Source of the DNA: Phanerodontia chrysosporium
Lineage: Eukaryota; Basidiomycota; Agaricomycetes; Polyporales; Phanerochaetaceae
Assembly: GCA_001910725.1 (NCBI GenBank)
Contig: MJGA01000035.1
Location: forward strand, 1-64,000
Length of the DNA stretch: 64,000 bases
Reading direction: 5' to 3'
In this document: positions 1 to 64,000 of the stretch, piece after piece
How the letters are laid out: every line of letters starts with the position of its first letter
Position numbering within the stretch: the stretch's first letter is position 1
Notes under the pieces: generated by a model
The model's database searches: none
What the model saw: only the letters and a program-made list of their open reading frames with translations
Told to the model about the DNA's origin: nothing
Position numbers and translations under genes: made by a program

Positions 1-2157
1 GTTGACAGACCGCATTTGCCATGTAGATATTGTACACTGGGAGATTACTAACACAGTCGGTGAGTTGTTTCGCGTGACTTTCTTTTGGGGACACATTTAC
101 ACACAGGAGCAGGTAGCCCGCCAACTGTTAAAAATCCAGTAAGCACCATGTATATGAATGTGGGAAACACCTGGCTCTGGGGGCCATGTATGAGATTGGC
201 AAGCTGTCCAGGAACATAGGTCTGATCCAAGGACGTCCTCTGCTGTGGTCACGAAGCAGCAAGGTTGCAAGACCGGAGCGACAAGATGCAATTGTCTTCG
301 CGGTGCCTGCGAGATATGGAGGGACGATAGGATGTCGTATACACACTGCTTGAAGACATGGCTCCTGCAATTGGTTGTACACGACCCACGGGACGCGCCG
401 TGGACGTTCAGCTGGGGATAGGAGCAATGCGTGAGACATGATAGAAGTTGCACAGCGTGTAGCGTACTTACGCTTCCACATTGCCGACGCATGGCGACTG
501 GCATCCTAGGGACGGCGGACATGAGTTTCGGGATACGGTACGGCTCTGATCCCTGAGCGAGGCGCACCCGGTGGAAGACCCTCGCTGTGCTCGTGTGCGG
601 TTCGCGGCTATCAGAAGAAGTATCTCGAGAGGCAAATGTCTCATTCCTAGACCGAGGCTGCTCGTCGTCGTGAACGTTGAGGACTGTCCGGGTTGGACGG
701 GTATGCGCTTGCCGCAAAGGCGTGAGAAAGCACTGCTATGTCGGTCGAGGCAGTCGAGCAAGGCGCGTTCCCCACCTGTCTCTCCTGCCCACCACCAAAG
801 TCACCGAATATAAGGTCTGAAGATGAGTGCTCGGGGTGAGTTATACTCGTCGTTGCTAGTATATGGAGGCTGCCAATGCTATCAAGCCCAAAGTTGATAT
901 CAGGCGGATATGTCATCTCGGGCGCCGCTGTGGATGTTGCGCGTTGCATTGTTGCTCAACACCTTCTGTCAGGAACTCACAGCTTTCTGTTGTAGTATTG
1001 TCTCGCTCCGGAAACCTGCTTTCCGATCCGAGCAGTGTTGCTGCAATGTCGGGTAACCGGTTTCGACTCGAGAGGTAGAGGCTCTCGCAAACCGTGTCGG
1101 TTGCCCACGGTCCGAGGAAGGTATGAGGCAACTCTGGCCGGTTTGCGTGTTATTTTCCTGGTTTCCCTCACAAAAACACTGCTGGTCAAGTCCAACGCTA
1201 TCAGCTACGATGGCTTCTGCCGCGGCGATCCCGTCGAAGACTCGAAGTCGACCAGACTTTCTGGTAGCAGTACGCTGCATCGCTGACGTCGTCGCTTCTG
1301 GTTTCTCCGCTGAACTCCAAGCGGCTCGTCGCGTCGCTCGGTGTCCAGCCGAGAAGCCTCTGTGACGTCGTACCTTGATCTGCGGCTGCACTTATACTCT
1401 CAACCCTTGTACAAGATACAGTCAAGGTACGATGAACTGTGACTTTCGTTACATATATGTCGCTAATCCTAGACATGTCCTGCTTGATAGTTCCGGGATG
1501 GCACGGTGTGCGAAAGTGTTCCTGGCCGTGGGAAGAACCGTGTGAAAGCGGGGTATACAGGAAGGAACACTGTCTCTATAGTGTACCCTAAGGGCGACCC
1601 TTAACATATGCGGCTGCGCCACGACGATCCGGCCGCCTTCTGGGGATCAAATTCGCAAGAACTTACATTATTTGCTCAAACCTCGTACCTCAGTGTCCAC
1701 TACTCCCCGCATAGATGCCAAGTGGGGTTTCCACTGGTCGTATATCCGCAAGACCTACCGTACGCAGCACTCATCGCCTTTATCATTTGATACGCGACAC
1801 GCTGCCTTTGGCTACCTTCCTGACTGGTTAATCCGCAGATGCTTCTATATTAACAACTTCGATAAGTCCTCGACCCGACTCGCCGAACGAAACATGCGAC
1901 TTCGTCATCCTTACTATGCCACAGACCGTATGCGACCCACGCCCTGCCCGCATGCGCACGTATCTGAATCGCTATCGCCCTCCGGAACGTGTACTCGCTC
2001 CTCGAGAGCATCCGGAGGCTTCCTCGCCCCGCGACATTTCACCGCTGCTTCGCTTCTAATCATGCCGAGCATTTGTCGCGGACCATTTAGCTGCGCGGCG
2101 ACCCATCTTCGCTCCTCTACCCGTCCTTTCTCGTCTCCCTACTTCTGAACCTTCGCC
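1..2157. other. No supported gene (left edge and upstream region of the sugar transporter)
   Basis: I see open stretches on both strands here, but none has a recognisable domain, a convincing intron pattern or an internal repeat. The right part (about 1560-2157) is presumably the promoter and 5' leader of the transporter that starts at 2158. Pyrimidine-rich sequence just before that ATG is the only visible promoter-like trait. Confidence 0.5.
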
Positions 2158-4973
2158 ATGGGTGGACCAGCTGCCATCACTGCGAGCGGTGGACAACAGG
2201 GCTTCGCCCACCTCGTCGATCCTCGGCCATGGTGGAGGAACAGTCGGTTGATCGTGCTGAACGGTTGGATCGCCCTACTGTGCGTCGTACTGTCGCTTTG
2301 CGGAGACAATGTATTGATCTCCAACGGTCAAACAGGCTCATCACCTCAACAACTAACGGCTATGATGGTACGTGCTCCGGCAATGTTGCCCAAGGCTCCT
2401 GCTCAAGTTGTGATCACAGGTAGCATGATGAGTAAGCCTATCGCAGCTCAGAGGTTGCATCATCCCGTTGAACCCGATATCAGATGGTCTCCAGTCTCTT
2501 GACCAGTGGCGGACCGCTTTCCATAACCCAACACCAGGCATGGTAAGTAGCTCTCTTACAACGACAACGCTACCTATTTACACTTCCCTTCGCATAGCTT
2601 GGCCTCCTCAACGCCATCCAGAACATCGGATGCCTGGCAGCATACCCGTTCGCGCCATACGTCTCAGACGGCTTTGGCCGACGGACAGCAGTTGCGCTCG
2701 GCGCCTTCCTCATGTGCGCCGCGACCGTCTTGCAGACTGCATCGCAGTCCGTCGGCATGTTCATCGGGGCAAGGTGCGACGTCGCCCGCTGCTGCTCCCC
2801 GCATCGCAGATTGCTGACCGTGCGCGGGTAGATTCATGATCGGGTTCGGCCTCACCTTCGCGGCGTCCGCAGCCCCCGTGCTCGTCACTGAACTGGCGTA
2901 CCCGTCGCAACGTGCGCCCGTCACGTCGCTGTACAATACGCTTTGGTACGTCCCGAGCTGCTTCGCCTTGCACCTAACAATCGCTAATTGAGTTGATGTA
3001 CAGGTTCCTGGGAAGTATTGTGTAAGTGCTCTGTTATCTCCGTTGACGATCGGCTGTTCATCCAATCGCAATGAAGTGCTGCCTGGACGGTGAGCGCCTG
3101 AAACCTTTTTCGAGCCCAGGCTCCGGCTGATGCTGGGCGTCCCTGCAGACGTTCGGAACCTTCCACATCCCGGACAGTTGGTCGTGGAGGATACCATCGG
3201 CGCTGCAGGCACTTCCCTCGGTGCTGCAGGTTTGCTTGATCTGGTTTGTCCCCGAGTCGCCGCGTTGGCTGTGCTCGAAGGGCAGGTGCGCACCTTTGGC
3301 CCAGATGTCCCAGCACGCACTCACGGCCCGGCAGGGAGGAAGAGGCCCTCCGGATCCTCGCGTACTACCACGGAAACGGCGATCCGTGCGTGCTTCTTCT
3401 GCGCTCCCACGCGCACATGCTCACCCACTTCGCGCAGGCACCACCCGCTCGTAGAGTACGAGTTCGAGGAGATCCGCACGGCCATTGCACTCGACCGTGA
3501 AGCTGCCTCCGTCGGTTGGCTTACGCTCTTCAAGACACCCGGAAACCGCCGCCGTCTACGCGTCATGATTGCGATTGCCTTCTTCTCGCAGTGGTCCGGA
3601 AACAATCTCATGTATGTACCTCACGCTATCTCCGAAAGGGTGGACGCTGATTATGTGCCGTCTACAGCTCGTACTGTATGTAGCAAGTAGTATACCCTGT
3701 GGCATTCGCTGACCCCGTCGCTTGGCCCTGCAGATCTCAACAAGACCCTGACGGCTATCGGCAGTAAGTAGACTGTCGCTAATATCTGGAATCACCCGAC
3801 TCACAAGCATATAGTCACCAGTTCGACTACACAGCTGCTCATTGTGCGCGACAATCTGGACTTGTCGGTGATCGTGTCACTCACGAGACTCATAGAATGG
3901 CTTGTTGAACATCTTCAACTGGTTCGTCGCCATGGGCGGTGGTCTTCTCTGCGACAAGGTCGGGCGGCGTCCGTTGTTCCTCATCTCTACAGTCGGTTCG
4001 TACTCCAGGTCGCTCCACCATCTCGTTGTTTACTGACTAGTCTCCAGGCATGTTCGTTTTCTACGTTCTGCAGACCGCCTGCTTCGGCCTGTACTCGGAG
4101 ACGGGCAACCTCGCTGCAGCGCATACATTCATCGCGATGATCTGTACGTTTTCTACTCCGGTCATTACATACGCTTCTGACAGATTCCACCCCTTTCTCA
4201 GTCTTGTTCTACGCTTTCTGTAAGTTCTTACCTATCGTGTGTATCTGAAAACTGTTGACGGTGGGATTTCTAGACGATGTACGCACCAGTCTGCGGTCAA
4301 AACTATGAAATACTGACGCAGCTTGGGACAGATCGCATACACGCCCCTCATCGTGCTGTACAACGTCGAGATTCTGCCGTTCTCCATCCGTCAAAAAGGC
4401 TTCACCCTGTATAGCTTTGCCCTCACGCTCTCCCTGATTTTCAACCAGTATGTCTCTCACAGGAGCTTCCTGTCACGGTTTCTGACTTTTTACGCAGATA
4501 TGTCAACCCTATCGCACTCGATGCGTAAGCATTCCATGTTCGCCATGCGAAGCTGTGCTAACGTGCCAATTCTAGCATTGGTTGGAAGTACTACGTAAGT
4601 GCCGGCCCGCTACGTTACCGGTCTTTGCTTTCTGACACATTCTCGAAAGATCGTATACGACTGCTGGCTTCTCTTCGAGATTGTATTCATTTATCTCTAC
4701 CTCGTGGAGACTAAGAACGTAAGCAATCTTCCTTCGCTATGTGTTACTCGGGCTCATCACACCTCGCACTAGCGCACCCTCGAAGAGACCGCTGCGTGAG
4801 TCCCTCGCATTCCGTGCGATGACAAATTTTGACCTTGCTGCAGGATCTTCGACGGCGAAGAAGCTGTCGCGAAGCTCGCCGACGACGCTGCGCGTGAGGC
4901 CGGTATCTCTGATTCGCGGTCGGACAGAGACAAGTCCTCCGACGCTGGACAGATTGAGGAGATAAAGATCTGA
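2158..4973 (+). CDS. MFS sugar transporter (hexose/lactose permease-like), about 23 introns
   Basis: Predicted plasma-membrane sugar:proton symporter of the major facilitator superfamily, a little over 500 residues after splicing. Conceptual splicing gives the family signposts in order: an N-terminal NSRLIVLNGWIALLL helix running into TNGYDGSMMNGLQSL, the loop motif DGFGRR, RFMIGFG, PESPRWL after helix 6, DKVGRRPLF in the second half, VEILPFSIRQKG, and the C-terminal VETKNRTLEE ending in an acidic tail (TGA 4971-4973). First intron 2280-2335, with later GT-AG introns of about 50-60 nt. Two internal exons are tiny: 8 nt (3668-3675) and 5 nt (4274-4278). Both are needed to keep the conserved SYYLN and FYDIAYTPL stretches in frame. 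No frameshift or stop remains after splicing. Substrate cannot be told from sequence alone. The family call is secure; the exact exon edges are less so. Confidence 0.9.
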
Positions 4974-6255
4974 AGCATATACGCGGACATCCGTCTCTTG
5001 CATTGGCTTCCCAGTGATCCGATACAGAACATACGTCTCATTGAATTATTCTCAAGAGTCCCATTTTGCATGCATGCATGTATAGTACACTACGTCTGGA
5101 ACCACAGAAACTCCTCGAAATACTTGCTATTGAGATGGAGAGTCAAAGGCATGCCGAGAGCACTGCATTCCTCCCGAATCGATGGACGAACACCGACAGG
5201 AAGACATCGTCGTAACGAGAATAGTGTAGCGATGGCGATGAGCTCGTCAAGTAATGTCACACGAAGAAACTGGACTTGTGCTAATATCGCGAATCATCTG
5301 CCGCCAGGGCATATGACGGAGTGGCGCTGCTTCGTTGCAGTGCTTACATTGTCTGCAGCAGGCATGGCAGATGGGGCGGACGGATGTCGGCCACGCCCAC
5401 CTGTGGTAGTACTTCGCGACTCGATTAGGCCCTGGGAGGTGTAGGCGCAGAGGACTGCACTCGGTCCGGGGGTGAATCTCGGCCTCTGGGTCCCACGATA
5501 GGTTTTACAGTTGGTGGAGCCGGAGATGAAAGGGAAGGACCAATAAAGGGGTGTGGCAGAGGTGAGGGCTGAGGAATTCCTGTCCGTAAGGCAGTCTGAT
5601 CCAGCTGCCAGGACGCCATAGGATGGAGGAGCCCATCTAGCACAGGCAAACGTATTGGGGAGGGACCGCGTTCAGGTGAACAGTGAGCGAGCGTCAGGAG
5701 TTCCAATGTTATGCGGTCTGCTACGGCGGGGTTACCCCGGGGTCCTGTACCGAACCCCCGGTCACCACTGTGACACATTGCTAAGCGACAGGATATACTT
5801 CCTTGCTTGACTTCTCTGATATTGCAGAAACCCCACCGTTGGCAAATATCGACCGACTCATGCGTGGAATGAACGTCTCCGCGTGTTCGGAGCATGTATA
5901 GCGATAGCACCGTGAACTTGATCTGCTCATGTACGGCTCGTCGGCTGCACGGTGAGGGGTATCCAGGGTCTTCTGTTCTGCACCTCTTGGACTACTCGCG
6001 TCCGGGCTTCAACATAGCTTCATTGCTACGATACTGGTGAGCCACCCGGCGATATAATTCTACTGAACTACTGAACGTTCCAACGTACTGTTAGCGACGG
6101 GGTATATTGCGGGGTCCTTCCCACGAACCCCCGATCACCCCACACAACGACCATGGCCCGAGGACAAGGGGTGGCTCCCTCACAAACCACAACCACTCTA
6201 GTGGGGCAACGAATCTTGTTGTTACTCTATACACGTTGTTTCTCCCTAGGCCTCA
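4974..6255. other. Intergenic, no supported gene
   Basis: No recognisable coding region. A short phrase recurs in diverged form near 5747 and 6112 (ggggtcctn...gaacccccggtcacc), possibly a remnant of a local duplication. The right end carries the presumed promoter of the F-box gene at 6256. Confidence 0.4.
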
Positions 6256-7914
6256 ATGCCACCTCTACACTCGGACGTCGACAAGGCTATCGTGCAAGCA
6301 CAGGAGGATGTCGCCCGAATGGAAGAGCACCTCCGCTCATTGAAGACTTACAAGAACACTCTCACTTGTGTCGGCCGTCTTCCTGACGAAACGTTACTCT
6401 ATATTATCTCAATCGTCAAGGACCTTTGTCGCCCGCTGAACTCCTGGATTCACCTGACCCACGTGTGCTCGCGATGGCGCGCTGTGGCCCTACGGTACCC
6501 GCTGCTCTGGACTAACATCGACTGTTGGACGGGTCCGAGACGAGAGGCATGTCTTCTTACATTCCTCGAGAGGTCCGCGAAAAGCCCTATCGAGCTCAGA
6601 ACGCATTGCGGGCCGTATTGCAACATCTGGAAGGCTGTTTTCCTGGAGAACTTGCACCGCTGGAGAAGATTGGTCAAGTTCTACATTACAAACGATGTGG
6701 TACAGGCACTTCAGCAGCACAGCGTGCAGCCGGTGGCTCTACCTGCTCTACAGTCAGCAGACTTCACGTTCCACCTATGGTACAGCGATCTGGGCGCAGC
6801 CACTTACTATCTGGACCTCGATCTCCCACGGCTTACGACGCTTCGCTGTAGCATGTCACTGTGGCCCGCTATGCAAACCTGGCTGAAACCTGGTCTTGTC
6901 CATCTGACAGTCTACGCTATTGGCCCCCCGTACTCTTACCAAGCTTCGGTCTCGGAATGGATCGCTGTCCTGCAACTGATGCCTTCTCTCGAGTCCTTGG
7001 ATCTGTCCAACGTGTTCGAGGACATGGACCTGGAAGACGGGGCATTTGACCATCCCGCGAGCGAGCGAATTTATCTTCCGCGGCTCAGACGTGCATGCGT
7101 GCGTGTTGCAGGGGACGAGGCCCTGAACGCAGCCACATACCTGGTCCATCACCTCGAGGCATGGCCATCATCGATAGATATCACCATGAATGGCCACCCG
7201 TCCGGCATGACTGAAGAGGCCTCGCAGTACGCCCCTATTCTGCGCAGCTACAAGCGATTCTTCACCACCGCCGTACGGCAAGCAAGCAGCGCGTTTGAGC
7301 GACAGCAACCAACAGAGACGGTCGACGCTTGGATAGAGTGGGACTGGGATACGTTCCAGGTGATACTCCACCCCAGCAAGTCGGACTCGGTCGACGCACT
7401 CTTACTTGCGTCCGTCGATCTTCCAAACGAGCGGCAGCTGCGGCCCGTAGTGGCGGACCTCGCCGCGCACATCCTCGCCACATGCCCGGCGTACTGCGCG
7501 GTCGCGTCCCTGCGGCTGGACTGCTGCCCGTCTCCGGGGGCCTGGGCGCACCTCACGGCCGCGCGGCTGCGGTCGCTCGACATCCCGCGCGCCGCGTTCG
7601 CGGCGTTCCTACAGGCCCTCGAGGACGCCCACGCGGTGTTCATGCCGCAGCTCGCGGTGCTCACCGTCAGCAGCTTCCCCGAGGACGCACGCCTGCCGCC
7701 GCCCCGCCTGGACCAGAAGGTCGGCCGCGTCCGACGCCCGCTGCTGCAGCGCCTCGCAGACGTTGTCCTCCGCCGGGAGAAGCTAGGGATGGGTCCCCGA
7801 GTGGTGCATCTTCATGGGGGGATTCATGGACCGAGGGATGATGTTGGCACGGCGTCAGGAGCCGCAGAAGTGGACGACGACGACGACTATGGGCTGTCAC
7901 TCTTGTTTGGATAA
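6256..7914 (+). CDS. F-box-domain protein (subfamily A), 552 aa
   Basis: Predicted substrate-recognition subunit of an SCF-type E3 ubiquitin ligase; the target is unknown. A single uninterrupted reading frame begins MPPLHSDVDKAIVQAQEDV. It has an N-terminal coiled-coil-like segment (about residues 8-35), then an F-box-like core (about residues 38-90) with LPDETLLYIISIV, WIHLTHVCSRWR and ALRYPLLWTNI. The remainder is a diverged leucine-rich region ending in an acidic tail (EVDDDDDYG). The N-terminus matches the genes at 17.9-19.5 kb and 30.0 kb closely, so these three form one local paralogous family. This copy is the only one of the three without a frameshift. Short intronless F-box genes of this kind are a large, fast-evolving family in Agaricomycetes. 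Domain identity is firm, biological role is not. Confidence 0.85.
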   Translation: MPPLHSDVDKAIVQAQEDVARMEEHLRSLKTYKNTLTCVGRLPDETLLYIISIVKDLCRPLNSWIHLTHVCSRWRAVALRYPLLWTNIDCWTGPRREACLLTFLERSAKSPIELRTHCGPYCNIWKAVFLENLHRWRRLVKFYITNDVVQALQQHSVQPVALPALQSADFTFHLWYSDLGAATYYLDLDLPRLTTLRCSMSLWPAMQTWLKPGLVHLTVYAIGPPYSYQASVSEWIAVLQLMPSLESLDLSNVFEDMDLEDGAFDHPASERIYLPRLRRACVRVAGDEALNAATYLVHHLEAWPSSIDITMNGHPSGMTEEASQYAPILRSYKRFFTTAVRQASSAFERQQPTETVDAWIEWDWDTFQVILHPSKSDSVDALLLASVDLPNERQLRPVVADLAAHILATCPAYCAVASLRLDCCPSPGAWAHLTAARLRSLDIPRAAFAAFLQALEDAHAVFMPQLAVLTVSSFPEDARLPPPRLDQKVGRVRRPLLQRLADVVLRREKLGMGPRVVHLHGGIHGPRDDVGTASGAAEVDDDDDYGLSLLFG

Positions 7915-8093
7915 TCATCACCTCTCTGTAATTGAACACAGCTTGATGTATGCAATCAAGGGATTGCACAGACCTATGCGGGGCTGCGGTGACCTCACGT
8001 CTGCAGGGATGGACAGAATCGGAGTATGGCGTGCTGCGAAGGCGATCCGTGAGAGAAAGAAATATGTACCAACTCGTGCAACTGACCACTGTC

Positions 8094-9709
8094 CTACAAC
8101 TCCTCTTGGCTCTCGACGACCACCTCATTCAGCTTCTCCGCCAAAACTACGCACTGGATCTCGTACCCCGCCCTCTTCCGGCTCTCCACCATCCTCGCCG
8201 TCTGCCTCGTCAGCTCATGCACGTCCTCCTCGAACATCTCTTCCTCGTCCGCACTCGCGCTACCGGCCTCGTGCGGGCTCCAGCACGTGCCAAGCAGGCG
8301 CAGCACGCCGAGGCGCGGGAACAGCGGCGTGCGGTCCGCCGCCGTGCGCGCGGACGGCGGCTGGAGCATGCGCACGAACGCGGCCGCGGCGCGGAGGTCC
8401 CCGCCGACGCAGAGCACGCGCACGTCGCGCAGCGCGGCGAGGCACGCGCGCAGCGCCGCGCGCGGGAGGTCCGTGCGCGCGCACACGCACACGCGCGGCA
8501 TGCCCGGTGTGCCCGCGAGCGGCGCGAGCCGCAGCGCGAGCGCGCCCGCGCGCGCCGGGACGTCCGCCTGCAGGTCGTCGAGCGCGCACCCGCGCGTGAG
8601 CGGCGCGAGCGCGGCGAGCAGCGCGCGCAGGTGGCCCGGGGCGTCCGCGGCGGCGCGCACGGCCTGCAGCTCGACGTGCACGGTGCTGGCGGCGGGGAGC
8701 GCGAGGCCGGCGAGCAGCGCGGCCGCGGCGCGGCCGTCGGACTCGTCGACGAGCGTCAGGGTGTGCAGCGCGCGGAGCACGACGGTGCCGCTGGCCGGCG
8801 CGGCGGGCGTCCATTGCGGGAAGGTGCCGCTGGCCGTCGGGTCCCCGAGGTCGATGTCCAGCGTGCGCAGCCGCGGCATCGCGCTGAGCGCGGTGCGCCA
8901 GGCGGCTGGGGACGGCTGGGGGCGGACAGCGCGCGTGCGGAGGTGCTGCAGCGTCGCGCGGAAGCAGGACCAGGTGATGGCCTGCGTCGCCGTGAAGACG
9001 TCCAGGCGCGCGAGCGCAGGCAGGCCGTCGCGCGCAAACACCCACGCGTCCTCGGGGAGCGATCGACGAGGGCGGCGTTGCGGAAGAGGGCCGCCGCGAT
9101 CGGGTTCTCGTAGAAGCCTGTGACGCGCAGCGCGGTGAGGAGCGGCGCCGCGATCTCGGCGGGGTTGTCAAAGTCGAAGGCGTCCATGTGCGCCGCGCGG
9201 ATGCGGTGGAACTGGTGCCGGAGGAGGTGGTGCGTGCCCTCCGCGCGCACGCGCTCGACGTCCCAGCCGGACTTGGCGTCCGCGCCGTTAAAGTCGACGA
9301 GCAGCGGCGCCTGCCGCGAGCGGTCGAGCAGCTCCTGCGTCCAGGCGGGGCTCGCGGGCACGATGCGTCGCCAAAGGCACGGCGACGCCAGCGCGAGCTC
9401 GCGCCAGCGCCGGCAGACGTGTGTGCAGCGGATCCATGCGTATGGCCGGAATGCAGGCTGGGTGTTTTGCGTCTCGGCGTAGCATTCCGACGCCCAGTCG
9501 TCGAAGACGAGCAGAAGGAGCTCAGAGGGCAGCCGCGCAACCGGCAGCATGCCGTTCCAGCGCGTCTTCAAGTCACGCAGTCGTTCTGCCGAGAAGCTCG
9601 CGTCGCCTGCGTAGTTGCGATAGGTGTCGATAATCTGCTGTTGGCCCGGGGACATGGCCTCTGGCCACTTCCAGTTTGTGGTGTCCATGAAGTCAAGTAC
9701 GTTCTGCAT
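8094..9709 (-). pseudogene. F-box protein gene with a 1-nt frameshift (subfamily B)
   Basis: ATG at 9709 begins an F-box-type protein: an N-terminal segment, then the core LPSELLLLVFDDWA, WIRCTHVCRRWRELALASPCLW and a leucine-rich continuation. Coding sense runs in one frame to about 9060 and resumes in the next frame there (EDAWVFARDGLPALARLDVF onward), reaching a stop at 8094. The joint shows no GT-AG intron, so a single-base indel is the simplest reading, either a real pseudogene lesion or a sequencing error in very GC-rich DNA. The second half is extremely rich in Ala, Leu and Arg codons. It belongs to a different F-box subfamily from the genes at 6.2, 17.9 and 30.0 kb. Without the indel it would encode about 535 residues. 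Confidence 0.75.
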
Positions 9710-10221
9710 GTAGACCAGCGGTTAGAATTGTAGCCGATGAGGTTATAAATGCTATTACCTCTGCTCGGGAGGTCAAGTGCTGACTCTCGCGAGGACTTCA
9801 GCTCACGGATTCGCCTTCGTGGGAGAAGACAAGCGACGGCGTCAGGTAAGCGGTACCGGCGCTCAATAAACCCGGACCCCGTACACTGCTTAGGTGACCC
9901 TGTACACCAACCGCAACGCTGTTTCTCGACATACTTGCCACTTGACAGCTAACCAACTCTATTCTATGACCCGAAATTCAAGATTTGCTGTTCTCAAGAG
10001 TAGATACGGTCGTTCATCGAGGCTGGGCGGAAAGTGCCGCGGTCCTGGAGAGGACACTGGGTCACAGGTGTTACAACGGTCGTCTTCCACTGCGTCACGG
10101 TCATGTTCAGCGTGCGAGGGTCCCGGTATACGGCGGGTAAGTCAGTATCTACTACATGGTACTGCGATATTAGTGTACTTATTCTAATGGATTCCGTTGT
10201 ATTTTACTGCATGTGAGATGG
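9710..10221. other. Intergenic, no supported gene
   Basis: Holds the upstream region of the minus-strand F-box gene. From about 10050 there may be more of the plus-strand reductase relic, but I cannot recognise it. Confidence 0.35.
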
Positions 10222-10440
10222 TCCACGCATGCTGCATGGGAATTCGCCGGGAGGCACCGCGCCAAGGCACGCTTGGACGTTGTCGCGCTCAACCCGCCGT
10301 ACACCTACAGGCCGTGGTTGCATGAGGTGATGAGTGCAGACTGCCTGAACACGTCCATGCTCGGGTCTCACTGACAACACAGTCATCAAGGGCACGAAGG
10401 CGCCGGAGCAGCTGGCGACTGCAGGATACACCTGAGAGCT
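10222..10440 (+). pseudogene. Relic of a Gre2-like NAD(P)-dependent reductase (extended SDR)
   Basis: A single frame reads STHAAWEFAGRH, then LDVVALNPPYTYRPWLHEV and LNTSML before a stop. After that, in another frame, comes VIKGTKAPEQLATAG. This resembles the C-terminal half of fungal ketoreductase / dihydroflavonol-4-reductase-like short-chain dehydrogenases, where a (D/W)xVxLxPPYxxGPxLHEV segment follows the catalytic YxxxK region. The Rossmann-fold start, the catalytic Tyr/Lys motif and a continuous frame are all missing, so this is a dead fragment. Assignment is by pattern recognition. Confidence 0.55.
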
Positions 10441-11687
10441 CAGTATTGCAAGACCAACTGTATACAAGTCAATTCCCACCTGCAACACTCTCACTCTACA
10501 AATCACAGACATTATATTCAGCAGTCAGTATGTCGGGTGTGACACTATCAAGTATCGTACATCTGGCAGCAGCGTAGGGCCATGGAAGGACGAGGGAGGA
10601 ACCGCCTGCGCAAGCGAGTATGTGCTGCCGCGGTTGCGTCATCGAGGATTTATCGAGGATCGGCCTTGCGCGCATGTCGCGCGGGCCAAACGGCCATCAC
10701 GGGTGTCAACGGGAATCCACAACGATGAGCGATGGGACCGTCGTGGCGTTCGGCACTGAACACACTGCCATTACGCGTGACGTATGGGTGCCAGGTATGC
10801 ACCCTCCAGCGTCGACGGGCGCGATAGAAGGGCGGGGCGGGAGCAGGCCACCGCGACGGCGGACGCCACAGACGCGTGTAAGCAAAGATCTCCCGATTGG
10901 CTGTCGGCGACGTCTGATCTGCCTCGAGCTCGAGAGGCCAGGGCAGGACAGAGCGAACGTTCGTGAGCAGGACGCCGACGCGGACAGCGACGTGGCAGGA
11001 CAGCCAGCCAGCGAGGTCCAGACAAGGCACAGGCGACAGATGCGGGTACACGCTAGTCCGATCCTGTCAAGGACACATGCTCGCACGACAGCCCCGACAG
11101 TGTCCGCTCGACGCCGTCTCTAGCAGCCTTGCACAGAGAGGCGATGAGAGGCGATCAGGATGACGCGAGGGGGTGGGCTGCGAGTACTGTAGGGCAAGGT
11201 CAGCGCATGGAAGGTAGATATGAGTGCCCCAGTGTCGCATCACCGCTTCGGCTCCACTTGGTGAAATTCGCGTTGTCAAGCGAAAATTGCGTGCGAGGGG
11301 TACAGACGGCGGGCTCTCGATGCACAGGGTGTCTCTGAGAGGCGGCATACACGTCCTGGGAGTGCCAGGGGGGCCGACGACCGAAATAGCGAGGAGGAGT
11401 GCGGGGCGAGAGCTGAGACTGCTGCGGACGGCGGCGGGGCGGGTCGCGAGGGAATGACGTCCGCGGGCATCAAACGCGGTACACAGGCGCCCACAAACAG
11501 CCTTCACGGTTCTGGGGTCGGAGGCCTAGAACCGGTTTCAGGGGATGCAGACAGACCCGCTCAAGGATGCGGCCGCTCGCTGCTCGCTTTTTCCCTCTTG
11601 CCCTCACGACCTCCCACCCGACGACTCGGAGGACGTCGTCGACGTCGCACACACCAGCCAGCTGCGCTCCGCCGCTCGCTGCCCGCC
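10441..11687. other. Intergenic, no supported gene; upstream region of the PC-esterase gene
   Basis: Several open stretches occur on both strands, as expected from high GC, but none has a domain or plausible splice structure. A frame continuous with the downstream esterase extends upstream to 11454, but its composition (Arg-rich, low complexity) looks non-coding. I therefore place the start at the ATG in front of the membrane anchor. Confidence 0.4.
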
Positions 11688-13588
11688 ATGCTCAGGACAC
11701 ACCGCAGTCTCGCGCTCAAGGTCGTCGCCCTCGGCGCATGCATCACCTTCCTCCTCACCCTCTACACCACCCATCCCTCGTCCGCCCGCCTCCGCGCCTC
11801 CGTCTCCGACCTCTTCTCCGTCCGCCAGCGCAGCCAGTGCCCGCCGGACGAGTGGGCCCGCGGCCAGTGGACCCGCCGCGCCCCGCCGCGCACGCCCACG
11901 CAGAACGTCTCGGGCGTCGCCGACATCCTCGCGCTCGGCGGCTTCCAGGGCTGCGCGAGCGACCGCGAGTACAACTGGCACCTCGCCGCCGACCCCGACC
12001 AGTGGGACCGCTTCCCCGACGTCGCCGCGTACCGGTGGACGCCCCCGCCGACGTGCAACCTCCGCCAGTTTGACCGCGAGGCCTTTGTCCAGGACCTCGT
12101 CGAGCAGGGCGGCTGGCTCCTCATTGGCGGTGAGTACGTCCTGTTCTCCGTTTGTCCTCCGCGTTCCCGTCGCGTGCCGCCCTGAGAAGCAGGCAGGTGC
12201 ACATCTCTCGGGGTCACAGACCACGCAGTCTAGCTGCCTCATCTTCCGAGTCGGCTGTCAGGATGGCTATGTCTCCCCTAGATGGAAATCTTTTGGGGTG
12301 AGCCCCTCGGTCCGTGCGGTCGGCCGGGCCCTGCGCTGCACAGCAGCAAATCGTCAGAGGTGTTCTCGTCGTCGCCTGTGTCCACACACGGCTGTTCTGC
12401 TGCGCAGTGGCGATTCGGCCGCATGCCTGTGTGTGACTTTACTGCTTGGCAGCTCGAGGGTCCCATGGGACACGCGAACAGCGTTGGCGTTCCCACATTG
12501 AAGCAGTAACTAACCCTGTTATTCTTCCAGACTCCGTGACCGAGAACCACTTCTTCTCCTTGTCGTGTCTGCTCTACCCACATGTCATCGCGACACCGAA
12601 CTACACCCTCAACCCATACTGGGACCGCGCATGGCCGCAAAACCTCTACCTCAACCCGAAATCGCCGCTCGTTGAAAAGTTGCACCCGCCAGAGGGCTTC
12701 AACATCTCCATCACGCCTCTCGTCACGTTCCGCCGCGTTGACCTTCTGCTCTCCACCGACCAGCTCACCGAGCTCTACCGCACGACACAGCCGTACCACG
12801 CCGCGCAGGAGGACTTCAACCTGCTCGGGGGCGACCAGGTGTGGGAGATCCCGCCGAGCGAGTACCTCGCGCTCTTCACCGCCCCGCTCCCCGCGGCGAA
12901 CTACGGCACGATGGTCGTCAGCACGGCGGGGCACTGGACGACGGGCACGTTCCGCGGGCTCCGCGACGAGACGCAGCCGTTTGACGGCATCGAGAACGTC
13001 CTCGCGTTCTTCGCCGACGCGATGCCCGTCTGGGCGCGCCTGGTCCAGCAGTGGCTCACGAGCGCCGAGCGCGCGCCCGAACGCCGCGCGGGCGGCGGTG
13101 CCGTGACCGCGGGCGGCCGCCGCCGCCAGGTCCTCGTCCGCGCGTACCTTCCTGGGCACGACGGGTGCCACTACATCTTCCACCCGTGGACGACGTACGA
13201 GCAGGAGAACAGCACGCTGCCGTACAATTGGGGCCAGATCAAGCTGTTCAACCGGCTGTTCCAGGTGTGTGGAGCCCCTTTGATTGCAATCGCGCGTGTG
13301 TGTGTGTTGTAACTCGATGCCCCGACCTTGACAGTCTGTCCTCGCAAGCAAAGACTACCGCGACGTGCACTTCCTGCCGATCGACCGCCCCGCGCTGCTC
13401 CGCCCCGACGCCGTAAGTCCACACGCACTCCCTCCGTGCGAGAACGCCGCCGCTCACACACACACTGCGTTTGCCAGCACGCCGCGGGCGACTGCCTGCA
13501 CCTCATGACCGGCGCGGGCGTCCTCGAGGGCTGGACGGAGTACATCTGGCACTACGTCACGCGCGAGATCGGCGCGTGGGTGCGCTGA
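11688..13588 (+). CDS. PC-esterase / SGNH-like acyl-esterase, type II membrane protein, 454 aa
   Basis: Four exons (11688-12129, 12531-13264, 13335-13412, 13478-13588) give 455 codons including the stop, with every junction GT-AG. The protein starts MLRTHRSLALK and has one membrane anchor at about residues 10-27 (VVALGACITFLLTLYTT), so the catalytic domain should face the Golgi/ER lumen. It carries the two hallmarks of the PC-esterase clan (PF13839-type, related to plant TBL and CAS1 acyltransferases): GGDSVTENHF, with the nucleophile serine split across intron 1, and the C-terminal D-x-x-H box GDCLHLMT. Conserved Trp/Cys-rich segments before the GDS block fit the family. The first intron (401 nt) is much longer than others here. 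Inferred role: O-acetylation or deacetylation of a cell-wall or glycan sugar. Substrate unknown. Confidence 0.82.
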
Positions 13589-14308
13589 GCTGCCGCCGCG
13601 ACGGCCGGACGCCACGACGGCAGGCGGCGCGCGCAGAGTTTACCCTCCCGTTGACGCCAGCCCCCCCACAACCCCGCGCACACCCGTCATGGCCGTACGC
13701 GCGAGCGCCTGCGGCGTGGGTGGGGTTGTAGCCCTACCGGAGGACGGGGGCTGGTCCCTCCCTCGGATTTTTTTTTTTTGGGACGCCCGGACGCGCGTAG
13801 ACACGATTGGAAGTATAGAAGACACCCCCCGCACGCGCCGCGCCCCTCCTGGGCTTAGATCCATACACATAATCGCCACCCACGCTCAGCGGACCGCGCG
13901 CCCCGCCCCCTACTGTCGGTTCTCCGTCCTGTGCCCCCTGCCCTCGCCCGCGGAACGCGACCCGGGGGACGCGTAGACGGCCTAGTTTTCTTTTATTTTA
14001 CGATAAGATTCGATAGTCTGCCCCGGAAAATGGCTGGGGGCGCGTGCGTAGTGTGTCTGGTTTGGAATGTACTTAATGCCATGCGACGCGGGTTGTAGAG
14101 GATCTGTCGTGTCGGTGTGGCACGAAAATGTGAGGAGACATCACTGGGCGGATGGTAAGCCAAGCCCATACAAGCCCGAGATGTGCACGGAGCGCGTGGG
14201 AAGATGACAGGCGGGACCCCGCGATCGAGGACAAGACACCCTGCATCTCCAAGCCAGCTGCTTGCATTTACACTGTTATTATCCACACACACACAAGCGA
14301 CGCCCCGC
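13589..14308. other. Convergent intergenic region between PC-esterase and FIG4
   Basis: Contains a run of about a dozen T near 13770-13782 and AT-rich sequence at 13985-14010 that could hold polyadenylation signals for the convergent genes. No coding region is supported. Confidence 0.4.
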
Positions 14309-17300
14309 TCACACCACGCCGCCGAGCCACTTCTCGTAGTCAAACGAGACGGGCAGGCGCTCCTTCCCGGCGACGCCCTCCGACGCGTACAGGCGGCCCT
14401 TCTCGAGCCACATCGCGTAGTTCTCCGCCTCCCTGTCGCGCACGATGTCCGCGTCCGTGCCGCAGCTCGCCAGCGCGACGGCGCCCTCGTACGTGCGCTG
14501 GTCCCTGCGCGCGGCGTGCTCCTGCGGCGTGCGCGCAAACTCCTGGCACTGCGCGACGTACGCGCCGTACTCGGCCTCCTCCTCGGCCGGCACGCTCGGG
14601 TCGAGCAGCATCGTCGCGATGTACTCGGTCGAGTTCTTGTCGGGCTTGAGCTCCGTGGTGGAAGCCTTCGACGGTGGCGCCTTCCACGCCTCGACATGGG
14701 CGCTCTTCCGGCTTGTTGGTGAGCTGGAGGTGATCCAGCGGCGGACGCCGTCCATGAGTCTGCACAGTTTGTCAGTACCAACATGACCCTGGTGAGAAGA
14801 AACCATACCGTGGTGGATGTAGGACAGCAGTATGCCTCGGCATAAACGGACTCGGGTTCCGATACTGATCGTACCCAGGCAGCTTCAGGGTGCTGTTCAT
14901 CGAGTACACAAAGTGCTTCCCAAGACTCGTAAAGAGCAGTGGCCGGTAATATTCAACCCAGAAGTCGCCGCGCTCCTGCACGAACTCCTGGATGCCTTTC
15001 TCGCACTCATCGAGATCATACGCAGGTTCCAGGTGCTCCTTCTTAAACCAGTCGCGGTACCCGCCACGCTGGACGACTTGCGATGTCGGTCGATCGCTCT
15101 GTATGCCGAGGAAGAGGTTGATAGCAGCTTGTTTGTCCGCGTCAAGCAGAGAATTTGTATAGAATCGTCGGAAGTTTTCGATGATATCGCGCGAGTGGCT
15201 GTTCCAGTGTGGCATCCGACGGTAGGTTTCGACCCGATTCACGAGTGCGCTGCCTGTATATTGCATCGCAAGCGCTGAGCAATGTATTCATTAGCTAGAG
15301 AAGTCCTCGCAAAAGGCAACAGAAACATACTGTCGCCATGATCGTGGTACATCTCAGTGAGCATATTGACCGCGTCGCTATCAAAGGCAAGATTCGGCGA
15401 GTCTACGACGCCGAGAGCGTACAGTTGGTGACCCAGAGCACGTTTCCCGAATACGAACTGTGCAGCATTGGTGCGGTCTAAGCAATCAACACAATTTGTG
15501 CGGCAGATGCCGTTCTGGAGGGACATCCTGTTCCGCCAGGGTATACGAATTCCTGTTGTTCTATTCACCAAGAATAACGCTTAGTCAGGAAACGATAGGT
15601 AGTGGATGAACGACGTACTCGTATTCAAATTCGTTCCGTAGATAATGACTGTATGGCTCGGGTCCCGAATGGAAGAAACCCGTCATCATGATGCTCTCCT
15701 CCGCGATATCCTACAATGCACTCAGTAACTGTGACGCCTCCAACAGCGCGGTCAAGGCGCACCTCGAGATAACCAATCACGTCCTGGGTCTTCTGCTTAT
15801 ATGCATGGCTCATATCCCAGGCACGGTACACCATCTTCTTGCCTGGCGGCAGAAACTGATTGAGGTAGTTTACGCAGTTCGTGTACTCCTCTAGCAGCTT
15901 GCTCTCGCGGGGCTGAGGCTCGCGATTTTTGATGAGGTTCAGAATCGTAATTGGGGCGCCGTACCGCGCGAAGAGGTCGTCGAAGTGCTTCGAGGCAGCG
16001 GTGTAGAAGGGGTCCATGACGCTGACTGGGCGCCCGTCAGGCTGTGGTACGGTCGAAGAGGACGGAGAACGTACTCTCAATCGGAGGCTTCGGCACCATG
16101 GCGTTAGTCTCCTGCGTCCAGTATACTGGTATACTTCCGCGGTACTAAGCGAACATGAGCGTACCTTGTGAGTTACGATGTGAGGCTACGCACCTGGACG
16201 TAGCTCGTAAAGTTCGGACTGGGTCTTCGCGGAGGACGGGTCGTGTGCCTATCCCCTCTCTCTGCAGAACGAGGACCAGGGTAGTAGAATGGTGTCGTCA
16301 GAGTCTCTGAGACGATCTGCTCGGTTTCGACTTCGTTCGCGACATTGCCCTAGCCCGACTGTCAGAGGTGTCATGAAGATATGGTAGGCGAACAGGGGGA
16401 CCTCGTCGTTGACCCCACGCTTTAGGTATCGTGCGCCCGCATGATGTCTTGACCGACGCGCTATGAGTGTAACGAAAATTACGCGTCCTAACACGGTGAG
16501 TTCTAGGAAAGGAGTCAGCACGCAACGTGTGTGCTCAAAGCATCGCGACATACTGGCTTGGTCCACGTGCCCATGCACAAGAGGGATTATCCACTGAGAC
16601 TTAAGGTGCGCGTCCTGCTGCTTCTCGCTGTTCGACATGGACGTGTTCTGGAACGCGCGGGTCATCATGTGATAGTTCCACGCAAAACGGTCGTTGAACA
16701 TGCGGCGGGAGTTTGGTCGGGTGAGGTTGTGTTGGAGTGTGGAAGTGAGGTCGTAGGAATAACTAAACGCGTCCTGTCATGAACGAGCATATCTAGAGAC
16801 AAGTGGACTGCGTACCTGAAGTAGAAGTTCTTCGTGAGGTCGACTTGTTTCCAGATATTCATGAGCCGCTGCTCTTCAGCCGGCTTGTCCACCTTGTGAT
16901 TCGACGAGACGGGTATCACGTCAACCTCCTCGGTATGATAGACGTAGTGGCCACCGAGCAAAGCTACAGGACACCGTCTTGCGATGACCACCATATACCA
17001 GCCGGCCGTGAACCTGATAAATCCTGTTTAGCATGCATCTAAGTAGCCATCTACAGTCGCTTTGCAAGACTTGCGCACCCGCAACCCCAAAAAACATCCT
17101 TGGTTTGCCCAAACCGCCATTCGCTCTGTTTCCGTCCTCCAGCATCTTTAGCATGGCGGTCATCTGCTTTCCACTGTATGTCGCATCGTCCTCAATAATA
17201 TTCAGCTCTTCGCCCTGCGTGGTTCGGTCAATCTTGATGATCTTATGTCTGGAGTCCGACGTATTCGAGACGACGATGTAGAATCGGAGCTTGTTCTCGT

Positions 17301-17325
17301 ATAGAATGAACTTGTTGAAAGACAT
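14309..17325 (-). CDS. FIG4: Polyphosphoinositide phosphatase FIG4 (Sac domain)
   Basis: Predicted Sac-family phosphatase that removes the 5-phosphate of PtdIns(3,5)P2 in complex with the Fab1/PIKfyve kinase and the Vac14 scaffold at vacuole/endosome membranes. Reading the minus strand with introns removed, the order matches the family: [77 protein letters not shown], [29 protein letters not shown], and the catalytic CX5RT loop in [16 protein letters not shown] at about 15.5 kb. C-terminal to that are [16 protein letters not shown] and the FIG4-type helical tail ending WLGGVV. The start at 17325 ([10 protein letters not shown]) is the first ATG in this frame; an additional upstream exon is possible. 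The gene has many introns and no disabling change was noticed. The FIG4 rather than Sac1 assignment rests on the absence of C-terminal membrane helices and on the family-specific N-terminus. Confidence 0.9.
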
Positions 17326-17936
17326 GACGCGACAGAGGACGAGTCCTCGGGGTATTCAGAGTATTGGGTATCAAGAAGAGAATGCAGCAGGTGTATGCTG
17401 TGTTCGTCGCAAGTCGTGGTCGAGGTCGTACACAACTGAGACAAGGAGGGGATGGCGTCAGAATCCAGATGGACCGGGGAACGAATGCGATCCGGGGGCG
17501 CATCATCTCCGTAAAAGGCATAAGGCGCATCAAGCACGAGGTCCACGAGACACTGCGTAAACGTGATAATGTCACCTGGGTACGACTCCGAGTCTCCAAC
17601 CACTGCTCGCAAACCAGACTCGAGCTCAAGAGTCAAAATGCAAGGACGAAGTACATCCTCGATGTCTCCTGTGATGCATGATCGCTTACCAGAGCTCTTA
17701 TGCGGATGATTTTTGTCGTTACGATGTTATGTCGCAGTGCGATACCTCGAAGATTACGTCTACTAGTCGTGCGTCGAGGGCGTGGTGGTATAAGCAATCA
17801 TACACGACCACAGGATAGATAGCAAGTATGAATATTTACATTTTTATTGCGTTACAATATCTTTCCAAGGATGGCACCGAATCTGAGGACTCCAGATGGC
17901 CCCATGGGCCTCGCCACACGCGTGCCCCTTCTTTCT
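17326..17936. other. Region between FIG4 and the F-box gene
   Basis: An open frame reaches upstream of the FIG4 start on the minus strand and could contain a 5' exon rich in Ser and acidic residues, but I cannot fix a splice model. The remainder, to 17936, is AT-richer and probably holds the 3' end of the minus-strand F-box gene and the FIG4 promoter. Confidence 0.35.
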
Positions 17937-19510
17937 TCAGTGGCGCTGGGCGAAAGCATCCGCCAGGCGATGCATCAGCTTATTTGCGACGGCGTCGGAA
18001 GGGATTCCTGAGATTTGAACGTCTTTGAGGCGGGTCATAAACCCCTCTGGACACGCCATCATGACGTCGACAAATGCCGGCAGGGAGGCGTAGCTGATCT
18101 CGAGGTCCTCGACTTGGGCCAGGGCGAGGTGCGTCCATACTCGAGGAGAGCAGCACAAGAGGACCAGTTTCGACGCTTCACGAACCAACGGGCATTTCGC
18201 GCAGATCGTCTCAACCATCTCTTCAACGTCTGGTCGCAAGAGTGAGGAGTATCCCTCTTGCTCAAACGGCACCATTATATGGAGAAGAGTGCAACTCGAC
18301 GTCATGTCTTGCACACAGACCGTTAACTTGTCGTTATTCCAGGATATGGCTGCGCTTATAGGACCTGTGCGTTTGAGCGCGGCAAGTCGGGACTCCTCTA
18401 CGATTGCAGCCGTGTTTCGGAGGAAGGCAGGTATAATAAGTTTGTAGTTGCGGAGAGCGTCTGAGTACCGTTCAGGACTGATTCGAAGAAGGAAAGGATC
18501 AGTCGCGTGCTCCACGACGATTTTCGTCGACCATGGGATCCTGAGATGATATAGCAGGTGCGTATATGCACACAGCACACCGCTGCGCTTCGCTTTGAGT
18601 GTGAGTTGGCGGAGGCAGGGAAGATGTGTTTGCTGTTCAGCGGAAAGGGGCGCAATGTCGGGATCAGGTACGGTCTCGGGCAGTGCGTTGAGCAGAGAAA
18701 GCGACCTGAGCGCAGGCGTATTGCGCAGAATCGAGGCCCATGCGGCAGCGCTGGACGGTTTGGCCGGAGGAATAGACCGCATATTGAAATCGACGGTCAG
18801 GTCGACCAGCGTTGGCCGCAACCATGCCTCCAAAATGGACCATGGCGCCACACTATTCCAGAGAGTCAAACTTTTGAGGCGAGGAAGGTGCGGGTCCTTG
18901 AGAATGTCCAGGCCGGGACAGTCGCCTAAGCGAACTTCGAACAATACTTCGGCTGATTCCAAGAGCGGCAGGTCGAGCGAATGAATCTGAGCGTTCTGCA
19001 TGTGCTGTACGAGCAGGCGATCAATGATAAACTGACTGGCTGCGCGCCAGCGGTGGCGCTGCTCGAGCAAGAGGGCTACTCTGGCCTGGTTGAAGGCGCA
19101 CCTGACGTCGTGGACGTCTAAAGGACAGGACCGAGACCTCTCCAAGAAAGTGCACAGTCGCGTGTTGTCATACCTGCGACAGGGGCGCATCAAGCCGGGA
19201 TGCAGGTCCAGAGCATCGGATACCCTAAACCCACGGTGCGCCATCGTTTGCAGACATGGGTCAGTCTTATCCAACGGTAATCCCGACGGTCGTCGTCTCT
19301 AATGAGGCTAATGATGCGTAGTAACGTCTCGTTCGAGAGACCGCCAATTGGGACTATAGTATTCCTGTACGTCTTCAAATGTCGTATACGGTCTTGCAAT
19401 CGATCAACCTCCGACTGGGCCTGGAAGATGGCGTCCTCTACGTCTGTTCCGTGTGGCAGCACTATCATGAGATGTGCGTGAGATTGTAATACGTGGTAGG
19501 TAGTGGTCAT
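17937..19510 (-). pseudogene. F-box protein gene (subfamily A) with a 1-nt deletion
   Basis: ATG at 19510 begins MTTTYHVLQ and soon reaches the subfamily A N-terminus (DVEDAIFQAQSEVDRLQDR, LKTYRNTIVPIGGLSNETLL) and the F-box core WIRLTHVCKRWR, GYPMLWTCI. The frame then hits a stop at about 19190. Coding sense resumes one frame over (DNTRLCTFLERSRSCPLDV) and continues without interruption for about 420 residues of leucine-rich repeat-like sequence to 17937. Aligned with the paralog at 30.0 kb, the stretch from TGG (Trp of YPMLW) to CGACTGTGC is 59 nt here and 60 nt there, so a single-base deletion explains the break and no intron is needed. It could be a recent pseudogene or a sequencing error, since the rest of the frame is well preserved. 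Confidence 0.75.
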
Positions 19511-19745
19511 ACGCACTTGGTGGTTATGTGCTAAGCTTTGGTGACATGCCACGGCCACTGGTAACGAGTTCTGGAAGAGCGTAAGCGCCGAAGCCCTGTG
19601 TAGGTGGCCAGACCGTCCTGTTATCCAAAATTTAAAAGACTCTTATTGCGTGTAATGCGCTCAATACATTCTTCGGCTTGCAAGCTTTGCAGCCGAGTAT
19701 AGCTCGTGAAATAGAGCCCCAAGTAGTGGGACTATCAAGCAGTAA

Positions 19746-22700
19746 TCAGCGTTCGCTATCCGGACGTGAAGGAGTAGGAGGCTTTGAGACGTTCCGACTC
19801 CAATGGGGTGATACATGAAGAGAGGATCCCATATCACCTTCAGCAACATCTCGGTTCATGCGACGCGACTCGGGATTACTGCGCCTTGTACTCCGGGAGT
19901 GTATGCCTGCAGCCGCAGCTGCTGTCGCAGCGCCACCAGCATACACCGACGGCGGGGCTGGTGCGCCGCCACTCGGCTGTTCTCTATCTGGAAACTGACT
20001 CAAGTTATCGCCATGATGAAACTTGTCCAAGTCTCTGAATGTACTCACATCCCCACTCTCGTGAGCCAGAATCGGTGGGCGATGTCGGGAGCTAGGCGTG
20101 TGCCCCAGCTCAGCGCCGACAGGCCTGCCGGAGTCGATGCTGCTGGAGCGCGATACTCCTCGGCTGGGCGGGGCAGTAGATACATAGTGGCTAGTGAGAC
20201 CTAAAGGATCCGAAGGTCCTGAGCCCGTTACATGATGCGTAGGAAACGACTGTGGAGGTGCCGAACGATCGCCGCGTCCCTGGGAGAATGGGAAGTGATA
20301 AGGGGGTTGTACTGCTTCTGGTGACACAGGATGCGGCGTACGCGCAGATGAACGAGAGGAGGGTCGAGGATTAGGGACACTCGGATCTGGTGAGTGGAGA
20401 GACCGAGGCGAGAGGATTTTGATATTGGATGGCGCGAAGGAGTGTGAAGGGCCGTACGTCTCTACGCTCCGCCGGGAAGGCAACCTGGGACTGGGTGGCA
20501 CGGGCACGCCCAAAGGGACGTATGTCTCCGCGCTCTGTCGGGAAGGCGGCCTAAGACTGGGCGGAACAGGTGCACCTCGAGGGATGTAGGTCTCCATGCT
20601 TTGCCGAGAAGGCGGCCGAACACTAGGTGGCATAGGCGCACTTCGAGGGGCGTATGTCTCCGCGCTGTGCCGAGATGCGCTCTCAGGATGAAATACAGAG
20701 GTTCTACCCATGGATGCGACAGATGCAGAAGGGCGGGCGGCAGGCGGGGATGTAGGTTGCGGAGGCTGAGCTTCTAGCCGAGTCCCCTTTGCGGTTGGCA
20801 TTGGCCAAGCGTATCGAGGCTTCGGACGCCGTACATGCTGACGCACTTTGTCCCAGTGGCGAGCTGCAGAGTTCGGTGGCTCTGTCTCCATCGGGCCGTC
20901 CTCGAGAATCACGGAAGCGCGGCGCGCAGCACTGCTCGCAGACTCCTCGCCCTTCCTGCTCTCTCGGCGCGGAAACTGGGGTACACGTAGTCCTGTGCCG
21001 AGGATGCCTTCGCCCTGCTCTCGTCGCTCGGACACATCCTGCTTGGGCGGCGGTCGTGGCCCTTTTCCAGCCAACCTGTGGAGGACGCGTAGAAGCTGGC
21101 CCGGAATGCAGTCGGGGTAACCCGGCGGTGGATTCTCCAGAGCCTGGAGCGCACGGTGCGCAAGCGTGGGTATGGCATCTTCGCGCATAACTGCGGTGGA
21201 AAAAGTCAGGTTTTCGATGAGGTCCCCGGTCTCTATGGTCGCTTCGAGGACAGGAACGAGTCTGTCCCAGTCAGAACGGCCTGTCGCATCATCTCTGCCG
21301 AAGATGCTCGGAACACCTGGACGCGCCAGGACAAGGCATAGTTTGATAAAATCCGGAGTTTGCAGGTGATCTTTCGCTGCATTGGCATCGGAGCCAACGC
21401 AGATGCAGAGGAAATCCCAGAGATCGAGCATAACAGGCCGAAGGTCCTCAGAAGTGAGTTCTGAAGGATCCTTGTCACGTAAGGCTCTCCAGAGCGGCAA
21501 ACGGGACGACGTCCGTGTTTGCGGCTGCTCAAGGATGAAGGACCTGTAGAAGTTCAAGGCATTGAGGACTAGTTTTTGTGTTTGGCCAACAGCCTTGCCG
21601 AGACGTGCTGCAAGCGTACGGGACTGCCTGATACGGGGGCTGCCAATTTCCTTGGTCATGTATTCTGCGGATTGTGAAGTATTGTCGGATGAATCAGAAG
21701 CCAGCAGTACTTCGAGATCGTCATCGACTGGCAAAGGCTGTGCGGAGCCAAGCAAATAATGGAGCATAAGAACGGCCTCGTCCGCATCTTCAGCATCCTC
21801 ATAGTCATCTTCACGCCAAGCATTCTCGAGAAGGATTTGGACTAGTGTTGTCGGGAGTTCGTCCACAAATTCAGACGAGTTGTATAGAGAGCCAAGCCGA
21901 GACCAGTTCTTAGTCAGCTTCATAGCCATAACTCCATGGGTTCTCGAGGGCGCCGACAGAGCGACCCAGATGACGCTGCACACGTCGCGTCGAGGCCACT
22001 GTTGAAAGAGAGACCTTGCCGATTGGAGCATGTTGGCGAGCGTCGCAGGGTCGGTCAGCATGCCGCGTACATTGTCCGGGAGGGGCCGCCGCGAGTCCGA
22101 GAGTATCACAGCTACTGCATTCACCTGCCAGATGAATTGCGAGCGTTTTTGGACGCTGATAGGCTTCGCATTTGTCGGCAGCGTCTTCAGCGCCTCTCCA
22201 GCGAGCTCCGCTAGCAAGTCCCATGCGTGCTCGGAAAGCGTGTGTGGGCGCAGCAGTCCTCGAATGTGCTCGTTGACATCAGGAATTAGAAGATCTCGTT
22301 CGGCGGAGGTGATGCGATGTTGGATGCAGCCAAGAACGAAGATGGTGATATAAGGCGGAGAAGTATGGATCTGCCTTAGCACCTCCACCATTGTCTCGAG
22401 GATGGGCCCATCGCTCGTGATGACTTCGTCCACAGAGAGTAGCAGTTCATGGGGCTTGTAAGGCCTCTCCATAATGTCATCTTCCTCGTCTGTGTCTGTG
22501 CCCGGGTCCGAAATGAGGAAAAGCGCAAACCTCGTGAGATACACGAGGATGAACTGGAAGAGCAGGAAAGGGGCAAAAAATATGGCGACAAGGATTCCAA
22601 GCAGAGGGGTTACATCGGTACTAGCCTCCAGCAGAGTTGCAAAGCCTTCGATGAAGGCCCTCCACAGTCGGTAAGGTAGGCAGATGATATATCGCCATGT

Positions 22701-23644
22701 CCATTTCGTTGCAACGACCGCACCGCGTCCTGCCGCACGCGTGGGTCCCCAGAAGCGAGAGGAGATATAACGCCTTCCGATACGGAGCCCGGACTTGAGA
22801 AGCGTGATCTTGTACGGACAACGAGGCGACGCTAGAGGCGCGACAACCGTGAGCATGGCACAGAACGCCCATCCAGCGACGAGGGGGAAAGTGGACCGGC
22901 CAACAATCTCGTTTGCCGCTGCAGTGTAGAAGCATAGGCCAAGAAAAAATAGGCCCAGGGAGACGTGCAGGAGGAGAGGTAGGAGGGCGGCGATTTCGAA
23001 GACCTTCCAGTCCTTGAGGCCGGGATGGCGGTATTGTCGAGCGCGCAGCTTGTCCTGTGGAGATATGTAGTGTCGCTCGGCTACGAGATATTCTATCAAC
23101 CATTGCTTGACAAGCATTCCGAAAGACGCAGTAGATAGGCTGACGATGAGACTCGCGAACCAGAGCCCGTTGACGCGAAGCGCCCAAAGAGGGACCTCGA
23201 ATGGTTGGTCTTGTGGGAATGGCGCGACAGGGCGTAGAACACCGTCGGCAAAAGTGTAATTCTGCACAAGCGATTGTCGCATTAGAAACACTATCTCGTC
23301 TGTATTATCGGGTTGGAGGCTGGCATACGAGTCAACGACAAATGTCGTGACCACGGCCGAGAACAGACCGGCCTGTGCTGGCGTTTAGCACGGGTTGCTT
23401 GAGGGAGTAGGCTACAGGGGGAGTTACGCACGAAGACCAGTAACGTGTCGATGTCCTCCTTGGTATTGTCCACTTTCTGCTCGTCCACATCCCGCACTTC
23501 CTTGGCCATCGTCTGCCAGATGTTGGAAGCATTTGTCTGCAGCATATCTGCGCCTTTCTTCGAACTGTGTCAATGACTCTTTGGTCAAGGTAATAAATGC
23601 GTACTCACTGCGGAGCAGCACGGGCAGCCCTTGGGTTCATCCAT
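19746..23644 (-). CDS. DUF6535-domain multi-pass membrane protein with repetitive proline-rich tail
   Basis: The first exon is probably 23644-23609 (MDEPKGCPCCSA). A second exon enters at KGADMLQTNASNIWQ and ends DIDTLLVF, followed by a GT-AG intron into AGLFSAVVTTFVVDSYASLQ. From there one open frame of about 1,200 codons runs to 19746. The DUF6535 region has hydrophobic segments LWFASLIVSLSTASFGMLV, IAALLPLLLHVSLGLFFLG and FPLVAGWAFCAMLTVVAPLA. A further long hydrophobic stretch (LLGILVAIFFAPFLLFQFIL) lies about 250 residues in. The middle is a helical domain of unknown function. The last ~350 residues are disordered, rich in Ser/Pro/Arg, and contain a 22-residue tandem repeat. DUF6535 proteins are abundant in Agaricomycetes and have no established function. 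The first two exons are inferred; the main exon is clear. Confidence 0.82.
20450..20666 (-). repeat. 66-bp (22-residue) tandem repeats inside the DUF6535 gene
   Basis: Three full units and part of a fourth begin at 20666, 20600, 20534 and 20468 on the minus strand. Each encodes a variant of SxETYxPxxxPxPPSxRPPSRQ. Spacing is exactly 66 bp, so the coding frame is kept. The units differ at several positions, so this is not a very recent expansion. A low-complexity Ser/Pro linker of this kind is expected to be disordered and a possible phosphorylation target. Confidence 0.85.
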
Positions 23645-24283
23645 GAGGGGGAAGTTGTGCGTGGAAGTGGGTGGGGAGGACGACGAAGGCACTGCACACT
23701 CGCTCAAGGCGGAGGTGATGTATCTGTTTGTGTCATATCCTGAGAACCTTAGATATGAATGGAAGAGTAGATATCAATAAAGGTTCCTTACTTCATCTGA
23801 CCGCCCTCAGGCTTCCCACGACTTGAACAAGTCAGCATTGTGAGAACGATCCAAAGCAGGGTCGACCTTGACTGTGTGAGCTATTGCCTCCTCTCCTCGC
23901 GCTAGGGTCGAACTGTGGTGTCACATTGTGATAGCCTATAACGCCGCACTACTCCCATGAGACTCTGAAGGGGGTGACGAGCAGCCGAGGGCTCGAAGAT
24001 GGCAGGAGAGACAGAGCGGGAAGTGGGACATAAGTTGCGCCATTTATCATCTGCTTGATGCGCCTGACGGCGCATCATCCCACTTCCGGCGCTCCGCCGC
24101 CTACGGCGCGGCGTTTGTCTCACAACAGAGTCCCTGCAAGTTCACCTCAACCAAGCTCTTCATGGCCACCTCAGGTTCAGTGCTTCATATTCTGACTATC
24201 TCCTAGATTTAAGGTCTCCCGGAAAGCAGCCACTGAGCCAGAAATAGCCAGCGGCACGTACTACCGCTCGGAGATACCCTAAC
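23645..24283. other. Divergent intergenic region
   Basis: Separates the minus-strand DUF6535 gene from the plus-strand F-box-like gene and presumably holds both promoters. An inverted, CG-rich stretch lies around 24045-24115 (gatgcgcctgacggcgcatc). No coding region supported. Confidence 0.4.
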
Positions 24284-26049
24284 ATGGTGGACGGCACCAG
24301 GAGCTCGGCTTTTCGGCCAGCTCTGTCTAAGCTGCGAAGGCTCAGCTTGCTTGGTACAAAGATGGTGAGTAACAAGGGCCGTATCTGAGATTGTGAGACT
24401 CATGCTTTGGTAGAACAATATCGACAGTATCCCGCTGAAGCTCAACCATGACGTTCTTGCCACCGTCATGACTTTTCTCGATCACCGAGACCTCTTCAAC
24501 ATGATGTGCACGTCCCGCACGTTTTACAACCTTGGACTGTCGATATTTCTCACAGAAATCCGCGTTACCGGCACACCGTGGACTGGAATGCCGCGGTATC
24601 AAATGTACCGCCGGCACCTCCTTCAGGATACTGCTCGTTTTTCGCGGGTTCGCAGCCTATGCAGCACCTACAAGGCCCTGGACGACAACATCCAGCATCC
24701 TCCAGGGCACAATGTCTACCGGAAATTCCACCCCTTTCCTCCGCAGTACCGCCTCACAGACTTCCTCCCTCAGCTAATCAACCTCGAGGTCCTGGACGTG
24801 ACAATGGAAGGGGCCAATGTCACCCCATCATTTTGCTTGTGGATACGAACGCTCTCACGACTCCGCGTCCTGAAACTGCACGAGGTGGGCCCGCACGTCC
24901 AGCATCTGCAAGAACTCCTCCAAGATCTCCCGTCGAACATGAAAGTCCTTCACTTGACACGATCGCGGCGCAGCGTAGTCGAAGGCGAGTTGGACCCCGT
25001 CCCTGCACTCGAGCGCTCCTGGAAGACGCTCGAATCGCTCGTCGTCGACTGCTACGACCGCGGGCGGGGGCCGCGGCTTCCCCGCGAGCCCGCTGCGCGG
25101 CTGCCCGCGGTGCGCGACCTCAGCTGGGTCTCGCGCTGGGGCGTGCAGACCGGCGCGCTCATGGGCGCATTCCCGCACGTGCGGACGCTGCGCGTGGGGC
25201 ACGTCATGCTCGATACCCCTGGGTGCGCAGGCGGCGCCGGGGTCGGCGGCGTGCCCGAGTTCGTGCGGGTGCACATGCGCGAGCGCAACCTGCGCGCGCA
25301 GGACGCGTGTGCCGCGCGGTGGCCGGGGCTCGAGCGGCTCGCGGGCGCGCTGCTGAGCCTGTGGACGCTCGCGCTGCGCTGTCCTGTCGCCCGTGTCGAG
25401 ACGTGCCTGCGCGCGTGGGAACGCGCGAATGTCGGGCACCTCGTTGTGCTCCTCCACGACACGCGTCCGCGCGAGCTCGCGCTCACGACGTATCCCGAGC
25501 ACCTCGCGGAGCTCGACCGCATACTCAACTTCCCTACCCTCGAGAGCTTCGAGCTGCTCCTCGACGTTATGCACAAGCACGACCCATGGCCCGAATCCAT
25601 GTGCGAGCCGGATCTGCTTGTGCTGCTGGTGCGTACGTTTTCTCTACGAGTGGCTTAGTGCTCAATATCGTGCTCTGCAGCGTTCTGTGTTCGACCAAGT
25701 CTACCAGTCGCGTCTGCGCCGTCTGACGCTTGTTTTGCGTACGCTTGTGGATGTCTTCAAGAGCGCCGCATACCGACGTGCGTGCCGCCGGGGCGATCTC
25801 GACCTAAAGCGTCCGCCGCCGACGCAACGGCTGAACGCGAAGTGGCGTGCGTTTGCGGATGGGCTATTCGTCACGCTGCCACTTCTCGAGGAGCTCACGC
25901 TTGAGCTGTGGGGGCACCGAACACTCATCTGCACCCGCCACGGCGAGACGATCGTCCACCGCGAGTCAACGGAAGAAGTGTGTCCGTGGGATCCATGTTG
26001 CATGAGTGACGAAGGCATTTGGTTGGATTTACTTGGTCGATTGATGTAG
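24284..26049 (+). CDS. F-box-like / leucine-rich-repeat protein, 554 aa
   Basis: Three exons (24284-24364, 24414-25628, 25681-26049) joined at GT-AG sites give 555 codons including the stop. After a short basic N-terminus comes an F-box-like core, LNHDVLATVMTFLDHRDLFN and MMCTSRTFYNLGLSIFL. The body is a diverged leucine-rich region with repeated L-x-x-L-x-L-x patterns (LPQLINLEVLDV, LSRLRVLKLHEV, TLESLVVDC). The last exon ends in LPLLEELTLELWGHRTL. The middle (25030-25500) is very GC-rich. It is distinct in sequence from the other F-box genes of this window. Probable SCF adaptor with unknown target. The ATG at 24284 was chosen because the 27-codon first exon splices in frame to the conserved F-box. 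Confidence 0.78.
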
Positions 26050-27391
26050 GACTGGGAATGTGTCGTGCAGTGTCTTGCGTGTTATGTAGCATCATCTTTT
26101 CGTTGGATGGACTCGCTGTTTTGTACAAGTTGTAGATTAGGTATCAGGATTCGTGCTCAGTGTACACATACAATCTATCAATGTAGTCTCGACTAGGCAC
26201 CATCCACAATGTGTTTACCTCCCGCACTCAAAGCGACAGTAGTAATTATGGTTCTTCCGCGGTTCATCGTTCTATCGGGGTCTTCCTGACTCTGCTCCAG
26301 CTCCTACAATAGCGCCAACCGCCAGGCTCTCGACTGCTCCCAGCCATAGTAAAGCCCACACAAGTGTGACGGACTTGGCAGGTATAGCAGCCCGCCAACC
26401 ACATATCCGCTGGATGACCGCTTGATTCAGTCGTAGCTGTGCTAATCGGGGATGAGTGCAAGCCGCAGGTTCCACCGAATGGAAAATATTGAGCCTCAGA
26501 TCATGATCTACGACGGCGTAGAGTGAGCAAGAGCTGTTTGAAGGTGCTACGGTATGCTCACCTGTATCCTGCGTGACGGCGTGAGGTGGGCATCCACTAT
26601 CTTGCCCAACGACCTTCCGACCTCATCCCTGGCGAGGTGCATCCTGCGCCTCTCGGGTAGCCTCTAGGTTATACTGCACGTTCTTGCGGTACTTGGTCAC
26701 GAGCTCGGAGGCAATCCTAACGTGTTCATTCGCGCGGACGATTTCCTGATGGTGCGCATATCGTCAGCTCCAGATGTCGGTCTCACGCCCAAATCGGATA
26801 TGGTGACCGACCTCGAGGCAATGGTTCAGCTCAAGGATGGTTTCAGTGCATTTGTCCTGCAGCTGCGATGAGGATCGTCGACTTCGTGCAACGACCCGTG
26901 CTGGACGTACCGCGTTCTTTATGATACGCTGGAGTAGCACATTCTGACGCTCTGCGTGTGGGTTCTCCATCTGCCTTTCTCAGAATATCCTTGGCTAGAC
27001 TCCTGCGCGATATGTGGGGCAATAGCTCAGAGGAAGTTCTACAACGACGGTGGTCGTTGCAGGTCAAATCCGCGGCGGCTCCGAGCGCCTGACATCTTGA
27101 CCAGGCACTTCCACCTCCTCAGCGCTCAGCGCTCAGCCTCCGAGCTGATCCACCTCATAATCATCCCTTCGAACTTGTTGCCATCTGACTTGCCGCACGC
27201 ACTATCGTCGTGAATGGGCCGGAAGCACCCACCCGTATCGCGGTGCCTTGGGTGACGTCTTACTCTCACCGTATTCCGCCCAGCGATCCGTATGGCACCC
27301 GTACACGCAATGTTCCTGAGCGGGCTGCGCGTCCCACGGGCCCGCACATAAGATCTCGTTGACCCAACTTGCACCGCTCCATACCCACATC
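26050..27391. other. Intergenic; possible decayed exons on the minus strand (about 26570-27000)
   Basis: On the minus strand, two short open stretches read like protein: CTETILELNHCLEVGHHIRF (about 26780-26860) and HHQEIVRANEHVRIASELV (about 26690-26760). They are in different frames with a stop between them, and I recognise no domain. They may be remnants or exons of an unknown gene. The rest of the interval shows nothing. Confidence 0.3.
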
Positions 27392-29793
27392 ATGGGCGAT
27401 AAACACCTGGAAGAGCTCAAGTCGCCGTTCGCGAACGTACCGCGAAGGCAGTCGTACAGGACCCTGTTCTGGCGCGTTGCGCTGCTTGCCGGCAGCCTCG
27501 TCTTTGCCAAAGCGTTGCTGGGACCCCTAGTCCCCAAACATCGCGTCCCTGCGCCATTGCTGCATTTCGCGGAGGAAAACCCGGAGCTAGTCTGGAACAA
27601 TGTGTGTCTGCAATCTCCGCCCGATGCTGACTCCCGCTAAGCCCACAACAGGTACCTCCTAGTGGCGTGGACAGTCTGTTTTGGATGTCTTGTTACGATG
27701 GGAAAGAGTGTGCACGTCTCATGGTCAGCCTTCTCCACGCTTTGCATGAGATTATCCACTGACGGTGCACTAGGTCCCTTTGGATTACTCTGTGCCAGAT
27801 GGCCCCAAGGCTGGAGTTGCTATAATCAAGGTCCCGTCAAAGCTTGCTTCAAGCGACCAGAACTATCGGGGTCCAATACTGTTCAATCCCGGTGCGTTCT
27901 CGCGTCTACATGATGCGGATACTCCAGCTGACGCAGTAACTGCGTAGGTGGGCCCGGCGGTTCAGGTGTAGGCTTGGTTGCAGCCAACGGCAATAAATTC
28001 CAGAAGCTCATTGGCGAGGAGTACGACATCATTGGATTTGACCCGCGGTAAGCACGGCCTACCATATCGTCTGCCATTTGTCTTACGCGGTGTAGCGGTG
28101 TGTCGCGGACGACACCACCTGTCATCGTGTTCGAAGACAAGGCCGAAGATGCTGCCTGGCGTGTGCGCACCCAGGATGACCATCCCCCTAACACGACTGT
28201 CGACGCCGTTCCGCGTCTTTGGGCGAAGGCACAAGTGCTTGGCTTTATCGCGAACCGTACCACGCTCCGTTCGTCGCCTTACGTCAGCACTGCACTGGTC
28301 GCGCGGGACATGTTGAGTATCATGCAGGCTCATGGATATGACAAGATTCAGTATTGGGGTTTCTCGTGAGTTTTCATCATTCAAGGCATGTGAACACTGC
28401 TGATATGTGTTTACCAGGTATGGAACCATCCTTGGCTCTACGTACGTCATACAATCCATTCCCCAATCCTTCGTTCTGATCAGTTTCTAGATTTGCTGCA
28501 ATGTTTCCTGTGAGTAAGCAGCGGAGTCCCTAATGTCATCGCTCATGCATTTTTAGGACAACGTCGGACGGTTAATCATCGACGGTATGTCCTCCGAACT
28601 CCTTGGAAGCGCTTAATGTTCATCTTCATGAAGGCGTTGCCGACGCAGAAGACTATTACGCCGGTCTTTGGTCGAACAACCTGCTCGACACTGACCAGAC
28701 TCTACGCACGATCCTCGACGCGTGTGTCAGCGCAGGACCATCGCTGTGCGCCCTGCATGAGCCCACAACCGACAAGGTACACGCACGCCTCACCGCCATC
28801 TTCGACAACCTCAAGAAGCGCCCCCTACCGGTGTACAACAACATCACAGGCAAGGAATACGGCCTCATCGACTATAAGGTCGCGCGCCGTGCGCTCTTCG
28901 CTCAGCTATACTCTCCGTACGGCGGCACTGCGGACTACCCCAGCATGAGCCTCCTGCGCGCCCTTGCCGACGTCGAGCGTGGCGACGGCCTCGCGCTCGG
29001 GCGCCGTGTCGGCATCGTTCCTGTGCCTCCGGCGTTCACCTGCCAGTGCCCCGGCGCACCGCCGGAGCCCGTCACCGTTACGCCTGACACGCACACCGCG
29101 ATCGCGTGCTCCGACGGCGACGCTGCGCGCATCGCAGATACGGTCGACGACTTGGAAAAACACTTCGCGAAGATGCGCAAGGACTCGGATTTCGCGGACA
29201 TGTGGCCGTTCCGGGTGGCCTGCTCGTGAGTTCTCGTGGGGGTGACGCACATGGAGTGATGAGCTGACCTGTCTCGAAGGGGATGGCGGACGCGGTCTGT
29301 GGAGCGCTTCGCCGGACCATTCGTGGCGAACACGTCCTTCCCGATGCTCATCATCGGGAACAGCGCTGATCCTGTCACACCCCTGGCTTAGTACGTGGAT
29401 GACCCGCGGTCTGCTGCTCGTGTTATGCTGATCTGTGTATAGCGCTCACAAGATGTCACGGGGCTTCAACAACTCGGTCGTGCTGCACCAGGATTCAGCA
29501 GGAGTACGTCTCCTCGTTTCCTACCGCGTCTCTACAGCACCGCTAACCATGTCCAACAGCACTGCTCGCTCGCCGCGACGTCGCTCTGCACCGCCAAGGC
29601 GATTCGCGCGTACTTCCGCGATGGCACGCTCCCCGCGAATGGGACTGTGTGCAGCATCGAGAGTACGATCTTCCCGAGCGACACCGAGGAACAGAGTGTG
29701 CAGGCTCTGCAAGGGGAGGACCGTGAGGTCGTAGAGGCGTGGCGCGCGATCAGGGAGTCGTTTGAGGTGCCGAGGTTTGGTATGGGCTTCTGA
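27392..29793 (+). CDS. Alpha/beta-hydrolase with TAP-like C-terminus (tripeptidyl-aminopeptidase/proteinase family)
   Basis: Predicted secreted or membrane-anchored serine hydrolase of the TAP family. Start MGDKHLEELKSPF (27392; an in-frame ATG-like extension to 27359 is less likely) is followed by a hydrophobic anchor, LFWRVALLAGSLVFAKALL (about residues 25-43). After intron 1 the protein reads MSCYDGKECARLMVPLDYS, then the oxyanion-hole segment LFNPGGPGGSG, IIGFDPRGVSRTTP, and the nucleophile elbow YWGFSYGT with Ser split near an intron. The C-terminal TAP domain contains the acid residue in IIGNSADPVTPL and the catalytic His in QDSAGHCSLA. All three triad members are present and no stop remains after splicing short introns, so the gene looks intact. 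The family includes fungal peptidases that trim N-terminal tripeptides, but close relatives hydrolyse other substrates. Family is firm, substrate open. Confidence 0.85.
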
Positions 29794-30029
29794 GGTGCGG
29801 TTGGATCCTTGCTCAGTCACACCTCTCTGCGATTTATAAGGCTGCTTCAGGGCCTATCTGGTTGACGTCTGTATGGTTCCTGGATTAGAATATCTAGTCG
29901 ATCAGACCGTCATGTTTGTTGCAATGAGCCCTTGTGTGGCCCTGGCCACTGGCATGCATGAGCGTTAAGGGTTTTCCAAACCATACTTGACGTGCTCGCG
30001 AGTGACCTTACCTTGTCCGTGATCTCAGC
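29794..30029. other. Short intergenic spacer
   Basis: No gene; 3' end of the hydrolase and upstream region of the F-box pseudogene. Confidence 0.4.
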
Positions 30030-30780
30030 ATGCAACCCCCAGGTAGGTGTGCCTACGGCTTGGTCGCAGTATTTGAAAGGTTGACACATCCATCATTAGT
30101 GCTACCATCCCAAGTCAACATCGACGACGCCATTATCCAGGCTCAGCAAGATGTCAAACGATTGCAAGAACGCGTACGAGTCCTGAAAACTTGCAAGAAT
30201 GCGATTAACCCAATTGGTCGTCTCTCGAACGAGGCCCTGTTGCACATCATGAGCCTCGTTAGAGAGGGTGATCGGAGGACGCACTGCTGGATAAGATTGA
30301 CTCACGTCTGCAAGCGGTGGCGAAACATTGCTCTGGGATATCCGATGTTTTGGACTTACATATCTGGGTCCATACCCTTGCGTCCCATCAGTGACAACAG
30401 CCGACTGTGCGCTTTCTTGGGGCGGTCGCGCTCCTGCTCTCTCGAAGTCAATGGTGTTCGCCGCGACCGGAGCATTCTACGCTCTGTACTTTCTGAATAG
30501 CTCGAACTTCTTAAAGAGTGCGGCTCCTCTCCTTGACCAATCTGATCGTTGGCGATCAGTCAATGGGCTTGTTCTTGACTTTCACTTGGTGCAGTATTTT
30601 TACAGCACTAAGATTGAATCGTTGAATCTGCCACTCTCAGAATCCGCTGAACTTACATTCGACCTCTACTCCGAAGACTCCCCTAGGTGAGTGTAATCAG
30701 CAACCTGCATCTTCCCCGCCTCAAGAAATTGACGATTTCGGGTAGCGCAGCACAAACTTTCATGGCCTGATTCCGGCCAA
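30030..30780 (+). pseudogene. Truncated F-box pseudogene (subfamily A)
   Basis: A third member of the local F-box family. Beginning at about 30117 it reads NIDDAIIQAQQDVKRLQER, INPIGRLSNEALLHIMSLV, WIRLTHVCKRWRNIALGYPM and LCAFLGRSRSCSLEV. The frame is lost near 30480-30500 and resumes in another frame as a continuation of the leucine-rich part (LLDQSDRWRSVNGLVLDF, IESLNLPLSESAELTF). It stops at 30690 and shows one more related piece (LHLPRLKKLTISGS) shortly after. The C-terminal half present in the 17.9 kb paralog is absent, and an AT-rich segment begins near 30960. With two frame breaks and a truncation this copy is dead. Confidence 0.8.
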
Positions 30781-30959
30781 TGCTAGTCGATCTGGCCATC
30801 GAGTTTGGTACTTGTTCTACCGCTTCAGGCAGACGATCCAATGCTGCTGTAAGGTGAAGACAGGGACTGCGACAGTTGGTCATGCACGATTGCTTGATGT
30901 GTTTAGATAGTCTGACAATGTATACTCGATAACGCCCGGGCAATTTCAGACACAGGGTG

Positions 30960-31610
30960 GTAACTGCGGTTTTAAACTTGTGAAAACTGGTTTATTACCG
31001 GAAGACTAACCTGCAGTTTTCTTCTGATATGTTCGTCCAAAAAACAGGAATAAAGTCTGATATATTCAGTGTGATTATCGGCAGCAACTTACTGAGAGAA
31101 AACTTCAACTTTGTGTTCAGATTTGTCCCCGGTTTTTGCTGAAGATTATACCTGGCTTTATTCCTGTTTATCGCACGAAATAACCACAAAAAAATATGGT
31201 AATATATCTCGCAAATACAGCGATTAAAATTAATGATTTCTATGTGATTTTCTATGTCCACAAACCGAGCAATCAACTCCAAACTTTTTATCGGTTTTTG
31301 TGCCTCATAAACCGGATGAAATCTGGTTATATAATGACAGTAAAACCTGCTATTTGTCCTCAGTTTTTCGTGCGAGAAAACCGCGGACAAATACCAAGTT
31401 CAAGTTGCGGTTTTATCTGCGCTTTATTTTCCGATTTTACTGCAGAATTTTGGGAGCGAAAATGGAAGGAATGCGAGAATTTTCCATGATTTTGCACATA
31501 AACATTCAATTTTTTCGTGGATAGAACAAAATCCTGAAAAATTGTCTGGTTTTCGGGGGTAGAAGACAGTGGAAAAAAACCGTAAGAAAGCAAAGCAGAA
31601 ATCGACGTAA
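30960..31610. repeat. AT-rich insert-like segment (~650 bp)
   Basis: Base composition changes abruptly from GC-rich to clearly AT-rich at about 30960 and back at about 31610. The segment is full of short phrases such as ggtttt, aaaacc, gtttttcg and tttatc, has no coding sense, and lies at the truncation point of the F-box pseudogene. It could be a transposon remnant, organelle-derived DNA, or a decayed non-autonomous element. I found no terminal inverted repeats by eye. Confidence 0.55.
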
Positions 31611-31705
31611 AATCCAGGGTGTACAGAGACTATTCAGCCTGAATCCAAGATCGTACAAAGACTAGTTAGCCTGAGTCCGGGGTCGTACCAGGACTGGTTA
31701 GCCTG
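31611..31705 (+). repeat. Three tandem copies of a ~32-bp unit
   Basis: Units at 31611-31641, 31642-31673 and 31674-31705 follow the pattern A(A/G)TCC(A/G)(A/G)G(G/A)T(G/C)GTAC..AGACT..TTAGCCTG. They differ at several bases. They directly follow the AT-rich insert. Confidence 0.8.
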
Positions 31706-31779
31706 GCCATACCCAGACTCTTTGTACTTCACAGTCCACTTTGCTTCGCGGAATAGCCTAGGTAACCGATTATCTGGCC

Positions 31780-32400
31780 ATTAAGCTGCATGTTGACCTG
31801 GCCGAAGCTGATCCCCGAGAAGTCGTACGCGTAGCCCAGGCCACACTCGCATCTCGCCGCGCTATGCCATGTCAGTGCGTGCAAATGCAAAAGGGTAGGA
31901 GAATACACACATCATTGTGCCAGGTCGGAGTTGCCCGTTCACGTTCAAGTCTACGGCGGGGTTGCTCACCAAGCTTCTTGCCAACGATGACGACGGTCTC
32001 CTCCCCGGCGAGCGCGACGTAGTCCTTGAGCTGCGAGAAGTTCGCGCACGTATTCCCCGCGAGCCTCTCGCGCTCGAGCACGCACACGAGTAGCTTTAGA
32101 CTTGGTCGGCGGCTTGCGCAGGCAAACCATCACCGTCGTCGGCACCACGGCGTCCACGGGCACCTGCACCCACTTCAGGAGCGGCGCGTCGACCTCGAGC
32201 AGCGGTGGCACAAGGTCCGGGTTGTCGAGCGGGCCGCGGACGGGGAGAAATAGAGGCGGTTGGGCTGCGCTTGCGCCTTGTCCGAAGGCGTGACGAGCCC
32301 TCCGTCCAATGACAGTTCCGTTGCTGCTGGGGTCGAGGGTGCCGACAAGGGACTGTGTCAGATAGCCGTAAACACGGCTAGGGAGAGAGGTTGCGGCTTA
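31780..32400 (-). pseudogene. Broken hypothetical gene
   Basis: Minus-strand reading gives protein-like segments: LDNPDLVPPLLEVDAPLLKW, VPVDAVVPTTVMVCLRKPP, then after a frame change near 32098 LVCVLERERLAGNTCANFSQ and LKDYVALAGEETVVIVGKKL. These end at a plausible GT donor. A further segment, ECGLGYAYDFSGISFGQVNM, lies near 31800-31850. I do not recognise the family. The frame change without a visible intron suggests decay. Possible upstream exons (to about 32810) cannot be assigned. Confidence 0.4.
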
Positions 32401-33135
32401 CTCTTGTCGTAGATTGCGGGTAAGAAGACGGGCGCGTCGACTGCTAGCTTCGATCAGGGCCTTCATGCTGGCGAAAGCCGCGCGTCCTGCAGAAGTTGCG
32501 TTGCATCAGTCACGGAACATAGGCGAGATCTAGCGTGCGTACAGATGGACGGGAGGTAGAAAGTGCTGTTGCCGCAGCAGAGCTGTTTGCGCTTGAGGTA
32601 TACGGGGAGCCGAGACCGTTATCAAGTGCCAAGTTATTGGGGTTCGCGCTTGGAAGGAATGTCGAGTCTGAAGGATGGAGTTTTCGCGCGTGTCGTCGTC
32701 GATGCCAGCACACACCAAAGTCGAGTGCATGCTCGACTTTGGCTCCCTCGGCGTTGGTGCCGTAAACATCGCAGCAATGCTCTTGTGCCCTGTCCAGAGC
32801 GCCATGTCAGCACCATATCTTACCCAAAGCAGTCATGATTGACATACCGTACACTGTCCGTCGCGGCTGCCGTCCGTGCTTTGAACGGCCTCCGCCGTGG
32901 GTAATTATGAATGATACTCTCGCAGCGCAGACGATAAAAGCGCAGTCATTCTTAGAGGCGGTGCTTGCACCGCTGCAGGCCCATCCTCTATGGCTGCCTT
33001 CTTCCGTCTCTTCGGTGACGGCAGCGCCTCGAACGAGTCCAAAGGCTCTGGAATTCGGCCCGCGCGCCGCTTTTCCCATGCCGCCCACCCACGCCCCTGG
33101 TGCGAGGCCGTCGGTGCGGGCCCGCACGCGCGTAA
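32401..33135. other. No clearly supported gene
   Basis: Minus-strand open stretches at 32530-32810 may be upstream exons of the broken hypothetical gene, but splice sites and domains are not evident. 32835-33135 shows nothing convincing. Confidence 0.3.
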
Positions 33136-33489
33136 TCATGGTGTCGTGCGGCCGGGCTGCCGGTTGAGAGGGACTACCGGAGAGTCTGGGAGGAGTGGCG
33201 AAGGCGGCGACAGGGGTGCGTCGGGCGAGCGTCGCGTCCGGCGGGCGGGAGGGCCCACGGAAGGGTCCACGGAAGGGGGCACGGAAGGGGGCACGGAAGG
33301 GGGCACGGAAGGGGGCACGGAAGGGGGCACGAAAGGGGGCACGGAAGGGGGCACGGAAGGGGGCACAGAAGGGGGCACGATACGCGGCGATGGCGTGTGC
33401 GACAGCACGACAATGTCGTCATCCCACTCCTTGAGGGGGCGCGGGGACGCGGGCGCAGGCTGCTGATACAGTAAGAAAAATATCAGCAT
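33136..33489 (-). CDS. Hypothetical exon encoding a (PPSV)n proline-rich segment
   Basis: The minus-strand frame reads LKEWDDDIVVLSHTPSPRIV, then about ten copies of a four-residue PPSV unit, and ends in a Pro/Arg/Ser-rich tail with a stop at 33136. LKEWDDDIVVL looks like genuine protein sequence, so the exon may belong to a membrane protein with a proline-rich cytoplasmic tail, with upstream exons in 33.5-34.0 kb. The opposite strand is also open (GTEG repeats), because a 12-bp repeat keeps all frames open, so strand choice is uncertain. No domain recognised. Confidence 0.35.
   Translation of the reverse strand: MLIFFLLYQQPAPASPRPLKEWDDDIVVLSHTPSPRIVPPSVPPSVPPSVPPFVPPSVPPSVPPSVPPSVPPSVDPSVGPPARRTRRSPDAPLSPPSPLLPDSPVVPLNRQPGRTTP
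33246..33381 (+). repeat. 12-bp minisatellite, unit ACGGAAGGGGGC, about 10-11 copies
   Basis: Perfect to near-perfect tandem units run across this interval, with single-base variants (for example acgaaa, acagaa). The unit length is a multiple of three, so copy-number changes would not shift any overlapping frame. The plus strand is strongly G-rich, with GGGGG every 12 bp. Confidence 0.92.
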
Positions 33490-33535
33490 GGATTACGCAG
33501 CACTCACAGGCAGCGCGTTCCTGTCCACAAGGGTG

Positions 33536-34015
33536 CTATTTCGTGTACTCATGCTCTACACTGATGGTTCGATAACCTCCCGAGGTTGTTCTAGACGGTG
33601 CGTCTGCGCTGGACGAAGCACTTGTGCTGGACAAAAAGGGTGGTGTCTGTACAAGGGTACGAGGGGGCTTTGAGTGCGCAGGTACGACCACCGACAGGGA
33701 GCGTGCACGCACCTTCGCTCGCGGTATCGGAGACGTCAGGGAGTTATCTTCCGTTTCTGCCACAGCAAGCTTGGGCGTTGCGGTGCGCGCAGACACAGAA
33801 GGAGTAGCCTTGACATCAAGCTCTGAGGTCGTGAGATCGGCAGCTTCGAACTTGGGAGAAGTCTGCGCAAAAAGTGCCACTCTCGACTCACCAGCCCCAC
33901 GTTCCCGCTCGCGCCAAGTCCACCCTGTATGGCTAGCTGTACCCGCCACAAAGGCCGTAGCAGCGCACAGACATCTTTGCAGAGTGTGATGCAGAGCTAC
34001 TCGTGAGCTCGAGAG
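33536..34015 (-). CDS. Hypothetical Ser/Thr-rich ORF, possibly part of the adjacent exon's gene
   Basis: About 155 codons are open on the minus strand, rich in Ser, Thr, Ala and Pro (for example SSTSASSSADAPSRTTSGGY), with no ATG at the apparent beginning. It lies just upstream of the proline-repeat exon in the same direction, so both could be exons of one Ser/Thr/Pro-rich surface protein. The upstream end runs into a dispersed repeat copy at 34001. No recognised domain. Confidence 0.25.
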   Translation of the reverse strand, partial: LSSSRVALHHTLQRCLCAATAFVAGTASHTGWTWRERERGAGESRVALFAQTSPKFEAADLTTSELDVKATPSVSARTATPKLAVAETEDNSLTSPIPRAKVRARSLSVVVPAHSKPPRTLVQTPPFLSSTSASSSADAPSRTTSGGYRTISVEHEYTK

Positions 34016-34145
34016 CAACGTAGAAGCATGGTGGAAGCAGAGGCGAAAGAGGACTGCCTAGTCAGCCTAGCCTAGGCGCGCGCTTGGCTCCTCACACCTC
34101 AGTCCACGTGTTGGATTGCTGTCGGATTCAGACCAGATTCGGCAG
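34001..34145 (+). repeat. Dispersed repeat R1, copy 1
   Basis: Contains tcgtgagctcgagagcaacg, then tagaagcatggtg, cctaggcgcgcgcttggctc, agtccacg and ggattgctgtcggattcag in that order. The copy at 53474 has the same blocks in the same order. The same core also recurs at 37338, 37475 and 63713. Confidence 0.8.
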
Positions 34146-34259
34146 CTGCTCAATGTGATGCGTCCCCTCCGAGCCGGCGGCCTTGTGGCGTGCCGACGGA
34201 TCAGGAAGAATGTGTTGTGTACCGAGGAAAATTCCTGCGGGCAGGTAACCTGCAAATAG

Positions 34260-34302
34260 GCGCTGACCTGCGCTGACCTGCTCTGACCTAGGTTGACCTA
34301 CG
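34260..34302 (+). repeat. Short tandem repeat, about 10-bp units (NCTGACCTRN)
   Basis: Four to five degenerate units of ctgacctgc / ctgacctag / ttgacctac lie side by side. They adjoin a tRNA-like sequence on the minus strand and may be part of the same small element. Confidence 0.6.
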
Positions 34303-34339
34303 AAGAAAAATAGGAAAAGTCAAAGAAAATAAAATGTGA

Positions 34340-34395
34340 AACGGCGGATTGGAACCGCAGGTGAGTGCATAAACCAACTGAGCCAGGACAGCACA
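34340..34395 (-). ncRNA. tRNA-like sequence with A-box and B-box, anticodon arm missing
   Basis: The minus strand contains TGGCTCAGTTGG, a perfect RNA polymerase III A-box, followed 17 nt later by GGTTCCAATCC, a near-perfect B-box. The spacing is too short for a full anticodon arm, and no acceptor stem pairs. It is therefore not a functional tRNA. It could be a truncated tRNA gene or the head of a degenerate SINE. Confidence 0.4.
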
Positions 34396-34686
34396 ACAAT
34401 TTACTAACGGAAATGCTCCATAGCACACGCGGCGGAAGCAGCCGAACATGCAATCAACATTGTGGCGCATCAGCCGCAAAGCTTCGGCTGCGTCATCAGT
34501 GCTGTAGAATGAACCAGAGCGTAGATAATGTCATTAACAGAACGGGGTATATATTGATACTATCGGAGAGCACGATTACATTGCGATAAAGTGGGAAACA
34601 TAGAACAGAACCGTAAGGGACGGATGGGTGGTGCAAAGTGTATAAACAATAGGATACGCCGTGAACACGAACTAGGCGACAGACTT

Positions 34687-35674
34687 TGGGTCTATCGCGA
34701 CGTGGTGAACGTCGTTGCGGCCGTAAAACCGCCCGCCTCGATCGCAGGCGCAGACTTGAACGTGCCAGCCTTTGTCGACACGCGCCATGCCCGGACGGCT
34801 GCCGCGATGTAGTGTTGACCTGCGAAAGGCTCAGCAAGAGCATGCGAACGACAGTAGATACGCACGTTATGATGACGCAGAATTTGGGTCCCGTTCGCGC
34901 GCGAAGCACGACGTCCGAGTTCTCCACCGCGTCGCGGATGTTCTCGCGGATATACGGCTTCTTGCTGTACCACTGGCCGTCTAGAAAAAGAACATACCCC
35001 TCGCTTCTGAAGGTAGTGTCAGTGCGCGCGGGACGAGAGTGTACGCGAAGAACGTACGGCACTGCGCGGCGCGCCTCAGGTTGTAGCCGCGCTGCAATCG
35101 CGCTCCTTCGTTTCTGGTCGGTGAGTTTGCCGTTGTACGGCAGGGTCTTCGATAGACGAGCCATTCTCGCGGTCGCAGGTCGACAGTTGGCCAGCGGTGT
35201 TCAGCAACGACGGGCGACGTTGACACGTGTGTAGGCGGGCGAGGTCCTCTCTTGGATGTGGTGAGAGGCGACACAGAGCGTGCGCGACAGGTCGGCGTGG
35301 TCGGAGCCGTCAATGACGAGCTGGCGAAGGTGTGGACGTCGTCGAAGCTGCAGATGTCGAGCAGCACGCGGTGCGACCGCGCGCACAGGAGCTGGCAGGG
35401 GATGAGCGTGAGATCTAGTTGTTCTCCTGGTTGTGGATGTCGAGCAGGGCGGTGGACACGTTGTCGAGGGGTAGGGAGGCCAGGCACGCTGTGTTCAAGG
35501 TGGGAGAGGGAGTAAGGGACAGGTAAGCACTCACTGCGATGCCAGACACTCTGGCAGTGTCACTGTTGGCTTCTGTGCTGGCTGTGGTTGGCTGGAGAGG
35601 TTGAGAGGAAGGTAGTGGGGTAAAGGGAGGCAGGTAGATTGGAGTAGACGCGATGTCGAAGTCAGAGCAAGCCA
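34687..35674 (-). CDS. Hypothetical spliced gene, unknown function
   Basis: Minus-strand segments look like coding exons. A possible start is MACSDFDIASTPIYLPPF at 35674. This is followed by CLASLPLDNVSTALLDIHNQ, LIPCQLLCARSHRVLLDICS with DDVHTFASSSL, a gap, then RVHSRPARTDTTFRSEGYVL and FLDGQWYSKKPYIRENIRDA, and a last exon near 34690-34830. Several frames are open at once and I could not build a unique splice model. No family was recognised. The region may be a real, poorly conserved gene or a decaying one. Confidence 0.35.
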
Positions 35675-37337
35675 TGGTAAAAGGGATAACCAAGCACCTT
35701 TGCCTATACCAAGTCCTGCCCTTTCTCTAAGTCCTAGACCCCAGATGACAGTCCTTGAGAGCGAGTTTGAGGTTCGCTCTTCTGCGAGGAGGCGAGGTAA
35801 GAAGAGAGGATGAGGGAGGGGGAGGTTGAAGAGCAAGGAAGAACGCAAGAAACCAGGGCGCCCGTTTACCAGGTTGCGATGTCAGCGCCGCCTCGCGAGC
35901 TGAACGTCGGCCGGTTACCGGTCTGTAGTTCCACGATGCGCGCGCCAGCAACTTCGCGCGCGCGCGCGCGCCGTCTGCCCTTGACGCGCTCGCACTCTGA
36001 CACTTGCTCACCACGGCCGTGCGCACGCGCGCCCAATATCTTACCCTCTCGGCTGTCACGTCTTCATGGCGAGGAAGCACTCCCGCCGTTAGCCACAACG
36101 ACGTGGGTACCGTTATTGCAGGGAGCTACAAGGCTCCTGCGTTGAGTGGCAGTCTACTGGGGTGCCTTGGTGCTCGTCAGCGTTCGCGCCCTGAAATTGG
36201 TTACGATTGCTTACTGCACCGTCGCTACCGTCCCTATCCCCTCCCAGCTTCGTACGCCGTCGTCTTCCTGCGCGGTGCGCGATTTTGAGCAGTGAAGAAT
36301 CTAGACAGAGCGTTGTCAATTATTTTCAACAGACACTAGCTAAGTCAGCCTCGAGCTACAACTGTGTTTTCTCTATGTCTATGGCACGCTCTACATCCTC
36401 AGCGGGCATCTCACTGTTACCCTCCGCCACCGCCAGATAACGAGAGAACCCGGTACAGTCGGACTCACCTCACCCGTTGTCTGCTGTAGTGAAGCCTCTC
36501 GTGCTTGTCGTCTCGCTTGTCTGCACGTCAGTAGGTGACACTCCGGCCCTGCTCCTCCCCAAACTCAGCAGGCCATGCGCGCACGCTGAAGGTTTCCGCG
36601 AACCAGATGACTGCTACCTTTTGTCTTCGTGTCTGCTCCTGAGAAAGGTGTGTCAGTGCCGGACGGGTGTACAGGAGCAGTTGAAAAAACAGGCGATGAG
36701 AAGACCTTGTCCAGATGCTGTGCCTTGACATAGTTACAATTGAGATTTACAACGGCGAGGCGACATGCATGCTCAACGTTTGGCATCGTGCCCTCGTTCA
36801 TGTTCTATAGCCCAGGCCGCAGCGGGTCGGTGGTCTATCGGACCACGCCTTGGCGACTCTACAGGGGGCCATGGACTCAATTCATCGCTCTGGAAGTCGA
36901 ATCTCAAACTTGCATTGCAGGTAAGATACAGTTTTCGCGTACAGCAGGCCAGGACGGCAGTGGTGGTGACTCTATGGAATACCTGAAGCCTACGTAGATC
37001 AGTGAGTTGCACACGCCAAACTGGGGACTGAATATACCTGGATGGCGTCCTCATCCAAACTGAGGACATCATCCCCTTCTCGAGTCTGCTCTTCTTCCCT
37101 TCGCGGCAGGACAACAAGAGCGGATGCACGATCAACTCTCGAGCGAAAAGCAGGTGTGGCAACGTAAAGGTCGTCAATCGAGCCACAGCCCTACTCGCGT
37201 AAGCTAGCTGACCAGCATTGTATGGGCGCGGATGATACTTGCCGGGAAATTTGGAGACCGCGCTTGAAACACCAAGATACTCGAGAGCGAGCTGGGACTA
37301 CGAGTAACGACGGTGACGGCGGAGACGAAAGACCTGC
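35675..37337. other. Gene-poor region with simple repeats
   Basis: Includes a (CG)n run near 35955-35971. A plus-strand stretch near 37025-37190 reads GVLIQTEDIIPFSSLLFFPS, which may be a relic exon of an unknown membrane protein. Nothing else supported. Confidence 0.35.
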
Positions 37338-37572
37338 ATCAGCCTAGTCTAGGCGCGCGCCTAAATCCCACGTAAGCGGATTGTGCCCGGATTGAAGACA
37401 AACGCCGTTTCGGATTCAGCCCGGATTCAAAACAGTCTCCCTAGCCTGACGCCGGAGACCGCCTAGCCCAGAAAGACCAGCTTAGCCTAGTCGCGCGCTC
37501 GGCTCCTCACGCCCCGGTATTGCTGTCGGATTCAGCCCGGATCTAGTGCGGATTCAAGCCGGATTCAACGTG
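37338..37572 (+). repeat. Dispersed repeat R1, copies 2 and 3 (two head-to-tail partial copies)
   Basis: The first copy begins atcagcctagtctaggcgcg and includes the perfect palindrome TAGGCGCGCGCCTA (37350-37363) and ggattgtgcccggatt. The second begins near 37483 with ttagcctagtcgcgcgctcg and continues ggctcctcacg and ttgctgtcggattcagcccg. GGATTC motifs recur five times at short intervals. The first copy closely matches 63713-63824. Confidence 0.8.
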
Positions 37573-37716
37573 CTCTCCAAAGGTGTTGCAGTGAGTGCGG
37601 GCAGACGGTGTAAGCCCCAACAAGGTAGATGCGATAATTCCATGCAAACATGATGACCACAATCAGGTACCGTTACATCGTTGCCCACGAGCATACTAGG
37701 CACTGGCTGAACGCTT
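37573..37716. other. 3' flank of the CACTA-like transposase
   Basis: Short non-coding interval. I looked for a CACTA terminal inverted repeat here and found none by eye. Confidence 0.3.
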
Positions 37717-40700
37717 CTAACCACCGAACTCAGTCCTGCACGCCCAGGCGATCAGCAACATGACAACTTTGAGATGTGATATGCTTACTCTGTCCAATGG
37801 AAGTACGTGGATACAATCCTGGCTTATCGCAGTTTGCTGTTGTGGTCGCGGAGTAGAAGCAAAGTGACAAACGATATCGTTAATCCGAACGAAGGTCGGG
37901 GCGCTGCGCATGTAGAACATCTTTCCCGCTGGATTGAGGTAAGCGTGATAGGGGTCGTGGCAAATGTCCTCGGGTGATAGCGGGTGAAAAGCGTCGACAA
38001 TGGCGTAGACGTGATATTCCACCTCAGAATTGTCAAGACGTCGGGGCCAGGCGACGATGGTCGAAATATATCCCGCCTGCCAACTTCCTGCTGCCAAGTC
38101 TCCGAATACAACTTGGCTGTCGCCTATGGCAGTAGACTTTGGGCAGAACCGCACGCCACCACGCGTGATACTTTTCTGCAGTAGCACCTCCTGCCCCAAC
38201 ACGCCAAAGGTTCCGAAGGTTCCGAAGTCAAGGAGGCCGTCTTCCAAGAGACGTATGCGTAACTGCTCATCAATGTGGGGTTCCAGCGTCGTGCACTTCG
38301 TGGTGTTCTCCAATTCGGGTTCCGCTTCCCCACGAAGTGCGAGTGTGTCGTTGAAGAAAGTTCCACGTTTGTCGTCGCCAAAAACACGTTCGAACTCGGG
38401 GGTCAGACGAGATGCGACGGGCTCAGGCAATTGCTCTGAGCTCATGAGGACTCGAACTTCCTGCGCTGCACAGAAGTTCCGAAACATCGTCGCTTCCAGT
38501 TCACCTGCAACACAGCATCAGAGTGGCACTGCTGGGAGTGGTGGAGCTTTCTCGTACCAGATTTCCGGTTTGTATTCTGTTGCTGGAGAACGTGGTTGTA
38601 GCGTTCAAACGGGAAACATCTCCAGGAGTGAACGGGTCCAAAGAGCTCTAGAAACCGGGGGAGGTGCAGCGAAAGATGTTGGCTTGCCATAAGTGACTTG
38701 GTAGGATATAAGCGAATGACGCCTTGAAGGTAAAGCTGCATGGATTCGTGATACTCTTTTATCCGTGAGGCGGTCTGAACGCGCATGTTGGCCAGTTTTG
38801 TTGCCTTGACCAGGTGCATGAAGTTTCCGAGAATTTCACGCTCAGTGTCAGAAGCGGCGGGGGATCCCAAGATTCTGACCATGGAAGTCACTAAATTTAC
38901 CGTGCATGCTGTGCGCCACTCGTCAGCTGAGAGGGTACCATGGGCAGCGCTCCCTAGATTTCCTGGGGCTCGTCCAATCCATGACGGAAGCGTTGTGGCT
39001 TCCATGTCTTCATGAACAATCTTCAATTTGCTTCCTCCCAGCACGAACGCATTGCATTGCGGAGGTTTTGGTCTCGCCGTGCCAGCATTCTGGCTTTCAT
39101 CGCGCTTAAAAGGGATGTCAACATGAGTTACGCCTAACCACGCCAATCTCACCCACATAAATCGAGAGTTTGTTCAGGATATCTAACTTGCTCATCGAGT
39201 TTATGGTCTGTTGAGAGGCTCCCGATAATTCCGTGGTGAGGTCGGGACGGCTGCTCGCCACCGACTGAGCCAGCGCTACCACCACAGGCTTCCGCATTTT
39301 TCTGGAGACGGCTTTAACGGACGGCGTGACCTGCCATTCGTGAAGCGCATCTTCCAGCTCGTCTCCGGTAGCAGGGTCATTCCTACTCGGTTTTGGAGCG
39401 CTAGGATCGACGACTGAGCCATCTGGTCGGACCCATCCTTGCTCTAACCTCTGTGGTATGCGTGTCAGCAGTGTCCGACGCTCAGATTTCGAGGAGTCGC
39501 GGCAGACTGACATATTGATGCAAAGCGTCCAACTGAGCCTTTCTCTTGGCTCCGAAATGCAGGCCGGCATCCTGGCACAGTTGTTTCAATACACGAGCTC
39601 CAAGCTCATTGATCTCGGTGGCGGTACCGTGTCGCATAAGCCTCCAAGCGCGCTCCATATCGAACGCATCGGGGTTCGGGTTCCGCTTTGGTTGGTCCTG
39701 ATCCTGGGCGGCATCGTCGACTCTTACGTCCATGCCCCAATACACACGGCAGTGCGTCTGCAGGTTTCTGAGGAGCAGGATGTGCATGCTATCAATCACG
39801 GTGAATTTCACAGGATCCCAGTATGGTAGGCGCAATAGCTCGGTGTAGCGAATACCGTGTTCTTCGAATAGCTTCTTCCGCCCGCCGGTAGATGCATCCT
39901 TCCATCGCTCGGCGTGTGCAGCGAACTCTTCTCGGCTTTGAATTCCAGGTGGCCATGTGTCCATGTCTAAGTTGTCGAGCTCATGCAAGGTTAATCCGCA
40001 ATATGGACAGAAATGCATAGATCCGTGACTTCCGAAAGCCATGACCTGCCTAGAAGCAGGAGTATCACAGACCACCGGGACAAGGGCGACTCGAACAAGA
40101 CGACCTTTGGCGTGCCTGTGCGTTCTGGTGTAGTAGACGCCACGATCCCAGAAAATGAGCAGGTCGTCAACCAGAGGCCGAAGAAGATGGTTCACTTCTG
40201 TGAGGGATGGCTCCTGAGGGCCTGGGATGACGCCAACAAGGAAGACGTTCTCCAAGCGATGACGAACGTCCGGGGGTAGGTTGAGACATACCATGTATAT
40301 GGCAGTCGACGAATTATGGGCGCCTCCGAGTGAATTCTGGAATGGATGAAAACCGTCCATGTTGAGAGCAAAGACTAGACGTCCCTCACGACTTCCTGGA
40401 GATCCCACAAATGGTTTTTTGTCTGCGCCTTTGAACTCGCGAAGTGCCTCTCCATCCCAAATGTCCCTCATCTCCCCGGGCTTTGCTCCTGTGTCGAAAA
40501 CGTCTCGGTGAAGGAGATCCTCAATACCAGGGCGTCGCATTAGCTTGCCAACCCATTCCTTCAGATCGTGATGCAGATAGCGTCTTGCAGCTCTTGATCT
40601 CCCTTGAGACATACGCCGCAGTGATTTTCCACATTCAGGGGAGTCGTGGGCTTCCTTGTTCGTACAGCGGTCTGGAAAGTCGTCGATGGGGTAGCAGCAG

Positions 40701-41785
40701 AAACAGCGAGGGCAGCAACAAAACTCGACTGAAGCGGGATTGAGATGCAGGCTGTCCAGAATTGTCCTCACGTCGTAGGGGATATCTGAAGCAGAGGGCC
40801 CAAACAGCTCGTGTGGTAAATCAGCCTCGGATAGCGCCATAGATGCGAATTGGTGCAAGCCGACTGATATGAAAGAGCAACGAGCCATAGACACATGGCA
40901 CAGCAAAAAGAGAACGGCAACAAGGAGCTGAGCAAACAGAGATATGTTGTCTTCTGCAACAGCTGGTCGAACGTAATATGCCGCTATACACTTCGTTAGT
41001 CGTTGTTTCCACGAGTATTGCTTGTACGCACATGTATCCACGACAGGAACCTTGCCCTCCTTGACGTATCTTCTTGCACGGGATAGCAATTTAGAGCGAC
41101 GCTCCCATTCCAGCTGTTTGTGCAACTCGATGGCGTATAGGTCGCCTTGGACCCGAGATACCATGTCCTTCAGGTGTTTCTGCACTAGTTCGTTCTCGGT
41201 ATCCACGCCACCCAGCCGAGACATAAAATCGAGCAACCAAGCTTCGTGCTCCAGCAGCGCTTGATTTGACTCTCGTCCAGGTTCCAAAGAATACGGTCCG
41301 GTGTTAGCTTCATGGGTGAGGCGCATGGGTGCATGGACGGTCTGGAAGGGTGACGGAGGAAACAGGAAAACGACATTTTCCATGTCTATGGTAGGGAGAG
41401 CAGTCTTCCGCGTCTCAAGACCTTCAGATATGGAGGCAATGAGGCAGAGATACGCGGCTGCTTGAGGGGAGCGGACCCGCTGCGCCTCGGGTCGCATTGC
41501 TCGAGGTGGAGTGGGAGCGGAGCGCTTGCGGGGACGCGGCGGCAGCGGATCGTCCTTAGGTATCTCTTGCGTATGACCCCCAGAAAGGTTTCGGTTGTCC
41601 ACCTTCTGGTGCTTGGCATATTCCGCACTGCTCACGGCTTTCCCGCAAACGAGAGATCCCAGTTGTGGATGCCACGCCACTCCAGAAGACGAGCACTCCG
41701 TGCATTGACAAATACAGAAAACTGCAGGTTCTTGAGGCCTGTTCTGTCCTACTGGATTCTTGTTGCGATCCAGCCGAGGCTTCAT
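37717..41785 (-). mobile_element. CACTA (En/Spm)-like DNA transposon, Plavaka-type transposase gene
   Basis: One minus-strand gene with introns. Exon 1 (41785-39512) starts MKPRLDRNKN and carries a cysteine motif (CICQCTEC), the core block FALNMDGFHPFQNSLGGAHN, VFLVGVIPGPQEPSLTEVNH, a Cys-x2-Cys segment FCPYCGLTLHELDNLDMD, and YWDPVKFTVIDSMHILLLRN. The intron 39451-39511 joins LHQY to RLEQGWVRPDG. Later exons contain LPSWIGRAPGNLG, GTLSADEWRTACTVNLVTSM and ELFGPVHSWRCFPFERYNH, the DUF4218-like block typical of CACTA-family transposases in basidiomycetes. The gene ends at 37717. All exons are open and GT-AG sites fit the joints, so coding capacity looks complete. Function: cut-and-paste transposition. 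Terminal inverted repeats were not found, so element borders are unknown. The distinction between Plavaka and other CACTA-like lineages is by recollection of the family. Confidence 0.8.
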
Positions 41786-42215
41786 GATCTTAACCTGGTT
41801 TATACGTTAGTAATTGAATTCACGCAAATTAGGCTGGGCTCACCCAAATATCTGAAGGCGACAATCGATAGCTAGTCCGGTCTATCCTGATAACTAGTAG
41901 GATTATAGACCAATGAACCGAGACTTGGCCGATTTGCAGGGAATCCTCGGTCAGGTGCAACAAGTTCACTTGCGAGGACGGACACGAGTGCAGACACCAC
42001 AGCCGGAACAGGCTAATGTTTGCTGTTATTTGTTCGCACAAAGGATGCAACGACAGACGCCTGTATGCCGACTTAACCAGAACCATGACTTCTCTCGACG
42101 TCCACGAGATCATTGCCCGACCGTCCTTGGCTCACCTGGTCATGAGAGACGTGGTACTTATAGAGGAAGATGGGTCCAACCCAGAAAGCATCACACTAGG
42201 AGTCACAATCATATT
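41786..42215. other. 5' flank of the transposase, left flank of the retrotransposon
   Basis: Presumed promoter or 5' region of the CACTA-like element, now separated from its former upstream sequence (from 50323) by the retrotransposon. Open stretches here carry no recognised domain. Confidence 0.4.
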
Positions 42216-42220
42216 ATTAT
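42216..42220 (+). repeat. Target-site duplication ATTAT (left copy)
   Basis: Five bases immediately outside the left LTR. The identical ATTAT follows the right LTR at 50318-50322. A 5-bp duplication is usual for Ty3/gypsy integration. Confidence 0.8.
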
Positions 42221-42817
42221 CACAAAAATGCGCTGCCCTAGCGCCTATACACCAAACCAACCAGCAATACTCACTGGCAAAGGTTTACTTGGACTACAAG
42301 GGGTGTAGCCAAGCTTGAAGACGAGGTATAGAGACTAGAGAGGTGAGATGCGATGAGATTGAAGCTGGGGAGGCACCCCCAGCCCTCAGGGTTTATATAC
42401 ATGTGTACCAGGTCCCCAGGGACCGGTGTTCAGGGTCCTAGCTATCTAATACCTACTACGCTATTGGCTAGTGCCCTACAGGCATTCCTACATTCTCCTA
42501 CACGTTCCTAAATGTTCCTACGATGTCCCAGAAACCTCCAGAACGTTCTAGCACTGTCCGGACCTGTCCAGAGACCTCCAGGACTTTCTAGTCCATTCCG
42601 GAGTGTCTCGGCGCTTCCAGACCCTTGCCTGCTTCTAGACCTTCGACCATGTGACCCTGGGATACCGCACGTGTGCGCATCACGTGACCGCCGTATCACG
42701 TGACCAGCCCCGAGCCTAGGGCTGTCACTCCAGCGCTTCTGCATGTCACAGTTCGGAGTAATCGCTTCTGTCACCTGCTGCCCCTAACCCTAAGGGTTAA
42801 GACGAAAAACTGTGACA
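42221..42817 (-). repeat. 3' LTR (597 bp)
   Basis: Identical to 49721-50317 except for one base (T at 42549, C at 50049). In transcription sense it begins TGTCACAG and contains the promoter elements described for the 5' LTR. The neighbouring internal sequence GAATTGGGGGTAA, directly before TGTCACAG on the minus strand, is a plausible polypurine tract for plus-strand priming. Confidence 0.95.
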
Positions 42818-42830
42818 TTACCCCCAATTC
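42818..42830 (-). promoter_or_regulatory. Candidate polypurine tract
   Basis: On the minus strand GAATTGGGGGTAA abuts the start of the 3' LTR, the position where plus-strand DNA synthesis is primed in LTR retrotransposons. The tract is short and not purely purine, so the call is positional. Confidence 0.5.
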
Positions 42831-42852
42831 TAGCTGAACCTCCTGGTGAAGC

Positions 42853-44403
42853 CTAAATACCAGTGGAGCCAAAACCATCGCTGCTGCGAATGGTTGAGTC
42901 GAGGCGAGAAACCGGAGTTGGTTCGGCGTAGGAGATTCTTTCGAGCACAAGTTGAGCGACACGATCACCCTTGTGGAATGTAAAGGTGTCGGGCGAGTTG
43001 TTGATGAGTAGAATTTTGAGCTCCCCTCGATAATCTCGGTCAATAACGCCTGCTCCTATGTCGATGCCTCTGAGGCTGAGGCCACTCCGTGGTGCGACTC
43101 GAGCGTAGGTACCTGGTGGAGTACACATTCGAAGGCCAGTTGGCGCTAGCTTGCGATCATGGGGCTTGAGCGTAAGGTCTTCCGTGATGAAAAGATCCAA
43201 CCCTGCGCTTTCTGGCGAGCCACGTGAGGGAAGTTTTGCATCCTTGTTCATGAGCTCGACCTCGAACTGGTCGTCTGCTCCCCAAGATTGGAGTAGCGCG
43301 AGTTCGCGCACGAAAAACTCATCCTCCTCGTCGTGGTGGCGTTGCAGAAGGGAAATTGCCTTTGGCGCATCTGGGTATTTCTTGTGGAATTGTTTGACCT
43401 TCGCCATAGCGTGCTTGAGATTGGGCAAGTATTCCCATGTGTCGCTATGCTCATCGTAGCCTCTCCACCGTACTCGGTACATAACACGGCCTTTAGAGTC
43501 TGGCTGTGCATCTACGATCTGCTCGACCTCGTACTCCTCGTCATCACCCACACGAATGGGTGGTAGGGGTTTGCGCGTGCGATTGGCAACCTCATCCTCG
43601 ACGTGCTTCGTGAGCTTGCTTGCGTGGAAGACCGGGTGAATCTTCACATGGGCTGGTAACTTCAGCTTGAAGGTGACCGGTCCCAGCTGCTCTACGATCT
43701 CGTAAGGGCCTACTCGCTTTGGTGCCAGTTTCTTGGAGGGAACCCGAAGGTTCAGATCCTTTGCGTCAAGCCAAACACGGTCTCCGACCTTGAACAAGGG
43801 TTCTGATTTACCCTGGTCGTAGTACCACTTCATTCGCTCTGCAGCCAGCACGAGCGCGGCTTTCGCCTGATCTTGGGCCTCCTGTCTAAGCTTCGTCCAG
43901 TCGTCCAGTTCTGACAACCTTGTAACACGGTCCTGCTCTGGGAACATGCGTGGATGACGGCCATATTCGACGAAGAATGGCGAGTTCTTGGTGCTTTCAT
44001 GCGCCTGGTTGTTGTATGCAAACTCGGCAGAGGGCAAAAGGTACGCCCAGTCGTCCTGCCTGAAGCTTGTGTAGCAGCGCAGATACTGCTCCAATGACTG
44101 ATTAACTCGCTCAGTCTGACCGTCTGCCTGAGGGTGAAATGCTGTAGTCATTGCTGACTTGATCCCCAGGAGTCTGCACCATTCCTGGAAGAGTTTCGCG
44201 GCGAACTGCGTTCCTCTATCCGAAATGATCTGTCTGGGTAGGCCGTGCAAAGGCCAAACACGCTCATAGAGCAAATTTCCCAGATCCTTGGCTGAAAACT
44301 CCTTGGTGATGGGGAGGAAATGTGCTCGCTTGGTTAAGCGGCAAACGACTACGAAGATAGCGTTGTAACCGTCCGACTCAGGCAAGTCCGTGATCATATC
44401 GCA
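42853..44403 (-). CDS. pol, 3' part: integrase catalytic core - chromodomain - dUTPase
   Basis: Same frame as the upstream pol segment, after a TAA at 44404-44406. The DDE integrase core is present: CDMITDLP, IISDRGTQF and FHPQADGQTERVNQSLEQYL supply the D, D and E positions. Next is a GPY/F module (RVGPYEIVEQLGPVTFKLKL, KIHPVFHASKL). A chromodomain follows (EYEVEQIVDA, YRVRWRGYDEHSDTWEYLPN), expected to guide integration to marked heterochromatin. The last ~130 residues form a trimeric-type dUTPase with all five motifs: SAGLDLF, PRSGLSLRG, GAGVIDRDYRGE, GDRVAQLVLE and RSSDGFGSTG. It would hydrolyse dUTP to dUMP and limit uracil incorporation during reverse transcription. Stop at 42853. A C-terminal dUTPase on a chromovirus pol is unusual. 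The motif match is clear and no catalytic residue appears lost. Confidence 0.93.
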   Translation of the reverse strand, partial: CDMITDLPESDGYNAIFVVVCRLTKRAHFLPITKEFSAKDLGNLLYERVWPLHGLPRQIISDRGTQFAAKLFQEWCRLLGIKSAMTTAFHPQADGQTERVNQSLEQYLRCYTSFRQDDWAYLLPSAEFAYNNQAHESTKNSPFFVEYGRHPRMFPEQDRVTRLSELDDWTKLRQEAQDQAKAALVLAAERMKWYYDQGKSEPLFKVGDRVWLDAKDLNLRVPSKKLAPKRVGPYEIVEQLGPVTFKLKLPAHVKIHPVFHASKLTKHVEDEVANRTRKPLPPIRVGDDEEYEVEQIVDAQPDSKGRVMYRVRWRGYDEHSDTWEYLPNLKHAMAKVKQFHKKYPDAPKAISLLQRHHDEEDEFFVRELALLQSWGADDQFEVELMNKDAKLPSRGSPESAGLDLFITEDLTLKPHDRKLAPTGLRMCTPPGTYARVAPRSGLSLRGIDIGAGVIDRDYRGELKILLINNSPDTFTFHKGDRVAQLVLERISYAEPTPVSRLDSTIRSSDGFGSTGI

Positions 44404-46992
44404 TTAGATTATCTCCCAGGGTTCCGACGGAACCTCGTTCGGTTGTAGCAGGCCAGCAGGCTTCTGGTTGACGTTTTTATGCGACTGGCAAACTTCGCAA
44501 CCTGCGACGTACTTCTTGACATAAACTGACATTCCTGGCCACCAGTAGTTGCGCGACAGCAACTCCAACGTCTTCCATCGTCCAGGGTGTCCAGCCCCAG
44601 GGAAGTCGTGGTGTAACTTGAGTAGATCCGCCCTAATCTTGTCATCCTTGGGCACATACACCTTGCCTCGGTGCAGTAGTAGCCCGTCCTCGAGGTGCCA
44701 TTCCGCTAAGTCCTTCCCGAACTCTCTTGGTCCTTTCAACATCAGATCTTTGTACGACTTGATGACTTCGTCGTCCAGCAGGGCTTTTCTGATCCTTTCT
44801 AGCAGTTTGCTATCGTCCACTATCGATGAATGGGTTGGTTGCATGGCTCGAATCGCGAAATATTCTGGCTTCAAAAGGACTTTTTCACGATTGTCGCAAT
44901 CCACCCCCAATTCATGATCTGGCCTCCTGGACATTGGATCAGCCCGCTTCATCGTCTTTCCAGGCTTGTGCTCCAACTTGAAGTGGAAACGTGTGAGGAA
45001 AAGACTCCAACGTGCTTGGCGTCGCGTCAAGTCTTGCGCCTTGCGGAAATAGGTCAAATTCTGGTGATCTGACCATATGTCGAATGGTAGAGGGTGTCCC
45101 TCCAAGTGGTGGCGCCATTCCTTCAATGCGCGGATGATGGCTAGCATCTCCTTGTCGTATATCTCGTAGTTGCGCTCATGTACGCCTAGCGTCTTGGAGT
45201 AAAACGCGACAGGGTGCCAAAGGCCATCCTCGCCCAGTTGCTCAAGTACAGCCCCCGTAGCAAAGTCTGACGAATCGCATTCGAGCCTAAAAGGGTGCTC
45301 GTCGTCTGGAATCTTGAGAATAGGCGCAGTAGTGAACGCTCTTTTGAGTGTATCGAAGGCATCCTGCTGCTCAGGCCCCCATTCCCACTCTTTGCCTTTG
45401 CGGGTAAGCTCTGACAATGGGCGAACAATCTTGCCAAAGTCTCGAATAAACCGTCGGTAGAAGTTAGCAAAACCCAGGAAGGCCTGGACATCTTTGACCC
45501 TTTTGGGTATGGGCCAAGATAAAACGCCATCTACCTTCGATGGATCCATCTGAACTGACCCCTTGCTGATGATCATTCCGAGGTATTCAATGCTATCCGT
45601 CTCGAAGAAGCATTTTTCTGGCTTAGCGAACAGGTCATTGTCGCGTAGCCGCTGCAATACCTCGCGAACTAATCGCCGATGGTGGTCCAAGTCATTCGTG
45701 AAGATGAGAATGTCGTCTAGGTAGACCATGACATGCCCTTCTCGAATCAGATCGTCGAGAATATGGTTCATCATGCGCTGAAAGGTTGCTGGTGCATTGC
45801 TGAGGCCGAAGAACATCACTGTAGGTTCGTATAAACCGAAAGGTGTGATGAAGGCCAGCTTCCACTCGTCTCCTTCCTTGATTCTGACGTTGTTATACCC
45901 CCATCTAAGGTCAATCTTGGTGTATATACTAGCCTTAGATAGTCGATCTATAAGGTCTGAGATCTTGGGTATAGGGAAGCGGTCTTTCTTAACGACTTCG
46001 TTCAGCTTTCTGTAGTCCTGCACCAAGCGCAATGAACCGTCCTTCTTCTTCACGAAAAAGACTGGTGCTGCCAGCGGGGATTTACTTGGTCTGATGTATC
46101 CCTTGGCGAGATTCTCCTGAATCCACTCGTCCAGAGAATTCCTCTCTTCTGGCGACAGCGAGTAATTACGAGCTGGTCGAGGTAGGGTAGCTCCGTCGAT
46201 AAACTCGACAGCGTGGTCGTAAGGCTTTCGTACGGGTAACCGTTCGCTTGCACGCTTCGAAAACACGTCCCCATAGTCTTGATACTGTGCAGGGACAAGC
46301 TGCTCCCAGCCCTCGATTCCCTCCAGCGAACGAATACTGCACATCGCTGCGATCTTCCGGCAAGTTAATGCCAAAACGCGGCCATCTGGGGTGGAAGGGT
46401 CGACCCACTGGAGCCAAGGCTCCTCTTCCTCCTCCTCGAAGTCCTCATCCATAGGTTCTTCGAGCTCTGCTTGTGCTACTTGAGCCTTGTGGCTGGTAAA
46501 GCGACAAGAATCTGGGCATCTGGAGTACTTCCACTCGCCCTTATCCCAATCTATCTCGGGATTATGCTTCTTCAAGTAGCTAAAGCCGAGGAACATGTCC
46601 TTTCCACCCAGATCTGTAATGAGGCATGCTTGTCTGGAGACATGGTCCCCTACGGCTACGTCGAGCCAAGCGTACTCCTCAATACTGCCACACTTGTTCC
46701 TGGAGCCATCTGCGTTGTAAACGCGTATCTCCCTGGCCAGCTGGTTCGTCTTCAGCTTATGCTTCTTGACGAAGCGATGGCTAATGAACACAGCATAGGC
46801 CCCTGAATCAACCAGCGCGGTAGTCTGCACTCTGATTTCCTTACCCTGACTCAAAGTTACTGGAACGATAAAGCTCGATTTAGAGGGCAAACTAGAGACT
46901 TTTCTCGATTCCAAAACTGATCTAATACATTCTACTGAGTCGGGAGGGTAAAGGAAATCTAAAAACGGACCAGATGTCGCAGACTCTACATC
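44404..46992 (-). CDS. pol, 5' part: aspartic protease - reverse transcriptase - RNase H - integrase zinc finger
   Basis: The frame overlaps the end of gag in the -1 register and has no ATG before the protease, so it should be made as a Gag-Pol fusion by frameshifting. Domains in order are the protease ALVDSGAYAVFISHRF (D-S-G active site), RT blocks (LRLVQDYRKLNEVVKKDRFP, YTKIDLRWGYNNVRI, FGLSNAPATFQRMM and the catalytic VYLDDILIF), RNase H (FRLECDSSDFATGAVL) and the integrase HHCC finger (HHDFPGAGHPGRWKTLEL followed by CEVCQSHKN). The frame ends at TAA 44404-44406, immediately before the first catalytic Asp of integrase, and the same frame then continues. One point change, stop-codon readthrough or a sequencing error would each explain this. 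Without readthrough the integrase core, chromodomain and dUTPase would not be translated. Confidence 0.93.
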   Translation of the reverse strand, partial: DVESATSGPFLDFLYPPDSVECIRSVLESRKVSSLPSKSSFIVPVTLSQGKEIRVQTTALVDSGAYAVFISHRFVKKHKLKTNQLAREIRVYNADGSRNKCGSIEEYAWLDVAVGDHVSRQACLITDLGGKDMFLGFSYLKKHNPEIDWDKGEWKYSRCPDSCRFTSHKAQVAQAELEEPMDEDFEEEEEEPWLQWVDPSTPDGRVLALTCRKIAAMCSIRSLEGIEGWEQLVPAQYQDYGDVFSKRASERLPVRKPYDHAVEFIDGATLPRPARNYSLSPEERNSLDEWIQENLAKGYIRPSKSPLAAPVFFVKKKDGSLRLVQDYRKLNEVVKKDRFPIPKISDLIDRLSKASIYTKIDLRWGYNNVRIKEGDEWKLAFITPFGLYEPTVMFFGLSNAPATFQRMMNHILDDLIREGHVMVYLDDILIFTNDLDHHRRLVREVLQRLRDNDLFAKPEKCFFETDSIEYLGMIISKGSVQMDPSKVDGVLSWPIPKRVKDVQAFLGFANFYRRFIRDFGKIVRPLSELTRKGKEWEWGPEQQDAFDTLKRAFTTAPILKIPDDEHPFRLECDSSDFATGAVLEQLGEDGLWHPVAFYSKTLGVHERNYEIYDKEMLAIIRALKEWRHHLEGHPLPFDIWSDHQNLTYFRKAQDLTRRQARWSLFLTRFHFKLEHKPGKTMKRADPMSRRPDHELGVDCDNREKVLLKPEYFAIRAMQPTHSSIVDDSKLLERIRKALLDDEVIKSYKDLMLKGPREFGKDLAEWHLEDGLLLHRGKVYVPKDDKIRADLLKLHHDFPGAGHPGRWKTLELLSRNYWWPGMSVYVKKYVAGCEVCQSHKNVNQKPAGLLQPNEVPSEPWEII

Positions 46993-48566
46993 GGTCCCTG
47001 CAGAAAATCCTCATCGTCTGAGAACACCACGCGGTTAATCTTCTGCGCCTTCTCCTTTGAAGACGACTTCTTCTTTTGCTTGGTCTTGGGGGTATCTTCT
47101 TCTTCTGAGCTATCCGAGCTCGACTCCTCGTCAGAGGCTACCTCCTGGAATCTCTCCGAGTCACTGGCGTACACCTCGCGCACGCTGTTCTTCGTGTGGC
47201 GAGAGCCCTTATCCTTCTCCTTTCCCTTTGAAGGCGAAGCCTTTGACGAACTGGCCACCGGTGCATTGGTGGTTTTACTCGACGACGTCGAAGAACCTGA
47301 GTTGTTCTTCTTCGATGGACACTCCTTGGCGATGTGGCCTTTGCCTCCACACTGAGCGCAGCAGCCTTTCTTCTTCGCCTCCTCGAACGACATGGCAACC
47401 TTCTGAACTTTGGCTGTCTTGCCTTTACCCTGGGCTGAGCCCTTCTTCAAGGCGTCGACATCCATAGCGTCAGGGTCTTTCGACGACTGAGGCTGTCCAG
47501 AGAGTACGGTGCCCGTCAAGAGACGTTGATCCTGCAGAATCTCCTGAACATCCTTCAACCAACCATCCCAGGTCGTAGCCCACTGAGCACGACCACGGGC
47601 TGCCAGTACATCTGCAGCGGCACGAGGGGTATGGGCATAGGCTTTGACCAACAGTTCTTCGTTGGAGAAGCCGGTTTGGCGAGCCAGCGAACGGAATCGA
47701 GCAGCAAACTCATTGAAAGTCTTCTCGTTCGTTCCTTTCTTGCTGACAAGCTGCTCAAACTCTGCCCTTGCCCTGTCCTTCTTGTCGGTCTGTTGGAATC
47801 CTTTCTGGAGTTCGTTCACAAAGTTGGTCCAAGTACCAAGGGGCTTTGAGTCTGCCACCTTGTCGAAGTACTCTTGCATGACCTTCTTTGCTGAACCTCG
47901 CAGGTAAGTCATCGCCGTCTCTATCTTCTTTTCGTCGTCCATTACGCCACGGTGGCGCAACCAGAGTGCCATCGACTCGAGCCAGTCATCCAGCTTACTA
48001 GCCTTATCACCATTAAAGGTGTCAGGCTCCTTCATGGTAGGGAACAAAGACTGAGACAACCCAACGTTGCCTCCACTAGTGCCTTGCTGAACCAACACTT
48101 TCAAGCTCTCGTTCTCCTGCTTCAGCACCTGCATAGCGTTCTGCAAAACGCGATTTTGGTTCTGAGCCTCTGCTATCTGCGCAGACAAGTGCTGTCTAGT
48201 CTGCTCAAGAGTGTCTATCTGCTCCTGAAGTGTCTTGGCCTCAGTTTTGCGTTTGCGAAGGGCTTCCTTCAAGCGAAGGACTTCTGAACCCATTTCCGAC
48301 CTTACTTGAGCTATCTCAGCCTTTACCCAGTTACCCAGGCTGTCAACGAGGGCCTTGAAGTCGCCAGGAGTCAGTCCTTCCTGAGCGGCTTGTACCCATG
48401 ACTGGCTGTACTCTTCGTAAGAGGTCGAAAGCGGCGCAGCGGCCAAAACTGGGGTAGGGCCTCCCTCAGCCATAGAGCCGAGTTCTAACGCTCCCCAAGG
48501 GTCCATACCACTTGAACTCGCAGCAGAACGCAAACCAAAGTCAACAGGATTTGAATTGAGCGACAT
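46986..48566 (-). CDS. gag, 526 aa, with CCHC zinc knuckle
   Basis: The structural protein of the retrotransposon particle. It starts ATG at 48566 in a good context (A at -3), the first ATG of the predicted transcript. N-terminal residues to about 60 are low-complexity, residues about 80-140 form a strong coiled coil (KRKTEAKTLQEQIDTLEQTR), and the capsid-like region follows (FNGDKASKLDDWLESMALWL, AMTYLRGSAKKVMQEYF, FEQLVSKKGTNEKTFNEFAA, FRSLARQTGFSNEELLVKAY). The nucleocapsid part carries one zinc knuckle, CAQCGGKGHIAKEC (Cx2Cx4Hx4C). A Ser/Lys/Glu-rich tail ends FLQGPM at 46986, and pol overlaps this end in the -1 frame. No lesion seen. Confidence 0.93.
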   Translation of the reverse strand: MSLNSNPVDFGLRSAASSSGMDPWGALELGSMAEGGPTPVLAAAPLSTSYEEYSQSWVQAAQEGLTPGDFKALVDSLGNWVKAEIAQVRSEMGSEVLRLKEALRKRKTEAKTLQEQIDTLEQTRQHLSAQIAEAQNQNRVLQNAMQVLKQENESLKVLVQQGTSGGNVGLSQSLFPTMKEPDTFNGDKASKLDDWLESMALWLRHRGVMDDEKKIETAMTYLRGSAKKVMQEYFDKVADSKPLGTWTNFVNELQKGFQQTDKKDRARAEFEQLVSKKGTNEKTFNEFAARFRSLARQTGFSNEELLVKAYAHTPRAAADVLAARGRAQWATTWDGWLKDVQEILQDQRLLTGTVLSGQPQSSKDPDAMDVDALKKGSAQGKGKTAKVQKVAMSFEEAKKKGCCAQCGGKGHIAKECPSKKNNSGSSTSSSKTTNAPVASSSKASPSKGKEKDKGSRHTKNSVREVYASDSERFQEVASDEESSSDSSEEEDTPKTKQKKKSSSKEKAQKINRVVFSDDEDFLQGPM

Positions 48567-48595
48567 CTTGATTCAAAAACGCGCAGATACAAAAA

Positions 48596-49408
48596 CTAAT
48601 CGAGGTTCTTCTCCAAAAACAACCAATCTTCACCCAACTCCTGAATCAGCTCCCTGCAATGCTCAGCGAAGCGTGGCTTAAGCTCAGCGAAGCTATGTGC
48701 GCCTGCCTTCTTCAAATCCCTCGAAATCTTCTTCCACTCCCTCGTGGTGTACTCCTTCGTCTCGACGATGGTCTGAAGGTGTTTGCGAATGTTGTCGAAC
48801 CTCTCCTTGAACAAGCCCAAGGTGTAGAGCTCGTGTTCAGTCAACCCAACTCGAAAACGCTGCTCGTCTAGCTTCTGAAAGAACGGACCCAAGTGGTTAA
48901 GGGCGCCGTTGAACTTTCGTCCGTAGTCGCGCAGCTGATGGACCTGAGTGTTGGTGTGAAAGCGAAGGTCTTTGGGAATGGGTTTGACTTCGATAGGGGG
49001 AGTAGGGGGAGGTTCAATACGTTCGATGAGGGGTAGAGGGGGAGGGGCGTTCGCGATGCGATCGAGTAGGCGGCGCTTGCGCTGTTCGTTGCGATAGTCT
49101 TCGAGCTGAAGCTGGTGCTTGAAGTCGTTCAAGTCTGCTTCACGAGCAAGCCTTTCACGACGACCAGGGACAGGGGTGTAGGGTGTAGTGCGAGGTTTGT
49201 ACGCAGGGCGCGGCTTCCCAACGTCTTTGAAGCGGTGAAGGTTCGAGATCTTGATGCGCTCAAGCAAGGGTTTGCCAGAGCTCTCGTCCTTAGCAAGGAC
49301 AAAACGGTTCCTAGCAGCTTTAGGCACTAGTAAACACGGGTCAGCCTGTGTACACAAGCCAGAAAACTTCTCCACACAGGCAAAGCGCAAGGCTTTCCTG
49401 CCCGCCAA
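48596..49408 (-). CDS. Methionine-less leader ORF of the retrotransposon (about 269 codons), function unknown
   Basis: An open frame fills most of the leader between the 5' LTR and gag. It is bounded by TGA just upstream (49414-49412) and TAG at 48596-48598, and ends 29 nt before the gag ATG. The frame contains no ATG at all, and the track of possible starts begins with TTG at 49408. Composition looks like protein: a basic N-terminal half (KPLLERIKISNLHRFKDVGK), a charged coiled-coil-like section (FKHQLQLEDYRNEQRKRRLL), a proline-rich hinge (PPPLPLIERIEPPPTPPIEV) and a helical C-terminal third (FQKLDEQRFRVGLTEHELYT, LIQELGEDWLFLEKNLD). I recognise no family. It may be a matrix-like or regulatory protein made from a non-AUG start. 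Alternatively, it could be the remnant of a longer Gag. Confidence 0.65.
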   Translation of the reverse strand: MAGRKALRFACVEKFSGLCTQADPCLLVPKAARNRFVLAKDESSGKPLLERIKISNLHRFKDVGKPRPAYKPRTTPYTPVPGRRERLAREADLNDFKHQLQLEDYRNEQRKRRLLDRIANAPPPLPLIERIEPPPTPPIEVKPIPKDLRFHTNTQVHQLRDYGRKFNGALNHLGPFFQKLDEQRFRVGLTEHELYTLGLFKERFDNIRKHLQTIVETKEYTTREWKKISRDLKKAGAHSFAELKPRFAEHCRELIQELGEDWLFLEKNLD

Positions 49409-49704
49409 CCCTCAACGAAGAGAAAGGGGTATTACTGCGGGTTTCCACGCCACGCAGCTAAAACTGGTTGGACAGGGTATTACACCCTTAGTCCAGCACT
49501 ACAACAGGGGTTACTCGTCCGCAGGCAAAGCCCTCTGAGGTGGGTTACACCACGTTCCCCTGTCTGTACCTAAAAAGGTACTATAGTGCCCACTTACGCC
49601 TGTGGATCGGCAGAAAACTGAACAAAGCGCAAAAGCACTTGTTCAAACAAGCCCCCAGAACCCAAAGCAATAACCTAGGCCACCAAAGGTGGAGTAGGTT
49701 GGCT

Positions 49705-49715
49705 AGCTTCAATCT
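49705..49715 (-). promoter_or_regulatory. Primer-binding site, self-complementary type
   Basis: On the minus strand AGATTGAAGCT lies five bases after the 5' LTR. It is the exact reverse complement of AGCTTCAATCT, which begins at 49866 in the same LTR, 26 nt below the TATA box. That is where the mRNA should start. This is the arrangement known from Tf1 of fission yeast, where the mRNA 5' end folds back to prime reverse transcription. I saw no tRNA 3'-end complement at this position, but could not check a tRNA set. Confidence 0.72.
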
Positions 49716-49891
49716 TCTATCACAAAAATGCGCTGCCCTAGCGCCTATACACCAAACCAACCAGCAATACTCACTGGCAAAGGTTTACTTGGACTACAAG
49801 GGGTGTAGCCAAGCTTGAAGACGAGGTATAGAGACTAGAGAGGTGAGATGCGATGAGATTGAAGCTGGGGAGGCACCCCCAGCCCTCAGGG

Positions 49892-49899
49892 TTTATATA
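49892..49899 (-). promoter_or_regulatory. LTR TATA box and predicted transcription start at 49866
   Basis: TATATAAA on the minus strand. The predicted start, 26 nt downstream at 49866 (AGCTTCAATCT), agrees with the self-priming sequence, so two independent lines point to the same base. The counterpart in the 3' LTR is 42392-42399. Confidence 0.7.
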
Positions 49900-50159
49900 C
49901 ATGTGTACCAGGTCCCCAGGGACCGGTGTTCAGGGTCCTAGCTATCTAATACCTACTACGCTATTGGCTAGTGCCCTACAGGCATTCCTACATTCTCCTA
50001 CACGTTCCTAAATGTTCCTACGATGTCCCAGAAACCTCCAGAACGTTCCAGCACTGTCCGGACCTGTCCAGAGACCTCCAGGACTTTCTAGTCCATTCCG
50101 GAGTGTCTCGGCGCTTCCAGACCCTTGCCTGCTTCTAGACCTTCGACCATGTGACCCTG

Positions 50160-50205
50160 GGATACCGCACGTGTGCGCATCACGTGACCGCCGTATCACG
50201 TGACC
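50160..50205 (-). promoter_or_regulatory. Cluster of CACGTG E-boxes in the LTR (also 42660-42705)
   Basis: Three CACGTG hexamers lie within about 40 bp, two of them in the repeated phrase ATCACGTGACC. This is a binding site for bHLH factors such as the Cbf1/Pho4/SREBP families of fungi. Its position upstream of the TATA box fits an enhancer. Confidence 0.55.
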
Positions 50206-50317
50206 AGCCCCGAGCCTAGGGCTGTCACTCCAGCGCTTCTGCATGTCACAGTTCGGAGTAATCGCTTCTGTCACCTGCTGCCCCTAACCCTAAGGGTTAA
50301 GACGAAAAACTGTGACA

Positions 50318-50322
50318 ATTAT
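50318..50322 (+). repeat. Target-site duplication ATTAT (right copy)
   Basis: Matches 42216-42220 exactly. Marks the outer end of the 5' LTR. Confidence 0.8.
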
Positions 50323-52072
50323 CCCGCTTTCACAAATCATTTAGTAAGCTCCACAATGTAGTAGACTGAAGGTGCAAATATATAGCTTGACCGTGCATGT
50401 AGACTGGTTGCTGGTTGTCAACGAAGCAAGCTATCAAGTTTATGCAAAGCTTATCACACGGACCTTCGAGTTGACTGGTTACGAAGTAAGTACACTCGTT
50501 GCGGGTTGGCGATGCTCTATCCTGGTCACCTAACGAGATCCCACTAGAACAGTCTGCGAGCGGCATTAGCGGTCAGAAGCTCCAACGGTGCAATGCGGAG
50601 GCTATGCTTCCAGTTCTCCCACAGGACTGAGCTCGTATCCTTCATCCGGACTCTATCCTTCTTGATGTCTGGCGCTCCCGAACATTTCGGCAAATCAGAG
50701 GCCTTGAGTTGTGTTGACACAAACGCGTTTGCGCGTTCCCCAGATGCCGGAGGTGCTGCGTTACGATACATCACGGAGCAGCTGCCGGGAATTGCTTGGA
50801 GTTTGAACACCGCGACCAAGCGCTTAGAGGGGAACATCTTGCTAAACCGGTAAGCTACTTTTCTTCCTCAGCAGCCTGGTACCCATGACTCACCTAGTCC
50901 GCAGAGGCCTACCGTTTTCCACGTCGGAGCTGTTCGCATTCCTCCTGTAAGAGCTTTGATATTGCTCCGTCACATTGCGCTTTACTGACCTGGTCGCCAC
51001 CTAGAATGGGAGATAATGGAGACTCGCTGTACACGCAACCTTCTCTCTACGTGATCGCCTGGACGTGTCTCTCGTTTCACTATCTCCTTCTGTACTATGC
51101 GTTCCGTGTGTTGCTCAGGTTTTCAAGGATGCTGCTTGGTTTTTAATCGGTTTAACGGACTACACTGAATGCTTAGCATGGCTGTATCAAGAGCATATAA
51201 ATTCTCAACTTACACCTCCTCAACATAATGTGCTGTGGACAGTATCTTGGTACGGCGGACTCGAGAGGGCGATTGCGGGCCAGTCAGACTGGTCACCAGA
51301 CGCCCCAATAAGTTCAACTTGGCTTGCATCCTGATTGTCTTCACACCCGATGCCGGACGCGGAAAACCGTGTCGTACACTCTCTGGGATGGCTTAGACCG
51401 CACTCGAACTCATCCGGCCAGGCCAGACGGCCAGCCACATCGTGCCGCACTTCTGTGACTCGAGACAGTTGGAGATGGACGAACGCCGAAGAACCTTGCA
51501 AGAAATAACCCATGGTCTGTTCAGTCCTCCCGCACGCGTTCCATTGTGATCTGCTTACCTGGCTGCCCGTCGCTCCTGGCAGTGACGAGGCCCTGAACAC
51601 CCAGTCTGTATCGTTGAGCAGTGTCTCCGTTAATGTCGGGGAGGGTACAACGGTGGGTAGGTCGTGCACCTCGCCTCGGCACATCTTCCGCTTGTGGGCC
51701 TTCGTACACGCGGAATCTGGGCAGTGTTCGTGTTCGTGAGAACGTCGCCGCGCGCACGTCAGATACCACTCGGATTCGATCCGGATTCCGGCCATATTCG
51801 TCTCGAATTGGCGACGCCTGTAGGCAGGTCCAAGTTCCGAAGACTTGCGCGACAGAGTAGACGGAAGCCGTTGCTTGAGGAGTTGTGGGCGCAGAAAGGA
51901 CTATCCCCGGCTCAGCGCCGTCCATACCCCTCGTGGCGATCCCCTTGACGAAGAAACATTGTGTGCGCTTCCTTGTCTGCCATGAACGCGGGATGCGAGA
52001 AGGGAGACAAAGATCAGAATAAAGCCGGACTTAACGGTGGAAGGCTGGGTGTCAACTTCTTCCTCAGTACAG
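50323..52072. other. No supported gene; possible relic exons
   Basis: This sequence was joined to 42215 before the retrotransposon inserted. Plus-strand pieces at 50590-51130 (for example LPGIAWSLNTATKRLEGNIL, SLYTQPSLYVIAWTCLSFHY) look protein-like and have GT/AG signals near their ends, but frames conflict and no family is recognised. A GGATTC-type motif pair is at 51770-51795. Confidence 0.35.
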
Positions 52073-52778
52073 GATACCCGAAACGTACCTCTTCTTGACC
52101 AGGCTAGGCGTGAGTCGCAGTCTCCAGGAAGTCGGTGACCTTGGTCCAATGAATCGGCTTCATACAATTTTTTTTCCCCGCACAGATGGCTATGAGCGAG
52201 CCGGAGAGGTTTCGGAGATCGGAGCCTGTGCAGAATGAGGTTGACGGAGAGGTAGCGAGTTGGGGAAAGAGTTACGCACCACCTCTAGTGTTATGAATAC
52301 CGAGGTCCTGGGAAGTCCAGGAGCCCCTCAGGACGATAGTGGCTGTGATGAGAGACGTTCATAACGAGGAAAGGTATGTTGAGACAGTCTTGCCCTGTCT
52401 CCAAACAGGGCGTTGATGCCCGCTTCGCCCTTCTCGGTCGTCTGTAGAAGAGCAGACACGGGTGCGAGGGGAACGGGACCTTCTTGGCTTCAACAGTGTA
52501 CAGCGCGAGATAGAATACGGAAAGCTGTCTTGCGAACGTCGGCATCGAGGGCTGCTGAGACACGATGGATGTCTTGCTCGGAGGCGTAGGGCGACGTGGT
52601 GCTTGAGCGCGTCAAGAAGCGCGGTGCGTGTTGCGGGGGACTGGAGCTCGGAATCGAGCTTCTCGACGGAAAACACACAGTAGAGAGCGAACAGACACAC
52701 GCTCCATTGAGAAAGGGGGGAGGGCGATGTCGATCTCGCGGTTGTGTCTGTGTTTTGGGCGTTGCGCTCGGCAATGAA
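52073..52778 (+). repeat. Segmental duplication, copy 1 (~705 bp)
   Basis: Nearly identical to 62158-62862. Visible differences are the length of a T/C run (about 52168-52180) and a few bases at the right edge, where the copies diverge after ctcggcaatgaa. It contains several overlapping open frames on the minus strand that are conserved simply because the DNA is identical. None has a recognised domain. Confidence 0.92.
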
Positions 52779-54632
52779 GGACATCCTGCGCGCGCAGCGC
52801 CGCAGCGTCGAGTGTCCAGGGCGCGCGATGCGGCAGCCTGCGCCAGATAGACTGCATAGAGGCCCTCAGGCCCCGCGGCTTGTCGAGGACAGTGTAGGAC
52901 TAGCCATACCTTCAAGCGGTTGTGACACTGGCGAAGCGCTCTTCGCCACGAAGAGACCACCCGCCGGTGGGAGGAAAACGTCAACCCAGCGCTCCTGGTG
53001 GGTCGTGCATGAGGCTAACTACCTCGAGTACAAGTTCCTCGTAGGTCACGGCGGCAAGATCGTCAATGAACGAGCCATCCTCGTTGTAGCCAATCCAAGG
53101 GCTTATTCAGTTTGCCGAGTCAGGGTGCGCCTTTCCTTAGAGAGCCCGAACAAGGTGCACCCCAGAGCTTCCCCAGAAAAAGGCGTTCCATGTGCAGTTC
53201 CGCGGACGTTTTACAACTCGCAGCATAGATACTCTTCGAGCTTTCTGGTAGCACCCTCGAGATGACGGTTGTAGTAAGGAACGTTGGCAATGAGGAAGGT
53301 GAAGACGGGCTTGCGCGGTGAGAAAGGCGTCTTACTGTGGTCGAGATCATTCGGAGCCTTCACCTCTTGCAAGTGAGTGACCTTCGCCTCGATCGCCGGC
53401 GTCGGTGCTTTTGTCGGTGTCGGGTTAGCGTGCACTGGCACCCTCTTGCGCCAAGCCCTACCTGTGTGTTAATTCGTGAGCTCGAGAGCAATGTAGAAGC
53501 ATGGTGCAAGCAGAGGAAAACAAGGCCTGATTAGTCTACCCTAGACGCGCGCTTGGCTCCTCAGGCCTCGTCAGTCCACGCGGTGGGATTGCTGTTGGAT
53601 TCAGCCCGGATCTGGCACAGACGCAGATCTCGTGCGGATTCATACCGGATCGCCACTCTGTGGAGTCACCAGGGGTCTTCTCCAGCTCACATCCAGGAAG
53701 CAGCTTAGACAAACAACGCGGACAAATTAACACAAACAGAAAACAACTAGATAACATGCTACTAGCGTAGAGCAACCTGGGACAGCGGGAGCGTGCGAGC
53801 GCGTACCCAAGTGAGTGGTGAAACAACACCGAAAAGACCAATCGAGGATCTTTAAGTATGGGGGTGGTCACGGGGAGGGTATCGGCGACAACAAGCTCAT
53901 AGTGGAAGGGCGTCGGTGCATGTAACTACAGATGGTGCCCTGTAATAATGCCTCGCGCTTGCCTATAGACTCGAACTTTCATAAATTGACGGGGTACTCG
54001 CAGATCAGCTGCCGACGGACGCACTGCCTTATGAACTCGTAGTCAGTATCCTGTTTGCGCGGGTGCAGCACTCGCGAGGTGCAGTGTGACAACCAGAGCG
54101 CACCCCAATCGGCGTGTCGAAGTGACGCCCGGACTCGCGGCGGATACGTGAGTGGCGCCCGGATTCGTGGCGGATACGCGCAAGCGCCGACGACCGTCCG
54201 CCGTGTGGCGCGGAAGCAAAACGCCTTCGGGCGATCGAGGCTGCCGCCAAACTCCCTTCCATGGTAATTCCTGTACAGTTTTAGCTTATCTAATCGTTCC
54301 CTCTCCTTTATATACGTCCCATAGCCCACTCTAGACACTCAGAGATCATTTCTACTCTGAGTGTGCGTTCCCCTTGTGCCTGCGACCCCCAGTAGCGTAC
54401 TAATATGTGTATTAGCTACCGGACTGAGCGTCCGTTTACAGGCCTCGCTGTGCGCGCTGACCGGAGTCAGCGGCCCCCTGTTTGCGCAGAATCCGTCCAG
54501 AGACCAGTTCTGATACGGCGGGCTAGCGACTACCGATTCAGAGAATGCGCAACAGCCTCCTATATGCACGGTATTGTGTCAGAGTCAACGGCAGTACATA
54601 ACTAGTAAGAACGCACAATATAGTGTCTACGA
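52779..54632. other. No supported gene; relics and repeats
   Basis: Minus-strand stretches such as VFTFLIANVPYYNRHLEGAT (53220-53310) look like remnants of a membrane or hydrolase gene but stay unassigned. Holds repeat copy R1 at 53474. A 27-30 bp duplicated phrase at 54122-54178 (gcccggactcgcggcggata and its variant) is a minor tandem repeat. Confidence 0.35.
53474..53655 (+). repeat. Dispersed repeat R1, copy 4
   Basis: ttcgtgagctcgagagcaat, tagaagcatggtgcaagcag, tagacgcgcgcttggctcct, tcagtccacg and ttggattcagcccggatc follow in the same order as copy 1 at 34001, with scattered substitutions, over about 130 bp. Further CGGATT motifs follow. Confidence 0.82.
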
Positions 54633-55993
54633 CTACATGTGAAGAGCTTCCATGAATTCCTTCAACTTTTCCTCCTCAATCGATGCTTGAGCCTTGCTGA
54701 ACCACCTCGCTAGTACTACATGACGTATAAGACGATCATAACAGTGTCGACACAGAGCGTGAACCCCAAACTTCTGTAAGACCGCCTCGCACTGAACGAG
54801 ATTCAGAACACAGCTCATCTCAACTACAGGAAGAATTAGGCGGCGAAGGAGCAGACCCTCCCAAGCCAGTTCGCAAGGGGTCGTAGGGCTAGAGTCTGAT
54901 GACGGATCGTCCATGAGCTGGAGGGCAGGCAGCCTACGATCACAAGGACCTGACTTGACAACAAGGATGCGCCCGATGGTCGCCAGTGAATGCACAGAGC
55001 GACCGAACTCCCAACGAAGGAGCCTACGGGTTTCCTCGATTATGCGTAGGGCTTTTGAAGCGATGGGCCCTGCATCGGCAGAGAGGTGAACCGGGTCTCG
55101 TATGAGGAAACGGAAGGGAACATCGAGCCACGCCGCAACTCCGACGCGAACTGCAGTTGATATCTGGTCCTTGGGGCTGAGGGCCAGAAAGTCGGGGTGG
55201 CAGTGAATAGCCGAGACAGCGTAGGAATGGGCCACGGGAACTTCCCACTTATCTGCGCTAACCAGGATGGTCAGCAGAGGTTGGGTGGTGCTGAGTTGTG
55301 TCACATTGCAAAGGGTGTGAGACGTAGGGTCGTTGGGGAGCGGCGCGACCATCGTTACGGCGATCTCTGGGGCGGTATCTGGCGTTGGCTCGTCATTGTT
55401 GTTGTTTGCTTCTTCCCCTTGAGAGTTTTCCTCGAGACTGAAAGTCCCGATACTGGAAAGATCCGAGGTGTTCGTAGCAGACCAGGAAGACAGGTAGGAA
55501 GAGGAATTTCCTGTCTGTGGTTGAATCGAATATGAGTGCGATGAATACGACATCGAGAGGCGATGACCCGACGCAACGTGGTCATCTTCTGAGATCGGGA
55601 ACCGCGAAAAGCTGAATGTCAAATGAGCTCGACCTTTGCGCACAAAATCAGGAGAAGACACGCAAGCTCACAAGTCTTTGTTCTCAAAGAGAATATCCAG
55701 AAGGTAATCAAAATTCTCCGGATAGTCGTCTAAAACGATGGGATCGTTGATGTCAATGCCCTCGGTAGAGGAGGTGTGGGGTGCCATGTTAAACATGTCG
55801 TGAAAGACCTTTGAATGGTTTACGAGAATCTCGCGCGGAAGTTTGTACAGGACTTCCTTGATCTACGATCATATAAGATGAGAATATACTCGCAAGAGTA
55901 CCGCTATAGGACGAGACAAACCTGAAAGTGGAAAGCGTCCGCAGCATCATAGAAGTGCCTTGAGAGTCTCTTCACCGCAGGCGTGGTAGACAT
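54633..55993 (-). CDS. BTB/POZ-domain protein
   Basis: Exon 1 (55993-55922) encodes MSTTPAVKRLSRHFYDAADA. After an intron, IKEVLYKLPREILVNHSKVF and HDMFNMAPHTSSTEG continue a BTB fold of the agaricomycete type (DIVLRxxxxxFKVHKxxL replaced by a diverged version), with DDYPENFDYLLDILFENKD. A further intron, with acceptor near 55600, joins to FSRFPISEDDHVASGH. The main exon then runs to TGA at 54633. It includes a Ser/Asn/Glu-rich linker and a helical C-terminal half with WEVPVAHSYAVSAIHCHPDF and VGVAAWLDVPFRFLI, the BTB-associated pattern common in these proteins. Probable protein-interaction module, perhaps a Cul3 adaptor or transcription-linked protein. About 400 residues. The BTB call is moderate to strong; exon joints around 55600-55680 are inferred. 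Confidence 0.7.
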
Positions 55994-56599
55994 ATTGTTG
56001 CCTCAGGAGACTAGGATGCGGGTGAAGATGACGGGGTAGGTGAGGGAGTTGAATCGAACTGGGAGTTAACAGTGAGCCAGATATAGTCATGGGAAGGAAA
56101 GGGGGGAAAGCCATAATACGTTGAACGCACAAAGGCTGAATGAGCCACCCGTAGAGAGCCGCCGCCATCACAGCCTTGAGATAGCTTTCGCATGTCGTTT
56201 ATAGCACGTGGTACCACTCTGGCTCAGATTAGCTGGCAATGCCTGTATGAGGAAGTCGCCCAAAGACTTCATGACTAGCACCAATTGTGACAGGCGCATG
56301 CACACATGTCGGCAGGGTGCCGGGAGTCAGTGCTGATAACCTTATAATTATGGACGCGGTAGCATGGGTACGAGAGTGACAACGAAGATACGGAACAGGA
56401 TGACGGGTAACTAGACAGTGTTGAGGTTGCATGATAGGACGGGACAAGACACGAGACGAGAGCGAAAGTCAGGAGCAGTGACAGAGGCAGGATAGTATGT
56501 TACGCAAACGCAGAATGAGAACATGGTGCAAGATCGGGGATATGAAGGAGAGCAGATGGAGGGAGACGATGTGACGTTGCAAGCTTCCGAAGCGGGATG
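55994..56599. other. Intergenic
   Basis: Promoter side of the BTB gene and 3' end of the methyltransferase gene. No coding region supported. Confidence 0.4.
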
Positions 56600-58107
56600 T
56601 TATTTCCTTCGTGCGTAGACCTGCTCCAGGCGAATATAGCTAGGGGTTCGGCCCTCCAAAAGCTCTCGGCGCGCCGCCTCCTCGATAGGGTCCAGAATCT
56701 GTTCAGGAAGTCCAGTTCCCAAGAGCAAAGGCCGACCAGAGAGAAGGAATGCCTGCAATTGCCAACGTGTCAACCCCGGTAAAAGCGAGGCAAGCGAAGA
56801 GACGGCTTACAAGAATGTCGTCACGCATAAGGGCGCCATGACGATTCCGCGTGCGCGCGACCTCGTCCTTACCAGGGTAGAACGTTGACGTCTGGTACCA
56901 CCATTCACGGTATTCAACGTCGTAGAAGGCCGGGTGGGCGATCGTCCAGAGGTAGAGGTGGTTGGCGGCGTCAGGCTCGCCGCCCTGCTGTTGGATGGCG
57001 GTGTGCGCGAGGCTCATCCAGCGGGCGAGCGCGCTGGGCTGCGACGCGAGTGGCACAGGCCGTTTGTCGGCGCCATAGACGCGAAAGTCGAATTCGGTGA
57101 GTTCGATGATGCCGCCCGGCTTCAGAGCCAGGGCAATCTGATCGATAAGGTCACGATAGTTGCGGATCTGGGGAACGTGAGCGATCGCGATCACGCCTGG
57201 GGGCCGCACACGTACGCGCCGGGGACGCGATTGGCGGATGAGACTCACCCCAGACGAGATGAGACGGGCGTGCGCGACATCGAACTGGCTTGTATAGTGT
57301 TGCAACCCGAGGTTGATGTCGTCGATCTCGCTCCTGCGACGCGCGGCGCCCATCAGTGTACGTTTGCCATGCTGTCGAGCGTTTGTTTGGGACGAACCTG
57401 CAGTTTGGCGGCATGTGTCGACACGACGGGTGACAGAAGCACTGGGCTCTGCTGGTGCACTCACCGTTCGTGCAGGTAACCGGGAGGGGGGCGAGGTCGA
57501 CACTGACCGCGTCGACGTGGGGAAAGTCGCGCGCGACGTCAAGGATCCTGTGCACGCGGGCCATTCATTCATTATCAGCGGCAGTTGCGGCGCAAACTAT
57601 TATGTAACTGACCAGCTCCCGCTTCCGCATCCAAGGTCAACAACCGACTTGCGGACACCCGGCTCGTGCGCGAGGACTTCGTAGAGGGGCCGCGGATACT
57701 TGCCCATGACCTCGATGAACATGAGGTGCTGGTGGTCTGCGAGCACGTCAGCGGCGCATGCATAAACCATGATAGCAGTGGCCGCCGGTATGCGCACCAA
57801 GTCGCTCAAACTCGTCCTCGTCTGCCGGGAGGCGATAGACCTCTGAGAAATTGTTAAGGTCGCGGCCGTACTCGCGGCGGTAAGCGTTGGCACGGATGCA
57901 GCTGTTCATGGTCACGACAGATGGCGTCGGCGAGCCCGTGCGGACGCTGCTCATAGAGGTGACGGAGCTGGCGTGTACGGACACGCTTATGAAGGAGCGG
58001 TCGGAGGCAGAGCTAGCGTCGCTCTCGTCACCTGAGTCTTGGTCGCGCTGAGGCAGTGGCGGGGCGTCGGGCGACTGGGCGGCAGACGGGTAGCCATGGC
58101 GCTGCAT
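56600..58107 (-). CDS. SAM-dependent methyltransferase (class I), agaricomycete type
   Basis: Start MQRHGYPSAAQSPD at 58107 with a Ser-rich, probably disordered N-terminus (SDASSASDRSFISVSVHASS), then the lead-in NAYRREYGRDLNNFSEVYRL. An intron splits FERL from DHQHLMFIEVMGKYPRPLYE. The SAM-binding motif I follows (VVDLGCGSGSW), then ILDVARDFPHVDAVSVDLAP (motif II acidic residue), a short exon with MPPNCR, and SEIDDINLGLQHYTSQFDVA with HARLISSG. Motif III/post region is LALKPGGIIELTEFDFRVYG. The last exon ends in GRPLLLGTGLPEQILDPIEE and YIRLEQVYARRK, with stop 56602-56600. The SAM fold is complete. This family is widely duplicated in Agaricomycetes and is often found in secondary-metabolite or orphan loci. 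Substrate unknown. Exon edges are deduced by hand. Confidence 0.82.
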
Positions 58108-59899
58108 GGTTGCTGGGCGTGCGGACACGGCTTAGTGGAGGGGGTGAGGGTGGGCGGAGGAGATGAAGAGTGGCACATCGCGATTATAATGTCGGCAGGG
58201 ACGCAGAAATCAGAGGAGGCCGGCGCAGGACAGAACACGCTCTGGAGTACCCCGTTGCCATCCGGGGAGGCTATCTCTGCGACCCGCGTGACCATGCCGG
58301 TGCCAAGCGGCGCGCGCCGCGGGCGCAGCCTCGCAAGGCATCCGCGGTCGCGCTTTCTTCTTCGGTTACATAAGTATCGCGCTTGCGATTGTCTTTTGAC
58401 CGGTCTGTTTACATGCCGCACCACATAGTCTGACGTCCCACGCGTCGTTCCTGTCCGTTCGCTCGCCCATTCTCCCGCCGCGCCGCGAATTTGAATCAGG
58501 TCGTACCCTCTGGTCGCGCCCGCTGAAGCGGCCGTCGTGCAAGCGTCGAGTCTCCGAGACAAGCAGAGTTAAAGACCATCTAGCCCCACCACTGTTCCCA
58601 CGCACTACGGAGTTTCAGACGCTCGGGTTCCTTTTGGATTCAGCCCGGATTCCGACAGACAGACACCGGAAGTCATTCGAAAACGCGCTGCTACTGGCCA
58701 AGTCTAGCAGCACTCCTAGTCCCGGTGGTTGGTTGCACACAATATATACATGAAAACGCTGAGACCAGTGAAATCCCTTACTTGATTGGTTGCAATGGGT
58801 TGTCCTGACTGCGCTCTAACCACGATGCTTTGAGTGCAGCACGCAAACACAGTACAAAGGAGTAAGCTCACCAAGCAAGCACATCTCTGGCAGAAACAGG
58901 CTGTCTTGAGATGCCGTCCCCGCGCCGTCCACCACGGCACCCTGCAAGGCCATTGGGCATTCCGATGCGGTCACAGGGCAGACGCCTCGCCCGACAGATA
59001 CAGTGCTGATGCGCGTTGGGCAGTGCTTGCGTAAGACAGCAGGCATACGCTCGCAGGAGATTGTAGGGACAATGAAGATGCCGACAAAAACGGAGATCAC
59101 GACTTGACTAGTTAGCAGAGCGATCACGCTTAGTGTCGTGTAGGCCCAACGGTGCGGTATGGAGGTTGGAGCCCGGGGCTAGAGTACGTGAGTGACTGGC
59201 CGCTACGATGTTGTGTTAACGCACCTGCGTGACTGACCCGATGGTACACGCCTTCAGCGGAGAGTTATCATCTGCCTAAAGGGCTTAAGTGCTTGGAAAG
59301 ACTATGAACATGCAGGACGCACCTCTTCCGGACGGTTACTAGCAATGACAACCGAAGACTCTTCTTCCACTCTGAAGTGCTCAGGGGAGAAAGGGCTGGT
59401 AGTTGCCGTCCTACCCTCCAAGACGATGCGAATTGGGTCAAACAGTTTGAACATGGCGCAGTTTCGAGATTGGGTGGCGGTAATGTGAGGGAAGGACGGA
59501 AGGACTTATTAGCGTGATCAACGCATGCGCGAGACTTTACCTACACCTTGCGGCCCCGTGGGACAAACGGGCGAGCGTCGGAGCCGGATTCCGCTCGGAT
59601 TCAACCCGGATTCCAGCCAGATTCGGACTGGCGCTGCCGGCGCCAGCAATTCGTGACTACGCTTGTATAATAATACACTTCGAAACAAAGGAGAGAAGGA
59701 CAAAGGCGCAAAGGGGACTTGTACGTGGTTATGCGAACGTATGAAAGGCGACGATAAGAATTTGAGGGCAGTACATGTATACACTAGAGAAGGTAGGGAG
59801 AAAAGACTAATCTTGCCTCCGCTTAGGCGTCTTCTTTCGTATCCTCCTAGCCAAAGGGTCAGCTCGCCAAGAAACTGCTTCCGAGTCGGAGAAGAAAGC
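58108..59899. other. No supported gene; contains GGATTC-type repeat fragments
   Basis: Promoter of the methyltransferase at the left. Pieces of repeat R1 (ttttggattcagcccggatt at about 58631 and cggattccgctcggattcaa at about 59584) are dispersed here. Other open stretches have no domain. Confidence 0.4.
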
Positions 59900-61826
59900 T
59901 CACTCTACTAAGCTAGAGACGCCTTCAATCTCGACAGATGACTCCATGGCGAGCCTTTCGAGCTCGAAGGAGTCAAGTCCGTTCAGGTATTGCGTCGCGT
60001 ACATGTTCCTGGGGAGTCCGGGAGGAGCTTCAGCGCTGTGTTGGACTGCTTCCTCGTGCCTAACTCGCTGTCTTCGCGTCCCGCCTCGTTTCTTCCTGCC
60101 ACTTCCCCCGACCCGTGTGTACGCGTAGATGCGGTCCATATTCAAGATAAAATCATGCAGTACTGGAGAGCGCCAAGGTACCTTCTGCACGACGTAGCGG
60201 GCGTCGTCGTCCTTGACTACGGTCTTGTCGAGACTGTGACCTTCCACGCCAACGCGGTTGAACCATGCCTTGTGTTTCCTAAGAATACGAGAGATGTTCA
60301 TAACGCCCAGACGTCTTATAGCCAGCTGGCAGAATAGTCAGATTGGCTGACGCTAACTGCGAAAAGCTACGCGTACATTGCGTTGCCTTGTACTTCGGAT
60401 ATTACGCCGTTCCTCATCCGGGTCTACGAGGCCTTGAATTTGCTGGTACTGTCTACGCATGGCCTGCATATGAGTAAGGAAGGCTTTCTGCACCACATCG
60501 CGGTCACGGGATAGAGCGTTCGGCAACCTGGTATAGTGCTTGGCGAAAACATTTGCCGCTTCGATATTCCATTCGCCGCCTTGTCTGGAAAGGTCGACCC
60601 GGAAGTCGGCTCTTGTCGGTCCTCCCCTGCGATTTCTTGCAAACGCCTGTAACTCCTGCGCAGTTGGAGGGCGAGGGAAGGGAGAACGAGGCCCGGCGCG
60701 ACCTAGGAGTTGTCGCGTGACCTTGCGAATGTCAGCCTGGGTCCACAGAAGTTAGCGAGTACTATAACACAGTGTATGAGGCTAGGAGCAGACCCTGAAC
60801 GCGTTCTCCTCTTCGTCCCGGGGCTTAGGCTCGGTCCTCTTCAATTTTGCCCGTCCAGCTCGCTTAGGGGGGCGTTCGGAACCATACCGCTGGTATACTG
60901 TTCGCGCTAGCTTCATTCTCTGTTCCAGCAGTCGAAACATGATCTTCAGATCGCTTGCAACGACGTATCGTCCCTGCGTGCGGTTGTCATTACCGCACTA
61001 GACCTGACCGTCGTAAAAGGACTTGCCTCCGCATTTCCGAAATGCCGGTTCTATAGCAGTTGAGTTGATCTTCCTCCTGGCGGCGAAGGGGAAAGCTTAC
61101 CAGCACATCAGTGAGTCGCTCCCTACGCTCAGAGTCTCTGGGAGCAGTACTAGCATGCTTCTGCGGGATTTCGGGTGACTCGTTCTTATCGGTTTGCATA
61201 TGCAGTGGGCGCGCTGTAGCAGCATTGTCTTCGCTCTCGTCACTCGACATCCCTTCGGGCATCCGCCACTATCAGAAGGTTTCCGTTACGACAGAGCAAC
61301 TCGCATATGGGTGGGCAACGACTTACACCTGACAGCACCTCGGAGTTTGAATGGTCGGCAGGAGGCTGCGGTATAAGCGGATCAGGGATTCTCAAGAATC
61401 GTAATAGGAAGCCACCAACCTCTGTCTCTGCAGCAATCCCGGTCGGCGTATGGTCCTCAACATCCATATCCGCGGCGGCCTGACACGTCAGAGGTCAAGG
61501 TATATGAGGACTTCAGGGCGTTGGATCTCACCGTAACGAATTCTGGACTAGGGCTCTTGGCGATATGGATCTCGATGTCGTAGGTGTCATCGTCATACAC
61601 AAAGCGCTGAAGCTGGTTGGCGTCGACATTCTGGCTAGGCTGGATAGCTGGCCGATGCAACGCGTTGAGATAGTACTGCAAGATAGCGACTACGACATAA
61701 TCGGTACTCACTCGCAAGGGGAACAACTGCTGGCGTCAGCTCGACTACGGGAGAAATGTTAGCCGAAGCCTGAGCAAATAGCGGGAACTTCCATACTCGT
61801 CTGGATATACTGTTCATCATGGGCAT
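59900..61826 (-). CDS. Hypothetical spliced gene of an agaricomycete-specific family
   Basis: A possible start MPMMNSISRRVWKFPLFAQA at 61826 is followed after a GT-AG intron by VDANQLQRFVYDDDTYDIEI with HIAKSPSPEF. Later segments include MSSDESEDN (61260 region), FRVDLSRQGGEWNIEAANVF with DVVQKAFLTHMQAM (60500 region), and the last exon, LGVMNISRILRKHKAWFNRV, WRSPVLHDFILNMDRIYAYT, and GLPRNMYATQYLNGLDSFEL, ending at 59900. The combination of an SSDE-rich linker, a basic stretch and a GLPRNxY...WL/YL motif recalls a family of uncharacterised proteins that I have seen repeatedly in Agaricomycetes. I cannot verify this, and I cannot prove the full exon chain. Some frames are ambiguous, so partial decay is possible. 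Confidence 0.5.
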
Positions 61827-62157
61827 AACTGCGGGAGGCGCAGCGCTGTATGGTATGGTTGGCTTGGATTTTCCTGCTTCTGCGGGAGAGGCTCAGCTTA
61901 GAACAAAGGAAGATGTGAGTCACTGCCTACGCAGAACAGCCATCGCGATTTGCTTAGCCTTATACGCGGCGCGCCCCTGCGCAGTAATCTTGGCTCGACA
62001 TTCCGCTCTCATATTTCTGGTTAATTTGGTATGGGCGCGAGCCATCGCGGAGAGCAGCTTCGGGGCGAGGTAGTGAAAGGAACAAAGAGACTGCATCTGG
62101 CGCCGGTGAGGAAATTAAGATAGGGCGCTAGCGCGGAGAGAGCCGTCGCTAACACCA
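61827..62157. other. Short intergenic region
   Basis: No gene supported between the hypothetical gene's start and the segmental duplication. Confidence 0.4.
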
Positions 62158-62862
62158 GATACCCGAAACGTACCTCTTCTTGACCAGGCTAGGCGTGAGT
62201 CGCAGTCTCCAGGAAGTCGGTGACCTTGGTCCAATGAATCGGCTTCATACAATTTTTTCCCCCGCACAGATGGCTATGAGCGAGCCGGAGAGGTTTCGGA
62301 GATCGGAGCCTGTGCAGAATGAGGTTGACGGAGAGGTAGCGAGTTGGGGAAAGAGTTACGCACCACCTCTAGTGTTATGAATACCGAGGTCCTGGGAAGT
62401 CCAGGAGCCCCTCAGGACGATAGTGGCTGTGATGAGAGACGTTCATAACGAGGAAAGGTATGTTGAGACAGTCTTGCCCTGTCTCCAAACAGGGCGTTGA
62501 TGCCCGCTTCGCCCTTCTCGGTCGTCTGTAGAAGAGCAGACACGGGTGCGAGGGGAACGGGACCTTCTTGGCTTCAACAGTGTACAGCGCGAGATAGAAT
62601 ACGGAAAGCTGTCTTGCGAACGTCGGCATCGAGGGCTGCTGAGACACGATGGATGTCTTGCTCGGAGGCGTAGGGCGACGTGGTGCTTGAGCGCGTCAAG
62701 AAGCGCGGTGCGTGTTGCGGGGGACTGGAGCTCGGAATCGAGCTTCTCGACGGAAAACACACAGTAGAGAGCGAACAGACACACGCTCCATTGAGAAAGG
62801 GGGGAGGGCGATGTCGATCTCGCGGTTGTGTCTGTGTTTTGGGCATTGCGCTCGGCAGTGAA
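62158..62862 (+). repeat. Segmental duplication, copy 2 (~705 bp)
   Basis: Direct-orientation twin of 52073-52778, about 10.1 kb away. The same left breakpoint (gatacccgaaacg) and right breakpoint (after ctcggca(a/g)tgaa) define the unit. Flanking sequences on both sides are unrelated between copies. Confidence 0.92.
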
Positions 62863-62989
62863 TTGATGGCGAAGGACGTCTGCGGCGATCTATCTATTGC
62901 TACGAGAAGGGACCGGATGCGGATATGTGGACAGGATGTTAGCGAGCTATGCAGAGAGTGGGCTGCATGAATGAGAGGCAGACTATGGA

Positions 62990-63712
62990 GGAAAGAGGAT
63001 ACCGCGTAAGCCAGAGTACCGATGGACAAGTGCTTACAGCACACGCACCATGAGTCCCCCGCAGCTAGCGACATACCCAAGATCTATACCGCTTCTCTAC
63101 AAGACTACAGCTATCGTAATTTGAGATCCTTTCGACGCGGTGTACAAGATCTAGAGGGAGTAGAGCACGAAAATCGCGACACCCCACATCGTGTGCGTGC
63201 CGTCGAGGTATCCTCTCGTGCCCATCTTGTTCACAGGCTTGACACCAATGGCGAGTCACGACACGATAGCCGGAAGTTCTGCAAATCACGGGTGAGCAAA
63301 AGGCACAAAGTTGTTGGGAGGAAGAGAGGCGCACCAAACTGGATGATCCGGTGCAGGCAGGGCCAAAATGGGCTAAACGTCTGCAGGTAGCGAGCAATGG
63401 GCGCGAAGAGAGTAAGCAGGAGCGGGAAACCGATGATCATGAGGATGCCAAATACGACGATAAACTTCTCGAACTACACCGGCAGCGGGTGGAAGACCGC
63501 GCGCGGGGGGCTGGATAGTCTGGCAACGCGGCGTCGCAATAAGCGTCGAGATCGGTCTCGTGAGGCCGCGCAAGCCTGTGATGAGTGTCTTCAGAAAGTC
63601 GAGCTTTGTGGGCCGGAGCTGAAGCTGAAGTCGACGTGCTGGATGAGCGTCACGTCGATAGCAGAGACGTCGCCGCGGACGACGCAGAAGTGGGCGTCTA
63701 CGAAGGAGGTCT
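62990..63712 (-). pseudogene. Decayed membrane-protein gene fragment
   Basis: Minus-strand pieces read FCVVRGDVSAIDVTLIQHVD with FSFSSGPQSSTF, then KFIVVFGILMIIGFPLLLTL with FAPIARYL (a strong transmembrane segment), and later TRGYLDGTHTMWGVAIFVLY. These occur in different frames separated by stops that are not obvious introns. I do not recognise the family. It ends where repeat R1 begins, at 63713. Confidence 0.45.
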
Positions 63713-63824
63713 GATCAGCCTAGTCTAGGCGCGCGCGTAAATCTCACGTGAGACTCCTGGATTCTAGCTGGATTGGATTCGGATTGTGCCCGGATTCAAG
63801 ACAGTCTCAGTTCGCCTGACCGCC
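63713..63824 (+). repeat. Dispersed repeat R1, copy 5
   Basis: atcagcctagtctaggcgcg, gcgcgtaaatctcacgtgag, cggattgtgcccggattcaa and gacagtctc, then gcctgacc, correspond in order to the copy at 37338. The right end runs into unannotated sequence. Confidence 0.8.
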
Positions 63825-64000
63825 AACCAGTTCCGCGAGCTATCCATGCCCTCGTCGGCGGCGGAGTGCTGACCCAGTGTAGGGCGTCCGCACGCGCAAG
63901 CATAAATCCTGAACATCGGTGCTCATATGTCAAAGGTGCATGCTGCATTGCCGGGCATGGTACAGGTACATGTGAGATAGACATGGTTCGTCTTGCCAAA
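63825..64000. other. Right edge, no supported gene
   Basis: No coding sense or repeat recognised in the last 176 bases. Confidence 0.4.

Follow-up and report, generated by a model that had tools for sequence, protein, structure and literature searches.

A retroelement has to use a single transcript both as its genome and as more than one mRNA. Among the chromodomain Gypsy elements of basidiomycetes is PosPlaTy3 of Postia placenta, and for fungal elements Novikova and colleagues report a dUTPase and also, in the legend of a figure, a further ORF whose function is unknown (PMC2864245). In Tf1 the RNA begins with 11 bases that are the complement of the LTR-adjacent primer-binding site (PMC7175516), and in Cer1 the product of a spliced mRNA, CERV, is needed for export of the unspliced RNA (PMC10309623). 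A start codon split by an intron is another matter: in searches of the open-licence PMC literature we found no description of one in an LTR retrotransposon. Here we report sequence evidence for a probable start codon of this kind in the leader of a Ty3/gypsy element located in the window, by which we mean the whole 64-kb stretch of DNA analysed.

The element (Table 1) is a Ty3/gypsy chromovirus by its domain order, with RT-RNase H before the integrase, a chromodomain after it and LTRs at both ends. Pfam matches above cut-off are RVT_1, RT_RNaseH_2, Integrase_H2C2, rve and Chromo, and Pfam also identifies a dUTPase at the C-terminus of Pol. The gag and pol frames overlap at 47010-46986 and are related by -1; pol of the window copy carries one in-frame stop (44404-44406). 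The primer-binding site starts 2 nt past the LTR. Position 49866, proposed as RNA start in the preliminary description, proved to be the first base of an 11-nt stretch exactly complementary (11/11 nt) to 49715-49705, so that the predicted RNA 5′ end would pair with an LTR-adjacent primer-binding site in the manner of Tf1/sushi-type self-priming. The predicted leader fold agrees with this pairing (z -5.84) and, together with the 11-nt complement, supports a transcription start at 49866.

Table 1. Coordinates of the element and its leader features within the window
Feature	Position	Strand	Remarks
Whole Ty3/gypsy chromodomain element	42218..50317	minus	two LTRs, ATAAT on both outer sides
LTRs, 600 nt each	49718-50317 and 42218-42817	minus	one difference between the two
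RNA 5′ end, predicted	49856..49866	minus	11 nt able to pair with primer-binding site, Tf1-type self-priming
Exon 1 (predicted), 92 nt, 3′ end ..TTTGCCA	49775..49866	minus	last base would be the A of the start codon
Putative intron, 448 nt	49327..49774	minus	GTGAGT..CTGAC-N10-TAG
Primer-binding site AGATTGAAGCT	49705..49715	minus	within putative intron
Branch-site-like CTGAC	49340..49344	minus	15 nt upstream of acceptor dinucleotide region
Predicted spliced junction	49775 to 49326	minus	CCTTTGCCA joined to TGCCTAAAG
ORF0 exon 2 (predicted)	48596..49326	minus	TG of split ATG, 242 further codons and stop
ORF0-to-gag spacer, 29 nt	48567..48595	minus	
gag	46986..48566	minus	Retrotrans_gag; CCHC-like stretch scores below cut-off
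pol	42853..47010	minus	protease, RT, RNase H, integrase, chromodomain, dUTPase

As first described, none of the frames has an ATG from the predicted RNA start to gag (0 in 1,298 nt, minus strand 49866 to 48569). The flanking ATGs at 49902 and 48566 bound a gap of 1,336 nt, and no other ATG-free stretch of the window is as long on either strand; the next ones measure 525 nt (plus) and 511 nt (minus). The initial estimate of about twenty ATGs expected by chance holds for base composition (18.7) but is halved by dinucleotide shuffling, where 2,000 shuffles averaged 9.0 with a minimum of 1, none of them reaching zero. The antisense trinucleotide CAT shows no depletion (12 observed against 9.6 expected). 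Exon 1 with the intron (540 nt) and the ORF part (731 nt) both contribute to the gap: neither contains an ATG, the shuffle means being 4.2 and 4.1 and the fractions of shuffles at zero 0.008 and 0.005, respectively (2,000 shuffles each). Exon 1 alone (92 nt) is uninformative, with 0.615 of its shuffles at zero. The encoded protein, here called ORF0, is itself devoid of internal Met. Synonymous permutation gave zero ATG in 6.5% of draws with the ORF's own codons and in 0.3% with gag/pol codon usage, so that, once the protein sequence is taken as fixed, out-of-frame ATGs are depleted only modestly.

The methionine-less open frame that had drawn attention to this leader is real (49411-48596), but its first 28 codons fall inside a putative intron and coding therefore probably begins at A 49775 followed by TG 49326-49325. 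U5 holds the donor CCA|GTGAGT at 49774, which with 49597 makes up the only full GTRAG[TC] matches, and the sequence 5′ of the ORF reads CTGACCCGTGTTTACTAG|TGCC, where 49327 belongs to a YAG acceptor with CTGAC 15 nt upstream. Predicted splicing joins ..CCA to TGCCTAAA.. and forms an ATG at the junction (ATG-CCT-AAA), from which a product of 243 aa (MPKAARNRF..) would be read; it is the sole ATG before gag in the predicted spliced window RNA, from which the primer-binding site has been taken out. Among donor-like/acceptor-like pairs, 4 of 18 yield a junction ATG, all via 49327 and one of them with a full-match donor. A length of 448 nt is long for a fungal intron, and the base before a donor GT is usually G. 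In both families with a split start described here an A precedes the GT, as a junction ATG requires, and the unsplit family 2 has G there. The preliminary description had counted a spliced leader against its proposal; the predicted splicing would remove just the 5′ part and make the start codon.

Homology to relatives begins at the junction residue (P0001 VPKA.., P0003 ..SLVPKA..). Two Obba rivulosa proteins labelled partial start with VPKA.. and LPVPKA.., as expected if the DNA of these relatives reads ..AG|TGCC. In most of the metagenome homologues the first residue is an M, standing either for an ATG or for a converted GTG, and P0042 has in-line residues ahead of MPK (..DMPK..), so some family members seem to start at a contiguous ATG. 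Intron-less genomic copies would be direct proof of splicing; searches for the spliced junction found none for the window family (22 nt, up to 3 mismatches) or for family 3 (21 nt, up to 2 mismatches).

Copies of the window family (family 1) were compared across the genome. From 86 rows, 5 of which repeat the same places, we obtained 81 distinct leader copies (the genome holds more, hence at least 81): 61 with ORF0 intact, 11 close broken, 8 diverged broken and one broken copy in neither group. Donor CCA|GTGAGT and the AG|TG acceptor are kept in all 61 distinct intact copies, and the most diverged copy read (L036, 83%) has a CCA|GTAAGT donor and a CTAG|TGCC acceptor. Among the 20 broken copies the acceptor region is missing from one, AG is replaced by AA in another and TG has lost its G in a third. 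The leader has no ATG in 59 of the 61 intact copies, one in the other two, none in any of the 11 close broken copies and 2-7 in all 8 diverged ones. ATG-making SNVs number 3 of 167 in intact copies (7.2 expected) and 21 of 363 in diverged broken copies (17.3 expected), a weak difference (p 0.04). Window-family copies are young, mostly >98% identical, and therefore not independent, so that ATG-making SNVs and conservation among copies are weak support by themselves.

The ORF evidently behaves as a protein-coding sequence, as had been proposed. Distinct ORF0 SNVs among the 61 intact copies comprise 54 synonymous and 38 nonsynonymous changes, with 34.2 synonymous expected (p 2e-5), and omega is about 0.42 in intact, 0.36 in close broken and 0.76 in diverged broken copies. 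A shared frameshift had been suspected in a broken subfamily but is not borne out by the 11 close broken copies: L078 and L079 share a 10-nt deletion, L085 has a longer one and the remainder carry small indels at differing places, several of them close to a run of C near 49000. These may just as well reflect slippage or assembly error as gene loss.

ORF0 is basic (pI 9.9) and predicted to be helical; in the window copy the L-x-E/D-R-I motif occurs three times. Homologues of ORF0 exist in other fungi, some with an identity of only about 30% or less, the named hosts being Obba, Postia/Rhodonia, Phanerochaete and Phlebia; searches of viral contigs with the window ORF and with alignment A3 gave no confirmed relative. 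In a 38-row ORF0 tree the window clade (support 100/100) comprises 13 rows, of which 11 are free of internal Met and 2 contain a single one; the 25 other rows have 1-5, except one row with none, and Postia members have 2-5. Pooled counts are 1 internal Met in 2,635 residues for 12 near proteins, Obba and P0001 left out (3 in 3,282 when included), against 70 in 5,520 for 27 others, four fused or extended proteins left out. Taken together, the substitution pattern and the spread of homologues indicate that ORF0 is a real protein under purifying selection.

Genome searches with distant ORF0 homologues led to two further families in the same genome, read in 5 copies for family 3 (L090, L092-L095) and 2 copies for family 2 (L089, L091). 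Family 3 ORF0 has 229 aa, no internal Met and a dN/dS of 0.07-0.14 (10 pairs), again below 1, and matches alignment A3 by hhalign (97%, E 9e-11). All five copies present donor CGA|GTACGT and acceptor CAG|TGCCGAAA, enclosing a putative intron of 60-61 nt, with a second intron-like stretch of 57-60 nt upstream, and in all five no other ATG precedes the split one in the predicted spliced RNA. Genome-wide, the family 3 acceptor was found at 120 sites (up to 1 mismatch) and the donor at 128 (up to 3), and exact contiguous-ATG versions of the family 3 start at none. Counted from CTGTCCGTC, 9 nt before the self-primer match, to gag (1,465-1,473 nt), the five copies hold 2, 1, 1, 0 and 2 ATGs, where their shuffles average 7.7-10.3. 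One ATG lies within the predicted first intron in 4 of 5 copies, so that a wholly unspliced RNA would carry an ATG there. Four of the copies have no ATG in the non-coding spacer before gag and the remaining one has a single ATG, although pairs differ by up to 27%.

Family 2 is arranged differently and serves as a natural contrast. In both copies ORF0 starts at an ordinary ATG after a CACACAG acceptor, with AAG|GTAAGT as donor; the leader up to gag contains 23 ATGs in all, 15 of them in the putative intron and none in exon 1. The ATG depletion to be checked in related elements extends to family 3 but not to family 2. In the families read, a split start pairs with few ATGs and an ordinary start with many, and having two of the former and one of the latter in one genome makes the idea directly testable. 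When families 2 and 3 are added to the tree, clade support becomes 90/94 and family 3 sits on a long branch of unsure placement; judging from these sequences, the split start may have arisen once or twice.

The preliminary description had favoured a near-cognate ORF start, with gag reached by leaky scanning or reinitiation. On this reading ORF0 would start on the unspliced RNA at GTG 49327 or another near-cognate codon, similarly to RTBV ORF I (AUU), leaky scanning would lead to gag and splicing would be unneeded. The window family and all 5 family 3 copies do have GTG-CC where homology starts, and in RTBV ribosomes scan through ORFs I and II, neither of which has an internal AUG (PMC5902531). 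Such a start is nevertheless probably the wrong reading, and we hold it to be unlikely. At 49327 the GTG stands where conserved splice sites would create an ATG, and the same is seen in family 3; a near-cognate start leaves unexplained both the conserved donors with A before GT and the branch/acceptor signal ahead of the GTG, which in family 3 varies by indels and yet stays CAG. Moreover, in family 2 an acceptor and 15 ATGs lie ahead of ORF0, which therefore needs splicing or a similar device. Of the earlier ribosome-scanning argument, then, the fit between an ATG-free leader and scanning to gag stands, and the near-cognate ORF start seems unlikely.

That a low-ATG stretch and an incidental open frame arose by chance or mutation bias and spread by recent amplification would suit the youth of the copies and the 6.5% of synonymous draws at zero. 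It is barely credible in view of the shuffles and the normal CAT count, of ORF0 homologues so distant with dN/dS well under 1, and of the recurrence of the design in family 3.

We consider it likely that the leader works as a splicing switch between an ORF0 mRNA and a genomic/Gag-Pol RNA that is scanned to gag. Transcription would start at 49866. The unspliced RNA, with no ATG ahead of gag, would be scanned by ribosomes over about 1.3 kb as far as the gag ATG, yielding Gag, plus Gag-Pol by -1 frameshift; retaining the primer-binding site, it would also be the genome. Removal of the 448-nt intron 49774-49327 would bring exon 1 (..A) to exon 2 (TG..), and the junction would make the first ATG of an RNA that lacks the primer-binding site and encodes ORF0 as a basic, mostly helical 243-aa accessory protein. 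The split start codon would thus conceal ORF0 from ribosomes on genomic RNA, and selection would purge other ATGs up to gag, which would account for the 1.3-kb ATG desert. A start codon made only by splicing would be an economical device for keeping an upstream gene out of reach of ribosomes that translate the genomic RNA. The sequences themselves show the ATG gap, the conserved splice signals, the coincidence of junction and homology start, the selection on ORF0 and the recurrence in a second family; we infer splicing itself, scanning to gag and a role for ORF0.

Alternatively, both RNAs could be spliced, the gag RNA for instance from donor 49774 to the AAG before the gag ATG, with ORF0 as intron or decoy. 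AATCAAG directly precedes the gag ATG, and family 2, with 23 ATGs before gag, must reach it otherwise than by plain scanning. We found no CTRAY+YAG acceptor at the gag start, however, and splicing of both RNAs would leave the ATG-free leader unexplained; ORF0, moreover, is under purifying selection. We consider this alternative very unlikely.

Compared with described systems, the window element shares with PosPlaTy3 the Ty3/gypsy organization with chromodomain, with PosPlaTy3-4 the dUTPase at the Pol C-terminus, and Postia proteins are ORF0 homologues; the available text on PosPlaTy3 gives no position or start for the additional ORF and mentions no splicing or ATG-free leader (PMC2864245). The 11-base complement is arranged as in the Tf1 self-priming group, for which the accessible part of the source mentions neither an ORF0 nor a split start (PMC7175516). 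Freedom of leader and upstream ORF from internal AUGs, as in RTBV, is found in the window family and, with exceptions, in family 3. RTBV and badnaviruses likewise have ORFs devoid of AUG that are scanned through, but in the portion of the source available AUU, on the same RNA, is the start codon of RTBV ORF I, whereas here the AUG is seemingly made by splicing, and host and element class differ (PMC5902531). In the plant elements BARE1, Bagy2, Ogre and CRR splicing also divides one transcript between products and genome; as far as the source's accessible text goes, their introns lie in or between gag/pol/env regions and their start codons are ordinary (PMC3735527).

Cer1, too, is an LTR retrotransposon in which a spliced mRNA encodes an accessory protein and an unspliced RNA serves for Gag-Pol and as genome, the splicing being putative in our case; CERV, in the available text, is encoded in 5 exons, shares exons with gag and has no split start codon described (PMC10309623). 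By this analogy a CERV-like export role for ORF0 is a lead. Tentatively, ORF0 might be a regulator made from spliced RNA, possibly aiding nuclear exit of the unspliced RNA as CERV does in Cer1. A wider and more doubtful speculation is that an intron-split start serves an entire lineage of basidiomycete Ty3/gypsy elements as a switch, with genome/Gag-Pol RNA on one side and on the other the message for an ancient accessory protein that feeds back on this switch as export or splicing regulator. What the families reveal is an unnamed but conserved family of accessory proteins in fungal retrotransposons, which under that speculation would be the fungal counterpart of Rev and CERV.

A fold prediction places the splice donor of the leader within a hairpin at 49760-49778, and such a structure might slow splicing and hence leave RNA unspliced. 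In family 3, the distant second family of the same genome, both borders of the putative first intron coincide exactly with the end of a 17-nt direct repeat, TTGGTCAATACGGACAG (L090 1491-1700; copies L092-L095), so that the donor and acceptor exons look similar there. Among the matches listed, two partial copies of the leader were also found in the genome searched (G000 C64:163564-164240 and C2:733847-734519), both in inverted orientation and about 450 nt away from a full copy.

The pol frame of the window copy is interrupted by an in-frame stop at 44404-44406, upstream of the integrase core; this stop is absent from the corresponding position in all three other copies examined, and intact copies therefore exist. 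The sequence GGATTTTCTGCAG at the gag/pol junction also resembles a 3′ splice site.

Features of the gag/pol junction and the Pol C-terminus in the window copy
Feature	Position	Strand	Description
gag/pol overlap	46986-47010	minus	~24 nt, -1 frame, around GGATTTTCTGCAG
dUTPase domain	42859-43242	minus	C-terminus of Pol, E 9.5e-39

A dUTPase at the C-terminus of Pol has likewise been reported for PosPlaTy3-4 (PMC2864245).
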